A stretch of DNA of 64,000 nt, from the NCBI GenBank assembly GCA_020850475.1, contig JADZEO010000155.1, positions 1 through 64,000 on the forward strand. The letters run 5' to 3'. A program made the translations under genes and the position numbers. Positions 1 to 64,000 of this stretch are shown here, in pieces. Source of the stretch: Bdellovibrionales bacterium (lineage in GTDB: Bacteria > Bdellovibrionota > Bdellovibrionia > Bdellovibrionales > UBA1609). Each line of letters begins with the position of its first letter. Position 1 is the stretch's first letter. The notes beneath the pieces are model-generated. The model did no database searches and was not told the DNA's origin. It saw only the letters and a program-made list of their open reading frames with translations.

Positions 1-1
1 C

Positions 2-835
2 GACCGGCCTGGAGATTCGTTTCCGGAGATCGCGAAGACGGGAGCCAACACCGTTCGCTTCATGTGGCTTACCATGATTGAACCAAGTGAGGTCGTGCAG
101 ACTCTGCAGCGAGCAGTTGACTCAAAACTCATTCCCATCTGGGAACTCCACGATGCGACGGGAGACTGGTCGAAGATGGCCGATATTGAGGCCTATTGGA
201 CCTCCCCCACCACCCTCGACATACTCAAACGGTTTGATACCAAGATGATCGTGAATCTGGCTAACGAGGCCGGAGCCACTGTCAGCAACCAAGAACTCAC
301 GACTGTTTACTCGCGTCTGGTGAGTAAACTTCGAGACGCGGGAGTTAAGGCCCCCCTTATGATTGATGCCTCGGGCTGGGGCCGCAATGCGGAACAACTC
401 CTCGAAATTGCGCCGATCCTATTGAATCAAGATCCCCTTCACAATCTCATTTTTTCCTGGCACGTCTATGATTCGGGAAGCGACCAACCGGCGAGAATTC
501 AGCGAGTCGCAAGTAGCTTTAAACAACAAAAACTCCCCTTCATCATCGGCGAATTTGGGCCCAAATCTCCAGGTGCTTGTCACCTCGATGTCCCTTGGCT
601 TGAGGTGATAAGAACGGCACAACAACTGGGTCTTGGCTATCTCCCCTGGTCCTGGGATAACTTCAATGGCGACTGTGAAGACGGTGAATTTTCGGTGTTC
701 GATCTCGTCACCGACGGCATCCACCTCTCCACCTTACGCTCGGGTTGGGCGACCGAAGTCATCATGACCGACGCCGCGAGTATCAACAAAACCTCGCGGC
801 GAACGGCGTGGCAAGAACAAGGTCGCTGCCAATAG
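2..835 (+). CDS. Glycoside hydrolase family 5-like (cellulase fold), 5' end outside window
   Basis: Frame open from base 2 (DRPGDSFPEIAKTGANTVRFMW...); IGEFGPK nucleophile-like motif and WSWDNF near C-terminus. Confidence 0.75.
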   Translation, partial: DRPGDSFPEIAKTGANTVRFMWLTMIEPSEVVQTLQRAVDSKLIPIWELHDATGDWSKMADIEAYWTSPTTLDILKRFDTKMIVNLANEAGATVSNQELTTVYSRLVSKLRDAGVKAPLMIDASGWGRNAEQLLEIAPILLNQDPLHNLIFSWHVYDSGSDQPARIQRVASSFKQQKLPFIIGEFGPKSPGACHLDVPWLEVIRTAQQLGLGYLPWSWDNFNGDCEDGEFSVFDLVTDGIHLSTLRSGWATEVIMTDAASINKTSRRTAWQEQGRCQ

Positions 836-962
836 CTTTGCCGTCGAGTGGTTGGTGGTTGACTATAAATTCTTCACGATGTTTTGCGCTCGCAAACTTT
901 TGATTGTCCCGCCCATCGTTCGCGGTTATGGCCTCAAGTATTCACAGACGGGGGGATGTCGC

Positions 963-1364
963 GTGAAAGCACCTTCTATCAGATCACTTCTTTTACTGAT
1001 GGGTATAATTTTAAGCTTAGGTTTGGCCGCGGGTTGTTCTTCGGGCTTTAGGGCCAAGAACGCGGGCAACATCAATGGCGCGAGTCCCAATCCTCCACCG
1101 GCAACAGAATGGGTAGTGCCAGAAATTTATCTCGTCATCGGCCAAGTGACGGAATTTGATTTGAACACGACTCTCCCCCCACAGGTTGAACGCGGCGGCG
1201 TTTTTGGTGTTGATCCCAAGGGCTCACCGCTTCCAGAAGGGATGATACTTGACCCCGACGGAATTCTCCACCTCGGCACCGCCCAAGCGGGCCGGGTTAC
1301 GGGAGTGATTTTCTCCTACACCACTCCGGATCTCATCGACGCCGCCCATTTTGCTCTCGACTAA
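963..1364 (+). CDS. Small lipoprotein
   Basis: GTG start; hydrophobic leader with lipobox LGLAAGC followed by SSGF. Confidence 0.6.
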   Translation: MKAPSIRSLLLLMGIILSLGLAAGCSSGFRAKNAGNINGASPNPPPATEWVVPEIYLVIGQVTEFDLNTTLPPQVERGGVFGVDPKGSPLPEGMILDPDGILHLGTAQAGRVTGVIFSYTTPDLIDAAHFALD

Positions 1365-1460
1365 AGCAGTTCAGTGGGGCTGGAGTCTCAATTTGAGAGG
1401 GTCCTGGGTCAGCCCGGCCCCTCGATTGACCTCTGTCACTAAAATTCCGACAAGACATTG

Positions 1461-2630
1461 ATGTCACGATTCTTTGCTCGCTTTCTCATCCTTGTGGCGT
1501 GGGTGGTGTGCGCTACGTCCGCCACGGGCAACCCCTGCACGATCGAATCGCTCCGCGCGCGCCATCCCGACTTTTGCGAATCCCGTTGGCGGAGTCGGCC
1601 GCTTACGCCCGCTCAAACGACGGAGTTGTTTCACGAAGTGCGCTCCTTGATGCGCGAATTGATCTTGCAAGGACGCAGTCCCAACCAACTGACGGACCAA
1701 GAAGCGTCGCTGCTTTCCAGAATTGAAACCACCGAGCTCGGGAGCTTTACTCAATGCGGAACCGGCACCACGGCGATCAACGCCTCCTATCGCGGAAATG
1801 AACATCGTGTGACCCTTTGTGATAATTTACGACGCCTCCCCATCCCCGCCTTGGTGGGAATGATCGGTCACGAAATCGGCCACAGCGCTGATTCATGCCA
1901 ATGTCAAACTCCCCATTTGCACACCGGCGCGCGCGAGCGTCTGCAAATACCTCCAGCCCAACTCAGGCGAATGTCTAACGGTGGTGATCTGGCGCAAGAC
2001 CTCCAACGCGGAACCGGTTCGCTCCATATTGTTTCGCACGCCCTACTGGGACAGGATCGCCTTTGGCAGGACTGGGCCCGAGAAGGAAAAGTTGAAGTGC
2101 GCGGCATTGCCATGCCCTTATCCGAGTACCCCCTAAACGGAATCCGCATGTGCCTTGCCAATCAAGCGGGATTGATGACGGCGAGCACCTCCCCTCAGCT
2201 CGCCCGCAGTCGCGACGACCACGGATGTAACAGCATGGGGGACTACGAGACGATGGCGGATGTTTGGGGTGCCTATGCCCTCGAAAAATACTTTGAACGC
2301 CACCCCGAACTACAAGGCACGGCCGCCCTCGGCATGTTTGAAAACCGCAAGCATGAGCTTTGTTCCCCTAAGGGCTATCCTGAAACCGAACGAAAGTTGG
2401 CGGAAATTTGGATGAGTCGCCCAGCGACGGCACGTGCCCTGGGTTGTGAACCGGCGTCACAACATCGCTGCCTTGATCGACTCCCGTTTCGAGGACCAGC
2501 GACTGCGCCAAGCCCGGCCACAGCTATCAATCCACCCTGTGAGGAGGCCGGCCCACGATCCCAAGATCGCACGGGCCTCGATGTGCGCTGGCTACGAGGT
2601 TTTCTTAACACCAGTCCCGGTGGCAATTAA
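1461..2630 (+). CDS. Secreted metalloprotease-like protein (HEIGH zinc motif)
   Basis: Signal peptide plus GMIGHEIGHSADSC, matching HExxH gluzincin signature. Confidence 0.6.
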   Translation: MSRFFARFLILVAWVVCATSATGNPCTIESLRARHPDFCESRWRSRPLTPAQTTELFHEVRSLMRELILQGRSPNQLTDQEASLLSRIETTELGSFTQCGTGTTAINASYRGNEHRVTLCDNLRRLPIPALVGMIGHEIGHSADSCQCQTPHLHTGARERLQIPPAQLRRMSNGGDLAQDLQRGTGSLHIVSHALLGQDRLWQDWAREGKVEVRGIAMPLSEYPLNGIRMCLANQAGLMTASTSPQLARSRDDHGCNSMGDYETMADVWGAYALEKYFERHPELQGTAALGMFENRKHELCSPKGYPETERKLAEIWMSRPATARALGCEPASQHRCLDRLPFRGPATAPSPATAINPPCEEAGPRSQDRTGLDVRWLRGFLNTSPGGN

Positions 2631-3109
2631 TCTTGCGTGTAGGGCCAGTGAAAGGGTTCTGCCTCGACCTTGCGCTCAAGGGCCATGAAGACATTCCAGC
2701 GCGCATAGGCCGCTCCCGGCTGACCATCGAGATACTTGATACGGTAGAGGCCAGGATAAATCACCGACCAACTGCCGACGAGCCAAGCATAGACCAAGCG
2801 ACCGTCGGGAAACTTCAAAGTGTACTCACAAGCCTCACCGACATAATAGGGGTCAACTTCGCCACAGGCATTGAGGTTAACGACTTCAACGTTGTCGACT
2901 TCTTGCCCGATCAGATTGAGCATCTCGAGAGCCGAAATCGGAGTCTCATCTCCGCCCACGGGGGGCTGAGGGCAATAGGGACTTGGAAATTGCGGATCTA
3001 TTGGAACCGGGCACGGATCATCCGGAAGAGGCGTGTAGGCAAGGGCGGCTCCACACACCACAGTCACGACCAACAAACATAAGGACTTCCAAAATTGACC
3101 CCGGTTCAT
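2627..3109 (-). CDS. Secreted hypothetical protein
   Basis: 160 aa ORF with N-terminal signal peptide. Confidence 0.6.
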   Translation of the reverse strand: MNRGQFWKSLCLLVVTVVCGAALAYTPLPDDPCPVPIDPQFPSPYCPQPPVGGDETPISALEMLNLIGQEVDNVEVVNLNACGEVDPYYVGEACEYTLKFPDGRLVYAWLVGSWSVIYPGLYRIKYLDGQPGAAYARWNVFMALERKVEAEPFHWPYTQD

Positions 3110-3263
3110 AAAGGCTCCTCTTACTTAAATGCCTCACAAAAGACGTGAAGAAGACCTTAATTAACACATCCGGGGACGGTGTCCACGAATCCGCATTTTG
3201 AAAAAATGTAGGCTGTAAGTGTTTTAGGCCGGCACCGCGAACTGGCGCCGACCCACGCCCAAA

Positions 3264-3734
3264 TTAGCGCTTATTGTATTTGTAGATCTCGGTCACTTCG
3301 CCTTCCGGCGCCCCTTCCTCATCGGGAAAAGGATAATCCTTGCGCGCAAATACCTTTAAAGCCGGCACCCACTTGCCCGCCTTCAGCTTGGGGTAGATAA
3401 CCCCGCTCAGGCCCAGCAAATTCCAGCAGCCCGGATCGTCGCAATCATCGTCTTTGGGATTTTCCCACTTAAAGACCAAGCGACCGGCAGCGGTCGGCTT
3501 AAGGGGAATCGTGCGATCAAAGTCGACCAAATACAGCACCACTTGGCCGTTTTCCTTTTTAACTTCGCCTGCCACACAGGGACGATCTTCCGTGTCCTTG
3601 CACCATTCGTTGGTGAGCTCTTCGTACTCACCATAAACCTCACCGCTCGCCAAATTGTACTTCGGCATCGGCGGATTGGCGGCACTCGCGGCCAAACTCA
3701 ACATCAAACCCAGTGTTACAACAAATGTCTTCAT
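3264..3734 (-). CDS. Secreted hypothetical protein
   Basis: ORF with signal peptide MKTFVVTLGLMLSLAASA. Confidence 0.65.
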   Translation of the reverse strand: MKTFVVTLGLMLSLAASAANPPMPKYNLASGEVYGEYEELTNEWCKDTEDRPCVAGEVKKENGQVVLYLVDFDRTIPLKPTAAGRLVFKWENPKDDDCDDPGCWNLLGLSGVIYPKLKAGKWVPALKVFARKDYPFPDEEGAPEGEVTEIYKYNKR

Positions 3735-3823
3735 ACTGCCCCCTCGCGTATTCACCAACTCGAGGTGCCGTCATATCAAGTGATTTGCCAACAAACCACC
3801 TTCAGGAGGCAATGATAGATTTT

Positions 3824-4693
3824 TCACTTTTGACAAGTGGGGCACCAATAGCTGCTGCGACCGCCAATGGTGGTCTGGCGGATCAGGGTTTGGCAGCGGC
3901 GGCAAGGCTGACCCGCTCGCTCATAGACTTTTAGTTTTTGATAAAAGTGGCCCTCTCCCCCACCAGTTTGACGAAAGTCTCTAAAGGTGGTCCCGCCCTT
4001 TTCGATGGCGGCTTTGAGCACTCGTCTTGATTCGCGCACAATTCGGGAAAATTCGTCCCGCGAAACCCGCCGCGCGAGCCTGTGGGGCCTTACTCCCGAC
4101 CGAAACAAAATCTCGGAGGCATAAATGTTGCCAATCCCAACTACGACCTTTTGGTCCATAAGAAAGTTTTTGACCGCCACGGATCGGCCGCGCGACAGGG
4201 TCAACAACTGGTCGGCGGTGAACTTTGCTTTCTCAAGTGGCTCCGGTCCCAACTGTTGAAAGTAGGGGTGCTCTTGCCAATTCGCTTTCGGGATCACCCG
4301 AAAGAGCCCAAACCGGCGGGGGTCATTATAAACCAAGATGCGCGGGTCACCGCGTAGGTAAACGAGCACATGATCATGGGGTTTTTGCTGCTCAATCACC
4401 GCAGTGCCGGCCATCGAGGCTGCGCCGCCTCGCAAACTAGAATTGATCACGCGCCACGATCCGGTCATTCCCAAATGAGACACCACCAATTGCTCACCCA
4501 CTTCCCACAACATGTACTTAGCTCGACGAAAAAATCGGGTGACTTGAGATCCCTGAAGGGATTGTACTTCCTGTGGTACGATAGGTTCGCGCAATCGCGC
4601 CTCGCAAACTTCCACTTTAGCAATTGCAATGGGAGTTGGAAAGACTTCGGTTAACCCACGGCAGACCGTTTCAACTTCGGGGAGTTCGGGCAT
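3824..4693 (-). CDS. mutM: Formamidopyrimidine-DNA glycosylase
   Basis: MPELPEVETVCRGL N-terminus and C-terminal zinc finger CRRC...CPTCQK. Confidence 0.97.
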   Translation of the reverse strand: MPELPEVETVCRGLTEVFPTPIAIAKVEVCEARLREPIVPQEVQSLQGSQVTRFFRRAKYMLWEVGEQLVVSHLGMTGSWRVINSSLRGGAASMAGTAVIEQQKPHDHVLVYLRGDPRILVYNDPRRFGLFRVIPKANWQEHPYFQQLGPEPLEKAKFTADQLLTLSRGRSVAVKNFLMDQKVVVGIGNIYASEILFRSGVRPHRLARRVSRDEFSRIVRESRRVLKAAIEKGGTTFRDFRQTGGGEGHFYQKLKVYERAGQPCRRCQTLIRQTTIGGRSSYWCPTCQK

Positions 4694-4725
4694 CAGGCAC
4701 CTTACCTTGCTTACTCTTGGGCATC

Positions 4726-5412
4726 TCATTCAAGTGACTTGCGGGTCAACAAATAGCGACGGGCTTTAGTTCTTCCTCTCGCGCGCACTCCCTTGAGCGA
4801 TGCTAAATCACGTTCGGCCTGACGGCGAGAAATCTGATGTTTTAAAAGCCCTAAATAATCGGCCAGGCGAATCTGCCCCTGTCGCCCGAGCAGGTCTCGA
4901 AGCATTGCGAGCCGCTCGGATTTCTGCCAGGGGTTTCTGCGTAAGGGTTGATCGGTCTTAACCAATAACTCCCCAGAGACAAATCCCCAATCGCGATACG
5001 GCTTGAGACTAAACTGAGCGTCCTGCACCATCAACTTACCGCCGATTTTCCGTAACCCGTAAAAGAATTGAGGCCAACCCGTTTGTGGTTCAATGCCATT
5101 CATCACCAGACACGCCCAATGACGAAACGCCGTGCGGTCAATGCTCGGCAGCTGCAAGTCGACAAACTCCAACACCACTCCCAGGGCAGCCGGCCACGGC
5201 TGACTCTGGAGATTTTGGTTGAAAGTGAGAGGCGAGATCTTTGGCCATTGATTGAGGAGATATTGGACCAATGCTTCTGCCACCCTTGGTTCCAGTCGCG
5301 CCCATTGACTCATCAGAGCCAAATCGTCTGGCGAGATAGGGGCAAAGGTTTGCAGATCATGAATGGCCTGCGACAGTTCCGCGACCTGAGGGAAGTGGCG
5401 CAGCCCCTTCAT
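4726..5412 (-). CDS. Hypothetical protein with C-terminal winged-HTH-like region
   Basis: ORF overlaps upstream nucleotidyltransferase gene by 4 bp; C-terminal RLAMLRDLLGRQGQIRLADYLGLLK...RRQAERDLASL DeoR-like pattern. Confidence 0.55.
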   Translation of the reverse strand: MKGLRHFPQVAELSQAIHDLQTFAPISPDDLALMSQWARLEPRVAEALVQYLLNQWPKISPLTFNQNLQSQPWPAALGVVLEFVDLQLPSIDRTAFRHWACLVMNGIEPQTGWPQFFYGLRKIGGKLMVQDAQFSLKPYRDWGFVSGELLVKTDQPLRRNPWQKSERLAMLRDLLGRQGQIRLADYLGLLKHQISRRQAERDLASLKGVRARGRTKARRYLLTRKSLE

Positions 5413-5933
5413 TGCCCGTCCTCTGAGATATCATCGAGAAAGTCAAAAGCCAGGTCAACTCCGGGGATCCTTCGCGCCCGCAGACTTTCCAGATGTCTTT
5501 CGACCAGCTCGCGGTTGATGCCACTTTTGAGAAGTAGTTTGGCATGGGGAACATCTTTTTGTCGGCCGGCAAAAAGCTTCATGATTAGCATGTCTTCACG
5601 CCCTAAGGCATCGACTGTCAGCTGCTTGCCGGCGAAGACCCTGATCAAACGACTCGCATAATCTTTTGGAAGGTTGTGGGTAAAAGTCGAAAAGTAGGGG
5701 TTGAGCCAGTCGGGCGAAATATTGAGCTCATTCCCCACCTCTTTGACGATGCCATCTAGGTCTTCAAAAGGAGTCTGCAAAGGCACCGCATCGATGTCGT
5801 AGGTCGCGATTGGAAAACCGTGGGCCAACACCATGGCTCCCCCGCCACCCATCATCATCTTAACTGGGAACCTGAGCTTCTGATCAAACAAGCCGAGGGC
5901 CTTTAACATCATGTTTTTATTAATTTGTTTCAT
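5409..5933 (-). CDS. DUF6036/AbiEii-like nucleotidyltransferase
   Basis: MGGGGAMVLAHGFPIATYDIDAVP: GG(x)A...T.DID nucleotidyltransferase signature. Confidence 0.65.
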   Translation of the reverse strand: MKQINKNMMLKALGLFDQKLRFPVKMMMGGGGAMVLAHGFPIATYDIDAVPLQTPFEDLDGIVKEVGNELNISPDWLNPYFSTFTHNLPKDYASRLIRVFAGKQLTVDALGREDMLIMKLFAGRQKDVPHAKLLLKSGINRELVERHLESLRARRIPGVDLAFDFLDDISEDGQ

Positions 5934-6250
5934 AATGCTATTATACGTCATTTAAATAAATGTCGCAATCACAAATTTTATCTAGTTATTTAAAATAGTT
6001 ATGAATATATCTTTAGTGAGCTTGGTGCCTACTTGTTGGTTCCGAATGGCATGGATTTTTGAGCAAAGTTTGATCGCAATCAATGGTCCAAACAAAATAT
6101 TTTTTGTTCTCTAAATAATATGTGACCCCAAAGTGGGACGTATCAGGTAAGGGCGTTCACCTTAACCTTCGGTTAAATCTGTTTCCCCCCCTTAACCCCT
6201 TGGTCGAGTGACCGATAGAAAACCCAGTGCAATTTCAATGGAGGTAAAAA

Positions 6251-7438
6251 ATGGAACGTCGGCTGAAGCGAATCTCTGGTCTCACCACGACACTTATAAT
6301 TGGTATGGTCATTGGCCTTTCTGGCTGCGGCAGCAACGAAGATAATGATGATGACGGCGCCTCAGGTAGCTCGGCCCTGGTCACTGGAGTATCGCAAGTC
6401 AACTCTCAACTGAGCGCGGTTTCAGATACAATTGGTTCGTCATCAGGATCTTCATCCGTCATCACCCCATTTTCGGCTCTCGACACGGTATGGACGACAA
6501 CCGATGGCGTGATTGCTCTATCTAATAGTGGGTATGAAACTCTCTCCGATTGGCTGGGTCACATGTTCGACGGCACTTTCGTCAACAGCAACAATTCTCA
6601 CGTGACCTTTGAGGGCCGACTAGAAAACAATTTAAAAATTCTCTGCTTTGTTGGTGCCGCGGGACTACCTGTCGATGGCACCGGACTTCCCGCCGACGGC
6701 ACTCACAGCATCACCATTACGGCTGCCATGTTATCATCTTGCAATGAAAGCGATGCCTCAATGGTGGGTTTAACTGTATCGGTTGTCGCTGCCACTCTTT
6801 CTGACACCACAATTTACGACAAGTCCTTTAATTTCACCCTCCCCGGCTCTGAGTCGTGCCCGTATAAATTCTTAGCGCGCGCCAACTCGTCAGCGGTGAA
6901 TATTGCGGCAGGTGAAGACCAAAACTGCGACGGCCGCGATCATGCCTCACGCGCGGTCATGCGCTTTGATCTCTCATCACGCCTCTTTCGCTTCTATTAC
7001 GTTTCCCATGCCTTTTCCGGATCAGGATCGGGCTTTGAATTCTATCGCGGCTATTACGATGAAACGGCTGACGAGGCCTACATCCTTGGCTTTTACGGCG
7101 GCGATACCAACTATACCTCGGCTGGACTCAATAACTACATTGGCTTCACGGTGGCAGGTAAGCCGAGCGGGTCTGGCACGGCCGCAGTGAGTGCTAAAGT
7201 CGCCGGTCAAGGCAGCGGCCATCTCTCCGATGGCGTCTATAACGGTTGCGTGACTTCGTCTAACGGCACCATCTCTTCATCCACTGACACCCTCTCGTGC
7301 ACGCTAACGGGCACGAGCATGAGTTCCGCCTATACGCAAATCACCACTGAGTATGACTCCTTTACGAGTCGATCACAAATTTACGACATCGGCGCCACCA
7401 CTGACGTCGACTTCACCAACAACTCAGATATGTATTAA
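6251..7438 (+). CDS. Hypothetical lipoprotein
   Basis: 395 aa ORF with lipobox GLSGCGSN, RBS aatggaggtaaaaa. Confidence 0.7.
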   Translation: MERRLKRISGLTTTLIIGMVIGLSGCGSNEDNDDDGASGSSALVTGVSQVNSQLSAVSDTIGSSSGSSSVITPFSALDTVWTTTDGVIALSNSGYETLSDWLGHMFDGTFVNSNNSHVTFEGRLENNLKILCFVGAAGLPVDGTGLPADGTHSITITAAMLSSCNESDASMVGLTVSVVAATLSDTTIYDKSFNFTLPGSESCPYKFLARANSSAVNIAAGEDQNCDGRDHASRAVMRFDLSSRLFRFYYVSHAFSGSGSGFEFYRGYYDETADEAYILGFYGGDTNYTSAGLNNYIGFTVAGKPSGSGTAAVSAKVAGQGSGHLSDGVYNGCVTSSNGTISSSTDTLSCTLTGTSMSSAYTQITTEYDSFTSRSQIYDIGATTDVDFTNNSDMY

Positions 7439-7457
7439 ATTGTTTGTAGCTCTTTGG

Positions 7458-7483
7458 CTCAGGACTCCTAAGGGAGTCCTGAG
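7458..7483. terminator. Bidirectional intrinsic terminator between convergent genes
   Basis: Perfect 11-bp stem CTCAGGACTCC-TAAG-GGAGTCCTGAG followed by T-rich sequence. Confidence 0.8.
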
Positions 7484-7490
7484 TTTGATC

Positions 7491-7988
7491 TTAGTGCATC
7501 AGCTGATCGAGTTCGTCGCCCACATCATCGATTTGAGTCGGATCGGTCTTGGCGCGAATAATTAATTCAATCGCCCGCTGTTGTTTGAGGCGGCCCTCGG
7601 CCATCAGTTCACATGCTTGTTGCTCCAAGGGATCGGTCTCGCGGTAAACCGTTACGTGTTGGGGCCAGAGGTTCTTCACCCCATTGCCGCCCCCGGCACA
7701 GAGGGGAATGAGGTGATCAATCTTAAATTCTCCCCGCGGCATTTTGGTCACTTGATAACCGAAAGTTTGGTCGTAAACTTCCATCACCTGACGCTTGGTC
7801 TCTGGCTCCACGTGCCGGCCACAATACTTGATGTGTTCTGGGTAGCGATAGCCCTCGGGCCTCGAACAGATTTCACCGGGTGTGAGTTGTTGGTTGGGAG
7901 TAACAGGATAAGGACGATGATACTGCGAACCCGCCCACGCGATCTGCGTCGTGCAGACCAATAACAATGCGACCATCCCCTTTCGCAT
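7491..7988 (-). CDS. Secreted HNH nuclease-like protein
   Basis: Signal peptide plus FKIDHLIPLCAGGGNGVKNLWPQH HNH-type motif. Confidence 0.65.
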   Translation of the reverse strand: MRKGMVALLLVCTTQIAWAGSQYHRPYPVTPNQQLTPGEICSRPEGYRYPEHIKYCGRHVEPETKRQVMEVYDQTFGYQVTKMPRGEFKIDHLIPLCAGGGNGVKNLWPQHVTVYRETDPLEQQACELMAEGRLKQQRAIELIIRAKTDPTQIDDVGDELDQLMH

Positions 7989-8202
7989 CTGACCTCCAGT
8001 AGTCGGGCATTTCTTCTGGTGCCCGGTAGAAACGTCGAACCTTATTATCGACTTATACTTTTGGAACCTGTGAAAAAGCCTAGATGAAAGAAGGGGGTGT
8101 TGCCACCCTTGTCTTTATGCGTCATCAACTTTTTAGCCAGGATCTGCTGGTGCCGAAGAATGAGTCTTCTGCTCTGCCGCCCTTTTTGGCACACTATTGG
8201 GG

Positions 8203-8712
8203 ATGGATGAACGCCGCTTTGAGTATCGCCCCAACTTGGTTCTTCTTTTCGCCGTCACCTTGCTCATGGGTTGGTTTGGCACTTGGTATCTCATCGTTGC
8301 TCAAGTGAACCGCAATCGGTCTTACATTCGGAGTGTTATTGAATTCACTCCAGCTGAATCGACCATCATCTATTATGCCCTTTCCATCATCTGCTTTGGC
8401 TTTGCCATCCTGGGCGTTTGGGGAATTTCCAAATCCTTCCAACAAGGCCCGAGCTTTCTGATTTTTCATAGTGACCACGTGGAAATTCCGCCCGCCTTTT
8501 TTCGACCACGTCGGCGCATTCCCTTTCAAAAGGTGGTGGGCCTTGAGGAGCGCAGTCTGCTCGGTATTAAAACCATTGGCTTGCGCCTTGAAGGCGAGAG
8601 GTTCACGCTCTTTGGCCATCGCTTTCGCTCGAAAGCAGAATGTCAGGAAGCCTTTGAAGCTTTGCGCGAGTCGATTCAAAACTCGACGAGAAATCCCACC
8701 TCTACCACTTGA
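8203..8712 (+). CDS. Two-TM membrane protein, paralog of 10709-11203
   Basis: YRPNL...YYAL..CFGF..LG..G and HSDHVEIPP match the second protein. Confidence 0.7.
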   Translation: MDERRFEYRPNLVLLFAVTLLMGWFGTWYLIVAQVNRNRSYIRSVIEFTPAESTIIYYALSIICFGFAILGVWGISKSFQQGPSFLIFHSDHVEIPPAFFRPRRRIPFQKVVGLEERSLLGIKTIGLRLEGERFTLFGHRFRSKAECQEAFEALRESIQNSTRNPTSTT

Positions 8713-10598
8713 TCCGGTGGAATATTAAAGAAGGCTGTGGCCCGCTCCGAATTCTGCGACATAAAGGCAAAAATCCGCTCGCGCCAAATCGCCATCCCTT
8801 CCCGATGCGTGGGCAGAATGGTTTCGCGTCCCAGGAAAAAGGTGATATCCGACAGCTCAAAGGGCACCCCTTTGGTCGCGGCACATTTGAGAATATCATT
8901 GATGTCGGGACTCTCCATAAAACCGTAGCGGGCCACCAAACGATAAAAGCCTTCGCCAATTGTGGTAAGTTCCAAACGCTCGGCGGGATCGATATGGGGA
9001 ACTTCTTCTGAGAGCACGGTCAAGATGGCGTTTTTTTGATGCAGAACCCGATTGTGGCGCACGTTGTGAGCCAAGGCGAGTGGAGTCCCTTCGGATGAGC
9101 CACTCATAAATAGTGCCGACCCCGGAACCCGAGCCACTTTCATGGTTCTTAGGCTCATCAAGAATTCCGACAGTGGCGAGGTTTGTTCGGCCAGACGACG
9201 AGCCAAGATTTGCCGCCCTTTACGCCAAGTCGTCATTAAAGTGAACATCACCGCACCCAGGGTCAGCGGAAACCAACCGCCATCGGCAATTTTGGTCAAG
9301 TTAGCAACGAAGAAAACCAAATCGATGGTTACTAGCACAACAAATGCGCCCGCCACGTAATACCACTTCCAATTCCACTTGCCCCAAGCGACCGTACAGG
9401 CCAGCACCGTCGTGATCACCATGGTCGTGGAAACGGCAATTCCGTAGGCCGAGGCCAAAGCACTTGAAGAACCAAAGGTGATAACCAGCCAGGCAGTCAA
9501 AGCAAACATGATCCAATTCATCGACGGAATATAAATTTGGCCAATTTCGTGGCTCGAGGTGTGGATGATCTTCATCCGCGGAAAAAATCCCAGTTGAATT
9601 GCCTGTCGAGTGAGCGAATAAACGCCCGAGATCAAGGCCTGAGAAGCAATCACCGTCGCCATCGTGGCGATGACCACCAGGACATACAACGCCCAGCTCG
9701 GTGCTAACAAATAAAAGGGATTCTCGACTGCTTCCGGCTGAGTCAAAATCAGCGCGCCTTGGCCAAAATAATTCAAAAGGAGAGCCGGAAAGGCTGCGAC
9801 AAACCAAGCGGTTTGGATGGGACTTTTGCCAAGATGGCCCATATCGGCGTAGAGCGCCTCACCGCCCGTTACCACAAGAAATACGGCGCCGAGGATCGCC
9901 AAACTGGCAATTCCATTACTGCTGAGAAATGCCAAACCATAACTCGGGTCAATGGCCCTGAGGACCACCGGGTCCTTAGTAATCCCAAAAATCCCCAGCG
10001 CTCCAATGACCAGGAACCACAGCAAAATGACCGGGCCAAAGACCCGACCAATACGACCTGTTCCGTGTCGTTGCACCGAAAAAAGTCCAAACAAAATTCC
10101 CAGGGTGATGGGAATCACGTAAGGTTCAAAAAAGGGGGTGGCGACCTTAAGACCCTCAATCGCGCTCAAAACCGAAATCGCCGGAGTAATCACCCCGTCG
10201 CCAAACAAGAGTGCGGAACCAAAAAGGCCTAGGTACAAAATCAATCGCGGCAAACCGGTCGAGGCGCCGGACTGTGGAGGCGAGGCGAGCGCCGTCAGCG
10301 CCAGTACCCCCCCTTCGCCCTTGTTATCTGCGCGCATGACGAACATGAGGTACTTCACCGAAATCACTGTAATCAGAGACCAAACGATGAGCGACAAGAC
10401 CCCCAAGATGTTTTCCGCCGAGGGAACAATTGCATTGGGGCCGTGAAAGGCCTCTCTCACAGCATAAAGGGGGCTCGTTCCAATATCACCAAAGACAATG
10501 CCAAGGGCAGCCAAAGTGAGTGCCGCTCGCGACATCTTGGCTTCATCGCCATAGTGCCCATTGGTGGAACTGTTAGGAGTTGAACTTGAATGGCTCAT
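8676..10598 (-). CDS. kup: Low-affinity potassium transporter Kup
   Basis: GIVFGDIGTSPLYAVREAF, ILGVLSLIVWSL, DNKGEGGVLAL. Confidence 0.95.
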   Translation of the reverse strand: MSHSSSTPNSSTNGHYGDEAKMSRAALTLAALGIVFGDIGTSPLYAVREAFHGPNAIVPSAENILGVLSLIVWSLITVISVKYLMFVMRADNKGEGGVLALTALASPPQSGASTGLPRLILYLGLFGSALLFGDGVITPAISVLSAIEGLKVATPFFEPYVIPITLGILFGLFSVQRHGTGRIGRVFGPVILLWFLVIGALGIFGITKDPVVLRAIDPSYGLAFLSSNGIASLAILGAVFLVVTGGEALYADMGHLGKSPIQTAWFVAAFPALLLNYFGQGALILTQPEAVENPFYLLAPSWALYVLVVIATMATVIASQALISGVYSLTRQAIQLGFFPRMKIIHTSSHEIGQIYIPSMNWIMFALTAWLVITFGSSSALASAYGIAVSTTMVITTVLACTVAWGKWNWKWYYVAGAFVVLVTIDLVFFVANLTKIADGGWFPLTLGAVMFTLMTTWRKGRQILARRLAEQTSPLSEFLMSLRTMKVARVPGSALFMSGSSEGTPLALAHNVRHNRVLHQKNAILTVLSEEVPHIDPAERLELTTIGEGFYRLVARYGFMESPDINDILKCAATKGVPFELSDITFFLGRETILPTHREGMAIWRERIFAFMSQNSERATAFFNIPPDQVVEVGFLVEF

Positions 10599-10708
10599 GG
10601 CGCTTCCTACACCCGCTGGTCGATCCTGTCACTTTTGCCGTAACGCCCGCCCGGGGAATCAAGAATTGACGCTTTTGACCCACCGGAATTTCTGGCAGTA
10701 TAGGTGAA

Positions 10709-11203
10709 ATGATTGCAAAAAGCTATCGCTACCGCCCGAATCTGACTGTGTTTGTCCTCTCGACCCTGTTTTTTGCAGGCGTCGCGGCCGTCCTAACCCG
10801 GGCCGCCCTGACCAATAACCAAGGGGCACTGATCAATGGACTAATCGAGTTATCAGTTGACCAAGCTACGATTTTCTACTGGGCCTTGGCCGCCTGTGGG
10901 TTCGGGTTTGTTCTCCTCGGACTCGTCGGAATTGGGGTGCATTTTCGCTCGGAGAAAAGCCAATTGGTGATCCATGATGACCATCTGGATATCCCGCCTC
11001 TTATGTTTCACCGCCGCCACCGAGTTCACTTCCGCGACGTCCGCGCCATCAAGTGGTACGACATCGCCGGCACCCGCATTTTTGAAATGCACACCTCCGC
11101 CGGAAAAGTGGGGGTCTCAAATCGTCTGTTCCGTAACCGCCAGGAATTTGAGGAGGCCTGTGCGCACCTCGAGCAAATGATTCTCCCCCACCTTCCTCAA
11201 TAG
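10709..11203 (+). CDS. Two-TM membrane protein, paralog of 8203-8712
   Basis: YRPNL...FYWALAACGFGFVLLGLVGI..HDDHLDIPP. Confidence 0.7.
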   Translation: MIAKSYRYRPNLTVFVLSTLFFAGVAAVLTRAALTNNQGALINGLIELSVDQATIFYWALAACGFGFVLLGLVGIGVHFRSEKSQLVIHDDHLDIPPLMFHRRHRVHFRDVRAIKWYDIAGTRIFEMHTSAGKVGVSNRLFRNRQEFEEACAHLEQMILPHLPQ

Positions 11204-11412
11204 GCCGAGCTGCACACCCCAGTCCTCGGCTCGCCCGGCAGGGTGGCCAAAATTTCTCCGCTCCGCTCGAAAAAAAATCTCGACCCCACAAAAACTGTTG
11301 AATTATCGGTTTAACCTCGATACATCGAAATTAGATCGGGACTCTTTCCTTTGTCCCGGTCATCTGGGGCGGCGAAAGAATCCTTTTGAACAACTCTCAA
11401 ATTGGGGGACCT

Positions 11413-12210
11413 ATGGTGGCTCGCAAGAGTACTTCTTCGCTATTAATTGGATGGTTTGTAACAACGGCCGTTTTGGCCTCAGCCATACTGAGTTCGGGTC
11501 GGGCCGCCGCCGATGTGCCCGCCGAAAATCGCGCCCTGGTGATTGTCACCGATCTCGACACTCACGGCTTTCCAGCGCTGGCTCCACTTTATTCGACTCT
11601 TGAGAGTTTGGGGGCAGGCATTCCGCGACTGCCCATCATTCGCGGCGCTTATCGCGAAATCCATACACTTCGTGATTCCAGTGCCACTCTCGCAAGCTGG
11701 CGCACCCTGATTTATGGACTGGCAGCTCGCAAAGAAATTCAAGCCATCGATACCATTCTCATGCTTCACGGACTTCCTAATGAACTCGCCTTCTTTGACG
11801 ATTCCTATTCAATGACGGATGTCGCGCAAGCATTGACTCGAGATCTTGCTCCAGGCGATCGACTTCGCCGGAAAATGGCCGAGAAGAAACTCCGTCTGCT
11901 CTACAATACTTCTTGCTTTGGCGCTTCTCACCGCAATGAATTTATGAGCGTTGGGTTTGCCACCGTTATTGGCTCTGTCGGCGTCAATGCCAACTCGGAA
12001 CTGGAGTTTCCCCATTTTATCGCGGCTTGGGTCGCGGGTCAGACGGTTGCCGTGGCCTTAGCGCCCTCCAACACGCCGGTGGCCCTCGCCCTCACCGACA
12101 GCGCGATTCGCGATCTCGGCATCCGCATGGACAATATCCTCCAGCAGACCAATAGCGAAAAACGCGTGAGCGGACTGACTCAACTGACGATTAACACAGA
12201 TGTTCGTTAG
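11413..12210 (+). CDS. Secreted protein with caspase-like (clan CD) His/Cys motifs
   Basis: Signal peptide; TILMLHG and LLYNTSCFGASHRNEF spacing resembles clan CD dyad. Confidence 0.5.
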   Translation: MVARKSTSSLLIGWFVTTAVLASAILSSGRAAADVPAENRALVIVTDLDTHGFPALAPLYSTLESLGAGIPRLPIIRGAYREIHTLRDSSATLASWRTLIYGLAARKEIQAIDTILMLHGLPNELAFFDDSYSMTDVAQALTRDLAPGDRLRRKMAEKKLRLLYNTSCFGASHRNEFMSVGFATVIGSVGVNANSELEFPHFIAAWVAGQTVAVALAPSNTPVALALTDSAIRDLGIRMDNILQQTNSEKRVSGLTQLTINTDVR

Positions 12211-12278
12211 AGTCGTACGAGATATGCGAATTCGCCTAAAGCGCTAAATTCTGATTGCAAAATAGAAAGGTGTGAAAA

Positions 12279-13268
12279 ATGAAAAAACTAACTCAACTTT
12301 TGCTGGTTGCGGTTTCGATGGTTGGTGTTTGCACGGCTTCCGCCCAAAGCAAAGACCCCATTGCCAACGCCATCTTGAAGATTGCTCAGCCCTACAAACA
12401 GCAACTGGAAGCGGCTTACAAAAAAGATAAGAATCTTGAAGGTAAGCTCAAAGTCTTTGAAGCCGAAATGCGCAAGATTACCTCGGACGGTCGCCTTAAG
12501 CCTGAAGACAAGTCTGCGGCTTTGGCTCGGTTAAGCCAAAAGAATATTCCCCTCATGCGAGAGTGGTTTCTAAAAGGCCAAGTAAGTGAAGCCAATTATC
12601 AAACTGAGGTCGATCGCTTTTTCAAAGCTCATGAACGGCGGACGCGGACTCGCTATGCGATCCAATACACTGGTTTTCTCAGTTTTACATGGCGTCGAAT
12701 CGCCCCCCGCTTTACGCCCTCTCATGGCGACAAAGAAGTGACCCTCGCTCCTCCCTTCCCCTACATTGAAGAGGTAGAGAATGGCCTCGGGTCCGCTATA
12801 GGTGGCGCCGACACCGGGAAATTCTATGCTTCGGCCGCTAATCTCATTGCTGGTGGCCACGAAAACATCGCGGGCATTGGCCATTTCTATATTGTTGATC
12901 TTCGATACGACAGCATTGAGGCCTCAGCGGCGCTGCCCGAAGTGAATTATTTTGCTGAAGCTAATAGCTACTTGCTAGGTGCAAGCGGGTCTTTCACCAA
13001 CACGAGGATTGAGATCTTGGCAAACAACCAAATTGTTTGTCAGGAAGACGTTCAAAACGTTGGCTTGGTTGCACCTTCGCTTTGGTTTGCTAGGACTTCT
13101 GGCACAGAGAATGTCGTGGTGGGCTGCGAATTTGAAGCGCCTGAGGTTGGGGACGAAATTGTGGTTCGCTTTCACGGTGTAGCGGGAAGTTGGGTCGGCG
13201 GAGCCGCCTATTCCAGGGCACACATTGAAGGCCAACCGCGAGATATTCGCTTAAGATTTAAAAGATAA
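12279..13268 (+). CDS. Secreted hypothetical protein
   Basis: 329 aa ORF with signal peptide and upstream RBS. Confidence 0.65.
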   Translation: MKKLTQLLLVAVSMVGVCTASAQSKDPIANAILKIAQPYKQQLEAAYKKDKNLEGKLKVFEAEMRKITSDGRLKPEDKSAALARLSQKNIPLMREWFLKGQVSEANYQTEVDRFFKAHERRTRTRYAIQYTGFLSFTWRRIAPRFTPSHGDKEVTLAPPFPYIEEVENGLGSAIGGADTGKFYASAANLIAGGHENIAGIGHFYIVDLRYDSIEASAALPEVNYFAEANSYLLGASGSFTNTRIEILANNQIVCQEDVQNVGLVAPSLWFARTSGTENVVVGCEFEAPEVGDEIVVRFHGVAGSWVGGAAYSRAHIEGQPRDIRLRFKR

Positions 13269-13298
13269 TTGATTGAGCAGGCGCTCAACCGTGGCCTG

Positions 13299-13949
13299 CT
13301 AGTTCGTCAGGTTCTTCGCGCGGCGGTGTTTGAACCACTCGATGACGATGGGCAAGACCGACAAAACAATGATCGCAACCACAACAATATGGAAGTTGCG
13401 CTTGATCGCGGGTACGTTACCAAAAACGTAACCCGCGTAGGTAAACCCCAGCACCCAAGTGCTCGCTCCTAGCAAATTAAACGGAATGTAGCGGCCAAAA
13501 GGCATCCGACTCATGCCGGTCACAAAGGGCGCAAAGGTTCTTACAATTGGCACAAAGCGGGCGATCACGACCGTAAAGGGTCCATATTTTTTGTAAAACT
13601 CCTCGGTCTTACGCAGGTGATTCCTATTGAGGAGCCAGGATCGTTCAGAAGTAAAAATCTTGGGCGCTAGATATCTCCCAATGACATAATTGCTCGCGTC
13701 CCCACTGACTGCCGCCACAAACAACAGCCCGGCCATTAAATGCACATTCAGACCACTGCCCTCCACGGCACAAAGGGCCCCGGCCGCAAACAGAAGAGAG
13801 TCGCCAGGGAGCAGAGGGGTAACCACCAGGCCAGTTTCAGCAAAAATAATCAGAAACAATATGACGTAGGTAAGGAGCCCCATCATTTGCGCAAGCTCCG
13901 CCAGATGCACATCCAAATGTAAAAAAATATCAATCAATTGCGTGAACAT
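13299..13949 (-). CDS. DedA family membrane protein
   Basis: ETGLVVTPLLPGDSLLFAAG, ARFVPIVRTFAPFVTGMSRMPFGRYIPFNLLGA. Confidence 0.92.
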   Translation of the reverse strand: MFTQLIDIFLHLDVHLAELAQMMGLLTYVILFLIIFAETGLVVTPLLPGDSLLFAAGALCAVEGSGLNVHLMAGLLFVAAVSGDASNYVIGRYLAPKIFTSERSWLLNRNHLRKTEEFYKKYGPFTVVIARFVPIVRTFAPFVTGMSRMPFGRYIPFNLLGASTWVLGFTYAGYVFGNVPAIKRNFHIVVVAIIVLSVLPIVIEWFKHRRAKNLTN

Positions 13950-14102
13950 ATCCTGAATCCCTCAAAATTTGCCCGAAGGTTACCAGGGATTACCGTGATT
14001 GCCATGCCAACCCGCACCAGTAACTAACCAACCTGCCTCAATTTGAGATCCAGTAAATCCTCTGTTCCCAGTCAGTGCAAACTGAGGATAAAATTAAGGG
14101 GT

Positions 14103-15194
14103 ATGTCCATCTTCAAGTCCAGCCCCACCACCCTGTCGGTTAAACCTTCGACTCAACCAGGAACGACGCCAGTTTGGCTCAAAGGCAAACCCAAACTCAC
14201 TTGGATTGAAATTCCCAATACCCGAATCGCCTCGGTCCAGGGGGGATTTACGTCTCCGGGCGGAAACAAAGACTACGTGTGCGCCTATTCCGGTGCCTGT
14301 GTTAAAAAATCAGGTAGCGAAGTTTTTTTGGCTGGTGGTGGACACGCGGATTATGCCGGTAATGAGGTCTACACTCTAAGACTTCAAGATGATTCACCTG
14401 TGTGGGTTCGTCGCAACAATCCAACACCCTCGGTTCCTCCGTTAAAGGCCGATGATCCAGGCGTTCCTTACTATAGCGATAATCGCCCGGCTTCGCGACA
14501 CACGTATTGGCACATCCAATACATCGATGCTCGCGATCGCATGTTCTATGTCGGCGGCGCCGCCATTTGGGGCAATGGCGGCGGGGGCTCGACGGGAGTG
14601 GATGCCTTTAATCCAAATACGAATGACTACGATCCTCGCGGGGCCTACCCGTCGGTTCCTTCGGGTACTCTTTACGCCGCCGTGGGCATGGTGAAGGACA
14701 AAGACGAAAATGTTTGGATCCTGCACCCAGGTGGAAATCTCTATCGCTGGAACCAATCGTCGGGTACGACGGACCTTATTGGCTCCCGCAACGTCAGTGA
14801 GATTGATACAGCTCTTGGCTACGATCCAATTCGACATCGCTTGGTCCGATTTGACATCGACTTTGGGGCTAAGTTCGAATTGAATTCCAATGGCGCCGAA
14901 TCCCCGGTTACCTTTGGCGGTTTGCGCGCGGCTAAGGCCCGACGAAATAGTTCAGTCATTTGGTGTGAGGAACGAAAGTCTTTTTTGATTTTTCGCTGGA
15001 ACGAAAACAACGTTTACGAGTGCGACCCGGTGACCTTTGCGGTGTCGGACTTGGCGATTGGCGGCACCAAGGCACCCGTCCCTAAAGAGATGGGCGAGAG
15101 CGCGCTCTACGGTCGCTGGTTTTATGCCCCTGAATTGAATCTTTGCGGGTACATCCGCACCGTCAATGACAATGTTTGGGTGTTCCAAGTCTAA
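14103..15194 (+). CDS. Kelch-like beta-propeller protein
   Basis: Repeated propeller-like blades; C-terminal blade resembles those of the 16.5-19.3 kb proteins. Confidence 0.5.
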   Translation: MSIFKSSPTTLSVKPSTQPGTTPVWLKGKPKLTWIEIPNTRIASVQGGFTSPGGNKDYVCAYSGACVKKSGSEVFLAGGGHADYAGNEVYTLRLQDDSPVWVRRNNPTPSVPPLKADDPGVPYYSDNRPASRHTYWHIQYIDARDRMFYVGGAAIWGNGGGGSTGVDAFNPNTNDYDPRGAYPSVPSGTLYAAVGMVKDKDENVWILHPGGNLYRWNQSSGTTDLIGSRNVSEIDTALGYDPIRHRLVRFDIDFGAKFELNSNGAESPVTFGGLRAAKARRNSSVIWCEERKSFLIFRWNENNVYECDPVTFAVSDLAIGGTKAPVPKEMGESALYGRWFYAPELNLCGYIRTVNDNVWVFQV

Positions 15195-15230
15195 ATTTCT
15201 GACGACAATTCTTCCATCGGCAATATTTAT

Positions 15231-16625
15231 GTGTCAGAGTCTTTGAGTATGATCAACTCGCCGTCTTCAACTTTTTGTCCCCTGGTGTGGCACCAGCTCA
15301 CGGTGATGCCGGACGGACTGGTTAAACCGTGCAACATTGCCCGCCCACTGACAGACAGCAAGGGCAAGCACGTGACCTTAGTCGGTGACAATCGAGAGCC
15401 AAGCGCGGTCTGGAATCATGACGCGCTCAAGGCCGTTCGTCGAACCATGATGGCGGGACACTGGCCCGCCCAGTGTCGAGATTGTTCTCATGCTGAATCC
15501 ACTGGAATTCCCAGCAAGCGACAGAAACTGGCGGAGAGCTGGCGCAATCAAGAGGATTTGAAAGTTCGGCTGCAAGCGACCGAGGCTGATGGGCATTTAG
15601 ATCATCCCCCAGCAGCCTTGGATCTCCGTTTGGGTAACCAATGTAATCTCACCTGCGTTATGTGTTACCCGGGATTCTCAAGTTCCTGGAGCAAACTCCT
15701 GCCGCAAGTGCAAAAGCACGCGGCTCAACTCGGACCGGGATCCTTTCGCTTCCTAGATTCCCTGGCGGGGAATCCGACTGAAAATACTCAGTGGCAAGAT
15801 GACGAGAGTATAATGCCTTGGCTACGGGGACTCGCGCCGACTTTAACTGAAGTTCAATTTGTGGGGGGCGAGCCGCTGTTACTCAAGAATCACAAGCGCA
15901 TACTCGTGGATCTCACTCAGTCGGGAGACTCCAAGCACATCACCCTCAAATATCACTCCAACGGCACCATTTTGCCTCCCGACATACTCGACCTTTGGAC
16001 GCAGTTTCAATCCGTGAGTCTTTACCTTTCTATTGATGGAATTGGTCCCGAGTACTCTTATATTCGCACGCCGGCCCGATGGGAAACCTTCACTCGAAAT
16101 GTCGAACGATTTCTTCAGATGAAACGTAAAAACTGGAACCTGTTGTTTATATATTCGCTTCAGCTACTTAATTGCTCCAATGTGGTGACCTTTTTAAAGT
16201 GGTTAGCGAAGTTGGATCCCCATTGGCAGCCCAATCCTTACTTCGACAGCGTCGTGTGGAATGTGGTGGGGAACCCCACTTGTCTTTCGCCGCAGACTCT
16301 CCCTGAAAACATTAAAGGGGCCGTACTGGAAAAAGTAGAACAGGAACTGGCCGAGTTCTGGTCCACCGATCCCGTCTGGCGGGAACTTGCTTTCGTTCAA
16401 GAAATTCCGACCCGCTTACGAAATGCCATGTCCTATGGGCGCGGCTTTCAGCCCGCCCCCATCGCGGAGACCATGGCGTACCTAAAAATTCTCGATCAGA
16501 TACATGGCCAGGATTGGCGCCAAGTCTTTCCTTGGTTGGCATCGAGGTTCGAAGATTTAGAGAGAGGGGCGAAAGGCGAGCATGCGGCCCCGATCTTGCG
16601 GAACCAGAACAACCCCGAGCTGTGA
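15231..16625 (+). CDS. Twitch-domain-type radical SAM protein
   Basis: CNLTCVMC (CX3CX2C), EVQFVGGEPLL, N-terminal VKPCNIAR...CRDC motif. Confidence 0.85.
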   Translation: MSESLSMINSPSSTFCPLVWHQLTVMPDGLVKPCNIARPLTDSKGKHVTLVGDNREPSAVWNHDALKAVRRTMMAGHWPAQCRDCSHAESTGIPSKRQKLAESWRNQEDLKVRLQATEADGHLDHPPAALDLRLGNQCNLTCVMCYPGFSSSWSKLLPQVQKHAAQLGPGSFRFLDSLAGNPTENTQWQDDESIMPWLRGLAPTLTEVQFVGGEPLLLKNHKRILVDLTQSGDSKHITLKYHSNGTILPPDILDLWTQFQSVSLYLSIDGIGPEYSYIRTPARWETFTRNVERFLQMKRKNWNLLFIYSLQLLNCSNVVTFLKWLAKLDPHWQPNPYFDSVVWNVVGNPTCLSPQTLPENIKGAVLEKVEQELAEFWSTDPVWRELAFVQEIPTRLRNAMSYGRGFQPAPIAETMAYLKILDQIHGQDWRQVFPWLASRFEDLERGAKGEHAAPILRNQNNPEL

Positions 16626-18021
16626 GTGGTACTTCATCTTACTATAAAAGTGCGTGTACCCGCTGACCACGACACTGGGGTCTAGCTCAAGAGTTTTTTC
16701 CGCGCTGACTTGATACCCAGACACTTGATAGGGATCGGCGGGAATCTGAATGACCCGATAGCGAATGGTCCCATCACTCTTTCGCTGAACAATGATCAGC
16801 CGATTTCCAGTGGCATCGTAAAACATCCCCGGTTCCTCTCCCGAGCCAATTGATAATCCATTACCTATCGCCAACTGCACTTGCCTGACTTGATCTAAAT
16901 CCTGCATGATGAGTCCAGTGGGGCTCAGGAGATCAGGCCAGTACCACAGATGTCGCCCGTCGGGGTGCCCGTCTGTAAATGCGCCCGTCGTGCCGCGCAG
17001 AGGAGCAACACTCGTCGAGGGGCGGAGCAAGCCTGAAACGGTCGCACATGAGAAGCCTGCGGAAAAATCAATGTACCAAAAGGCCGCTGTGGCGCTGGCT
17101 TCATCGACCGAAACATAAACCCTTCGTTGGTCGCGCGCTACGGCCGAATGCTGCCGAATAAAACCATAGCCTTGATAGTCGGGTTGAAATCCTCCAGGGA
17201 GACGCGACCAAATTCCGGTCTGCACATTCTTAGCCCAAATGGGCCATTTACGTCTCCCGCTGGGCCAACGCGCTGACGAGTGCACCAGATCTTCTGTTGT
17301 TGCACCTTCCGGAAGCCAACTTTAGGCGAAGGGACCTTGGGGCGCCTCTATCACCAGATACGCCCCACTGCTCCACTGAGTCAGTGTCGCCGGGATGTAG
17401 CAAGGTGCCATGTATCGAAATCCGTGAGGATGATTGTTACCCAATTGTCCGTAGATTATTTTTTGAGGAAAGATCCATCCCTCATAACCCATCGGAAACT
17501 TGGACCCAGCCGCCCGCCACGCGGCTGTCAAGGTGCCTTCAGTTCCGCCTCCGTCGCCGGTTTTTTGATTGGCAGGCAGGGCCGAAAACTCTGTGCGGTT
17601 ATAATACAATTCCGCTCCGTTGACCGCTGAGGTTTCAAAGTAAGGCTGCTGAAACCAGCCAAAATTCGGCGTATCTTCGGAAAGATTAAGGCTTAAAATT
17701 TGGTTTTGTATTCGTGTGTGTCCGCCCGTTCCATACACCATGGTGCCGAAGGCTCCGCCCAAACCCTTCAATGAGGACACCCGAAGAATACCCGGACATG
17801 ATATCCCAGCCATAGTCCTCGTTAGTAGAAAAACCGTACGGTACGATTCCGTTCGGAAACACAATGAGGGAATTGGCCTGAGAGGGCGACGCGACACTGA
17901 CGTTGTAAAGGCGATCCACCTGAGACATGGCCTGGCGCCATTTGGGAAGGCTGCTCGGCCCCACGACCCTAATTGTCGTCAGCGAACTCGTAATTTTTGC
18001 CAACGATGGTTCCCCTTGCAA
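16557..18021 (-). pseudogene. Kelch-like protein gene, frameshifted (~17765) and with in-frame TAA at 17322-17324
   Basis: ORFs 18021-17686, 17897-17322 and 17285-16557 form one propeller-like protein; the last two are in the same frame separated only by TAA. Confidence 0.65.
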
Positions 18022-18036
18022 TGACTCGAATAACTT

Positions 18037-19356
18037 CTAGGGGCACGCAACCCCACTATTTTTATACAGCCACACTTTGCGTTCGTCACCCTGAAGAAAA
18101 ACAATCACATCATAGTCGGGAATCGAAACGGAGGTGGTCGAATAACCGGTCATCGGGGAATCGGGCAAACTGCGCCAGGAGTTGGTCTTGACGACATACT
18201 CAAACATTTTGCCGGAAGTCCCTACTGGTGATTGACGGCGAAAGACAAAATTGCCACTGGCTGGATCGTCAACCAGGTTGCCGCCATAATCGTAGCCGCC
18301 GTTGTTAGCCCCTATGTCGGTGGGTGCGGTGGCGATTTCTTTGACCTGTAACTGGCGATCAAGGGACCACATCTTAGGACCACTCTTAAGATTAAAAATC
18401 ATAAGGTCACTCTTAGGATTGTACTCGGAAACTCCGTAGTGGTCGGCATTGCCGTTACCGACGTCGTAAAATTTTTCCCACTTTTGGGTTGAATTCAAAA
18501 AAATTGCCCCAGTGCCATCGTACTTACTCAATTGAACCATTCCTAAACCTTCAAAGTAGGTATTCGAAGTGCCATAGTAAGCGCCGTTGTTAAAGGGATT
18601 CACCAAGCTTGCGACCCAAGCCTGGGACTTGACATCAAAGGCCATCAAGTCACGACCGTTGATCGTGTTGTAAAAAATCTGCCGATCCGAATCAAAGGCA
18701 TTACTCGCCCACCCGTGGCCGGTGTAACCCCACACATGGCCCACATCAGGTTCGAGCCTCTCCTTTTCCATGGCCACTTCATGGTCGGGATGAAGTTTAC
18801 CCAGCGACCATTTGTTGGTGGCTTCGCAAAACTTGAGGTGAACTGGGATGTCTAAGTGTCCTGAACCATAAAAATAGATGCAGCGAGCCTTAGGATCCCA
18901 AGCCATGCTGTCGGCGTAAACGTTGTGGGCGCCCCAAGTCGGTTCCCTAAAGAAAGATTCCGCGTGAGTAACAGGATAATCAAAACCATTGTAGCGGTAG
19001 TATTGGATCCCCGTTGGCACAATCGTATCGACTTCGCGCCAGTCGCCCGCCTTCATGTTTTGGGCAACTTTCTTTAATGGCGAATCACTCTCTGTCCGTT
19101 CGCACAATTGCGTGTTAATCGGCGGTGGCTCAGTCTCAGGCCCAGGCCCTCCCGCAGGCGGTTCTCCGCCTGGCGGTCCGGCTGGTGGTTCACCTGCTGG
19201 CGGTGGCGGCGGATTTTGTGAACCCTGACCCAACGATCCTTGAGCCGGTGAGGAAGTAACAGAAAATCCTTTGCCGCAGCCTAACAGCAGGAGGAGCGTG
19301 ATTAAATATATCGAATGTGTACAACTTAAGCTGGAATGCCCCGATTGCAACTTCAT
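18037..19356 (-). CDS. Kelch-like lipoprotein with Pro/Gly-rich linker
   Basis: Lipobox LLLLGCGKGF; Pro/Gly-rich linker (PPPPPAGEPPAGPPGGEPPAGGPGPETEPPP); propeller-like repeats. Confidence 0.7.
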   Translation of the reverse strand: MKLQSGHSSLSCTHSIYLITLLLLLGCGKGFSVTSSPAQGSLGQGSQNPPPPPAGEPPAGPPGGEPPAGGPGPETEPPPINTQLCERTESDSPLKKVAQNMKAGDWREVDTIVPTGIQYYRYNGFDYPVTHAESFFREPTWGAHNVYADSMAWDPKARCIYFYGSGHLDIPVHLKFCEATNKWSLGKLHPDHEVAMEKERLEPDVGHVWGYTGHGWASNAFDSDRQIFYNTINGRDLMAFDVKSQAWVASLVNPFNNGAYYGTSNTYFEGLGMVQLSKYDGTGAIFLNSTQKWEKFYDVGNGNADHYGVSEYNPKSDLMIFNLKSGPKMWSLDRQLQVKEIATAPTDIGANNGGYDYGGNLVDDPASGNFVFRRQSPVGTSGKMFEYVVKTNSWRSLPDSPMTGYSTTSVSIPDYDVIVFLQGDERKVWLYKNSGVACP

Positions 19357-19521
19357 CTTCGATTCCTTTCGAAACCGCTCAACCCCTCGAGCGTAAGCCG
19401 TGTCTCAAATCAGCACAGCTCACCATCTATATAGTGCAACTTGGCCGCCAAAATTGGTGAGCGAAATGCTTGGGCTTTCCCAGAATAAGCCGTCAAGTGC
19501 GTTGCCGCTGTCGACTCCGAG

Positions 19522-20679
19522 CTATTGGCATTCCGACGGAACCTTATCGAAGATCTCAGGGCCCAGTGTTGGGTCACCAAACTGGTTGCCTTGTTCTTCG
19601 ACATTGGAACAGGCACCGAGATTTTCGTAATGCATTGGCAAGCCGCCCTGGTACATAAAATCCAGAGCAAAGGTGCGATTACTAAGAACCTGATGATTTT
19701 CGCAGACATTGCCGGAATAATTTCTCACACTCATTCCCAGGGCTGACTTACTGTGATTGAGGTAGATTTGGTTTCTTTCCAGAATAATACTTCGTCCGCC
19801 AGCGATACTGATTCCTACATTCACCACATTAACAACGACATTGTCATGAATCCAAATTCTGCCACCGCCAGCGCCGTCGCCCACCAGAATTCCCGAGCCA
19901 TTTTGACTAATGGTACTGGATCCTCGAAGACGATTAAAGGCGATCTCGATACGGTCACCTTCCGAAACTCCTGAGGTACCATAGAGATTAATGATATCCT
20001 CAGGTCGCCAAAGATTGCCATAATTGCCGTCGGCAATATTGCAGGTAATCTTGGAGCTCGTGTTACCACCTGACACTTCCTCCATTTGAATCATTTGCCC
20101 GCGATAAAAGGGACCACGAATGTTATAGACAAAATTCCGGTCGACAACTATGGGATTTTGCGACTTGTATGCCGTCACCGCCGAAGACACATCATGAATG
20201 ACGTTGCGTTGAATGGTAATATGATGGGCATCTTCGAGAATACGAATGCCATCAGTGTCGACGTCCGTGTCGTCACTGTCACAAGGTCCGATTTCATTGT
20301 TGCGAATGATGACGTTTGTCACCCCAGCCGGGACAGTGAGGCATCTTCCGTTGACGCTCGTGATATGCAAGTTTTCGATGATTTGGCCCGATTGGGCAAC
20401 AATGGGTCCAGACCAAGGCAGGCCCTTGAAGTCTTCGGGTCGAGGGACCCCCCCGACACTTGGATTTGGACTGGAGGGTGGTGGTGGGTTGGGCTCCTCT
20501 GGCAGGACGCTCGGACCATCCACCGGAGGATGCTTCCCCTCTGACGCAGACAAGGGCGTACCAGCCGAATCCTGACTGGGATTCCTTAGCTCAAAGGCCG
20601 CGCTGCAACCGAGAATGGAAAAGGCAATTAGAATCCCAGTAATCTTTCCCTGACGGGACAACGCCTCAAATTGAGACAT
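19522..20679 (-). CDS. Right-handed parallel beta-helix lipoprotein
   Basis: Lipobox FSILGCSAAF; NVIIRNNEIG, HHITIQRNVIHDV, IWIHDNVVVNV, IILERNQIYLN repeats. Confidence 0.75.
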   Translation of the reverse strand: MSQFEALSRQGKITGILIAFSILGCSAAFELRNPSQDSAGTPLSASEGKHPPVDGPSVLPEEPNPPPPSSPNPSVGGVPRPEDFKGLPWSGPIVAQSGQIIENLHITSVNGRCLTVPAGVTNVIIRNNEIGPCDSDDTDVDTDGIRILEDAHHITIQRNVIHDVSSAVTAYKSQNPIVVDRNFVYNIRGPFYRGQMIQMEEVSGGNTSSKITCNIADGNYGNLWRPEDIINLYGTSGVSEGDRIEIAFNRLRGSSTISQNGSGILVGDGAGGGRIWIHDNVVVNVVNVGISIAGGRSIILERNQIYLNHSKSALGMSVRNYSGNVCENHQVLSNRTFALDFMYQGGLPMHYENLGACSNVEEQGNQFGDPTLGPEIFDKVPSECQ

Positions 20680-20817
20680 AGCTACTCCCGGTCCTTCCAT
20701 GACCGATTTGTAACTTATCAGGAGCAATACCTGGGCCACCAGGGCGGAGATTCTAACGCCAACCTACTGTCAAGTGATCAGCACTTGCCACAAATTCATC
20801 AAAATCGCCCGTGGGGC

Positions 20818-23610
20818 CTAGGGCTCAACATTAATAATCACCGGATTGGGCGCGGCACAACTAATCGCTGTTGCCGACAAGGTCGGAAGACCTTTGGTGA
20901 CGCAGCTGTAGCTACCCGCCCCCAGTTTACCAATGTTAAAGGGGCTACCGCCCGTATTGAGTAGGGGGGCGCCACCTGAGCCAGTTAAGTCGGCGTCGGC
21001 TCCACCGTTACATGAGTAACTGATCTTACTCACACCACGAGAAGCCACATTTAGTAGTAAATCCGTACTCGCCGTAATACTACCTGAGTTGGCGACACTC
21101 ACCGTACAAAACGGAACTTCAATTTTTACTGACACCGCAGCCGAAGCTCCTGAAGTATTTCGACCCACAATACTATAGCTTTGCACATCTTGACCCACCG
21201 TCGGGGTACCACTGATAGAGCAAGTGGTTTGATTTAAACTTAAACCAGCCGGCAATGCGGGCGTCGCTTGACAACTCGTAATCGCCCCACCACCATTAGT
21301 TGGCGTGACGGCCGAAAGGGCCACACCACGAGCCGCACTGATTTCGCTATTTCCAAATCGAATAGCCGGACTTCCACTGCCATCGTTAACTAGAACTTCA
21401 ACTTTTACAGATGTCACACTCCCCATGATGTTGGTCGCGACGACATAATATTCTCCAGCATCACTCAGCTGTATCGAGTCTTTGGAAATCTGGTTTGAAG
21501 TGGCGCCGGGAACCTCAACTCCATCTTTAAACCACTGAAGCCGTGGAGTCGGATTGCCGCGGACTTCGACCACCAGTGCACCGGCACTCCCCACCTTTAC
21601 TTTTCCGCCGACCGGCTGAACTTGGATCGTAGGAGCCGTCAGGGGAGCGGAGACAATGACCGCGACAGCTTGGCTCGCCACCGATCCCATGTCGTTGGTC
21701 GCGATAACTCGATAGCTGCCTGAATCTCCCACCCTTGAATTAAACTTATAATAGGACCGAAGGGTCGCGCCCGGGATATTGACGCCATCTTTTTGCCACT
21801 GGTAACTGACCGCGGGATTTCCAAATGCCCGGGCTGCCAATACAATGGTTCCGTCATGGATGACAACATCGCCTTCCGGCTGAAGGTCAAATTGCGGGAC
21901 CGAGGTCACATAAGGTGGAATCACATAGTCGGCGGATCCAGTTAGAGGAGAACCGCAGTAGTTATCGCCCCTGACGTCGGTCAAAACGCTTTGGACAACA
22001 ATTCTCTTTCCGACATACTTTCGCAAGATTTCATCGGGAATTTCGATTTCAAAGCGGAGAGCCCTCGAATCAGATGCACAGAATCGGCTCAAGTGGCTCT
22101 CTGACGGTAGATTTGCAGACACGGTGGTGACGTATTTGGAGCCCGGCTGCAACTGCTGACCCCCAACAACTAGAGCTAAGGAAATCGGACTACCATCTGA
22201 CTTGGGGCAGGCCCAACCTTAGACGATGTTGTTGCGCACGCCCTCAATGCGACCCCCTGAGTGGGGTCGGCTCGAGGTTGAAATTGAAACCTTGCGGCCT
22301 CCGTCGGTCGCCGTTAATGTCGTTTCATTAGAAACATAGGTCTCTTTGCCCCATGCCGAGGGGGGAAGCTGATAGGTAATGCGATAATTGAGAGCCCCGG
22401 CAGGACATGAAATACCAAGGGAATTTTCAGCAATTACCTCCGGCGCGACGCGCGCGATATTTTTTCTCACAGCTAGCCCCCCGCCGGGCAAGGTATAGCC
22501 CCAGCCAGTGTCGGGCGGCTGACTGATCAACAGAGTCACTGCCTCACGAGTGGACTTTGCACACGGGAACTCGGCCACGAGCACGCCAAAGTCATCGATG
22601 TCGACAAAGCCGGGAACGGTGTACCAATATGCCGATTCCCAGTCGATAATCGGAACGTCAACAGTTTCAGGGAACCTAAATCCTGAACTCGAAAAATCAG
22701 TCTGTCTACTTTCTTGCTCATAGGCAATCGAACTGGGTAGCTCTTCTCCCCACAAGATTTCGGTGGTGGGTTCAAAATCTTCGTCTCCGGGATCTTCTGA
22801 ATCAGGGTTAGACAAGTCGATCTCATTCTCTAAGTCAAACAAGGCAATGTCTTCCCAACTCTCAAGATTACCAAGGTCAAACTCATCGCTAAATGAATCA
22901 ACAAAGTTGGCAAAGAGCGGAATAATCTCGTCGTTTCCTCGCGGCTGGGCCTGTCTAACCTTAAAAATGACCGCAGCCTTAAACTGCACCTCAGTCATAT
23001 TGCGATTGAGATAGCGCACCGAACCCAGTTGAAAGATGGGAATTAAGTTCCCTGCTTCCGCGGCCACTTCGGCCGCACTTATTGATCCACCACCCATTGG
23101 CATTACCATGCTTCTGCCATTTCTCACGAAGTTATTAAGAGAATTGTGGATGGCCCAGGCCCAATCAATTTCTTTAACGGTCAAGGCCGTACTTGCCTGA
23201 TTGAGGTAAAGGATCTGTTGCGTGGAACTCAATCCCCAGTTCGCAACACGAAGCGCTTCATCACGCTTATTATTAACTAGCAATGAGCCCACTAGCAAAA
23301 GAGCCGACTCAGCCGTCACAAAGTTTTTCAGATCGGGTGGGAGATTTTTGAATGTCTCCACGGCTGGATCAGAACCGCCGGACCCGGAGTTGGGATCCAG
23401 TGTGGCCCCTTGAAGCATATTGTCGAGTTGGGAAAACAACTGATCGTCATTCAAGGTCAAAATCGCTGATGATGATTGCGACTGATCTTCACTCACTGCT
23501 GCACGAAACCCGCTGCCGCAGTTTTGAAAGGTCAATAAAGTAAAGATTGCTAATAGCAAACCAATCGATTTGCCAATCGAAATTACCTTTGCTCTGTTTT
23601 TTGAAAACAC
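20818..23610 (-). pseudogene. Large Ig-domain surface lipoprotein split by in-frame TAA at 22219-22221
   Basis: Same frame across the stop: ...GGRIEGVRNNIV-TAA-GWACPKSDGSPISLALVVGG...; N-terminal lipobox FQNCGSGF, C-terminal Ig-like repeats. Confidence 0.7.
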
Positions 23611-24078
23611 AATTCCCCCAGCAACTCAAACGAGTTGCCCCACTTTTTTAGTTTTAGAGATTAATCCGCCACCGTACCGCTATCTCATTCTAAGATCGAT
23701 CGCTCCCGAACACAAATGTCCCTCGCGACTGTCTCAATTCGAGATGACCGAGCTGCGAGCACCATTTGGCGAGGAGATCAGAGTTTCGGCCGGCAACACT
23801 TTCATATCAGCTTGTCGAAACTCTGATCTTGCCCTTGTCGTCGTCCCTGTCCAAACTATTGCCAAGGAATTAAATCCTGAGCAAATCAGCTACCTCGCTC
23901 TCGTCATCCTGGAGCCGACAGACCAGAACTCGAGTCTCCGAAAAACTCTGTAAAAGTTTTGGCCGATCTCAGTTGGGGGGAATTGAGAACAGGCTTGATC
24001 GCTTTGACTCTAATCAATTTTGGTCGGAAAGACGGTGGCTTTCCAACCCATTGATATTACTCAATCTCATAGTCCATG

Positions 24079-24096
24079 TGTCATCATCTGTCATCA
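24079..24096. repeat. Left end TGTCATCA tandem (candidate att/arm site)
   Basis: TGTCATCATCTGTCATCA, matching repeats at 59177-59206. Confidence 0.5.
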
Positions 24097-24111
24097 AGCA
24101 TTTCATGAGTC

Positions 24112-25221
24112 CTACACCTTAGCTCTCGAAATGAGCTGGAAAACATTGTTTCCCTGACTCGCCGAGGGCAACTCGTAACCCATCAGATCAGTAGCTCCCT
24201 TGATGTTCACACCAGCCAATCTCAAATAGACATCGGTGGTAGACATTTTGCGGTGCCCAACAATCGCCATTACCTTTACCAGCGGTACCCCCTGAGAAAG
24301 CAGGTTGGTGATAAAGGTTGCGCGCAGATCGTGGAACTTTACGGCAGTTATACCAATGCTGTGGCACAACTCCCGAGTCACCTGGGCCTGTTCTCCATGC
24401 GTCCATTCATCCAAATGGGGCAACACAAAGTCAGTTTCAGATCTCATGTTCTGACGCAGCTCAATCAGGAACTCTTTAAAGTCAGGGCTGATTGGAACAA
24501 CACGATTCTCTCGGTTCTTCGGCGGTCCAAACCCATCCTTACTGGTCCATTGCTTGGTGACATGGATCAGGTTGGCATCAAGATCAATATCACTCCAGCG
24601 AAGTGCATACATTTCACCCGACCTCATCCCGGATTTTAAGGCACATGCCCATATCGGAAAAAATCGGTGACCTGTGGTTCTTGCCATTTGAAGAAGCAGC
24701 TTTGCCTCTTCAGCGGTCAAAACCTTTTGCACAACCTGTGGTGCTTTGATCTTCAAGCCCAATGCGGGATTACGTGAAATAATCCCATCCTCAACCGCCA
24801 TCTCAAAAATTCTTCTGACTAACTTCAAAAGATTTTTCTGTGAGATGGGAGAGTTCTCACAACCGGACTCTTCAAGAAACTTTGCCACATCAGAAGCACT
24901 GATGCTCTTAAGCTCCTGACTAAGCCAACTCGCGGGAATCCATTTCTTAAGGCGGCCATCATAATTCATGATCGTACCAACCTTCAGTGTGAGCTTCATA
25001 CGGCTAATGCACTCGGAATGCCATCGTTCCCAAGTCCAAACCGGAGCAGCATCGGCAATCAGTTTCAATTCAGACTTGAATTGAAACTCAACATCCTTTG
25101 CAATTCGCTCCGACGGAATTCCTCGTCTGCGTCGAGCTACAAGTTTTTTGGTATTATCTCTCGTGGCAACATAAACTTCGTAAAGTTTTTTGCCACGTTT
25201 CATATAGGCTTTAATCATCAT
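24112..25221 (-). CDS. Tyrosine recombinase / phage-type integrase
   Basis: KSGMRSGEMYALRWSDIDL, HDLRATFITNLL, GHRKMSTTDVYLRL catalytic signatures. Confidence 0.95.
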   Translation of the reverse strand: MMIKAYMKRGKKLYEVYVATRDNTKKLVARRRRGIPSERIAKDVEFQFKSELKLIADAAPVWTWERWHSECISRMKLTLKVGTIMNYDGRLKKWIPASWLSQELKSISASDVAKFLEESGCENSPISQKNLLKLVRRIFEMAVEDGIISRNPALGLKIKAPQVVQKVLTAEEAKLLLQMARTTGHRFFPIWACALKSGMRSGEMYALRWSDIDLDANLIHVTKQWTSKDGFGPPKNRENRVVPISPDFKEFLIELRQNMRSETDFVLPHLDEWTHGEQAQVTRELCHSIGITAVKFHDLRATFITNLLSQGVPLVKVMAIVGHRKMSTTDVYLRLAGVNIKGATDLMGYELPSASQGNNVFQLISRAKV

Positions 25222-25448
25222 CTTCCACCTTTCGGAAGAAGAAGCGACTTCAAATCCCTCAAATGAAATTTCAACCTCCTTCCCAACTTGTAGGATCGCA
25301 CCTTTCCTCTGCAAACAAGAATTCGCAAAGCGTTTGGCGTGACCCCTAAGTAGGATGCAGCGTCTTGAGTAGACAACCATTCACGGACTATTCGATTTTC
25401 AAAGAACTCGGGAGTCTCTTCGACTCCCAACACCCTTACATTCGCCAT
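25218..25448 (-). CDS. Excisionase-like HTH protein
   Basis: LSTQDAASYLGVTPNALRILVCRGKVRSYKLGRRLKF; 4-bp overlap with integrase. Confidence 0.75.
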   Translation of the reverse strand: MANVRVLGVEETPEFFENRIVREWLSTQDAASYLGVTPNALRILVCRGKVRSYKLGRRLKFHLRDLKSLLLPKGGR

Positions 25449-25532
25449 TTTTTGCCCTTAAATCAAGCAGAAAAATGCGACTAAAAATTAAAAAAGCTCC
25501 TACAATTAAATACTTACACAACCATCGGCAGT

Positions 25533-25997
25533 CTATTTTATTGCCCCATCAGACGCAGCAGAAGCCTCGACAGTAGCTGATTTCGTCCGTTCATGAGACG
25601 GATCATTCGCCGCTGATTCTGACCTCGCCTTGGGCGTTTTAGGCTTACGTTTTTCTCTGACGACAGGCGTTTGAAGCTGGCTTAACACATCAGCGAGGCT
25701 CAACTCTTCACCGGACTCTTTTGCAGCTTTCAGTTTTTGCAACGCCCATTGCGCCGCTTGGACATCATCAAAATATTTGTCCTTGATCGCGGCGAGTTCG
25801 CCGCTCGTCAGTGGCTCCGTCCGGCTTTGCAAAATGAAATTGGCAATTTCTTTGTGGGTCAATTTGATGATGCCACCAAAGGACTCTTCAATTTGCGCGG
25901 CCACCGCCCTGACGAATTCGACCGACGCGCATTCAAGCACAATACGGTCGGGATTTATTTGGCGCTTTCGTTTTGGCTTCTGTTCTGTAGGTTCCAT
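25533..25997 (-). CDS. Hypothetical ICE protein, basic
   Basis: 154 aa ORF in ICE transfer-module orientation. Confidence 0.5.
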   Translation of the reverse strand: MEPTEQKPKRKRQINPDRIVLECASVEFVRAVAAQIEESFGGIIKLTHKEIANFILQSRTEPLTSGELAAIKDKYFDDVQAAQWALQKLKAAKESGEELSLADVLSQLQTPVVREKRKPKTPKARSESAANDPSHERTKSATVEASAASDGAIK

Positions 25998-25999
25998 AT

Positions 26000-26392
26000 C
26001 TATTCACTCCATCCGCTGGTTTTTTCAATAACGTACATGTAGTGACCATCAATATACTTATCGCCTTCGATCCGAGCCGGAACCCAAACACGGCGAACCT
26101 TCGGGGCAGTCAAAGACGGCGCCTGTGAGTCGAAAGGATTTTGTTTTAGTGTTTCTTGCTGCTGTTTCTTCTGCTTGTCTTTGTAGGCCGAGTAGCCAAT
26201 CAAGCTTCCCAAACCAACGCCAACAGCAGCACCGATCAAAGTTGATTGATCTCTCTTTCCATCATTTCCTGCGGAATTACCGATCAGTCCTCCGGCGGTC
26301 CCCCCGATAACAGCTCCTAATATGGTACTCTTCTCCATTGATGCACAGGCGGGTAAGGTTAGAGATATAATGATAAGAATGGACGTTCTCAT
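26000..26392 (-). CDS. Glycine-zipper lipoprotein
   Basis: Lipobox LPACAS; GAVIGGTAGGLIGNSAG...GAAVGVGLGSLIGY. Confidence 0.7.
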   Translation of the reverse strand: MRTSILIIISLTLPACASMEKSTILGAVIGGTAGGLIGNSAGNDGKRDQSTLIGAAVGVGLGSLIGYSAYKDKQKKQQQETLKQNPFDSQAPSLTAPKVRRVWVPARIEGDKYIDGHYMYVIEKTSGWSE

Positions 26393-26416
26393 GCGTTCAT
26401 ACTCCTGAAATACTGA

Positions 26417-27310
26417 CTAGAGCGAAAAAGCGCCAGTCAGTTGAAAAAAACGATGAGTCTCTATGTTTTGATTTGTTGCTGATTTTCTTGGAAATTTTCG
26501 AATGTCGTAGAAATGAGTCCTGTCCACATGTGGAAAGGGAATGGACGGCGATTGGACAAGAGCTTCGGCGAGTGTCTTGCCGGTGTCTTTGCCAATACAG
26601 ATTTTGCTCTGCCAATGGTGTTTGAGAAAATCATCGAGAGTAATGAAGCTATGAATATTTTCTTTTGGCTTGATTGATTTTAGAATCGCCTCTTGGATAC
26701 TGCTTGGATTGACCCGCTTACCAGTGATCCAGATGACTTGGTTAGCTTTGGTATCAAGGCGGTAAAAGCGTCCAACTGTTTCGTATTCGACCAACGCCTT
26801 TTGATTCAGCTCAACCTCAATTGCCAGCAGACGAGAATCTGAGCCATTGCTATAATACCAATAGCCATCAGGCCGGTGGATCTTCGAGCGTGGAACCCAT
26901 TCAGGATAAGATTCCTTTGTAAATCTCCGCAGTTGTTGCTCTGTGAACATTTGCCATCCTGATGGCACACCATCAATCCAACGCCCAAGCTGCGCGGCCA
27001 GAACGATGAGGTCATGGCCCGGACTTTCAGAAAGATAACCTTCTTCAGCTAATTCCGGCAGATCATCCTTGAGATATTGAAAGCCCTTCTTTTCTAGCGC
27101 CCAAACAAATCCTTTGCCATTTCTTGAAACAAGAGACTGAACATATTTCCCCTTTTCCAGACGTTGAAGGCGCTTGTAGCAAGCTTCTACTGAGCTATGC
27201 GTATAGAATTTCTTCGCCAGAGTTGCGGTGGTCGCCAATTTCCATTGCCACAGAAAAGCGAGCATTCCCTCGCAAGTTTCGGATGAAAGCCGCATTTCTT
27301 TACGCCTCAT
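26417..27310 (-). CDS. Replication-relaxation family protein, possible MOB_C-type relaxase
   Basis: N-terminal wHTH-like region; RPDG...LLAIEVELNQK resembles a PD-(D/E)XK core; overlaps the coupling ATPase gene. Confidence 0.6.
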   Translation of the reverse strand: MRRKEMRLSSETCEGMLAFLWQWKLATTATLAKKFYTHSSVEACYKRLQRLEKGKYVQSLVSRNGKGFVWALEKKGFQYLKDDLPELAEEGYLSESPGHDLIVLAAQLGRWIDGVPSGWQMFTEQQLRRFTKESYPEWVPRSKIHRPDGYWYYSNGSDSRLLAIEVELNQKALVEYETVGRFYRLDTKANQVIWITGKRVNPSSIQEAILKSIKPKENIHSFITLDDFLKHHWQSKICIGKDTGKTLAEALVQSPSIPFPHVDRTHFYDIRKFPRKSATNQNIETHRFFQLTGAFSL

Positions 27311-28706
27311 CAGAATTCTCTTTCTTGGATTTCAACAAATTTGACGTTTCTTCGACGGTTAAAAATGGAGTCTGAACTTCGGTTTGCTCCAAGCTCGTCT
27401 TCCAGATGCAGCGTCCAGGAACTTTCGGAAGATGGGCCGCACGGGAGTTATCCAGTATTGTTTGGCTGCTATGCATGTTGGGCATTTGAAATGCTACGAT
27501 CCCAGAGAGATTAGCTTTAATTTGCCCATCGACAGCCTTCACGTCTGGTCGTTGTGTTGCAATGATAAGGTGGATTCCAACGGCCCGGCCTTGAGCCGCC
27601 AATTTAATCACAAGCCTTTTTGCGCGCTGGGCATCGTTGGCTCCAGACTTATCGCTTGCCATGAACAACTCCGCAGCTTCGTCAATTACCACCACGGTTC
27701 GGTTAACGGCACACGATGCGGTACGTTTCTCGGCGGGCAGTTTTAAGAACGCGTCGATGTCTTTGCATTCATTCTGCTTAAGGATTGCCATTCTCGATTG
27801 AAGGGTTTCGTCAAGACGCTCCATGAACTCCAAGGCGCCAGATGTATTGGGAACTACATTCATGCGCTCCATATTCTCAAAAATCTGAAATTCCAAGCCG
27901 CCTTTAAGGTCGATCAGAACAAATTCAAACTTTGGATTGTTCAAGTAGAGTGTGGTAATAATCTGCCGAAGAAATGTTGATTTCCCTCCACCGCTTTGCC
28001 CACCAACAAGGAAGTGTGGCGTCTCCCTAAGATCGGCAATAATTTTCCTAGCTCGCGTTTCTCCGATGAGGAAACGGCATTTGCCAATCTCGGCAATATC
28101 AGCAAGTTTGACTCCGGTCGGAATTGCAGAGCCCGCATAAATGATGTCAACGGTTCCGCGCTCGCGATCTTCCTTGATTTCGTCAATATACACCTGGAGC
28201 GCGCTCTCAAGATTCTCTTTAGCGGCAATAAATTGGGACAATGGTAGATTAGCGCGGCTAAGTCGCATTTTCCGAGTAAACTCATCAATCGGTTTGTCAA
28301 AAATGAATGCTGGCAACTTGCCTATGGAGTTCTTCAAACCAGAGGTCTGAAAAACATCTGTTAGCTTTCGCGACACCTGATTGTGCAAAATGGTTTGCCA
28401 AGATCCCCAGATTGCAAATCCACTTACCGCACCCGCGATACAGTAGGTGAAATATGTCCACATACCGGCAGGTGGCAAAAGCCAATCCAACTTCAAGATG
28501 CCAAAGAAAGGAGCATCAAGTTTTGTTAAGACCAGAATATTGAAAAGACATCCGGGAACCAAGCAGACGAACCAATCAATTGATTTGCTCGTGATGCCGT
28601 GAAAAACTTCAATTACCGGTCTGCTAACCAGTGCGACGAACATATCCCAAGCTTTATTCAGATCAATGTTGCTTAGGCTCGAAACGTATCTGTTTTGCTT
28701 TTCCAT
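27300..28706 (-). CDS. FtsK/SpoIIIE (TcpA)-like conjugative coupling ATPase
   Basis: Walker A GGQSGGGKSTFLRQ, VVVIDEAAELF, GIHLIIATQRPD; N-terminal TM segments. Confidence 0.88.
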   Translation of the reverse strand: MEKQNRYVSSLSNIDLNKAWDMFVALVSRPVIEVFHGITSKSIDWFVCLVPGCLFNILVLTKLDAPFFGILKLDWLLPPAGMWTYFTYCIAGAVSGFAIWGSWQTILHNQVSRKLTDVFQTSGLKNSIGKLPAFIFDKPIDEFTRKMRLSRANLPLSQFIAAKENLESALQVYIDEIKEDRERGTVDIIYAGSAIPTGVKLADIAEIGKCRFLIGETRARKIIADLRETPHFLVGGQSGGGKSTFLRQIITTLYLNNPKFEFVLIDLKGGLEFQIFENMERMNVVPNTSGALEFMERLDETLQSRMAILKQNECKDIDAFLKLPAEKRTASCAVNRTVVVIDEAAELFMASDKSGANDAQRAKRLVIKLAAQGRAVGIHLIIATQRPDVKAVDGQIKANLSGIVAFQMPNMHSSQTILDNSRAAHLPKVPGRCIWKTSLEQTEVQTPFLTVEETSNLLKSKKENSDEA

Positions 28707-29585
28707 TTACTCTCCATCGAATATGACGCAAATTTCGGTGCCGCCCTTGACTTGAATCACGGTCTTTTGCTGCTTCCACTTTTCCATTATTTCTTTTGAT
28801 TGTTCGATTGAGGCTTTGGCTGCACCATTGAGAGCAGCATTTTTCAGATCAGACTTTTTTACAGCAACGCCGTTTCGCACTTCGGATTCTTGGAGTCCAT
28901 CAGCCATGCCACCCGCGAAATTGAGTCCAATCCCAGCGGCAAGCATAGAAGCATACTTACCAACTTTTGAGCCTCGTATGCCGACGGTCTGATCTTCCTG
29001 GTCACAGGCTTGAGCTTTGACATTCTGGACAGTGCCATCACGAAAGACGAGCTTACTGAAATTCACAAGTAATCGCTCTTCGGTAGAACTACCATTGCCG
29101 ATGAGAACAGTGCCCACATCAGCAATCGCGTCACCATTTACGGTTAGCGACTCAATAAGCGCTGCTTTTACGAGACCGTTCGAGGCCCCGGTAACAAGTT
29201 TAGCTCGTACTGTAGTCCCAGGGGGAATTTGTCCCAGCCGCGGACGACTCACAACCTGAAGGCCAGAGTAGTGGCGCACCACTTGAGCTGCACCGCCCTT
29301 ATTTCTTCGTTCCACCTCATATCTGTTTGCGGCCTGGGGTACCTCTATAGTCGCGGTCGGACTAACGACACCATTGAAAACAATGGGACTTCGGACATCC
29401 AATTGAACGGGACGAAGAAGCGCCATGATACTGGTAATGGTAAAGACGGCAATGACCACCCCAAGAACACATTTGCCCTTGATAGTTAGTTTTTTTCCAT
29501 CTTGCCGATATAAATGGCGGCCAACGCCCCAACGCTCTTTGTGACCGGTGTCGCGTCTTACTTTTACCTGCTCGACATCAGTCAT
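28707..29585 (-). CDS. VirB10/TrbI-like T4SS protein (short)
   Basis: Single TM, GLQVVSRPRLGQIPPGTTVRAKLVTGASNGLVKA pattern, gene order. Confidence 0.7.
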   Translation of the reverse strand: MTDVEQVKVRRDTGHKERWGVGRHLYRQDGKKLTIKGKCVLGVVIAVFTITSIMALLRPVQLDVRSPIVFNGVVSPTATIEVPQAANRYEVERRNKGGAAQVVRHYSGLQVVSRPRLGQIPPGTTVRAKLVTGASNGLVKAALIESLTVNGDAIADVGTVLIGNGSSTEERLLVNFSKLVFRDGTVQNVKAQACDQEDQTVGIRGSKVGKYASMLAAGIGLNFAGGMADGLQESEVRNGVAVKKSDLKNAALNGAAKASIEQSKEIMEKWKQQKTVIQVKGGTEICVIFDGE

Positions 29586-29949
29586 TTATCTTTACCTTGA
29601 TTTTGTTTTCATCGGGATCTCGCACTTTCACGATGCTATCGTAGCGACCAGAGCTGGTTGTCAGCAGAAAGGCGCATCTTCGGCCAAACAGATAAACGAA
29701 CATGTTGGTATTGGCATTGGAGCTAAGGGCCGTCAGCGCAATATCGTTTTTTATGTACTCCACTCCAAACTGCTTTGTGCTTCCAAGTAGCACATTGTCC
29801 GGCTTAACCGGAAAATTGATGATCGTTCCGAAGTTGGGGCGAATGTATATGGTCGCCACTTTGGATTCATCACATTTGACCACACGGGCGTCGGCAAACG
29901 CCACGGGTGAAATGGCCAACGAAAGTAGGCCAAGGATAATTCGCATCAT
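29578..29949 (-). CDS. VirB9/TrbG-like T4SS protein (short)
   Basis: Signal peptide, YIRPNFGTIINFPVKP, gene order. Confidence 0.55.
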   Translation of the reverse strand: MMRIILGLLSLAISPVAFADARVVKCDESKVATIYIRPNFGTIINFPVKPDNVLLGSTKQFGVEYIKNDIALTALSSNANTNMFVYLFGRRCAFLLTTSSGRYDSIVKVRDPDENKIKVKIND

Positions 29950-30482
29950 TGCTTATCTCTCTTTTCAATCGTTTTGACTTCTGAAACGACGAGCCCATAG
30001 GGGTTGCCCTCGCTTCTGGCTACAGATTCGATTTTCACATTGAGCGGGAACTTGAATGCAGACCGGACTTCACCCACTGAAATCAATCTGTCCGCATCTA
30101 CAACGACAGCGCCGCCTTCCACACTAGCTGAATTGAGGATTACTTTTTGAGAAAGCTTTCGATTCTGTAAGTCCTTTTGCTCCTTAGCACGCAAGAGTTG
30201 CTCATCATCGGAAAGGAAGTCATTCCGAACAATTGCTTGGGTATCAAAACGCTGCGCGAGTGCTTCCTGCAAAAAGGCTTCGATTTCAGTTGCTGTGCGC
30301 TTTCCATCGACGACCGAAGCCGCCTTGGAATAGCAGCCGCGATCCACAACGATTGGGTCTTTCAGGGCGAGCTTCAGCGAGGATGCACCAAAAAATAGGC
30401 ACAATACGCTCAGGCACAGAACAACCGCTTTTATGACTGAATTTTCGGAGGCAACCCTTGCCCATGCAATAGTGAATTTCAT
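29946..30482 (-). CDS. VirB8/TraE-like T4SS protein
   Basis: N-terminal TM followed by ~150 aa periplasmic part; position between VirB6 and VirB9. Confidence 0.55.
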   Translation of the reverse strand: MKFTIAWARVASENSVIKAVVLCLSVLCLFFGASSLKLALKDPIVVDRGCYSKAASVVDGKRTATEIEAFLQEALAQRFDTQAIVRNDFLSDDEQLLRAKEQKDLQNRKLSQKVILNSASVEGGAVVVDADRLISVGEVRSAFKFPLNVKIESVARSEGNPYGLVVSEVKTIEKRDKQ

Positions 30483-31432
30483 ATTCTAAACTCCATTTGG
30501 CTTTCATCTCTTTTGGCTGGGACTTTTCGCACGTAGTTTGGCTTTGATGTACGTCTCTTGATTGCACTTTGCGCGGCTTGATACTTATCTTTTAGAAACT
30601 TAGCGCCGTTCGTTCCACCGCCAAAAGATTTTGCGCCAACGGCCTTACCGGCTGCCATCGCTGATCCCGGAGTAATAGCAAGACCACCGATTGCCAGGGC
30701 TCCGACATTTCGCGTCATAGTCGCAAGACCGCTTCCAGCAAGCGCATGCACAACAAACGGTGTCAGCAACAGTGATCCTGCCAAGATAATGTTAAAACTA
30801 ATGGCCGTAAGAAAACTAATCTGCGAGCCGTTTCCGTTCATGTTGCTTAGAGCTGCACTCCACAGAAGAGTTGCAATGACGGACCAGACAATCTTCCAGC
30901 AGGCAATTTCAATCAGGGATTTAAAAAGTGCCTTTGTTGCCGATGCCGTCGCCGGCAGCACATAAAGAGCAATTAAAAGCGGCGAAAATACATATAAGAG
31001 GGTCCACGCATACAGATAAAACGCGTCCGCAATATGAATTGAAAAATACAGCAGGAAGAACGTCAGAAACGAAATTATCAGGATCACTGTGTCCTTGAAT
31101 GAAACCCAGGACCAGGAGAGTTCTCCTAATTTGTCTCCCATCCGGTCCAGCACAAGCTTGAACTGGTTGAGATCCCCAAGACGAACAGCAATCGCGTCGG
31201 TAACATCTGCAATTGCATTAGTGATGTCAGGATAGGTATGAAGCAGTAGCGCCGCGATAAAGACACGGCCCACCAGTTGTCCAAATGAAGGCATGCCCCC
31301 CATTGGAATCTTAAAATATTCGAGGACTACCCCAAGAAGCATGAGCATCGTCACGAGTAAGTAAAAGAACGAATAAAATATTCCGTGAATGGCCTTTGCC
31401 TCTGAGGCAAGCCAACTAATATCTGCCATCAT
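30479..31432 (-). CDS. VirB6/TrbL-like polytopic T4SS protein
   Basis: Multiple TM helices, gene order. Confidence 0.7.
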   Translation of the reverse strand: MMADISWLASEAKAIHGIFYSFFYLLVTMLMLLGVVLEYFKIPMGGMPSFGQLVGRVFIAALLLHTYPDITNAIADVTDAIAVRLGDLNQFKLVLDRMGDKLGELSWSWVSFKDTVILIISFLTFFLLYFSIHIADAFYLYAWTLLYVFSPLLIALYVLPATASATKALFKSLIEIACWKIVWSVIATLLWSAALSNMNGNGSQISFLTAISFNIILAGSLLLTPFVVHALAGSGLATMTRNVGALAIGGLAITPGSAMAAGKAVGAKSFGGGTNGAKFLKDKYQAAQSAIKRRTSKPNYVRKVPAKRDESQMEFRI

Positions 31433-32115
31433 TAAAACCTCGGCGCCTTGAATTCTGCTTTTTCATTTTTCATAGCGACTCGAAGAGTTTCAGAATTGGA
31501 TAGAAATTCTCGTGTGGAGTCTTTGTCCTTTTTGTTTTGCAATGCCATCGATTGCGCCTGGAGTTTGAGCCCTGTCGCCTGGGCGCGCAGATTCTGGTTC
31601 ATTACATGAAGCATTACGCCCAAGGTTTGAGCGGTGAGCTTCTGCGCGCCTCCAGGCGACACATCATGGCTTACTTGTTTGATTGCCTCGCCGATTTCAT
31701 CAATCTGCTGTGTGTATTGGTAGATCGAGTTATTGAGTTGAACCGCCTCGGCCACATTTTGGTCAGTGTCCCGATACACTCGCTGGTTGAGAGACGGATC
31801 AGCGACTCCATAGATTGTTTCCAGTTTATTGACGGCATCTTGAACCGACTGCCAATCCCTGTAGATTCCTGGGTCAATATTAGGATAAACAGTCCGAACC
31901 AAATTCAGTGAATCATTTATCCCGCGATTGATTTCACGAATGAGATCAAGATTGCTCTTTCCCGTATCGAGGATTTGCTTGAGTTGAGCAAGTTGCTGAA
32001 GGGCATTTGCCAAAATCTGAACTAAGACAGCCACGTCACCACCGAAAAGGTCGGCGCGAGCCGGTTGGGTCGAAAACAAAAATACTGAAAGGCAAATAGC
32101 GATAAATTTCTTCAT
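31432..32115 (-). CDS. VirB5/TrbJ-like protein
   Basis: Signal peptide, coiled helical region (ILANALQQLAQLKQIL...), gene order. Confidence 0.7.
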   Translation of the reverse strand: MKKFIAICLSVFLFSTQPARADLFGGDVAVLVQILANALQQLAQLKQILDTGKSNLDLIREINRGINDSLNLVRTVYPNIDPGIYRDWQSVQDAVNKLETIYGVADPSLNQRVYRDTDQNVAEAVQLNNSIYQYTQQIDEIGEAIKQVSHDVSPGGAQKLTAQTLGVMLHVMNQNLRAQATGLKLQAQSMALQNKKDKDSTREFLSNSETLRVAMKNEKAEFKAPRF

Positions 32116-34556
32116 TGCGCTCCCTCTGCTGCCACTCCTCGCGGGCAGGTGTCAGCGAGTGATTTAAGGACTTCTAGGTTTGTAAGCATAGGAGCTTTAA
32201 CCTTCTCCGATTCGATTTTTCCAAGGTCACGTGGATCGGTTGTTGCAAGCCAATACTCCAGAGGAGTTGACTCAATAGCGACGACTGCACGCTGATCTTC
32301 GGCCATTAAGAATGCTTCTGAATATGAACCACGCTCTTGGTGGAGCGAGACAATTTGAGCAGCCTCATTTTCGTTGAGACTCAAGACCGATTTTAGTCGT
32401 TCCTGATCTGCACCTTTTTGCTTAAGAATCCATTTGATCGAAGCGTTCGGCAGAATCGCCGTGGCCACCTTGCTTTTGGCAAAGTCGTCAATGTTTTGCG
32501 ATATCGCAATTGCGCTGGCCATGTATTTTCGGAAGGTCCTAAAAACTTCGGCGATAAAGAGCGCACCGGATTCATTTTCGAGCAGCTTCCAGCACTCATC
32601 AAAAATCAGAAACTTCATTTTCGTTCGATCTGCTTGAACTTCGCGCCATACAAAGTCCGTAATGATAAAAAGGCAAGTGGCCTGCAAATCCGGCAATGCC
32701 TCCATGCCTTTGAGATCAAAGCAGACAATAGGACGAGTAAGCTCAATCGTGGTCTCACGGTCTACGAATCGCCCAAAAGGCGTATCGCCACACCAAGGAC
32801 CGAGAATTTTTCCATAGCGACTGATCCGTGGATCAGGATGATCCAAAAGCAGTTTTCTCAAGTCTGACAATTTTGGTCGCTTAGTGACTTCATAAACGCG
32901 CTGGATGGCGTTTTCGATCTCAGCTCGTTCTAGCTTTCCAAGCCTTGGCTCGGTTTCTTCTTTAGTCATGATTTCCACAAGACTCAGAATGAATTTTATT
33001 TTTTGATTCGATGGAACAACTTCGTGAGCGGCGAGATCAAAGGGATTGATCGAAAAATTTGCCTCCACTCCCAAGGGAATGTACTGGCCCTCGAAGTTCT
33101 CGCAGATTTTTTTGTATGAGCCGCCAATATCAACCACGAAGACTTTTGGGTTCTCTTTAAGCATTTGCATGAGCAGAATGTTCGTTAGAAAACTTTTGCC
33201 GCTACCTGATCCACCGCTTACGATTTGATTCGAGTTGGCCAATTCGCTGGAAAACGGATTGAAGCTCACGAGGCTTCCGAGACGCGAACGTAAAAGAATT
33301 TTCGGTTCCTTATGTCCCCTCCATGGGCCATAGAGGGGCAACAAATCGCATAGATTCGATGTCTTGACTCTCTTGGTGCGCTCCTTGGCCCTGGCATTTG
33401 GAATAGCGATTTCAGAAAAAACGTCAAATGCAGCGAGAGTCTCCTCCATTCCTTCGGCTCCAGATAGGTCCCGTATTTTCATAAGCGCCTGTGATACAAG
33501 GTCATCGAGCAGCTCCTGAGATTTGGCCCTCAAAACGATTTGCAGGCTGATATGGAAGACCTTTTCACCTTGGGCTACCATTTGCTCAAGAAGTGTTTCC
33601 AAATCACGGAACTTAGCCTCACTATCAAGGTCTGAAACCCCAGACCTTCGTCCGGCGATCATTGAATAGGCAATACGTCGCTGCACCTGAAGATTTTCAA
33701 GTTCCTTCTGCTGGTTGGGCACATGGATGGTGAGCTGGAGTCTCGAATCGAACGGCAAATCTCTAAGGGTTGCTGCCATCGTCGCAAATGTCTGGTCCGG
33801 CAACAGCTTGAGCGATAACACCCGATAGTGCATGTCGCTCATCGAAAAGCCGCGATCATAAATGCCCACATCGGTAAAGAGAAGCGAGTGACGAATGTCG
33901 TCGGGATCATATCCGGATCTCGCGATTGTTCTCGTCGGATTCCACTGCCAATAAATGAGGTCCGCTACTTCATCGACAGGAAGCTGAGCGGCTTGCATTC
34001 CTAGGTGATTCAATCCGGAGACCAGATCCAGCTTCACACGTTCCATGGCCGAAATTTCAAAATGGAGCTTGTCCTCCGCAATCTTTTGAAACTGTTTTGA
34101 GCGAGAAAAGAATTTTGGCTTATCTAAGAGAGAACCCTGCGGAGCCTTCCGCACAAATAACTTGAGCGTATGCTTTGGCAATAGGCCATCGTCATCTAAA
34201 CGGTTGAGTCTAGCAACTCGAACATGGGCTAATTCAGAAACGATTTGATTTGTGCATTTATCGGCAGTTCTCTGGTGCTCATTGATGAGCTTTTTGTTAC
34301 CGCCGGTAATGTCCTGCACAAGCTGAAGATCAAGATGATCTGGTAGGGAGTTTAAAAATTGGGCAATTCTCTGCGTGAAATCATTCACTTGTTGGGCTGA
34401 CCAGCAAGTAGCATCGAGTGGGCTCACTTCTAGCCCGAAGCCAAGCGAGCCGTCGGAGAAAATAATCGTGTCGTTATCAAAGCCCCAAATTTGCATGTAA
34501 TCGCTGAGCGCTGTCTTCATTAAGATTTTCTCCTTGCTTTGGGTGCGGATTCCCAC
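32112..34556 (-). CDS. VirB4/TraC-like T4SS ATPase
   Basis: IVSGGSGSGKSFLTNILLMQML Walker A; FLIFDECWKLLEN Walker B-like; 814 aa. Confidence 0.95.
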   Translation of the reverse strand: MGIRTQSKEKILMKTALSDYMQIWGFDNDTIIFSDGSLGFGLEVSPLDATCWSAQQVNDFTQRIAQFLNSLPDHLDLQLVQDITGGNKKLINEHQRTADKCTNQIVSELAHVRVARLNRLDDDGLLPKHTLKLFVRKAPQGSLLDKPKFFSRSKQFQKIAEDKLHFEISAMERVKLDLVSGLNHLGMQAAQLPVDEVADLIYWQWNPTRTIARSGYDPDDIRHSLLFTDVGIYDRGFSMSDMHYRVLSLKLLPDQTFATMAATLRDLPFDSRLQLTIHVPNQQKELENLQVQRRIAYSMIAGRRSGVSDLDSEAKFRDLETLLEQMVAQGEKVFHISLQIVLRAKSQELLDDLVSQALMKIRDLSGAEGMEETLAAFDVFSEIAIPNARAKERTKRVKTSNLCDLLPLYGPWRGHKEPKILLRSRLGSLVSFNPFSSELANSNQIVSGGSGSGKSFLTNILLMQMLKENPKVFVVDIGGSYKKICENFEGQYIPLGVEANFSINPFDLAAHEVVPSNQKIKFILSLVEIMTKEETEPRLGKLERAEIENAIQRVYEVTKRPKLSDLRKLLLDHPDPRISRYGKILGPWCGDTPFGRFVDRETTIELTRPIVCFDLKGMEALPDLQATCLFIITDFVWREVQADRTKMKFLIFDECWKLLENESGALFIAEVFRTFRKYMASAIAISQNIDDFAKSKVATAILPNASIKWILKQKGADQERLKSVLSLNENEAAQIVSLHQERGSYSEAFLMAEDQRAVVAIESTPLEYWLATTDPRDLGKIESEKVKAPMLTNLEVLKSLADTCPRGVAAEGAQ

Positions 34557-34837
34557 TCACTTGAATCTTGAAAGGCGGATAGAATTCCGGGGCGAATTTG
34601 AAATCGAATCCAATGAATCAAAAAATTATCTGGCTTGCCTCTCTTGCTGATTCTCAAGATGAGCGCCAAGGCGGTGGTCGGAAGCCAGACAGCTACGATT
34701 TTCATTGAAGTCATGCCGAACAAAAAATTTAGAATCGAAAGCATTAAAAAAATTGCCAGCAGATCTGGTATTTCAAAACCCATGACGATCATTTTTTTAT
34801 CGAGGCACTTACTAACAGGTGTTGTTCTTATTTCCAT
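34520..34837 (-). CDS. VirB3/TrbD-like membrane protein
   Basis: ~100 aa, two TM segments, directly upstream of VirB4. Confidence 0.6.
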   Translation of the reverse strand: MEIRTTPVSKCLDKKMIVMGFEIPDLLAIFLMLSILNFLFGMTSMKIVAVWLPTTALALILRISKRGKPDNFLIHWIRFQIRPGILSAFQDSSEWESAPKARRKS

Positions 34838-34893
34838 AACCCCTCAAATGACGCCCAAGCCCCCAATAGCGGGGGCTTGGGCAAGAAACGGAC

Positions 34894-35178
34894 CTAGTGA
34901 ACGAGGCCCTGAATCCAACTGACGATGCTGGGCGCGCCAAACCCGACGACTGCTCCTAAGATAGCGAGCATCAAATGCGATTTTGCATTTGGCGATCCCG
35001 CCACGAAGGACAGGCCCGCAAAGACAAGCCCCAGAATTGCTGCCAACGGCAGAATTGTTCCGATCAACCGATTTTGCACCGCCATCAGGCTTGATTCGAC
35101 ACTGCAAAGGCCGACCGTCGGCACGAGCAGAGCCATCAATAGTACAGAAAACATAAAATACTTTCGAGATTGAACCAT
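34894..35178 (-). CDS. VirB2/TrbC-like pilin
   Basis: 94 aa, signal peptide, two hydrophobic segments, upstream of VirB3. Confidence 0.65.
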   Translation of the reverse strand: MVQSRKYFMFSVLLMALLVPTVGLCSVESSLMAVQNRLIGTILPLAAILGLVFAGLSFVAGSPNAKSHLMLAILGAVVGFGAPSIVSWIQGLVH

Positions 35179-35242
35179 TCAATCACCCTCATAAAATTCT
35201 TCGAACAAGGGTCTTATAAAAACAGTGGCTCAAATCTTTTCG

Positions 35243-35587
35243 CTAAATTCCGCTGGGGAACAAGCACATAAACATCTGAGAACGAATCACCGGAAAATAG
35301 ATTTCTAGGTGCGATGACAGCTCCAAACTCAGACGGCCCGATCCGACCGGATTTTGAAATTTCATTGTGTCCTCGGTCTTCACTTGCTTGGCAAAGACTG
35401 TATAGCGATCATGCGAGTCTTTATTTTTGACCAAATAGTACGTTTGGCCGGGAAACATCATGAGCTTTACCGTGTAGTAGTTGTCGCCCTCGCGCAGAAA
35501 TGCCTGCCCTGTGGCAAGTGCATTGGTGAGTTCGCCGTTTTGTTTTCGTCCAATTACGATTTCATGCTTTGTCGTTTGCAAATCCAT
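35243..35587 (-). CDS. Hypothetical ICE protein
   Basis: ORF in T4SS operon orientation. Confidence 0.45.
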   Translation of the reverse strand: MDLQTTKHEIVIGRKQNGELTNALATGQAFLREGDNYYTVKLMMFPGQTYYLVKNKDSHDRYTVFAKQVKTEDTMKFQNPVGSGRLSLELSSHLEIYFPVIRSQMFMCLFPSGI

Positions 35588-35838
35588 CAGTCCCTCTTTA
35601 CTTTTTGAGATGCGATCTCCGCATCACATTTTTGCTCCAGTGGAGCTTGAGGCTGCCTTCCCACGCTGTGGAAAAATTTGAGTCTATGAAGAGTCATTTG
35701 CACACGATTCATTTTCTGAACGACCGGACGCTTTTGCCGTTCGCGCGGCGAAAGCAATTTCCAAATGGCCTTTAATTCCTCTTCTATTTTTCTGAGCTCT
35801 TTAGAAAATAACTCCGCTTCTGGTTTCTTTATTTCCAT
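35587..35838 (-). CDS. Hypothetical ICE protein
   Basis: Charged helical ORF adjoining the next gene. Confidence 0.4.
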   Translation of the reverse strand: MEIKKPEAELFSKELRKIEEELKAIWKLLSPRERQKRPVVQKMNRVQMTLHRLKFFHSVGRQPQAPLEQKCDAEIASQKVKRD

Positions 35839-36235
35839 TAAGACACCATCGTTGAAAGTCGTTGTTCCAAAACTTCAATTCTTTGAATAAGCGCGCGGTT
35901 ACTGACGATCTCAGTAATTGAGAGTGCCGCGTACCATTCGCGAAATTGATCCCTCAATCGTCTCAATTCGGCTTTCACTTCGAACCTCCATACACCCGCT
36001 AAAAAATGTGCGGGAATCTGTAGCTTTCATACTTGAGTCGTTGCTCACGAATTCGCTCGTCGATACTTTGGCAGTCCGCATGCTGCTCGTAAGACGGTTG
36101 GTTAAACCAGTCCTTAAGGTGCTTGAGCGCCACCTTAATTTTTGTGCGACCGGCGATGCTCCTTGGGGAGCACAGCATTCTTTCAAACAAATTGATTTTC
36201 ATATCGTAAACCTGCATCATCTGAAACCTCCGCGC

Positions 36236-36394
36236 CTATTGACCAAGAGCCTGTTTCACCCACGACGGAATTTGCCAACGAACCTCGGTGTCGTAGATGC
36301 GGTAGTAGTTGCAGTTCACGCAGTAGCTATGTGTTGCCAGCTTCTCCATGCCGAAGTCGCCGCAACGGGGACATTGTTTAAATGGACAGCGCAT
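36236..36394 (-). CDS. Small zinc-ribbon protein
   Basis: CPRCGDFG...HSYCVNCNYYR two CxxC pairs. Confidence 0.5.
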   Translation of the reverse strand: MRCPFKQCPRCGDFGMEKLATHSYCVNCNYYRIYDTEVRWQIPSWVKQALGQ

Positions 36395-36621
36395 GACTCT
36401 CCCTCCTTTGTTCGAGAACAACAGCGTCCTCTCACTAATTACTATTTCAATGAGTGAGCCAATTTTGCGTGAATGGAGTAAGAGGCTGAATTCTCAATCG
36501 AATTCAAACTCGTTCGGAATTGAAAACATATTTTTTTGGAAGTTCTGTTTGTAAATGCGGGTGGGGTTTTGCGGAAGAAGAGAGAATCTAATGACTTAGC
36601 AGTGTTCGTGAAAACAAACGG

Positions 36622-36639
36622 TGTTTGCACTTGCAAACA
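36622..36639. promoter_or_regulatory. 18-bp perfect palindrome, candidate operator
   Basis: TGTTTGCA-CT-TGCAAACA upstream of the transfer operon. Confidence 0.5.
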
Positions 36640-36670
36640 TCAGAGGAAATCAACGAACTTATTTTTCTGC

Positions 36671-36892
36671 CTATGGCTCCGATGACGATCTACTATTGGC
36701 TGCCGTTACCAAAAACGTATAGAGCAACGAGCCATCTGGTTGGCGAAGCGGGAAACAGGCTTGAACTAACCGATATCCAGGCGTCCATTTTTGCTTTCGC
36801 GCCTCAACAGCCAGTTCTTCGTATGCAATTGAAACGAGCTTCTGCTCCGGGATATTTTGGCGATCACATATAGTGAATTCAAAGAGGATCAT
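36671..36892 (-). CDS. Small hypothetical protein
   Basis: MILFEFTICDRQ... ORF starting just after the Fur-family gene. Confidence 0.4.
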   Translation of the reverse strand: MILFEFTICDRQNIPEQKLVSIAYEELAVEARKQKWTPGYRLVQACFPLRQPDGSLLYTFLVTAANSRSSSEP

Positions 36893-36893
36893 A

Positions 36894-37409
36894 TTAACTC
36901 TCCCGTTGAAAGTAGCTACACTCTGCCCAAAGAACATGCTCATGGACGGTCAACGATAATCCGTAACTTCCAGCGACCATAGACAGTTGGGTTTCAATAG
37001 CGGGAGAGTGGAATTCAAAAACCTCCGCGCAGTCTTTGCAGATTATGTGGTCATGATGAACTTCTGAATCCAATTCGTAGATAGTATGCCCTGAATCGTC
37101 AGATAAAGACTTCTTCAGAATTCCCGCAGACAGCAAAACCGGACCAGAACGATATATGGTCGCAAAAGCAATGTCTGGTCTATGAATCTGAGCCAATTGC
37201 ACTAGGTCTGGAATTGAAAAGTGCCTAGCATGACGAAAAATCACATCCATAATCGCCAGACGTGAATACGACTTTTTAAGTCGATGCTTTGACAAATGGC
37301 TATTCAGCTTATTGATCAGATCTTGAAAAGAAACCTGGGCCTTTCCGTTTGGGACAGACCGCGCCCGACCGCATGGCAGTAGTCTCTTTCTACCATGTTT
37401 CATTGGCAA
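36894..37409 (-). CDS. Fur-family metalloregulator
   Basis: SRLAIMDVIFRHARHFSIPDLVQLA...IAFATIYRS...HHDHIICKDCAEVFEF. Confidence 0.9.
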   Translation of the reverse strand: MPMKHGRKRLLPCGRARSVPNGKAQVSFQDLINKLNSHLSKHRLKKSYSRLAIMDVIFRHARHFSIPDLVQLAQIHRPDIAFATIYRSGPVLLSAGILKKSLSDDSGHTIYELDSEVHHDHIICKDCAEVFEFHSPAIETQLSMVAGSYGLSLTVHEHVLWAECSYFQRES

Positions 37410-38041
37410 GTAACGGCCCTCAATTCCTGCTTTGCAGCCTTAAATACCGCGAAACTCGATTGCAATCCAAGTCCCCCTATTAAAAAGGCGACGAGCAGGT
37501 CAGGCCACATGGTACCGGAAATAAAAACACCTCCGGCCGCAGCTATGACTGCTATATTTCCGATGGCATCGTTTCGGCTGCATAACCATACCGATTGGGC
37601 ATTGCTATCTCCATTTCTATGACGAAATAGCATTATTGCTACTCCTACGTTTACGGCCAACGCCAAAAGGCCCATTGCACCCATCGTTGCAGCATGTGGA
37701 TTCGAGCTAACGACAGCATTATAGATCGCTGTACCGATAACCCAGGCCCCAAAGGCGGCCATCGAGGCGGCCTTAAGTTGTGAAGCGCGCGCCCTCCATT
37801 TGAGAGTCTGTCCGAGGACAAGTAGGCTAACTCCATAGTTAGCGGCGTCTCCCAAGAAATCAATGGAGTCGGCCTGTAGAGAAACGGATTGAGCAAAAAA
37901 ACTAGCACTCACTTCAAGGAGAAACATGATGGCATTAAGTATTAAAGCTATCCACAAAACCCTCCGAAATTGAGGGTTTTGTGGAGACGCTGGGATATCG
38001 CAGCTCTGACAACCAACCATGTTACTGAGCCTTCTTTTCAA
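37400..38041 (-). CDS. Cation-diffusion-facilitator-like transporter (TM domain only)
   Basis: FRRVLWIALILNAIMFLLE, SLQADSIDFLGDAANYGVSL, RNDAIGN. Confidence 0.85.
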   Translation of the reverse strand: MKRRLSNMVGCQSCDIPASPQNPQFRRVLWIALILNAIMFLLEVSASFFAQSVSLQADSIDFLGDAANYGVSLLVLGQTLKWRARASQLKAASMAAFGAWVIGTAIYNAVVSSNPHAATMGAMGLLALAVNVGVAIMLFRHRNGDSNAQSVWLCSRNDAIGNIAVIAAAGGVFISGTMWPDLLVAFLIGGLGLQSSFAVFKAAKQELRAVTCQ

Positions 38042-38366
38042 CCTTCATATTCGTATCCATTGTTAGTCCCTGATCCGGCTCAACAATCGCTGAATCGTGA
38101 TCAAGAACTTTTAAGACAAGAGCTTCTCCAACTTTCTGATCACTACATGAAGTTCCTGTTCTACCTCGATGTCTTCTAACCTGCTTACAGACCGAATGCA
38201 GAACATCGACCTTATCTCCTTCTTTAACCTCTGTTGAACCGATGGCCACTCGCACCCCTTCCGGAATCTCCGATTTCTGTTCGTTTCCTTGAACTGAATG
38301 GGTATGGGCACAACCAAAGGCTGTGAAAGCCGCAAGCATTAAACTCAAAAATCCTACCTTTTTCAT
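38022..38366 (-). CDS. Lipoprotein in metal operon
   Basis: Lipobox FTAFGCAH; 20-bp overlap with the CDF gene. Confidence 0.6.
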   Translation of the reverse strand: MKKVGFLSLMLAAFTAFGCAHTHSVQGNEQKSEIPEGVRVAIGSTEVKEGDKVDVLHSVCKQVRRHRGRTGTSCSDQKVGEALVLKVLDHDSAIVEPDQGLTMDTNMKVEKKAQ

Positions 38367-38379
38367 TTTCGCTCCCTTA

Positions 38380-38637
38380 TTAGTGTTTTTTATGATTCTT
38401 CTCTGCTGCTTCGTGTGCCTTTAGGGCGTCCACGCAAGCCGTCGATTCAATGGTTTTTCCGTCACTTTTCATTGCCTTAAGACATCGATGTGCGTGTCGA
38501 TCATTTTTTGCATCGGGGCATTCCGCCTTACACGCGTCGGCAAGCACAGTGCTTTTCTCCGCTTCAGAGTGCGCGAATGCCGGACCCGATGAGATGCCAA
38601 ATAGAAAGACGAGAGCAGACACAATAACAATTTTCAT
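38380..38637 (-). CDS. Small periplasmic Cys/His-containing protein
   Basis: Signal peptide, ACKAECPDAKNDRHAHRCL, C-terminal KNHKKH. Confidence 0.6.
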   Translation of the reverse strand: MKIVIVSALVFLFGISSGPAFAHSEAEKSTVLADACKAECPDAKNDRHAHRCLKAMKSDGKTIESTACVDALKAHEAAEKNHKKH

Positions 38638-38651
38638 ATTCTTCCTTTCTG

Positions 38652-41600
38652 TTAGTGGGCAACACGCCCTTTCATCTTTGATTCAAAAACTGAAAACACC
38701 ACCGGCAATACAATCAAAGTCAGTAGCGTTGAGGAAATAATTCCTCCGATGACAACTGAAGCCAGGGGTTTTTGGACCTCGGCACCAACTCCTGTTGAAA
38801 TCATCATCGGAATAAATCCAAAGACGGCAACGAGAGCTGTCATCATCACGGGGCGAAGACGCACAAGAGTCCCCTGAAGCACAAGTTCTTTTCCAGTTTT
38901 GCCTTCTGCCTTCAGTTGATTAAAGAAATTCACCAGGACCACGCCGTTCAAAACGGCGATACCTGAAAGAGCGATAAATCCAATTCCTGCGGAAATACTA
39001 AATGGCAATCCATTCAGTATTAGGCCAATAACGCCACCAACAAGCGACATCGGAACACACGCAAAAATAAGAAGTGTTTCGCCAACGCTCCCGAAGGCCG
39101 CATACACCATCATCAGTACCAATATCAAAGCGAGCGGGGCCAAGATCATAAGACGCGATCTAGCTTGCTCTAAGTTTTTGAAGTTTCCGCCCCATTCAAA
39201 ATAGTAGCCGTCCGGGAGTTTTACCTCTCTGGCAACTGATTCCTGAGCCTCTTTAACGAAAGACTCCGTATCCCTTCCCCGAAGATTAATCAGGACCGCA
39301 GTTCTGCGATTTGAATTTTCTCTATTCACAGAACCGTAAGTTTCTCTAAATCCAATCGTCGCTAAATTCTTTAGCGGAACAATAGTGTTCGACCCAATCC
39401 CTACAGGCAGCTCACGTATCGTATCGAGATCTGATCTTGCTTCGTTGTCCAGTCTGACTACGATCGGAAACTTCTTTTCTGCTTCATATAAAAATCCTGC
39501 TTCTTCGCCTCCGAGCGCAATGGCAATAGAGTCAAGCACGTCGGAAATAGAAGCATTATATCTTGCAAGATTACTCTCATTTGGCTCAATCCGAAGAACT
39601 GGAGAAGTTCCAGCGAGATCCACCTCAACGTCGCCAGCTCCATTGACTTTGGATATGACTTCCTGAGTTTTCTTTGCAAATTCGACGAGCTTATCCAGAT
39701 CAGGACCAAAAATCTTAACAGCCACATCAGCTCTAGTGCCTTCCAGTAGCTCATTAAAACGCATCTGAATCGGTTGCGACGCAAGATAGGTTTGGCCAGG
39801 AAGCTCTCGATTCAATTTTTGCAAAAGAGCATCGGTCAGCTCTTGATAGGTACGTCTATTACCATCCACTTTTGGCCACGCTGAGCGTGGCTTAAGCATA
39901 ATGTAGGTGTCGGAGACATTGACACCCATCGGATCAGTCGCAACTTCGCTGGTCCCAATTCTTGAGAATACATGATCGACTTCAGGAAATGTTTCTACGA
40001 CTACGTCCGCCTTCTTTTGAAACTCAATAGATTGGCTGAGACTTGCATTCACTGGTCGGATCATGTGAAAGGCAAAGGAGCCTTCCCCAAGTTGCGGAAG
40101 AAACTCTGCTCCGCGGGTCATGAAAAGACCTACTCCGAGAACGACCGAGGCCGCCGCGAGTGCCATTGTCAATTTTGAGCGCTTATATGACCACTCAAAT
40201 GCAGGCACATAGATCCGACGAATCCAGCTCATCAGTCGTGGCTCCTTATCGCTCGTGCTGCCCGAAAGAAAAAGGCTTGCTAAAGCGGGAGCTGTCGTAA
40301 ACGAGAGTACAAAGGCGGCAAGAACGGCAATCGCAAAAGTCGAAGCCATCGGAATGAACATCTTTCCCTCAACCCCGGTAAGCGCAAAAACAGGCAAAAA
40401 GACCATCACGATAATGAACTGGCCAAATCCGGCAGCAGATCGGATTTCAACGGTGGCTTCGTAAACAGCTTCTTTCACCTCTTCAGCAGAAAGACTTCTC
40501 CCAATTTTTTTGCTTCGGTCGTGAATAAATCTTACGCAGTTATCAAGAACGATGACCGTACCATCCACGATAATTCCAAAGTCAAGCGCACCCAGGCTCA
40601 TTAGGTTTCCAGAGATTCCCAATGGCTTCATGACAAGAAATGTTGCGAGTAGTGAAAATGGAATCGTAAGCGCCGTAATAAGTGCCGCGCGTATATTGCC
40701 AAGCAATATCAAAAGAATCACGGTCACCAGCACCGCCCCCATAATGAGGTTATGCTCAACGGTGCCAAGAGTAGCGTTCACCAGATCGGAACGGTTGTAG
40801 ACAGTAGTAAGCTCAACATCTTTAGGCAGCGTCTTTTTGATCTCTTCAATTTTTTCATGAACGCGAGTCGAGACAGTGCGGCTATTTTCGCCAAGCAGCA
40901 TCATCACGGTTCCCAAAACCGCTTCGTCTCCGTCATATGTCGCAGCGCCTGTTCTAAGCTCCTTTCCTAGTGCGACTTTCGCAATGTCTCCTATAGTGAC
41001 GATCCTAAAGGACTCAAGGGTCTTAACCGGAATGCGCTCAATCTCTTTGGCCGATTTAATGAGTCCCACGCCTTGAACGAGAAATTGTTCAGCCGTTTGT
41101 TCGACATATCCACCACCGACATTTCGATTCACTTTCCCTAAAGCCTCTTTTATTTCATCGAAATGAATTCCATTAGCGGCCATTTTTTTGGGATCAGGCT
41201 GCACATGATACTGTTTCTCGAATCCTCCGGAGGTATTGATTTCCGCTACCCCTTCGGCAGTGAGAAGTCGTGGTTTAATAAACCAGTCCTGAAGAGACTT
41301 AAGCTCCATAAGTTGTTTCGTGCGCGCATCTCCCTGAGCACGTTCTTTAAAATCGATCACGTACTGGTAAATCTCACCGAGACCTGTAGAAATTGGGCCT
41401 AGTTCTGGGCGCGCCTGGGCTGGCAAGTCTCCAGAAACACCTTGCAACCGTTCGGTTACGAGCTGCCTAGCCCGATAGATATCAACTTCGTCCTTGAAAA
41501 TGATAGTTACCTGAGAAAGTCCAAACCGCGTAATTGAACGAACTTGTTCAACACCGCCAATGCCCCTCATAGATGATTCAACTGGAAAAGTAATGGTTCT

Positions 41601-41786
41601 TTCAATCTCCTCGGGTGCAAGTCCCTCGATGACCGTATTGATTTGCACCTGATTGTTTGTAATATCGGGAACCGCGTCGATAGGAAGACGTTGGAAGCTA
41701 TAGAGTCCAGCTACCACCATAAGGAGAGTTACAAACAGAACCACTCCACGATTGTAAATTGATATGCGTATAATCTGGTTCAACAT
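38652..41786 (-). CDS. CzcA/CusA-family heavy-metal RND efflux pump
   Basis: 1044 aa; RLPIDAVPDITNNQVQINT, GALDFGIIVDGTVIVLDN. Confidence 0.95.
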   Translation of the reverse strand: MLNQIIRISIYNRGVVLFVTLLMVVAGLYSFQRLPIDAVPDITNNQVQINTVIEGLAPEEIERTITFPVESSMRGIGGVEQVRSITRFGLSQVTIIFKDEVDIYRARQLVTERLQGVSGDLPAQARPELGPISTGLGEIYQYVIDFKERAQGDARTKQLMELKSLQDWFIKPRLLTAEGVAEINTSGGFEKQYHVQPDPKKMAANGIHFDEIKEALGKVNRNVGGGYVEQTAEQFLVQGVGLIKSAKEIERIPVKTLESFRIVTIGDIAKVALGKELRTGAATYDGDEAVLGTVMMLLGENSRTVSTRVHEKIEEIKKTLPKDVELTTVYNRSDLVNATLGTVEHNLIMGAVLVTVILLILLGNIRAALITALTIPFSLLATFLVMKPLGISGNLMSLGALDFGIIVDGTVIVLDNCVRFIHDRSKKIGRSLSAEEVKEAVYEATVEIRSAAGFGQFIIVMVFLPVFALTGVEGKMFIPMASTFAIAVLAAFVLSFTTAPALASLFLSGSTSDKEPRLMSWIRRIYVPAFEWSYKRSKLTMALAAASVVLGVGLFMTRGAEFLPQLGEGSFAFHMIRPVNASLSQSIEFQKKADVVVETFPEVDHVFSRIGTSEVATDPMGVNVSDTYIMLKPRSAWPKVDGNRRTYQELTDALLQKLNRELPGQTYLASQPIQMRFNELLEGTRADVAVKIFGPDLDKLVEFAKKTQEVISKVNGAGDVEVDLAGTSPVLRIEPNESNLARYNASISDVLDSIAIALGGEEAGFLYEAEKKFPIVVRLDNEARSDLDTIRELPVGIGSNTIVPLKNLATIGFRETYGSVNRENSNRRTAVLINLRGRDTESFVKEAQESVAREVKLPDGYYFEWGGNFKNLEQARSRLMILAPLALILVLMMVYAAFGSVGETLLIFACVPMSLVGGVIGLILNGLPFSISAGIGFIALSGIAVLNGVVLVNFFNQLKAEGKTGKELVLQGTLVRLRPVMMTALVAVFGFIPMMISTGVGAEVQKPLASVVIGGIISSTLLTLIVLPVVFSVFESKMKGRVAH

Positions 41787-41800
41787 GATCTGCTCCTAAA

Positions 41801-42394
41801 CTAGTGTGAGTGGCCTTCAGGTGCGCCGCCAAAGGCTGCGATTTCGGCAATTCGTAAAAAACCAAGTCCTTGAATTACAATTTCGTCGCCGGGTCTTATG
41901 TCCTTAGACCGAATGCGGACTTTGTCTTGTGAACGATTCACTTCTGAAAAATCGACACGCTTATAAAACCCATTTCGATAGCGGAACACATTTATCTCCG
42001 CCACAGCCGTTACAATGGCGCTCTTTGGAAGTTCAATGGATTCGCTCGATACCTTGACGCGCGAAAGTTCAAAGTTTTTTTCCGCTTCAGGCGAAAGTTT
42101 GAAACCATCGGACTCACTCGCTTCTAAAATTCCTTTATCTGGACCTACCTGCGCACTTTCTTCGTGTTCACCATGTTCATCCGACTTTCCGTGTTCATGG
42201 GACTCCTCATGTTCGTCGGCCCCAGAATGTTCATCTTCTTTTTCATGTTCATCGTGTTTGTGACCGTCTTCCTTGTGCTCATCATGGTCGGCATGAGCAG
42301 TTTCTTTTTCATGCTTATGTTCATTTTTTTGAGCGTTTACGGCGAAAGCCGCCAAATAGGCAAAAACAGCAACTATCATTAGTAAGCGCTTCAT
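41801..42394 (-). CDS. His/Glu-rich truncated RND adaptor-like protein
   Basis: HEHDHDE-rich N-terminus; C-terminal IELPKSAIVTAVAEINVFRYRNGFYKRV...IRPGDEIVIQGLGFLRIAE. Confidence 0.65.
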   Translation of the reverse strand: MKRLLMIVAVFAYLAAFAVNAQKNEHKHEKETAHADHDEHKEDGHKHDEHEKEDEHSGADEHEESHEHGKSDEHGEHEESAQVGPDKGILEASESDGFKLSPEAEKNFELSRVKVSSESIELPKSAIVTAVAEINVFRYRNGFYKRVDFSEVNRSQDKVRIRSKDIRPGDEIVIQGLGFLRIAEIAAFGGAPEGHSH

Positions 42395-43644
42395 AGAATC
42401 ACCTCTGAAAACTGATTGTCGATAATGAGTATCGAACCGAGTGCCTCAAGAGCGTCCCGCTCCGATTCGTTTCTCTTTTCTTCTAGCTCAATAAGCTGAC
42501 GATGTGCCTCAATGACAAGCGAGCTTGGAACAAGTCCTCTAAAGAAGTGGCGCTCAACACGTTCGTGTTTTTCTTCGGCAGACTTATCGGTGATCGAAGC
42601 TTTAAGGGTTGAAACAGTCGCTTGATATTTTTTGACCAACTGCTCGCGCATGCCGATGATCTTACGTCCAGTAAGACTACGACTCATTTCCGCTTCGACC
42701 AGCTTTTGTGCGCCATAAGCGCGACCAGAGCCATTGAGGCTAAAAATTGGCAGTGGCATTGAAAGAGACAAACCAAAATAATTTTCGCTCGATCCACCAT
42801 CTTTTTGGATCTTGACCGCCGGACCCACTTTAAGATCGGGCCAGGCGTCCGCATCAGCTTTCTCCTTTTGCCCTTTCGCGGCAATAAGCTCGCCCTCAGC
42901 GAAGCGCATATGGGGAGACGATTCGACTTTGCTTTGGGTAGATACCTCGGGCCAATTGACTTTATGATCCGGCAAGTTTTTTTGAATGGTTTCGCGTGAG
43001 ATATTTGTGGAGGCTGACAGTTCTTGTAGAAGTTGCTCCTGCTCGTTTCTTAGCTTCACCAGATTCAGTTGATGGTCTGACGTTGCCATCCTAAATACAG
43101 AAAGTGAGACTTCTTGCTCAGGGGAGAGCGCGGCCTTTCCCCTGTATTGGCCAATAATCTTTGAGAATGTGCTAACCGATTCTTCTTCTATTTTAATTTC
43201 ATGTTTTAAATGATTGAGACGATAGAATTTCAAAATGAGTTCAAGCTTTGCCTGGGATGAGTTCAAATCTCGTCCTGCCTTTGCTTTTTGGAATTCGCCT
43301 TGGGCTTCCTGGATAGCCGCCCCTCTCTTGCCTCCTAGGCGGATGTCAAATAAAAGAGCCGCCGTAGTTTCAGACTTATCCGAGCCCTTTTGCACGCTTT
43401 CTGCCTCAAGTTCAGGATTTCGCCACTGGCTAGCAATGCCTTCGAGGTTATTTGCGGCTTTAAGTTGCTGCTCAGAAATTTGAATTTCAGATGATTGGCT
43501 GACGGCACACTTCACAAGCTCTTCGTACCCTTTGGGCTGACAGTCTTTCGTCTGAGCAGAGCTGGGCACAGCCGCTGTTAAAAGGAGGAGGCCGATGCCT
43601 CCTCCTATAATCGCCTTCGGTCTCAGTTTACTATGGCCTTTCAC
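42391..43644 (-). CDS. TolC/CzcC-like outer-membrane efflux protein
   Basis: Signal peptide, long helical OEP-like sequence; GTG start with GAGGATATC upstream. Confidence 0.85.
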   Translation of the reverse strand: MKGHSKLRPKAIIGGGIGLLLLTAAVPSSAQTKDCQPKGYEELVKCAVSQSSEIQISEQQLKAANNLEGIASQWRNPELEAESVQKGSDKSETTAALLFDIRLGGKRGAAIQEAQGEFQKAKAGRDLNSSQAKLELILKFYRLNHLKHEIKIEEESVSTFSKIIGQYRGKAALSPEQEVSLSVFRMATSDHQLNLVKLRNEQEQLLQELSASTNISRETIQKNLPDHKVNWPEVSTQSKVESSPHMRFAEGELIAAKGQKEKADADAWPDLKVGPAVKIQKDGGSSENYFGLSLSMPLPIFSLNGSGRAYGAQKLVEAEMSRSLTGRKIIGMREQLVKKYQATVSTLKASITDKSAEEKHERVERHFFRGLVPSSLVIEAHRQLIELEEKRNESERDALEALGSILIIDNQFSEVIL

Positions 43645-43851
43645 GATATCCTCCACGAACTGCGCCAGGTTTCGGCGTCGTCTCTTGGTTGCATTGGGTT
43701 TCTGATGAGTCTGAACTCTGCACGCAATTCGGTTTGCGCTCCACAGAGGAGCAGGCAATGAAAAAAAGCGGCAGGAAAATTAAAAGTAAACGTGCGTACA
43801 CATAACCTCCTAATGGCTGTGAAAAATGGCTAGATTGATTTTTGAAAATGC

Positions 43852-44175
43852 CTAGACGATAGGAGGTCTAAAAAGGCTGGAGGGATAATCCGAGGGCAAC
43901 GTGGCTAGATACGTCGGGGGCAAGATTTTCTTAACTGGAGCAACCAAACCACTCGAAGCGGTAGACACCACGAACGCACAATGCCCGAGGTGGCAACTAT
44001 GACAGGGAGAGCCTTCATGATGCCAGTCAGAAGCCGGAGCTGAGTCGCTACTATTAGTATGGATGTCGACGGCAAGAATCTGCGCTTCATGGCTCTCAAT
44101 GCAAACGCCATCGGTCCCGGTTAGTACACCAGCCAATGTCGCGAAAACTAAGAACAATGAAACTACAATTCTCAT
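43852..44175 (-). CDS. Small secreted/membrane Cys-His-rich protein
   Basis: Signal peptide; CHSCHLGHC. Confidence 0.6.
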   Translation of the reverse strand: MRIVVSLFLVFATLAGVLTGTDGVCIESHEAQILAVDIHTNSSDSAPASDWHHEGSPCHSCHLGHCAFVVSTASSGLVAPVKKILPPTYLATLPSDYPSSLFRPPIV

Positions 44176-44261
44176 CCTCTCATCTCCTAACACCAAGTTT
44201 ATTCTTAAGCAATTAGTTCTGTTCCTTAAACATTTGGCGGCGCGTAAGTTACTTCTTTGCT

Positions 44262-44732
44262 CTAAATTACTTTTCGCCAAGTCAAACTTGAAACCACTAG
44301 CACAGTAGTTATTGCCGCGATCCCTGTAGCGCACAAAAATTGTCCGGAATCCAGAAGTCTGTCTGCAAAGACCTGCTCACAAAGTACCCAAGAAAGCGGA
44401 AAATAGAAAACCACTGAAGTCACTAGGCCAGGAGAGTATTCTCGGAATAGTAAGCTTGCGAGTAAGTGAAAAACTCCATTCATTGCAAGCGCAAGCTGGG
44501 CGGCTACCGCTAATAAAATATAGATTCCTCCGTTGTCCTCACGTGCGCCGGTAACTGATAGGTGAATAACAACTAAAAAAATTGGTATGTGACTCAGGAA
44601 ATAAAATCTTCTAGTAGTTATGGAACCGAATCGGCGTCTCGCCCAGCTCGGAAAATCTAAAAACCACTCCTCCAAGCAGTGTAAAAAAAGAGCAATTGGG
44701 ACTAACAGAAATAATTGCTGAGTCGTGAACAT
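44262..44732 (-). CDS. HXXEE-domain membrane protein
   Basis: FLHCLEEWFLDFPSW; start codon abuts kinase stop (TGAATG). Confidence 0.75.
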   Translation of the reverse strand: MFTTQQLFLLVPIALFLHCLEEWFLDFPSWARRRFGSITTRRFYFLSHIPIFLVVIHLSVTGAREDNGGIYILLAVAAQLALAMNGVFHLLASLLFREYSPGLVTSVVFYFPLSWVLCEQVFADRLLDSGQFLCATGIAAITTVLVVSSLTWRKVI

Positions 44733-46508
44733 TCAGACCAATCCAATTGGAGTATGGGCCAGGGCCGGCTTAGGCAGGATTTTGATCTTCAGCCCATTAC
44801 ATCTTGATCGAACGCTCTTGTCTTCAAATGCGCTTGTTACCAACAACACGTCTTGATGGTTCACGCCTAAGCGCTCAATCACATCAAGGCCGCTAGTCCC
44901 CCGCGCTCTTAATTCGTAGTCGGACAAAATGCAGTATTTCCCGAGCTTTTCCCGGTTTTGCACAAACCAGGATAAAGCGGATTGTGGATCAAAGAAGTGC
45001 TGGACGCTAAGGTCACCAGCGATCTCCTTCATACGCTCTTGCCACGCAGCATGAATGGTAGGGTCGTCGTCCAAAATGACAACCGTAGATCCTTTTGAAA
45101 GTTGCACGCTCTGGGCAAACCAAGATGGCGGCGGTTGCACACTGAGCACGATCATGATTGAAGTGCCAACACCGTCCTGCGAGGTAATTTCCAAACGGCC
45201 ACCCCAACTGCGAACAGTTTCCTTCGCGTAATAAACTCCTAGGCCGGAACCATGTTCCTTTCCGAAAGAAAAGCCTTTTTCACCAATTCGCGGCAAGAGG
45301 TCTTGAGAAATACCTTTTCCATTGTCTTTGATATCAATGAGGACTGAATCGTAGTTTTGGCTAAGTCCAATCTGAACCCTTCCTCCTGAACCAACGGCCT
45401 CCACCGCGTTCTCAATTAAATTTGCAAGGGTTCGCCTTAGCTCCAGCTCGTTTACTTTCGCAAATAGGCTGTAGCCAGCAGGCGCAACATCAAGTTCGAT
45501 TTCCAAATCCTTACCTTGATGCTGAGCCCTTTTTTCCGAAACGATAGATTCCAGAATTGGAAAAAGGAGAGCGGTCTCGGTTTCAATCGCAATCGCGACA
45601 CGACCCACATTTCGTGACATCTCTAGGGCGAGAATCTGCTTATTCTGATCCCCAATGCCATTGGCGATATCTCGAATCCTCTGGATCGCGCCTTTGAGTA
45701 GCTTTTCATTATTTTCGGGAATATTTTTGAGCGCGGCTGTAACTGCGTTTATTGTATTGAGCGGCGACCTAATGTCATGCGCTACGCGAGCAGCCAATTC
45801 GCCGAGAAGAATTTTACTCTCGTTTTCAATGGCGTGCCGCTTTGCTCGCTCGCTTTCAGCTTTCTTTTCTTTCCACCATTGCACCAAGAATGGGAGCCTC
45901 TCCTCAACCAGATTCGACGGTTGTTCCTGCTCTATAAAGTCATTCAATGCTTGCTTCAGAAACTCTTCGCGTTTCCAAAACTCTCGTCTTTGAACGGCCT
46001 TGATGCTCCCGAATAAAATAATGATGAACAGAAGTAGAGAGGCGACCGTCGCGAAAAAGAATTTTTGTAAGAAACCAGATTCAACGTCAAAAACAAGCAG
46101 GAGGTCCGGTTTATTTGGAATCCTATAGATGCTTTGCTTGTTAAAAAATCCGGCACCAACAACCTGAATCTTCTCTGAGTTGACCGATTTGCTACTAACG
46201 GGTTCAATGCGCTGGCCAACCTCAATTAGTCTCATCGGTGGACTTGCTGATATATCGAACAGTGCCACGCCCTTAACAAACTGTGACGACAAAAGAACTC
46301 TCTGATTTTTTGTAATCGACGTTAAGAGATTTCCTTCTTGAATCGCTACGGCTTCTGATTGAAGCCAACTTCCCATCAACTCTCGGCTAACAGAGCAGAG
46401 GTAAAAGTCGAAAATAAAATATACACCAACAATTGCGGCGGTGATGGCCACCGAGAACAAAGTGACTGCGTTGAGTGCTGTGAAGCGCTTGGCTATCCTC
46501 AAAGGCAT
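44733..46508 (-). CDS. Hybrid sensor histidine kinase with C-terminal receiver
   Basis: Two TM, VAHDIRSPLNT H-box, NLIENAVEAVGSGG, GSGLGVYYAKE, receiver ILDDD...LSDYEL...LPKP. Confidence 0.92.
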   Translation of the reverse strand: MPLRIAKRFTALNAVTLFSVAITAAIVGVYFIFDFYLCSVSRELMGSWLQSEAVAIQEGNLLTSITKNQRVLLSSQFVKGVALFDISASPPMRLIEVGQRIEPVSSKSVNSEKIQVVGAGFFNKQSIYRIPNKPDLLLVFDVESGFLQKFFFATVASLLLFIIILFGSIKAVQRREFWKREEFLKQALNDFIEQEQPSNLVEERLPFLVQWWKEKKAESERAKRHAIENESKILLGELAARVAHDIRSPLNTINAVTAALKNIPENNEKLLKGAIQRIRDIANGIGDQNKQILALEMSRNVGRVAIAIETETALLFPILESIVSEKRAQHQGKDLEIELDVAPAGYSLFAKVNELELRRTLANLIENAVEAVGSGGRVQIGLSQNYDSVLIDIKDNGKGISQDLLPRIGEKGFSFGKEHGSGLGVYYAKETVRSWGGRLEITSQDGVGTSIMIVLSVQPPPSWFAQSVQLSKGSTVVILDDDPTIHAAWQERMKEIAGDLSVQHFFDPQSALSWFVQNREKLGKYCILSDYELRARGTSGLDVIERLGVNHQDVLLVTSAFEDKSVRSRCNGLKIKILPKPALAHTPIGLV

Positions 46509-47428
46509 AACCGCTCCAAGTCGCCGCCAATAAAAGGAGGCTGATTTTCAAAATAGCAACGATGAACGGTCACAAGTTCGTCAAGAGCGTGAGGAACCTG
46601 TTGGTCAATCGCAAGTTTTGGAAGAATAATGGCATCGCGACCCTGACGATTTAGCCTTGTTCGCGCGGCATCCGTTCCTGTTTGCGTAAGTCCAAAGTGA
46701 GCCAATCGCTTCTCATAGAATGTAGCCGGGCTCGAACTCGATGTTTGTACTTTTCTGATGGCCAGGGCATGACGTAGAAGCTCGCAAATCGCTCTAAAGT
46801 TGACGCTCTCGATATCTTGGCTTGGTCCCGCCGCGCCCCCGGAAATCACTCCATAAGGCTCAAGAAATGCAAAGTAAATGGCGACAAGTGCATCCTTCCC
46901 ATTCTCAATCTCGGGTGTAATTCTATAGATAGATTTTACCGATAGAATCTCGGGCAGTTGCATCAGGATGGTGCGCGGTGGCTTGGTAGATTCGTCAAAA
47001 AAGACTTCTTCAAACCTGTGGCCGATATTTTTATCATCCCACCACGTCGCCCATGCAAACCGCTCAACGGCCTCGAAGTAAGCATTTTGTCTGGCCGCTT
47101 TCTTGGTTTCGTTCAAAACTCCATAGGGGAAGGCCGCAAATCCGTCAGAGCGCTCCGTCTTGCAACTAAAAAGGCCATCGTCTTTACCATTTGCATACGC
47201 GGCTCGCTCCGCCATCTCAACAAGCCCTTTGAGTACAGCCAGATCTGGATCAACATCCATACCCGTAAAGACAGATTCGGTGATGATGTTTGACTTTATT
47301 TCATTGAAGAGGCTTGCAAGAAAAACTGGTCCGATTTGGGCAAGCTCAATATTCTTGGGCAGAGCACGCCGTGTCTTCAGCTCAGAAGCAAATTTCATCA
47401 AAAAATCTGAGCTTGAAGAACGTGCCAT
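46499..47428 (-). CDS. Divergent YcaO-fold protein
   Basis: LKGLVEMAERAAYA (ExxER), SDGFAAFP...ARQNAYFEAVERFAWATWWDD, GGAAGPSQDIESVNFRAICELLRHA; three helices typical of the YcaO fold. Confidence 0.7.
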   Translation of the reverse strand: MARSSSSDFLMKFASELKTRRALPKNIELAQIGPVFLASLFNEIKSNIITESVFTGMDVDPDLAVLKGLVEMAERAAYANGKDDGLFSCKTERSDGFAAFPYGVLNETKKAARQNAYFEAVERFAWATWWDDKNIGHRFEEVFFDESTKPPRTILMQLPEILSVKSIYRITPEIENGKDALVAIYFAFLEPYGVISGGAAGPSQDIESVNFRAICELLRHALAIRKVQTSSSSPATFYEKRLAHFGLTQTGTDAARTRLNRQGRDAIILPKLAIDQQVPHALDELVTVHRCYFENQPPFIGGDLERLCL

Positions 47429-48987
47429 CAGTTCACCTTAAAAACTTGCCAAGGGGCAGGCGAGGTAATTGCGAAAGGCACATCAACGAGGAGTTTTTTG
47501 CTGGGAGACGCAAAAAATCTCCGCAAGTGCGAATACACATTGAACATCGCTTCGTCATAAAGATACCTGTTCACCTGGGCGTAATTCCCTTGTCCAGAAT
47601 CCAACTCGGATATCATTTTTTGTAACTTAGAATCATCGCTAACAAATTTCAGTGCTTTGTGTAAATTTGGAGTAAAGAGCATTTTCATGTCGCCGGAAGG
47701 ATCGAGCGCCCAAAAGCCTGAGCTGCCACTGAAGACCGAGACCTTTCCGTCAGCGAAGAAGTCAGCTAGATCTTTTCGATTTGTTGCCACCGTTGGATCT
47801 GAAGGCTTGACCCCAATTTTCTCAAACGTCTTTTTGAGAGCATCATTGAAAACAGAGCGCATTTCACCTTCAGCATATCCCCAGCTAATCTTTGTTTTGG
47901 CAAAAGCAGATTTACACTCGGTTATATCTTTATCGGAGAGCAGCTTATCAGCTCCCAATTCTTTGACACTCAAATATCCAGGCAGGATTTTTGTAAAGAT
48001 GCTGGCTTCAAGCGGTTGAGACTTTCCCGCCAACTCTGAGTAAGATTCCCTAAAGCTTTTGGCAAAATACTGACGGCATCTTTTGTCTTTGAAAGGGGCG
48101 ACGTTCGGATTCAGCAGTAGGACTGAGAATCTCGATGCAGGCGTAAACTTAGTGGAGAATTTTTCTTCAATTTTTTTCAGCTCCGAGAGTGGATATGTGA
48201 CCTCGTTCCCTGCGAAGACCGTCATTTCGTCAAGGGAGGCAAGACTTTTCGGCAAATCCTCAGCCGAAATATATTCAAAGCGGACTTTGGCCGGAACTTT
48301 AAGCCCTTCAATTTTTGCTTCATCTCTTTTGACAAAGAGAACCGCGTTCTTAGATTTTTCGGCAATGCGGTAGTAACCACTAGAAGGGATCTCTTTACAG
48401 ACGATCTTGTTACTGTCGGAATCAACGCATTTCTTTGGAATGATCGAAAATAACTCCAGGCAAAAGCGAAACAGTGGATGTTCTATGTTCTTGGAGAGTC
48501 TAATGGAAACTGTTTGCCCTTTGACGTTGATGCCAGAGGGGAACGACTTCAGCGCGCCTTTTGACTTTGACCACTTTTCGACTCCCTCAATACTCTCGAC
48601 GACGGGAAACTGTGGTCTTGTATAGGCCATTCGGGCAACAGAGAAAGCCACATCGTCGGGAGTAATGGGCGTGCCATCATCATACTTAAGTCCGGTCTTA
48701 ACAACCCACTGTATAGTGCGAGTCGAACTGTCGTACTGAAAGGACTCAAGGACATGGCTCGAAAGCTGATTCTCTTCTGAGATTTCCAACGGTGTCGCAT
48801 AAATCATGCGGGCCACCGGCAGATTGTTGGTGTTGTCAGCCTCCAAAGGGTCAAGCGAAGTCGAACCAGCCGTCTCGGTGATGACATAACGGTATATTTT
48901 GCTGTCAGTGGCGTGGGATTGGTCAGTATCCATAAAGACACCCACACCGAAGACGGTTATTGCTAAAATTACTTTTGAGCATCTCAT
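47428..48987 (-). CDS. Family-5 (peptide-type) extracellular solute-binding protein
   Basis: Signal peptide; SLDPLEADNTNNLPVARMIYATPLE, GLKYDDGTPITPDDVAFSVARM. Confidence 0.88.
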   Translation of the reverse strand: MRCSKVILAITVFGVGVFMDTDQSHATDSKIYRYVITETAGSTSLDPLEADNTNNLPVARMIYATPLEISEENQLSSHVLESFQYDSSTRTIQWVVKTGLKYDDGTPITPDDVAFSVARMAYTRPQFPVVESIEGVEKWSKSKGALKSFPSGINVKGQTVSIRLSKNIEHPLFRFCLELFSIIPKKCVDSDSNKIVCKEIPSSGYYRIAEKSKNAVLFVKRDEAKIEGLKVPAKVRFEYISAEDLPKSLASLDEMTVFAGNEVTYPLSELKKIEEKFSTKFTPASRFSVLLLNPNVAPFKDKRCRQYFAKSFRESYSELAGKSQPLEASIFTKILPGYLSVKELGADKLLSDKDITECKSAFAKTKISWGYAEGEMRSVFNDALKKTFEKIGVKPSDPTVATNRKDLADFFADGKVSVFSGSSGFWALDPSGDMKMLFTPNLHKALKFVSDDSKLQKMISELDSGQGNYAQVNRYLYDEAMFNVYSHLRRFFASPSKKLLVDVPFAITSPAPWQVFKVN

Positions 48988-49006
48988 TCACGCATCACTC
49001 TCTTCC

Positions 49007-49363
49007 TTATTGACCTCTTGCGAAGTCCTGGGTGCCAAGGCGGATATTAAAGATGTCAATTTCTCGGATGTCGGTTTCGTCACCAACGATACCTTTTAGC
49101 ATCTTGAGAATTTCTTTTGCTGAAGCATCTCCTGCACGCTCTCGTGCAAATGCTTCGGCGAGACGCTCGCGATTGATCTGATACCAGTCCGGATGTTCCG
49201 CCAACGGACGGATATACCCGTGCTGCACGAGCTTGTTAACTATAGCCTGTTGTTGGTCTGTCGGATTTGTAACCTCGACAGTCCCGTCTTCGGCGTGAAC
49301 AACGCCGACTGAAGCGAGCACTGCCAACAGTCCCACCATTTTTTTACTGATTGATTTCTTCAT
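49007..49363 (-). CDS. Small secreted protein
   Basis: 118 aa, signal peptide ending VVHA/ED; 20-bp overlap with the upstream regulator gene. Confidence 0.7.
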   Translation of the reverse strand: MKKSISKKMVGLLAVLASVGVVHAEDGTVEVTNPTDQQQAIVNKLVQHGYIRPLAEHPDWYQINRERLAEAFARERAGDASAKEILKMLKGIVGDETDIREIDIFNIRLGTQDFARGQ

Positions 49364-50741
49364 TACTTTCTCCCCCTTTGATTCCGAGCTTCTTCATTCG
49401 ACCGTAAATGGTGCCAAGTGGTGCCTTCATACGATGCTTTGCGGCCTCGCGAAGTGAGCTACTTTTTGAAAGGTTATTTATAATATATTGTTTTTCATGT
49501 TCTTCGAGCAGACTGACGAATTCGTCGTATGTGCAATCAAAGTGGCTCAGCTTAGGAGCGGTATGCTCTTCAAAAAACTTACTGCTCAGATGAGTGGGCT
49601 CGATTCGATTGGTGGGAACAATCGTCATAAGCTTTTCCATTTCATTTTCAAGCTCACGGATGTTTCCGCGCCATGAGTAGCGCTCCAGATAGCGAATTGT
49701 CTTCATGAGAATCGTTTTCTTTTCCCCACCATAGATTTTTTGAAAGTGGGCAACAAGAGGTTGAATGTCTTCTGGTCTATCACGCAATGGCGGAATACTG
49801 ACCTTGAGGACATTCAGGCGATAAAATAGGTCTTCTCGAAACCTTCCTTGAGTCACTGCTTTCTCAAGGTCCACGTGGGAGGCAGCCACAATACGCACGT
49901 TCACTTTTTGCGAGCCAACCGAACCAACAGGACTGATTTCTCCCTCTTGAAGAACGCGCAAGAGCTTTGCTTGAAGTTCGGGCTTCATATCGCCAATCTC
50001 ATCCAAGAAGAGTGTGCCGCCATCAGCAACTTTGAATTTTCCGATTTTTTGGCGGTCGGCTCCGGTGAAGGCACCACGCTCATGACCAAAGAGATCGCTT
50101 TCAAGTAAGTTCTCCGGAATCGCGGCCACGTTGACGGGAATAAACGGGCGCTTACTGCGACTTGATAGGTTGTGAATAGCTCGTGCGACCAATTCTTTGC
50201 CTGTTCCAGATTCGCCATGAATAAGAATCGTGCAATCAGTGGGCGCAGCTTGCCGGATGAGTTTAGCGATTTCCACTAGGCTCTGTGAACGACCAATCAT
50301 GCCTAGAGATTGAATCAGGTTTTCATTTTCCGAAGGTGTCGGTCGAATGAACGTCTGCGCTGTCTCTTCAAATTTTTTACAGAACGATTTGATCTTTGCT
50401 TTTAGTTCCTCCGGGTCGGTGTCCTTCTCGATAAAGTCGAGAACACCGGAGGCAAAACATTTTTTGAGAGCGTCGCGGGAGTAGTCGCCAGAATTGATTG
50501 CGATAATGAGATGCGGGTTGATTGACAACAGCTCTTGCGCGGTGGCGGCGCCGTCTTTTTCCGGCATCATGAGATCGAGCAAGATGACTGCATAAGCAAA
50601 TGGACTTGCTTGCACCAGCCGAATGGCTCCCGCCGCGCTTGAAGCGGTATGAACCTCGAAGTCGGGCTCTTGTTCCAAAACTAATTTGGCTGTCGATAAA
50701 GCCAACTCTTCATCGTCAACCACCAGGATCTTGAAAGGCAT
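49344..50741 (-). CDS. NtrC-type sigma54-dependent response regulator
   Basis: Receiver KILVVDDEE...LDLMMPEKDG; AAA+ GESGTGKELVARAIH, GAFTGA. Confidence 0.95.
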   Translation of the reverse strand: MPFKILVVDDEELALSTAKLVLEQEPDFEVHTASSAAGAIRLVQASPFAYAVILLDLMMPEKDGAATAQELLSINPHLIIAINSGDYSRDALKKCFASGVLDFIEKDTDPEELKAKIKSFCKKFEETAQTFIRPTPSENENLIQSLGMIGRSQSLVEIAKLIRQAAPTDCTILIHGESGTGKELVARAIHNLSSRSKRPFIPVNVAAIPENLLESDLFGHERGAFTGADRQKIGKFKVADGGTLFLDEIGDMKPELQAKLLRVLQEGEISPVGSVGSQKVNVRIVAASHVDLEKAVTQGRFREDLFYRLNVLKVSIPPLRDRPEDIQPLVAHFQKIYGGEKKTILMKTIRYLERYSWRGNIRELENEMEKLMTIVPTNRIEPTHLSSKFFEEHTAPKLSHFDCTYDEFVSLLEEHEKQYIINNLSKSSSLREAAKHRMKAPLGTIYGRMKKLGIKGGESNEEINQ

Positions 50742-51121
50742 TACTCCTCCACCTAGGGGGCCAATCTTCAGAGGTGTGCTAGAGCAATGATGAGACCAAC
50801 TGGAATAAATCAACGATGAACGACTTAACCCCCCGAAATCACTCGAAGTTACTATCCCAGCATTTGGCTCATTGCAATATTTTTTAAGCATTTCTGTTCG
50901 GATTTACGAACACCCGGATGGACTCTAGCTGCGCAGTTGTTTTCTAAACATCTGATATTTATTGAAAACTGCCGGTGGCGTGTAAAAAATTCCTGGTGAC
51001 CCGATTTACAAACAGCAGGTTGGTTTAATTCTAAGAAACGAGCCTAAAGACTAGGATTGCCATCGGATTTCGGCAGAAAAAATTTCGTTCGTAAACGCAA
51101 ACAGCGGGGCTGTTTTTGTTG

Positions 51122-51373
51122 CTACAGGCCCTTAAGCAGATCGGTGATAGGAATATCAAGTGCGCGACTGAGCCCCATGAGAGTTGAGAGCTTCATGTCT
51201 CGCTTCCCGTCGCAGAGTTGGTAGAGGGTTGGCTTTGCGATCTCCTCATGGAACTCCAGCGAGAACGCATCCAACGATTTGTAGCCCTTTTCCTTCAAGA
51301 TTATTGTCTCTATTCTTTTTCCCAACGCCTCCAAAGTCCGCCTGTCGGCACGGTCAAGCCTCTTTGTTGCCAT
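51122..51373 (-). CDS. XRE-family HTH regulator
   Basis: SLDAFSLEFHEEIAKPTLYQLCDGKRDMKLSTLMGLSRALDI. Confidence 0.75.
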   Translation of the reverse strand: MATKRLDRADRRTLEALGKRIETIILKEKGYKSLDAFSLEFHEEIAKPTLYQLCDGKRDMKLSTLMGLSRALDIPITDLLKGL

Positions 51374-51384
51374 ACTTTCCTTTC

Positions 51385-51451
51385 GTCCGAGTATGAAACC
51401 TTCACAAACAGGCTAGCGGATGCTAAAAGGCAAAAAGTCCGAGTATGAAAC
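51385..51451. repeat. Two exact 15-bp direct repeats, GTCCGAGTATGAAAC, 52 bp apart
   Basis: 51385-51399 and 51437-51451, in the divergent intergenic region. Confidence 0.8.
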
Positions 51452-51822
51452 GAATTGAATTTATGGAATTGATGAATCGCTTACTGAAATGGGGATGGCT
51501 TTTGTATTTGCGGGTGCGAGTAGCGACAACTTTATGGTGGTTACGCAAGAAGGCGAGCTTGACTAGAGTCGAGTCTGCTCAAAAGCTTGGGGTTGATGAA
51601 GTGGTTCTCGGTTCCTATGAATGCGCGCGAGTTAGCCCGCCAATGCACATGATTGCGGAAATGCTGCGGCTCTATCGTGCCGACGAACGAGCCATCCTGT
51701 TCTTTTGCATGACACCATACCAGGGGCAATTCTGGCGATCCACACGACTTACTAAAGTCGGATGTAAATCGCCCAAGATTGTATTGCGGCGTAAACGGCC
51801 GCTAGCCGTCATCGAACGATGA
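51445..51822 (+). CDS. HTH-domain protein
   Basis: RKKASLTRVESAQKLGVDEVVLGSYECARVSPPMHMIAEML. Confidence 0.6.
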   Translation: MKRIEFMELMNRLLKWGWLLYLRVRVATTLWWLRKKASLTRVESAQKLGVDEVVLGSYECARVSPPMHMIAEMLRLYRADERAILFFCMTPYQGQFWRSTRLTKVGCKSPKIVLRRKRPLAVIER

Positions 51823-52138
51823 TGTTCCCGGTGATCATATCCATGCCGCAACCAAAACGAAGTTCACCCTTGTCGAGCTTTCCAAGCGCGATGGTAACGG
51901 GTTTATTCAAAGGCAAATCCTTCTTAATATTTTTCGACTTAATTTTAATTTGGGTAGCGCATGTTGAATCCGTCTTTCTCGTAACTTTAAGAACGACGAG
52001 AACTCCAGGCTTAACATCTACTGAATTTGGCTCGAATCCCTTTTCTGTCACTTGGAGTTCCACGACCTGATCTTTCGCCTGAGCGAGAGCGGGATGAAAG
52101 TTTAGCGTAAATAATATTGCCATGATAATTGATTTCAT
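51809..52138 (-). CDS. Secreted cupredoxin-like protein
   Basis: Signal peptide, VTEKGFEPNSVDVKPGVLVVLKVTRK, C-terminal GCGMDMITG. Confidence 0.8.
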   Translation of the reverse strand: MKSIIMAILFTLNFHPALAQAKDQVVELQVTEKGFEPNSVDVKPGVLVVLKVTRKTDSTCATQIKIKSKNIKKDLPLNKPVTIALGKLDKGELRFGCGMDMITGNIIVR

Positions 52139-55100
52139 TGGGCCTCCTTTGCATTTTGTTTGAAGTACGTTCTTTCTTTCCAGATGTAAAAAACCACGGG
52201 GTAAATGAGTAGCTCCAGTAAAAAGGATGTGAAGAGACCGCCGATCATCGGGGCCGCAATTCGTTTCATCACGTCGGCACCGGCCCCCACAGACCACATA
52301 ATTGGGATAAGACCCATAAAGAGAGCGGCCACGGTCATAAGCTTTGGTCTTACGCGGTGAACAGCGCCTTCAATGATGGCGCCTTTTAGGCCCGAAAGAT
52401 TACGCATCTTTCCCTTTTTCACATGTTCATCAAACGAGAGGTCGAGATACATGAGCATGAAGACGCCTGTTTCGGCGTCGAGTCCCAGGAGCGCAATCAT
52501 GCCTACCCACGCGGCGATTGAGAGATTGTAGTCAAGGGCGACGAGCAGCCATACCGCTCCGATCAGCGAAAACGGCACGGCAAGGAGAACGATTCCAGTC
52601 TTTATCCAGGACTTGGTGTTGAAATAGAGAAGGAAAATGATGAGAGCGAGCGTGATTGGAATGACGACTTTGAGTCGCTCTTTCACGCGCTCCATGTTTT
52701 CAAACTGACCGCTCCACGAGATGAGATACCCCTCCGGCACCTTGACCTTTTCTTCTACGAGCTTTTTGGCTTTGCCTACATAAGTGCCAATGTCCACCTG
52801 CGAAGGATCGATATCGACATAAACATAGCCAACCAAAGAAGCGTTCTCATCGCGGATCATGGACGGTCCTTCTTTGAAATGGACCTTTGCGATTTCTGCG
52901 AGAGGAATCTGGGCTCCAGTCGGAGTTGTAATCAGAACTCGCTTGGCGGAACTTATATCCTGACGGAAAGAGGGTGCCAATCTCACCTGGGTCGGGTATC
53001 GCTCGCGGCTAGCTAGGATTTGCGACACGTTTTCGCCGCCGATTGCGACCATCGCCTGATCTTGCGCATCTTTAAGCGAAAGACCATAGGATTTCAGTTT
53101 CTCGCGGTCGAAATCGACATCCAAGAAATAGCCACTCGCGATACGTTCTGCGACGACGGTTCTCGTACCACTAAGCGTTTTGATTTCTTTTTCAAGATTC
53201 TCTCCGATGGCCTGAATGGTCTTGAGATCGGCGCCAAAGATTTTAATACCAATCGGGCTTCTAATGCCCGTGGAGAGCATGTCAATTCGATTTTTGATCG
53301 GCATGGTCCAAATGTTTGGCATACCGATGAAACTAAGCTTTTCATTCATCTCATCGACAAGCCGTTCCTCACTGATCGTTTCCGGCCAGATTCTCTGGAA
53401 CGGACCTTTGGTAAATTCGGGCAGGAAGGAATACCAGCGGCGGTCCTTTCTCCACTCTGATTTCGGCTTCAGGACAATCGTGGTTTCAAACATACTAAGC
53501 GGCGCTGTATCGGTTGACGTGTCAGCCCGTCCGGCTTTCCCAAAGACAGTATCCACCTCAGGAAACGATTTAATAATTTTGTCCTGCTCCGTGAGAAGTC
53601 TCTGCGCCTCGCTAACTGATACGCCAGGGAGAGCTGTGGGCATGTAGAGAAGACTTCCTTCGTGAAGTGTCGGCATGAATTCTGAACCAAGCAGCATGAA
53701 CCCAGGAACAATCGAAATCAGTCCCGCGAGCGCGAATCCAAGCGTCGCTTTCTTATGGTTCAGCACCCAATCGACTACGGGCTCATAAATTTTGAACAAA
53801 CGTCTACTGATTGGGTGCTTGTGTTCAGAATAATAGGTTCCAACGAGTAGCGTGCTACCTATGCGATTGAGCCATTTATTTGGGGAATTGAATGGGTCGG
53901 CTCTCGCGAACATCATCCGCATGGCGGGATCGAGCGTGATTGCAAGGATTGCCGCAATCGCCATCGCGAAGTTTTTAGAAAGCGCAAGCGGCCTAAATAG
54001 GCGCCCCTCTTGATCGACAAGCGTAAAGATCGGAATGAAAGCGACGGCGATTACAAGAAGCGAAAAGAAAACCGAAGGACCAACTTCCATCAATGCATCA
54101 AGGCGAACCTTAAAGAAGTTTTCTTTTCTTCCGTTTTCGTCCCAATGCTGGATTTTTCTATAGGCGTTTTCTACTTCAACGATAGCGCCATCGACTAGAA
54201 CACCAATTGAGATGGCGATACCGGCTAGAGACATGATGTTTGAGCTCTGTCCAATGAGATAAAGCGGGATGAACGCCAGAAGAACGGAAATGGGAATAGT
54301 GACGATTGGAACGATCGCTGAGGGAATGTGCCAGAGAAAGAGAAGAATAATGAGAGCCACAATTATCAACTCTTCTGTGAGTGTTCCCTTTAAAGTCTCA
54401 ATCGCGCGCTCGATAAGATCAGACCTGTCGTACACAGAAATAATCTTCACGCCTTCAGGAAGAGATTTTTGAATTTCGCTAATTTTGGCCTTCACCCGTT
54501 CAATAACGGCGGGTGCATCTTCACCTTGGCGCATGACGATGATTCCGCCAACGGTATCACCAAAGCCGTTAAAATCGGTGATTCCTCGCCTCATCTCGGG
54601 TCCCACGGATACGGTCGCTACTTGTTTTATGAGAATGGGCGCGCGGCTTCTAGTGTTGAGCATTACCACGGCGTTTTCGATGTCTTCGACCTTATCCACG
54701 AGTCCGCGACTTCGGACCATTGCTTCAGTACCGGAAAATTCAACGGTCCTACCGCCACTTTCCTGGTTGGAATTTTTGACGGCGTCCATAACCTGATTGA
54801 TCGAGACCTGAAAGAGCGCAAGTTTTGTGGGATCTACTTTGACCTGGTACTGTTTTACAAAACCACCGATGGGAGCAACTTCTGCGACGCCCTGAACTGC
54901 TTGAAGCTGAAAGCGAATGAGCCAGTCTTGCATGGATCTTAGGTCCGAAGGATTAAACCTGCCAGATTCATCCCTGAGCGCGTATTGGTACACCCAACCG
55001 ATGCTTGTTGCATCAGGGCCAATTTCAGTTCTTACACCGCTTGGAAGCTGGGAGGTGATTCGATTCAGATTTTCAAGAACGCGACTTCTTGCCCAATAGA

Positions 55101-55404
55101 GATCAACGCCGTCTTCAAAAATTACGTAGACGTAAGAAAAGCCATAGTCCGAGAATCCCCGGACGGATTTTACCTTTGGCGCTCCCAATAATGAGGAGAC
55201 AATCGGATACGTGACCTGATTCTCCATAATATCTGGAGAGCGGTCCCATTTTGAGTAAATGATGACTTGGGTGTCAGATAGATCAGGAATCGCATCGAGC
55301 GGAATTCGTTTAAGCGAATAAAAGCTAATCGCCATAAGAACAGCAGTGATGGATAAAACTAGGAAGCGATTGTGAGCCGAAAATTCGATGACTTTTTTAA
55401 TCAT
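52135..55404 (-). CDS. cusA: CusA-type heavy-metal RND efflux pump
   Basis: 1089 aa; IPLDAIPDLSDTQVIIYSKWDRSPDIMENQVTYP. Confidence 0.95.
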   Translation of the reverse strand: MIKKVIEFSAHNRFLVLSITAVLMAISFYSLKRIPLDAIPDLSDTQVIIYSKWDRSPDIMENQVTYPIVSSLLGAPKVKSVRGFSDYGFSYVYVIFEDGVDLYWARSRVLENLNRITSQLPSGVRTEIGPDATSIGWVYQYALRDESGRFNPSDLRSMQDWLIRFQLQAVQGVAEVAPIGGFVKQYQVKVDPTKLALFQVSINQVMDAVKNSNQESGGRTVEFSGTEAMVRSRGLVDKVEDIENAVVMLNTRSRAPILIKQVATVSVGPEMRRGITDFNGFGDTVGGIIVMRQGEDAPAVIERVKAKISEIQKSLPEGVKIISVYDRSDLIERAIETLKGTLTEELIIVALIILLFLWHIPSAIVPIVTIPISVLLAFIPLYLIGQSSNIMSLAGIAISIGVLVDGAIVEVENAYRKIQHWDENGRKENFFKVRLDALMEVGPSVFFSLLVIAVAFIPIFTLVDQEGRLFRPLALSKNFAMAIAAILAITLDPAMRMMFARADPFNSPNKWLNRIGSTLLVGTYYSEHKHPISRRLFKIYEPVVDWVLNHKKATLGFALAGLISIVPGFMLLGSEFMPTLHEGSLLYMPTALPGVSVSEAQRLLTEQDKIIKSFPEVDTVFGKAGRADTSTDTAPLSMFETTIVLKPKSEWRKDRRWYSFLPEFTKGPFQRIWPETISEERLVDEMNEKLSFIGMPNIWTMPIKNRIDMLSTGIRSPIGIKIFGADLKTIQAIGENLEKEIKTLSGTRTVVAERIASGYFLDVDFDREKLKSYGLSLKDAQDQAMVAIGGENVSQILASRERYPTQVRLAPSFRQDISSAKRVLITTPTGAQIPLAEIAKVHFKEGPSMIRDENASLVGYVYVDIDPSQVDIGTYVGKAKKLVEEKVKVPEGYLISWSGQFENMERVKERLKVVIPITLALIIFLLYFNTKSWIKTGIVLLAVPFSLIGAVWLLVALDYNLSIAAWVGMIALLGLDAETGVFMLMYLDLSFDEHVKKGKMRNLSGLKGAIIEGAVHRVRPKLMTVAALFMGLIPIMWSVGAGADVMKRIAAPMIGGLFTSFLLELLIYPVVFYIWKERTYFKQNAKEAQ

Positions 55405-55407
55405 ACT

Positions 55408-56340
55408 TTAGCCCTTACCCGGCATACACATCGACATTGGAATATCCCAATGCTGGCCTTCAGGGCACGAGGGCGTGGGCTTTTTGTCAGAGCCGCCGGC
55501 TGGATTTGATACCCCGCGAATCTTGGCTTCGGAGTCGATCAGGAAGTTCGGGCCTGAGCTAATGACTTCGCCGACCTTTAGCCCATCAAGCACTTCATAA
55601 AAGCTCTCCGTTTTCGGGCCCAGTTTAACTTGCCGTGCGGTAAGTCTGTTTCCTTCTCCAAAGATGTAAACGAGGTCTCCAGAGCCGGTATGAAGAACTG
55701 CACTCTCAGGAATCGCAATGCGATCTTTCAGATTTATTTCGACTTCACCGCGAAAACTAGTCTCAGAAAATAATCCTCTTGGACCTTTTTTGACTGAACC
55801 CACAACGCGAACCGTGCGGCTGGTCGGATCAACAATGGAGTCCACGGAGGAAATCGTTCCTAAAATTTCTTCTTCGGGATAAAAACTACTTTCCCCTTTG
55901 AAGCTTAGTCCCGGTTTCACGTAGCGAAGATCGCTCTCATACACCTTAAATGCTACGGAAGAAGACGAAAGAAAACGGCCCGACACCGGCAAAAGAACCT
56001 TCAAGTCCATTTTTTCGACTGTGTGTTTTTGAATTCCCAGAAGGGCAATTTGAGAGTCGCTCGCTTGAACCTCGGAGCGACTTTCTCCTTTTGTTGATTG
56101 ATTTTGCATTTGAGCTTGCTGCTGTTTCACCTGAACTAGCTTCATGTGGCAGATGGGGCATTCGCCCGCTTTACCGGAATGAATCTGCGGGTGCATGGGG
56201 CACGTCCAATAACTGATTTCTTCCATTTTCGTGACGCTCGATTTCTCCGGATTCATTTCTTTTTTCTTAAAAAGGTCTTTTGCGGCCCAGAGCCCGATGG
56301 CGACGGTGAGTGCTACAATCCACATCCACTTCTTTTTCAT
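55408..56340 (-). CDS. cusB: Short CusB-like adaptor with heavy-metal-binding domain
   Basis: YWTCPMHPQIHSGKAGECPICHMKLV; adaptor barrel SVDSIVDPTSRTVRV. Confidence 0.85.
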   Translation of the reverse strand: MKKKWMWIVALTVAIGLWAAKDLFKKKEMNPEKSSVTKMEEISYWTCPMHPQIHSGKAGECPICHMKLVQVKQQQAQMQNQSTKGESRSEVQASDSQIALLGIQKHTVEKMDLKVLLPVSGRFLSSSSVAFKVYESDLRYVKPGLSFKGESSFYPEEEILGTISSVDSIVDPTSRTVRVVGSVKKGPRGLFSETSFRGEVEINLKDRIAIPESAVLHTGSGDLVYIFGEGNRLTARQVKLGPKTESFYEVLDGLKVGEVISSGPNFLIDSEAKIRGVSNPAGGSDKKPTPSCPEGQHWDIPMSMCMPGKG

Positions 56341-57542
56341 TGGTTGTCCTTACTTTGCGCGTACTTTTGAAGCTCGCTTAATGCCTCTTCATACTGCTCG
56401 CGGTATTCGAGCGCTTTTAGCTTGAGGTCCGGGAAGGCTTCCATCGTTTCGCGGTGATCCTGGAGTGTCTCCATATCCCGGGGCGCGAGATTGTGAACGA
56501 GCTGCATCCTCTTTTCTGCACGCGGCAGGAGTTTCGTCACAAGATTATCTAGCTGCTTTTTGAGTGACTCTGCCTTTACAAAGAGAGAGGTCTTTTCGGT
56601 CTGGACTTTTCGTTTTTCTCTGGCGAATTCAAACTCAGCTTGAAGCCTCTGGGCCGATGCACTGTTCGAAGCCGCACGCGGCTCCCAAAAGAAGACAAAT
56701 GGAAGGCTCACTCCCACCATCACTTCGTTGTAGCGAGGGTACATGGAACTTGCTCCCATTTGCTTATAGCGGAGATTGAGTTCGGGGAACCAAGAGGACT
56801 TGGCTTCGCTCTCGCGCGCTTTAAAGCTCTCAAGAGTTAGCCTTGCATATTCGAGTTGGTGGGGAGACTCGATAGATGAGTTCTCTGGAAGCGCGGTAAC
56901 TTGTGGCTCTTTCACGATTGGCCGAAACTGCGATGGATCGGCATTTACAAATTCTGCCGCTTCAATCTGTTTATTTCTTAAGCTTTGTTCAGCGGTCAAT
57001 ACCTCGTTATCAAGTGCATCTACGTCAGATTCAGCTCTGAGAATGTGGATATTGGAAAAGCTGTCGGAGCGCGCCCCTGCGCGGGAAAGTTTAATGTGTT
57101 GACCAATGACCGCCTTCTTTTCTTTTAGAAGGCCAATGCGCTCCTGCGCAGCCCACATGGAGAAGTAAAGAAGACGCGCTTTTGCAATCACTTCGCTAGA
57201 GAAGGCTTTGCGCATTTCTGCTTGTGCTTCAGCCTCAAATTTTCGCGCCGAGCGATCATTAGAAAGTTTTGTTGGAAACGGGATTGTCTGGCTGACTTCA
57301 AATCCCGAAGCCGTGCTCCCATCATCCATATTCATGCGATTGATGCCGACCATCGGCGGCGGCAGATTAACGCCCACCGCGCGAGCGCTTGCCGCGTCAG
57401 CTTTGGCTGATTCAACCTTGAGACCGAGATTTTGCGATCTTACCTGGCTAAGAAAGGAATCGAGAGTAAGTGCCTCTTGCGCAAACGCTGGAGGGTCCAG
57501 TACAAGAAGAAGGCAAATAATGAAGGCTAGGATTCGTTTCAT
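56337..57542 (-). CDS. cusC: CusC/TolC-like outer-membrane efflux protein
   Basis: Signal peptide; OEP-type helical sequence; gene order. Confidence 0.85.
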   Translation of the reverse strand: MKRILAFIICLLLVLDPPAFAQEALTLDSFLSQVRSQNLGLKVESAKADAASARAVGVNLPPPMVGINRMNMDDGSTASGFEVSQTIPFPTKLSNDRSARKFEAEAQAEMRKAFSSEVIAKARLLYFSMWAAQERIGLLKEKKAVIGQHIKLSRAGARSDSFSNIHILRAESDVDALDNEVLTAEQSLRNKQIEAAEFVNADPSQFRPIVKEPQVTALPENSSIESPHQLEYARLTLESFKARESEAKSSWFPELNLRYKQMGASSMYPRYNEVMVGVSLPFVFFWEPRAASNSASAQRLQAEFEFAREKRKVQTEKTSLFVKAESLKKQLDNLVTKLLPRAEKRMQLVHNLAPRDMETLQDHRETMEAFPDLKLKALEYREQYEEALSELQKYAQSKDNQ

Positions 57543-57544
57543 GC

Positions 57545-57664
57545 CCTCTAATACGAGGGAACGAAGCTTTTGTGACAAGAAATTTTATCTCATTGAAATC
57601 GTTGGATATTTTGACAATCTTTCGAGGGCTTGTCACAATTGAGCTGATGCCATCGTATTAGAGG
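57545..57664. promoter_or_regulatory. Symmetric divergent ECF-type promoter region
   Basis: Inverted pairs: TTGTGACAAG 57570-57579 / CTTGTCACAA 57629-57638, and CCTCTAATACGA 57545-57556 / TCGTATTAGAGG 57653-57664. Confidence 0.8.
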
Positions 57665-57670
57665 TTGTGA

Positions 57671-58204
57671 ATGAACGGATTAAAAGATCGGTCGGACGAG
57701 GAGCTTATGACGCTTTATCAGGGCGGTGATTATGCGGCCTTTGAATGTCTTTACGAAAGGCACTCCGGTCGCGTGTTTCAATATCTCAAAGGTAAAGTCT
57801 CCGCTGAAGCCGCGAAGGATCTTCTTCAAGAAACTTTCCTCAAAATTCATCGCTCGCGCAGTCAATATCAGCCGCAGTATCCATTTTTGCCTTGGTTGTT
57901 TACTGTTGCACGAAACAGCTTGAATGACTTCTTTAAGAGCCCGGATCAGAAAGTCATCAAAATTGGTATCGATACCGATTCGCTCCCAGCAGCACTGCCA
58001 CACATTGGATCTGAGCATGATTTGTCTGCGGCGCTAAGTGGCTTACCTCATGTTCAACGTCGCGCGATTGAACTCCGGTATTTAAATGAGTGGTCATTTG
58101 AAAAGATCGCCGATGAAATGAGCACGACCCCCGAAAATAGTCGGCAGATCATTAGCCGAGGGATTAAAAAGATGCGCTCCTTGCTTCGGGGAGGGAAAAA
58201 ATGA
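57671..58204 (+). CDS. ECF-type RNA polymerase sigma factor
   Basis: FECLYERHSGRVFQYL, AKDLLQETFLKIHRSRSQY, RRAIELRYLNEWSFEKIADEMSTT. Confidence 0.92.
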   Translation: MNGLKDRSDEELMTLYQGGDYAAFECLYERHSGRVFQYLKGKVSAEAAKDLLQETFLKIHRSRSQYQPQYPFLPWLFTVARNSLNDFFKSPDQKVIKIGIDTDSLPAALPHIGSEHDLSAALSGLPHVQRRAIELRYLNEWSFEKIADEMSTTPENSRQIISRGIKKMRSLLRGGKK

Positions 58205-58728
58205 AGATTACAGAAAAAGAATGGCTTGAGGATTTTAAAGATTTTGTAAGTTCAGAAGGTGCCGCTGTACCACAGGATGTTTCAAGAAAAATTCTCAGGC
58301 GAATTCATGCCGAAATGAACCCTTCGCCTTGGATGGTGTTTTTTAAATTGTTCGGCGTCCATTTAGTTGTAGGAACCTTGTCTCTCGCGATTTGCAACCA
58401 ATTTGGGCTCAATCCCTTTCATACCGGTTTTTCTCTCTCTGAATACTTCATGAAGTTTGGTCATTCTGCATGTATGTTTTTATGTGGAGTTCTATTTATC
58501 GGACTCACTATTTCTCTTTGTCAAATTTTTCTGAACCGAGATGAATTTAGAATTCTCGCTCGAAACGTATTTCTTCAGGTATTCGGGCTTGCGGTCTTTT
58601 CGCTTGTTGCGTTCATTGGGTTTGGGGCAGAAATCGTTTTGAGTATCGGTCTTCTTTGGCTGATGGGAGCAATGATAGGCGGTGTAGTAACGACAAAGGC
58701 CTTCATCAGTCGTCCTAGCTTCTCATGA
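58201..58728 (+). CDS. Putative multi-TM anti-sigma factor
   Basis: ATGA overlap with the sigma gene; cytosolic N-terminus then hydrophobic segments. Confidence 0.65.
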   Translation: MKITEKEWLEDFKDFVSSEGAAVPQDVSRKILRRIHAEMNPSPWMVFFKLFGVHLVVGTLSLAICNQFGLNPFHTGFSLSEYFMKFGHSACMFLCGVLFIGLTISLCQIFLNRDEFRILARNVFLQVFGLAVFSLVAFIGFGAEIVLSIGLLWLMGAMIGGVVTTKAFISRPSFS

Positions 58729-58824
58729 TAATAATAGACGTAACACTGCTGTCCGCTTGCAGTAGCAATGTCCTGATCGCCACCATGGTGATGACTGCGA
58801 AAAAATGGCGGCGCAGCACTAAAT

Positions 58825-59064
58825 TTATTCCTCTAATAACTTTTCTTGCGTAGGTTTGCCATCAGTGCGGACGCGTGGCTTTGCATCTCGTCTGCTTTCA
58901 CCAACAAGCCGCCGGTTCCACCAGCCATAGGAAATGCCACCGCGCTTGTGCGCGATGGCGGCTTCCTTGCCCATAATGGCGGTGCAGTCCTTTAAAGTGC
59001 CAGCGATTCCAAGGCCGATGGCAAACCAAATGATGACGAATACAAAACGGATTGGTCCTAACAT
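58825..59064 (-). CDS. Hypothetical ICE protein
   Basis: MLGPIRFVFVIIWFAIGLG start, single TM. Confidence 0.45.
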   Translation of the reverse strand: MLGPIRFVFVIIWFAIGLGIAGTLKDCTAIMGKEAAIAHKRGGISYGWWNRRLVGESRRDAKPRVRTDGKPTQEKLLEE

Positions 59065-59176
59065 AGAGTCCTCCTCTGTTTTTTCTGTTCTATAAATTGG
59101 ATTCTTTGATCTCGAACGCCGTGAATGGCAGTTACACAAGACTGATGGCAGAGAGAAGATTCGCTGGCAGAAAACC

Positions 59177-59206
59177 TGTCATCAACGTGTCATCAATCTG
59201 TCATCA
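59177..59206. repeat. Right end TGTCATCA triple repeat (candidate att/arm site)
   Basis: TGTCATCA at 59177, 59188 and 59199, 11-bp phased. Confidence 0.5.
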
Positions 59207-59330
59207 TTTTTTGAAATAGGCGGAAATTTCTGGAAATGCGGGACCGAAGTCGCTTCTTCGGTTTTCGTAATTTCAACTACTTAACATCTCTTGTCTTTTC
59301 ACTTTTAGGACTACGAAACTGAGAAAAAAA

Positions 59331-59407
59331 TGGTCGGGGTGACTGGATTCGAACCAGCGGCCTTTTGCTCCCGAAGCAAACGCGCTACCAGACTGCGCCA
59401 CACCCCG
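59331..59407 (-). tRNA. tRNA-Pro(CGG)
   Basis: CGGGGTG...TTTGC-TTCGGGA-GCAAA...GGTTCGAATCC...CACCCCGACCA cloverleaf with encoded CCA. Confidence 0.95.
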
Positions 59408-59642
59408 ATCTGTGTGGAAGATGTTTCGATCACGAAACAAGATCCGCAACTTTAGCCCCAATCAGATTTTTTGTCCACTACCGATTCGCCCGAGGGAAGG
59501 CTGAAGAGTAAAAACTTGTAGGTTTATAAGTAATTGATATTAAACGCCTTTTTATATAATTTGGACAACTCCCGCAGACTCACGAACCAAGCCCTGCGGT
59601 TTACAGTTGCTGACCCCACCAGCATTTGGCAAAACGGTGCGC

Positions 59643-60371
59643 ATGAACTTACTCCTCCTTGAACGCCATGATTTTGTCAGCGAATCGACGGCCATTATCG
59701 GCGGTCGGCGCCTTCAGCATTTGCGCAAGACTCAGCAACTACAAATTGGCAAAACCCTTTGCACAGGCATTCTCAATGGGCCGATTGGGCTTGGCCAAAT
59801 TGTTGAAATCGCCAATGACCAACTTCAAATTTCAACCCAGTGGCTTGAATCTTCACCAGAGCCAGCACCACTCACGCTCATCCTGGCTCTGCCAAGGCCG
59901 AAGTACTTGGGCCGAGTGCTCCAAGCCGTCACGACCTTAGGAATCAAACACATTCATCTCATTAACAGCTTTCGGGTCGAAAAATCATTTTGGCAGAGTG
60001 AAGAACTCAGCGAATCGTCAATTCGGGAAAATCTCATATTGGGACTCGAGCAGTGTCGCGATACGCGTTTGCCCGAAGTTCATCTCCACCGCCGCTTTAA
60101 GCCTTTTGTTGAAGACCTCGCACCCCGATTGGTGCAAGGCCACCAGGCCTATGTCGCCCATCCTGGAACCCGTTTGGTGGAACCAGCCGAGCCACCGAAG
60201 AACTCACCCATCCTGCTGCCCCAACTGCTAGCGGTGGGGCCCGAAGGAGGTTGGATCAATTATGAAGTGGAGCTCTTTCGCCAGGCCGGCTTTAAGCTGC
60301 TGGCCTGGGGCGAGCGCACCCTCAAGCTAGAAACGGCCCTGATCGCGCTGATGAGTCGCTTGCTCCCCTAG
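59643..60371 (+). CDS. rsmE: 16S rRNA (uracil-1498-N3)-methyltransferase
   Basis: GPEGGWINYEVELFRQAGFKLLAWGERTLKLETALIALMS. Confidence 0.93.
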   Translation: MNLLLLERHDFVSESTAIIGGRRLQHLRKTQQLQIGKTLCTGILNGPIGLGQIVEIANDQLQISTQWLESSPEPAPLTLILALPRPKYLGRVLQAVTTLGIKHIHLINSFRVEKSFWQSEELSESSIRENLILGLEQCRDTRLPEVHLHRRFKPFVEDLAPRLVQGHQAYVAHPGTRLVEPAEPPKNSPILLPQLLAVGPEGGWINYEVELFRQAGFKLLAWGERTLKLETALIALMSRLLP

Positions 60372-60422
60372 CCCGTTTGGCTCTCTTGGTAGTTCTTGAT
60401 TTTCGTGAAATTGCGTTTTGGG

Positions 60423-60460
60423 TAAAAAAAATGGGCGCCTTGTAGGTGGACAAGACGCCC
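60423..60460 (-). terminator. Intrinsic terminator
   Basis: GGGCGTCTTGT...ACAAGGCGCCC stem followed by T8 on the minus strand. Confidence 0.8.
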
Positions 60461-60490
60461 AAGCGGCTAGAAGAAATGACTCTCCCCAAA

Positions 60491-62395
60491 CTAATCACTT
60501 ACCTGTGGTGAATTCAGCATCTCATGCCCGCGTGACAATCCCTGACGCGCAACCCATCTCAAATTAGGACGAGCACTGCTCTCCTCTAATTTGAGCTGGT
60601 CGGCGCTCAAGGTAGCCAAAATGTTTATAAAACCCATTAGGGCATGTTGAACATTATCGACTCTAATTACATTTTCAGAGTTGTTGGTGCGCACTCCGCC
60701 TCTTACGACTTGCGGATTGGGAACATAGAAAAGATCGTAGTCGTTTTTGTATTGTAGCTCCTGAATACTGCGAATCCCGCGTACCATCGCAATTTGGTAG
60801 GTCTTGGCCCTCTGTTTATCTTTCACCGCGGCCGCCAAGCGATAGGCATCAATGAGCCCTTCCAAATACACTCCCGTCGAAGAAGCGTGTGGAGGACCAT
60901 AAGGATGGACGGGCGAAAAAAATTGTCCTCGCTCGTCAGCCAATACTCCACCCTGATCCCATTGTTGCATGGTGGTTACCAACCAATCGTTCATTTTAAA
61001 AATCGCCTTCTCCAAGCGACGATCTTTGGTTAATTTCCAAACCCGGTAGTAAGCCTGGGTGTGCCATGGCACAAAGGCGGGATTCCGTTCTCGTTGGTGG
61101 TAGACATTGTAGTAATAGTTAAAGGACAGCATGAATCGGCCGAACACCTCTTGATCATACTTTTCCTCCAAAAGTGCCGCCCACAATAGTAAAGCCTCAC
61201 CCGGATAGAAGTTTTGGTTGTCATTTTGCGCCGACTGATAATGCGTGCGGAAGGAACCATCGGGTTGCCACATTCTTAATATGCCCAACAACAGATTCTG
61301 GTACTGACGCGAGTATTGAGCCCGCAGTTTTGATTCGTGAATCGCCAAGGCGGCCAGCGCCATCGCTCCGAGCTTGCGCGAGCCCTCGAACTCAATCACC
61401 CCCACCCCGTCGATTTCCCGATAAAAGTTCTTAAAATTATAGGCAAAATTGCGCTGGATTTTGTCCTGAAGCTCTTTGCGTTCTGGATGGGCGTTTGACC
61501 ACCGCACCAGACTCACCGTCGCCATAAACTGGCGAATCATGTTGTTTCCCTTACCCTCAAGGCCTTCGCTGGGCTGGTAAAGATAAACCATACGGCCATC
61601 GGGCTGAACGGACTTAAACAGCCAATGCGCCATCAGCTCGGCCGTTTGCCTGGTGGATTGTGGCGAAACCGCTTGTGGCTCGACGACTTGCTTACCTCTT
61701 AACAGAGACGCAATTTCAATGTTGTCGCCAACTCCTGGACGGAGAGCAAATTCCTGAAAGGCCCATTTTTCACTGGTAAAGTTCAGCGGATCTTCCTGCT
61801 CCAGTTGGCTTTGCGCAAACTGATTAATGAGGGGATCCAAATCAAGATTTTGGGCAGTTAATTCGTGGGGACAAATCCAATGGAGGTTTTCTCCAGTCCC
61901 CAAGCGCGCCCCCAACAGTCCGCGCCGAGTTCGTTATTGTCCTCGTTTTACTTCTCTTTCGGAATTCAACTCTTGCGGCAAGCATAAAATGACGAGACCC
62001 TCACCCTTCTGTTTGTTCATGAGTTGATGAAAGGCCTGTGCCAGCAAGGGGCGCAATTCACTCGAGCGCTCCGTCTTGGCTGACCACACGTTACGGCCTT
62101 GGCTCCAAAGTTTGACGACCGCTCCGCTATTGGTTTTCGACTGACTGGATTCGATCGCCCCTAAAATTTGCTTCCATGTGGTATCCGCGAGCGGAGTCGG
62201 CTGCCGCTGACTGGAGAATTCACACCCGCTCATCGCGAGCGCTAGGATTGGAATCGACACCGCACAGGCCAACCAAGAGCGCCACTGAAATTCGATTGTC
62301 ATAGACTTCCCCCTGTCCATTAACTCAAATTCCCTAAGCAAAATCTCCACTGCCGCAAAAAAGTGGGTGCCTGGCCTGAGTAATGAACCAGGCAC
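60491..62395 (-). pseudogene. Lipoprotein with C-terminal (alpha/alpha)6-barrel-like region, interrupted by in-frame TAA at 61934-61936
   Basis: ORFs 62395-61934 and 61915-60491 share one frame: ...EREVKRGQ-TAA-RTRRGLLGARLGTG...; lipobox LAMSGCEF; second ORF lacks an early ATG and a signal peptide. Confidence 0.55.
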
Positions 62396-62397
62396 CC
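62365..62397 (-). terminator. Intrinsic terminator
   Basis: GGGTGCCTGG...CCAGGCACCC stem, T-run on the minus strand. Confidence 0.75.
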
Positions 62398-62418
62398 GGG
62401 TTTGGTTTCATCTCAAAG

Positions 62419-62886
62419 TTACGGACCACCACTTCCATCACCATCGCCGCCACCGCTGCCGTCACCGTCACCGCCACCGTAGCAGATGGGGTTATCGGTA
62501 CTCACCCATTGATTGAGGACTTTGTCCCAAACGGTGCAGGGGTAGAGATCTGGTGCCAGGTCTTGGCAAAATGCGGTGTAGCTCGCCAGAGTTTTTGCCC
62601 CGAGGCTCGTCACAAATTGAACGGTGATCCGCGCCTTAGCTCCGCCCTTTGCCCTGCAAGACTGGGTCAAAGAGTACACCAAGTTGCTAGCAAAGATCGA
62701 TTTGCAGTGGGCTTCTAATGTGGATGGCATAAAAGTGTCGTCGTACTTTCGAAACGCCAAGTCAGTACTCGCTAGATTCTGATTTGACGAGTGCACCACT
62801 ACCGTTCGACAGTAAGCATCGGCCGCCCAAGCCGTCGAAGCTGACAGGATCATCGAACCTATCAGAGCAACAAAATACTTCTTCAT
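62419..62886 (-). CDS. Secreted hypothetical protein with Gly/Asp-rich C-terminus
   Basis: Signal peptide; GGGDGDGSGGGDGDGSGGP tail. Confidence 0.7.
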   Translation of the reverse strand: MKKYFVALIGSMILSASTAWAADAYCRTVVVHSSNQNLASTDLAFRKYDDTFMPSTLEAHCKSIFASNLVYSLTQSCRAKGGAKARITVQFVTSLGAKTLASYTAFCQDLAPDLYPCTVWDKVLNQWVSTDNPICYGGGDGDGSGGGDGDGSGGP

Positions 62887-63081
62887 CTTAGTTCCCCCGT
62901 GTTTTGTTAGTGGGATGTTCTCCCATCGCTAATTTCCCACCCCTACGCGACAGTCTTTGTCGTGTCGACCTGACCAAAAGTTTGGCGGAATCTGCAAATT
63001 CAAGGGGTTAACTTGGGACTTTGGTTGGTAGCCCTGCGGATATCATTAAATAATGAGACACTGGGTGCTACAATTTAACCC

Positions 63082-63969
63082 ATGCCTAAACAACCTGGAG
63101 ATTTGAGCAAAGCCGGCCGCATGCTCCTCGTTTGGGATGCGGTGAAATCTCTCGGACGTGCCTCGCCAGATGATGTGCTCAAAGCTGTTGCTCGACAAAT
63201 GGATCTTCCCAGCGATGACAAAAATCTTCGGCGCAACATTTATCGAGACCTCAAGAGCTTTTCTGACTCTGGCCAGCTGGGGGTCGAGTACTTCACACCC
63301 GATGGCGCCCCCATTACCCCCGACGAAGAAGGCAGCTTCGCGAATGTCCGAGTCGAGTATTTCATCCAAGAAGCGCAGGCCCGAGTTCCTGGCCACGGCC
63401 TACTTGAGGAGCGAGGGGGTTTGTTTGTCCCTTCCACGCAGCGAGACATTGGTTGGCGAATTCAAGTTTTGCAGCAGGATAACTTAAGTGGCTTTGTCAG
63501 TTTTATTTTCGAAACTCGCGATCACAGCTTTCTCAACCTTCAAGTGCCCCTCGCCGAACTGCCGGTCAAAGTGTTAATCGCCCGCGATCCGGGTGCGGAG
63601 AGCAAGCGCACCCCATTTGACGTGCTCAATGAAATTTTGGGACTCCGCTATGGCGTTCTTTACCTCAACAACCGCACTCTGAGTCGACCCGAAGGGAGCG
63701 GCAAGGTGGGGCACGCTTTGGTGGAAATCACTCGCGACGGTAAAGCCGCGCGCATCACCGACCTAGGCTCAAAGTCCGGGACCTTTTGGGCTCCCTCCAC
63801 TCCACGCTACGTGCAAGAAATCAACAAGTTGGGTCACTCCGACGCCACCCTGAGTCCCAACGCTAGCTTGTTTGGCCAAAACATTTCTTGGATCAAATTA
63901 AAGCCTGGCGAAGAGCAAAAACTCCCGCTCTTCATCCTCATGGGAGGCCTCCCCATGCTGGTGGGGTGA
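63082..63969 (+). CDS. Protein with FHA-like C-terminal domain
   Basis: LSRPEGSGKVGHALVEITRDGKAARITDLGSKSGTFW matches the FHA core pattern. Confidence 0.55.
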   Translation: MPKQPGDLSKAGRMLLVWDAVKSLGRASPDDVLKAVARQMDLPSDDKNLRRNIYRDLKSFSDSGQLGVEYFTPDGAPITPDEEGSFANVRVEYFIQEAQARVPGHGLLEERGGLFVPSTQRDIGWRIQVLQQDNLSGFVSFIFETRDHSFLNLQVPLAELPVKVLIARDPGAESKRTPFDVLNEILGLRYGVLYLNNRTLSRPEGSGKVGHALVEITRDGKAARITDLGSKSGTFWAPSTPRYVQEINKLGHSDATLSPNASLFGQNISWIKLKPGEEQKLPLFILMGGLPMLVG

Positions 63970-64000
63970 GCTGAATTAATTTCTTACCTGACTAGAGATT

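Follow-up and report, generated by a model that had tools for sequence, protein, structure and literature searches.

The window, by which we mean the whole 64,000-nt stretch of contig JADZEO010000155.1 analyzed here, very probably holds two back-to-back promoters of the ECF sigma factor encoded at 57671, a sigma factor that copper would release from a membrane inhibitor. One promoter faces the sigma gene itself and the other faces a copper efflux operon, so that, judged from sequence comparison, loci of this type look like a self-amplifying copper alarm. The features of the locus are as follows.

51809..52138, minus strand: cupredoxin-like secreted protein (Cupredoxin_1, 5.8e-17), whose ATG overlaps the cusA stop
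52135..55404, minus strand: cusA-like RND pump (TIGR00914, 1039.7 bits)
55408..56340, minus strand: cusB-like adaptor with a heavy-metal-binding domain (HMBD 1.5e-12, HlyD_D23 2.7e-09)
56337..57542, minus strand: cusC-like outer-membrane efflux protein (OEP, 9.2e-26)
57545..57578, minus strand: minus arm, putative divergent promoter of cusC, with a conserved counterpart in 35/64 independent loci (see below)
57630..57664, plus strand: plus arm, putative autoregulatory promoter of the sigma gene, with a conserved counterpart in 41/64 independent loci
57671..58204, plus strand: ECF sigma factor of 177 aa with regions 2 and 4 only (Sigma70_r2 3e-11, Sigma70_r4_2 1.8e-10)
58201..58728, plus strand: putative membrane anti-sigma factor of 175 aa, overlapping the sigma stop by 4 nt

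Each arm joins a -35 element, TTGTCACAA, to a block, TCGTATTAGAGG, inside which sits the -10 TCGTA. On the plus strand, TTGTCACAA (57630-57638) is followed by 14 nt, TCGTATTAGAGG (57653-57664), 6 nt, and the sigma ATG at 57671; on the minus strand, TTGTCACAA (57578-57570) is followed by 13 nt, TCGTATTAGAGG (57556-57545), 2 nt, and the cusC ATG at 57542. An earlier note on this DNA had described boxes in both directions, 13 or 14 bp apart and ending 2 and 6 nt before the two start codons, and all of these spacings are correct. The pattern TTGTCACAA-N13/14-TCGTATTAGAGG has exactly two matches in the window, on opposite strands, and none in 100 shuffles. The genome scan that the note had proposed with this pattern likewise returned the two arms of the locus and nothing else in the 3.9-Mb genome (reversed-pattern control, 0). 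A relaxed search of the same genome (TGTCAC-N15..18-CGTA) gave 8 matches versus 12 for the reversed control, with only the locus pair standing out. A wide regulon in this genome was rejected because relaxed matches stayed at the control level, and from these scans the sigma factor seems to serve one locus in its own genome. At 57611-57639, a sigma-70-like TTGACA-17-CACAAT (10/12) overlaps the -35 of the plus arm and could drive basal sigma expression, sigma-70-like matches being at chance level (3 found, 1.7 expected).

The sigma factor scores above the cut-offs for Sigma70_r2 and Sigma70_r4_2 and reaches 80 bits against a cut-off of 42.9 for TIGR02937; it has the makeup of an ECF (group 4) sigma-70 factor, with regions 2 and 4, neither 1.1 nor 3, and a length within about 170-200 aa. 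To the left of the promoter pair, the genes for cusC, cusB, cusA, and the cupredoxin are tightly packed on the minus strand. The pump scores 942 bits to E. coli CusA versus 473 bits to ZneA and has the hallmarks of CusA, including the methionine triad of its copper path (LLYM, PLxM, IDML), all three of which align.

Comparison with related genomes establishes the motif and shows that it is conserved, that it goes with this sigma lineage, and that copper genes are its targets. A relative of the sigma factor (E <= 1e-15) is present in 31 of 59 related genomes, and in most of the closer relatives the divergent motif pair precedes the sigma gene and the gene of the membrane protein follows it. An independent set of loci was picked by the downstream membrane protein alone (alignment A2), with a linked sigma gene required, and comprised 64 new loci; this membrane protein family is present in 196 of the 369 genomes of the phylum Bdellovibrionota. 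Relatives with names come from MAGs of Bdellovibrionales, Bdellovibrionota, Oligoflexia, and Halobacteriovoraceae. Within the independent set, exact TGTCACA-N14..18-CGTA lies on the sigma side of 41/64 loci, on the divergent side of 35/64, and on both sides of 30/64, rising to both arms in 41/64 when one mismatch per element is allowed; about a third of loci are without an exact arm. Markov-shuffled regions (n = 1280) contained 0 exact matches and 0 pairs, a comparison that, like Fisher's test, ignores the shared ancestry of these non-independent relatives. On this evidence from sequence, the motif pair is not chance.

The geometry of the arms indicates what kind of element they are. Total arm length is 27 nt in 55 of the 60 arms of the independent set, whereas the gap between arms varies between 1 and 90 bp (up to 185 bp among the loci of the first set) and the sequence between them is unconserved among relatives. 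Fixed arms separated by a variable stretch fit two sigma-dependent promoters rather than one operator, and a single operator between the genes was rejected on these grounds. The -10 conserved across relatives consists of TCGTA and, more weakly, a T/A-T-A extension; the -10-like box of the earlier note is thus present as given, but the conserved element is narrower. Its reading of TGTCACA and CGTA as an ECF-type -35/-10 architecture is supported by this phylogenetic footprinting. The tail TTAGAGG, common to both window arms, lies outside the conserved -10. Its GAGG was rejected as part of the -10, not being conserved in relatives, and as a Shine-Dalgarno sequence it would fall upstream of the predicted start site.

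It might be supposed that one direction alone is sigma dependent and that the other arm is a relic or a duplicated copy. Some relatives do have a single arm (on the sigma side in L097, L101, and L113, or as a divergent variant in L048 and L094), and a 12-nt block common to the two window arms could reflect local copying; however, the 30 independent loci with both arms have kept them despite a diverged spacer, and the -10 extensions match in both arms, making this reading very improbable. Sigma autoregulation together with divergent control of the cus operon, as the note had suggested, is the reading that the comparison favors, with a dyad that recurs phylum-wide and tracks both the membrane partner and one type of recognition helix.

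The recognition helix of the window sigma factor is NSRQIISRG, in which R158, S162, and R163 are invariant in a 21-sequence alignment. Across 148 sigma loci, in counts uncorrected for relatedness, the promoter motif accompanies the helix R[QK]xxSR in 58/70 and is missing with other helices in 77/78. The same helix type links the window sigma factor to ECF41, for which a -35 of TGTCACA, a spacer of 16 +/- 1 nt, and a CGT-type -10 (CGTC) have been described at promoters preceding the sigma gene and a neighboring target gene (PMC3426412, Wecke et al. 2012). The window arms share that -35, that spacer range, and the placement before sigma gene and neighbor. In one relative (G053), an ECF41-like sigma factor has an RQLxSR-type helix, TRQLASR, and immediately upstream of its gene lies TGTCACA-N16-CGTC, which matches the published ECF41 promoter (PMC3426412). 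This protein is more distant from the window sigma factor (E 5e-11) than are dozens of ECFs that lack the helix (1e-20 to 1e-35), so the -35 tracks the helix and not close overall relationship. The study defining TGTCACA held this -35 to be specific to ECF41 (PMC3426412); the present loci suggest that it is not. One recognition-helix type is thereby paired with one -35 in two ECF groups among about 150 natural sigma factors, which aids the reading and design of ECF promoters.

Membership of the window sigma factor in ECF41 itself was rejected because the CGTC -10 and the fused C-terminal domain are absent. At 177 aa the protein ends after region 4, without a fused C-terminal regulatory domain, and the PRK09636 (SigJ) model had no match above its cut-off in the window's own genome. 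The system instead has a separate membrane partner, and its targets are copper efflux genes, not a COE gene. The final base of the -10 also differs, with CGTA in both window arms and most window-type sigma loci and CGTC in ECF41-like loci, and this last base, A or C, may insulate the two circuits from each other: some genomes with the window-type system also encode ECF41-like sigma factors preceded by TGTCACA-N16-CGTC (L237 in G048, L238 in G053). In L138, L141, and L153, both arms carry GGTCACAA in place of TGTCACAA and the helices read RKRVSR or RKMISR, a possible natural helix-to-base covariation.

These helix data also bear on two further explanations. The copies of TTGTCACAA could be operators of a separate DNA-binding regulator, with ordinary sigma-70 promoters driving both operons, as might be read from the near self-complementarity of TTGTCACAA (a TTGT-C-ACAA near-palindrome) and from the overlap of TTGACA-17-CACAAT, chance-level though it is, with the plus arm. 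Yet what is conserved is the non-palindromic TGTCACAA, the first T being weakly so (42% and 70% in the two arm sets), TCGTA recurs on either side with the total length fixed at 27 nt, the motif follows the sigma recognition helix, and a known ECF41 promoter shares the -35 (PMC3426412); we consider such operators very improbable. Another ECF sigma factor of the genome might equally read both promoters, given that a first look gives 8 ECF-like candidates there and the ECF41 model gives five weak matches. Against this, the motif adjoins the window-type sigma lineage across genomes and follows its helix, most other ECFs examined have VKSRL/VKTKV-type helices, and the genome is without an ECF41-type match above the generic level, so that reading by another sigma factor is extremely improbable. 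The dyad is best read as the paired promoters of the adjoining sigma factor. Sigma relatives from other phyla (<=34% identity) that are without the membrane partner have almost no TGTCACA/CGTA motif. At L168 (upstream of 212), a sigma relative of 41% identity with no membrane partner detected nearby has a dyad with a CGTT -10 in both arms.

The arms also allow transcription starts to be predicted. Arms on the sigma side show enrichment of a T-purine step 9-10 nt past CGTA (T 76%, A or G 89%), the signature expected of a start site. The same CGTA rule places the predicted starts of the window as follows.

57542, minus strand: predicted transcription start of cusC, the A of the ATG, 10th nt after CGTA
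57667, plus strand: predicted transcription start of the sigma gene, a G, giving a leader of about 4 nt

With the cusC ATG at the T-purine position and the same layout in other loci, we predict a cusC mRNA with no leader or almost none. In 56 divergent arms, the first in-frame start codon falls exactly at the predicted start in 10 and within one nt in 5 more, mostly before CusC-type genes. Of the very short or leaderless mRNAs that the note had expected in both directions, that of cusC is supported by this comparison, and for the sigma gene the short leader listed above is predicted.

The remaining component is the 58201 protein. Its AlphaFold2 model (mean pLDDT 93) has two short N-terminal helices followed by four long hydrophobic helices, and the distribution of charges suggests cytoplasmic N and C termini and a periplasmic TM1-TM2 loop. 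Cys65, Cys91, and Cys95, which are invariant in 25/25 and 82/82 proteins of the family, lie at this loop and at the TM2 end next to it. Searches of Pfam and NCBIfam gave no consistent family match, and a Foldseek search of the PDB found no similar solved fold (best E about 1). As in co-encoded membrane anti-sigma factors, the gene overlaps that of its sigma factor, and the partner is kept in the loci examined. The 58201 protein is probably a metal-sensing anti-sigma factor, in which the N-terminal helices would hold the sigma factor and a soft-metal site would lie at the outer face. This adds a candidate membrane anti-sigma family that carries a three-Cys site and matches no known family or fold. 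One genome (G174) has six matches to this family, which suggests local expansion.

We infer sigma-dependent transcription of both operons, the start sites given above, an anti-sigma role for the membrane protein, and copper as the signal. In unstressed cells, the four-helix product of the overlapping downstream gene would hold the sigma factor. Copper in excess, or another soft metal like it, would be bound on the periplasmic side by the invariant Cys triad, releasing the sigma factor, and RNA polymerase carrying the sigma factor would read TGTCACAA (-35) and TCGTA (-10) in both directions. Rightward transcription would yield more sigma factor and more inhibitor, a positive autoregulation with a built-in brake; leftward transcription would yield cusCBA-cupredoxin mRNA starting on or beside the cusC start codon. 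We tentatively propose that Bdellovibrionota may share, across the phylum, an ECF switch for copper in which a four-helix membrane anti-sigma factor of an undescribed family senses metal directly through a periplasmic three-Cys site and fires a symmetric promoter pair with a leaderless pump mRNA.

In CnrYXH of Cupriavidus metallidurans, a sigma factor with a membrane-bound partner likewise neighbors an operon for RND metal efflux, and the window sigma factor is similar to CnrH (4cxf, E 1e-4). CnrYXH combines a single-pass CnrY with a periplasmic CnrX sensor, whereas the window partner is predicted to cross the membrane with four helices and carries three invariant Cys residues, and no CnrX-like gene was seen beside the window sigma operon. 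In Acinetobacter, SigAb is a copper-responsive ECF sigma factor for which copper genes are indirect targets, and its AabA, a 107-aa transmembrane protein, acts with periplasmic AabB (PMC12153292). SigAb-AabA-AabB resembles the window system in its overlapping downstream anti-sigma genes, small direct regulon, and autoregulation, but the copper operon of the window would be a direct, divergent target. In Myxococcus xanthus, CorE (ECF44), likewise an ECF sigma factor controlling copper-handling genes, senses copper with a Cys-rich domain at its own C terminus and acts with no anti-sigma factor (PMC3107203). The window sigma factor has no such domain, its C terminus (..IKKMRSLLRGGKK) being without Cys, and it has a membrane partner; ECF44 membership was rejected on both counts. 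Among open-licence papers, we found none relevant to the window-type system or to ECF or copper regulation in Bdellovibrio, and the system appears to be previously undescribed. The comparison adds to the earlier note phylum-wide conservation, a probable sensor/anti-sigma family, and the helix-promoter link to ECF41, and it offers a copper response that can be read from genomes, in a phylum of predatory bacteria on whose ECF regulation the literature searched says little.

In the window and in relatives, the copper genes are the divergent operon. On the divergent side, relatives have either operons of the CusCBA type or an HMA metallochaperone accompanied by membrane and secreted proteins without names and sometimes by a cupredoxin. 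Several divergent genes, among them those for an AHPVSYKG protein and a 'CCALP' membrane protein, matched no Pfam family, so the copper assignment is partly one by neighborhood. Over the 59 genomes, strict matches outside the sigma locus exceed the control only slightly. Some relatives have extra strict sites before a P1B-type ATPase with CGMTV/YTCPMHP (L252), a CusC-like gene (L255), 'HGED..GPxGG' proteins (L249, L260), and an 'AHPSSYEGG'-type protein (L266); the remaining extra sites appear random.

A few loci depart from the usual layout. The sigma-side arm is absent from six Bdellovibrio-type loci (L048, L094, L049, L092, L093, and L096) that keep the sigma factor and membrane partner; in the two of these that have a divergent arm, from genus g38 (L048 and L094), it reads TGTCACAA-N15-CCTA. 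Loci of the g38 type have apparently changed their -10 and lost autoregulation, which would therefore not be universal. At L134 (G068:C68), the two arms interlock to form a single palindrome about 45 bp before the sigma gene, TACGTCACAAAC-TTAGG-GTTTGTGACGTA, in which each -35 overlaps the -10 of the opposite arm, so that the two directions should exclude each other.
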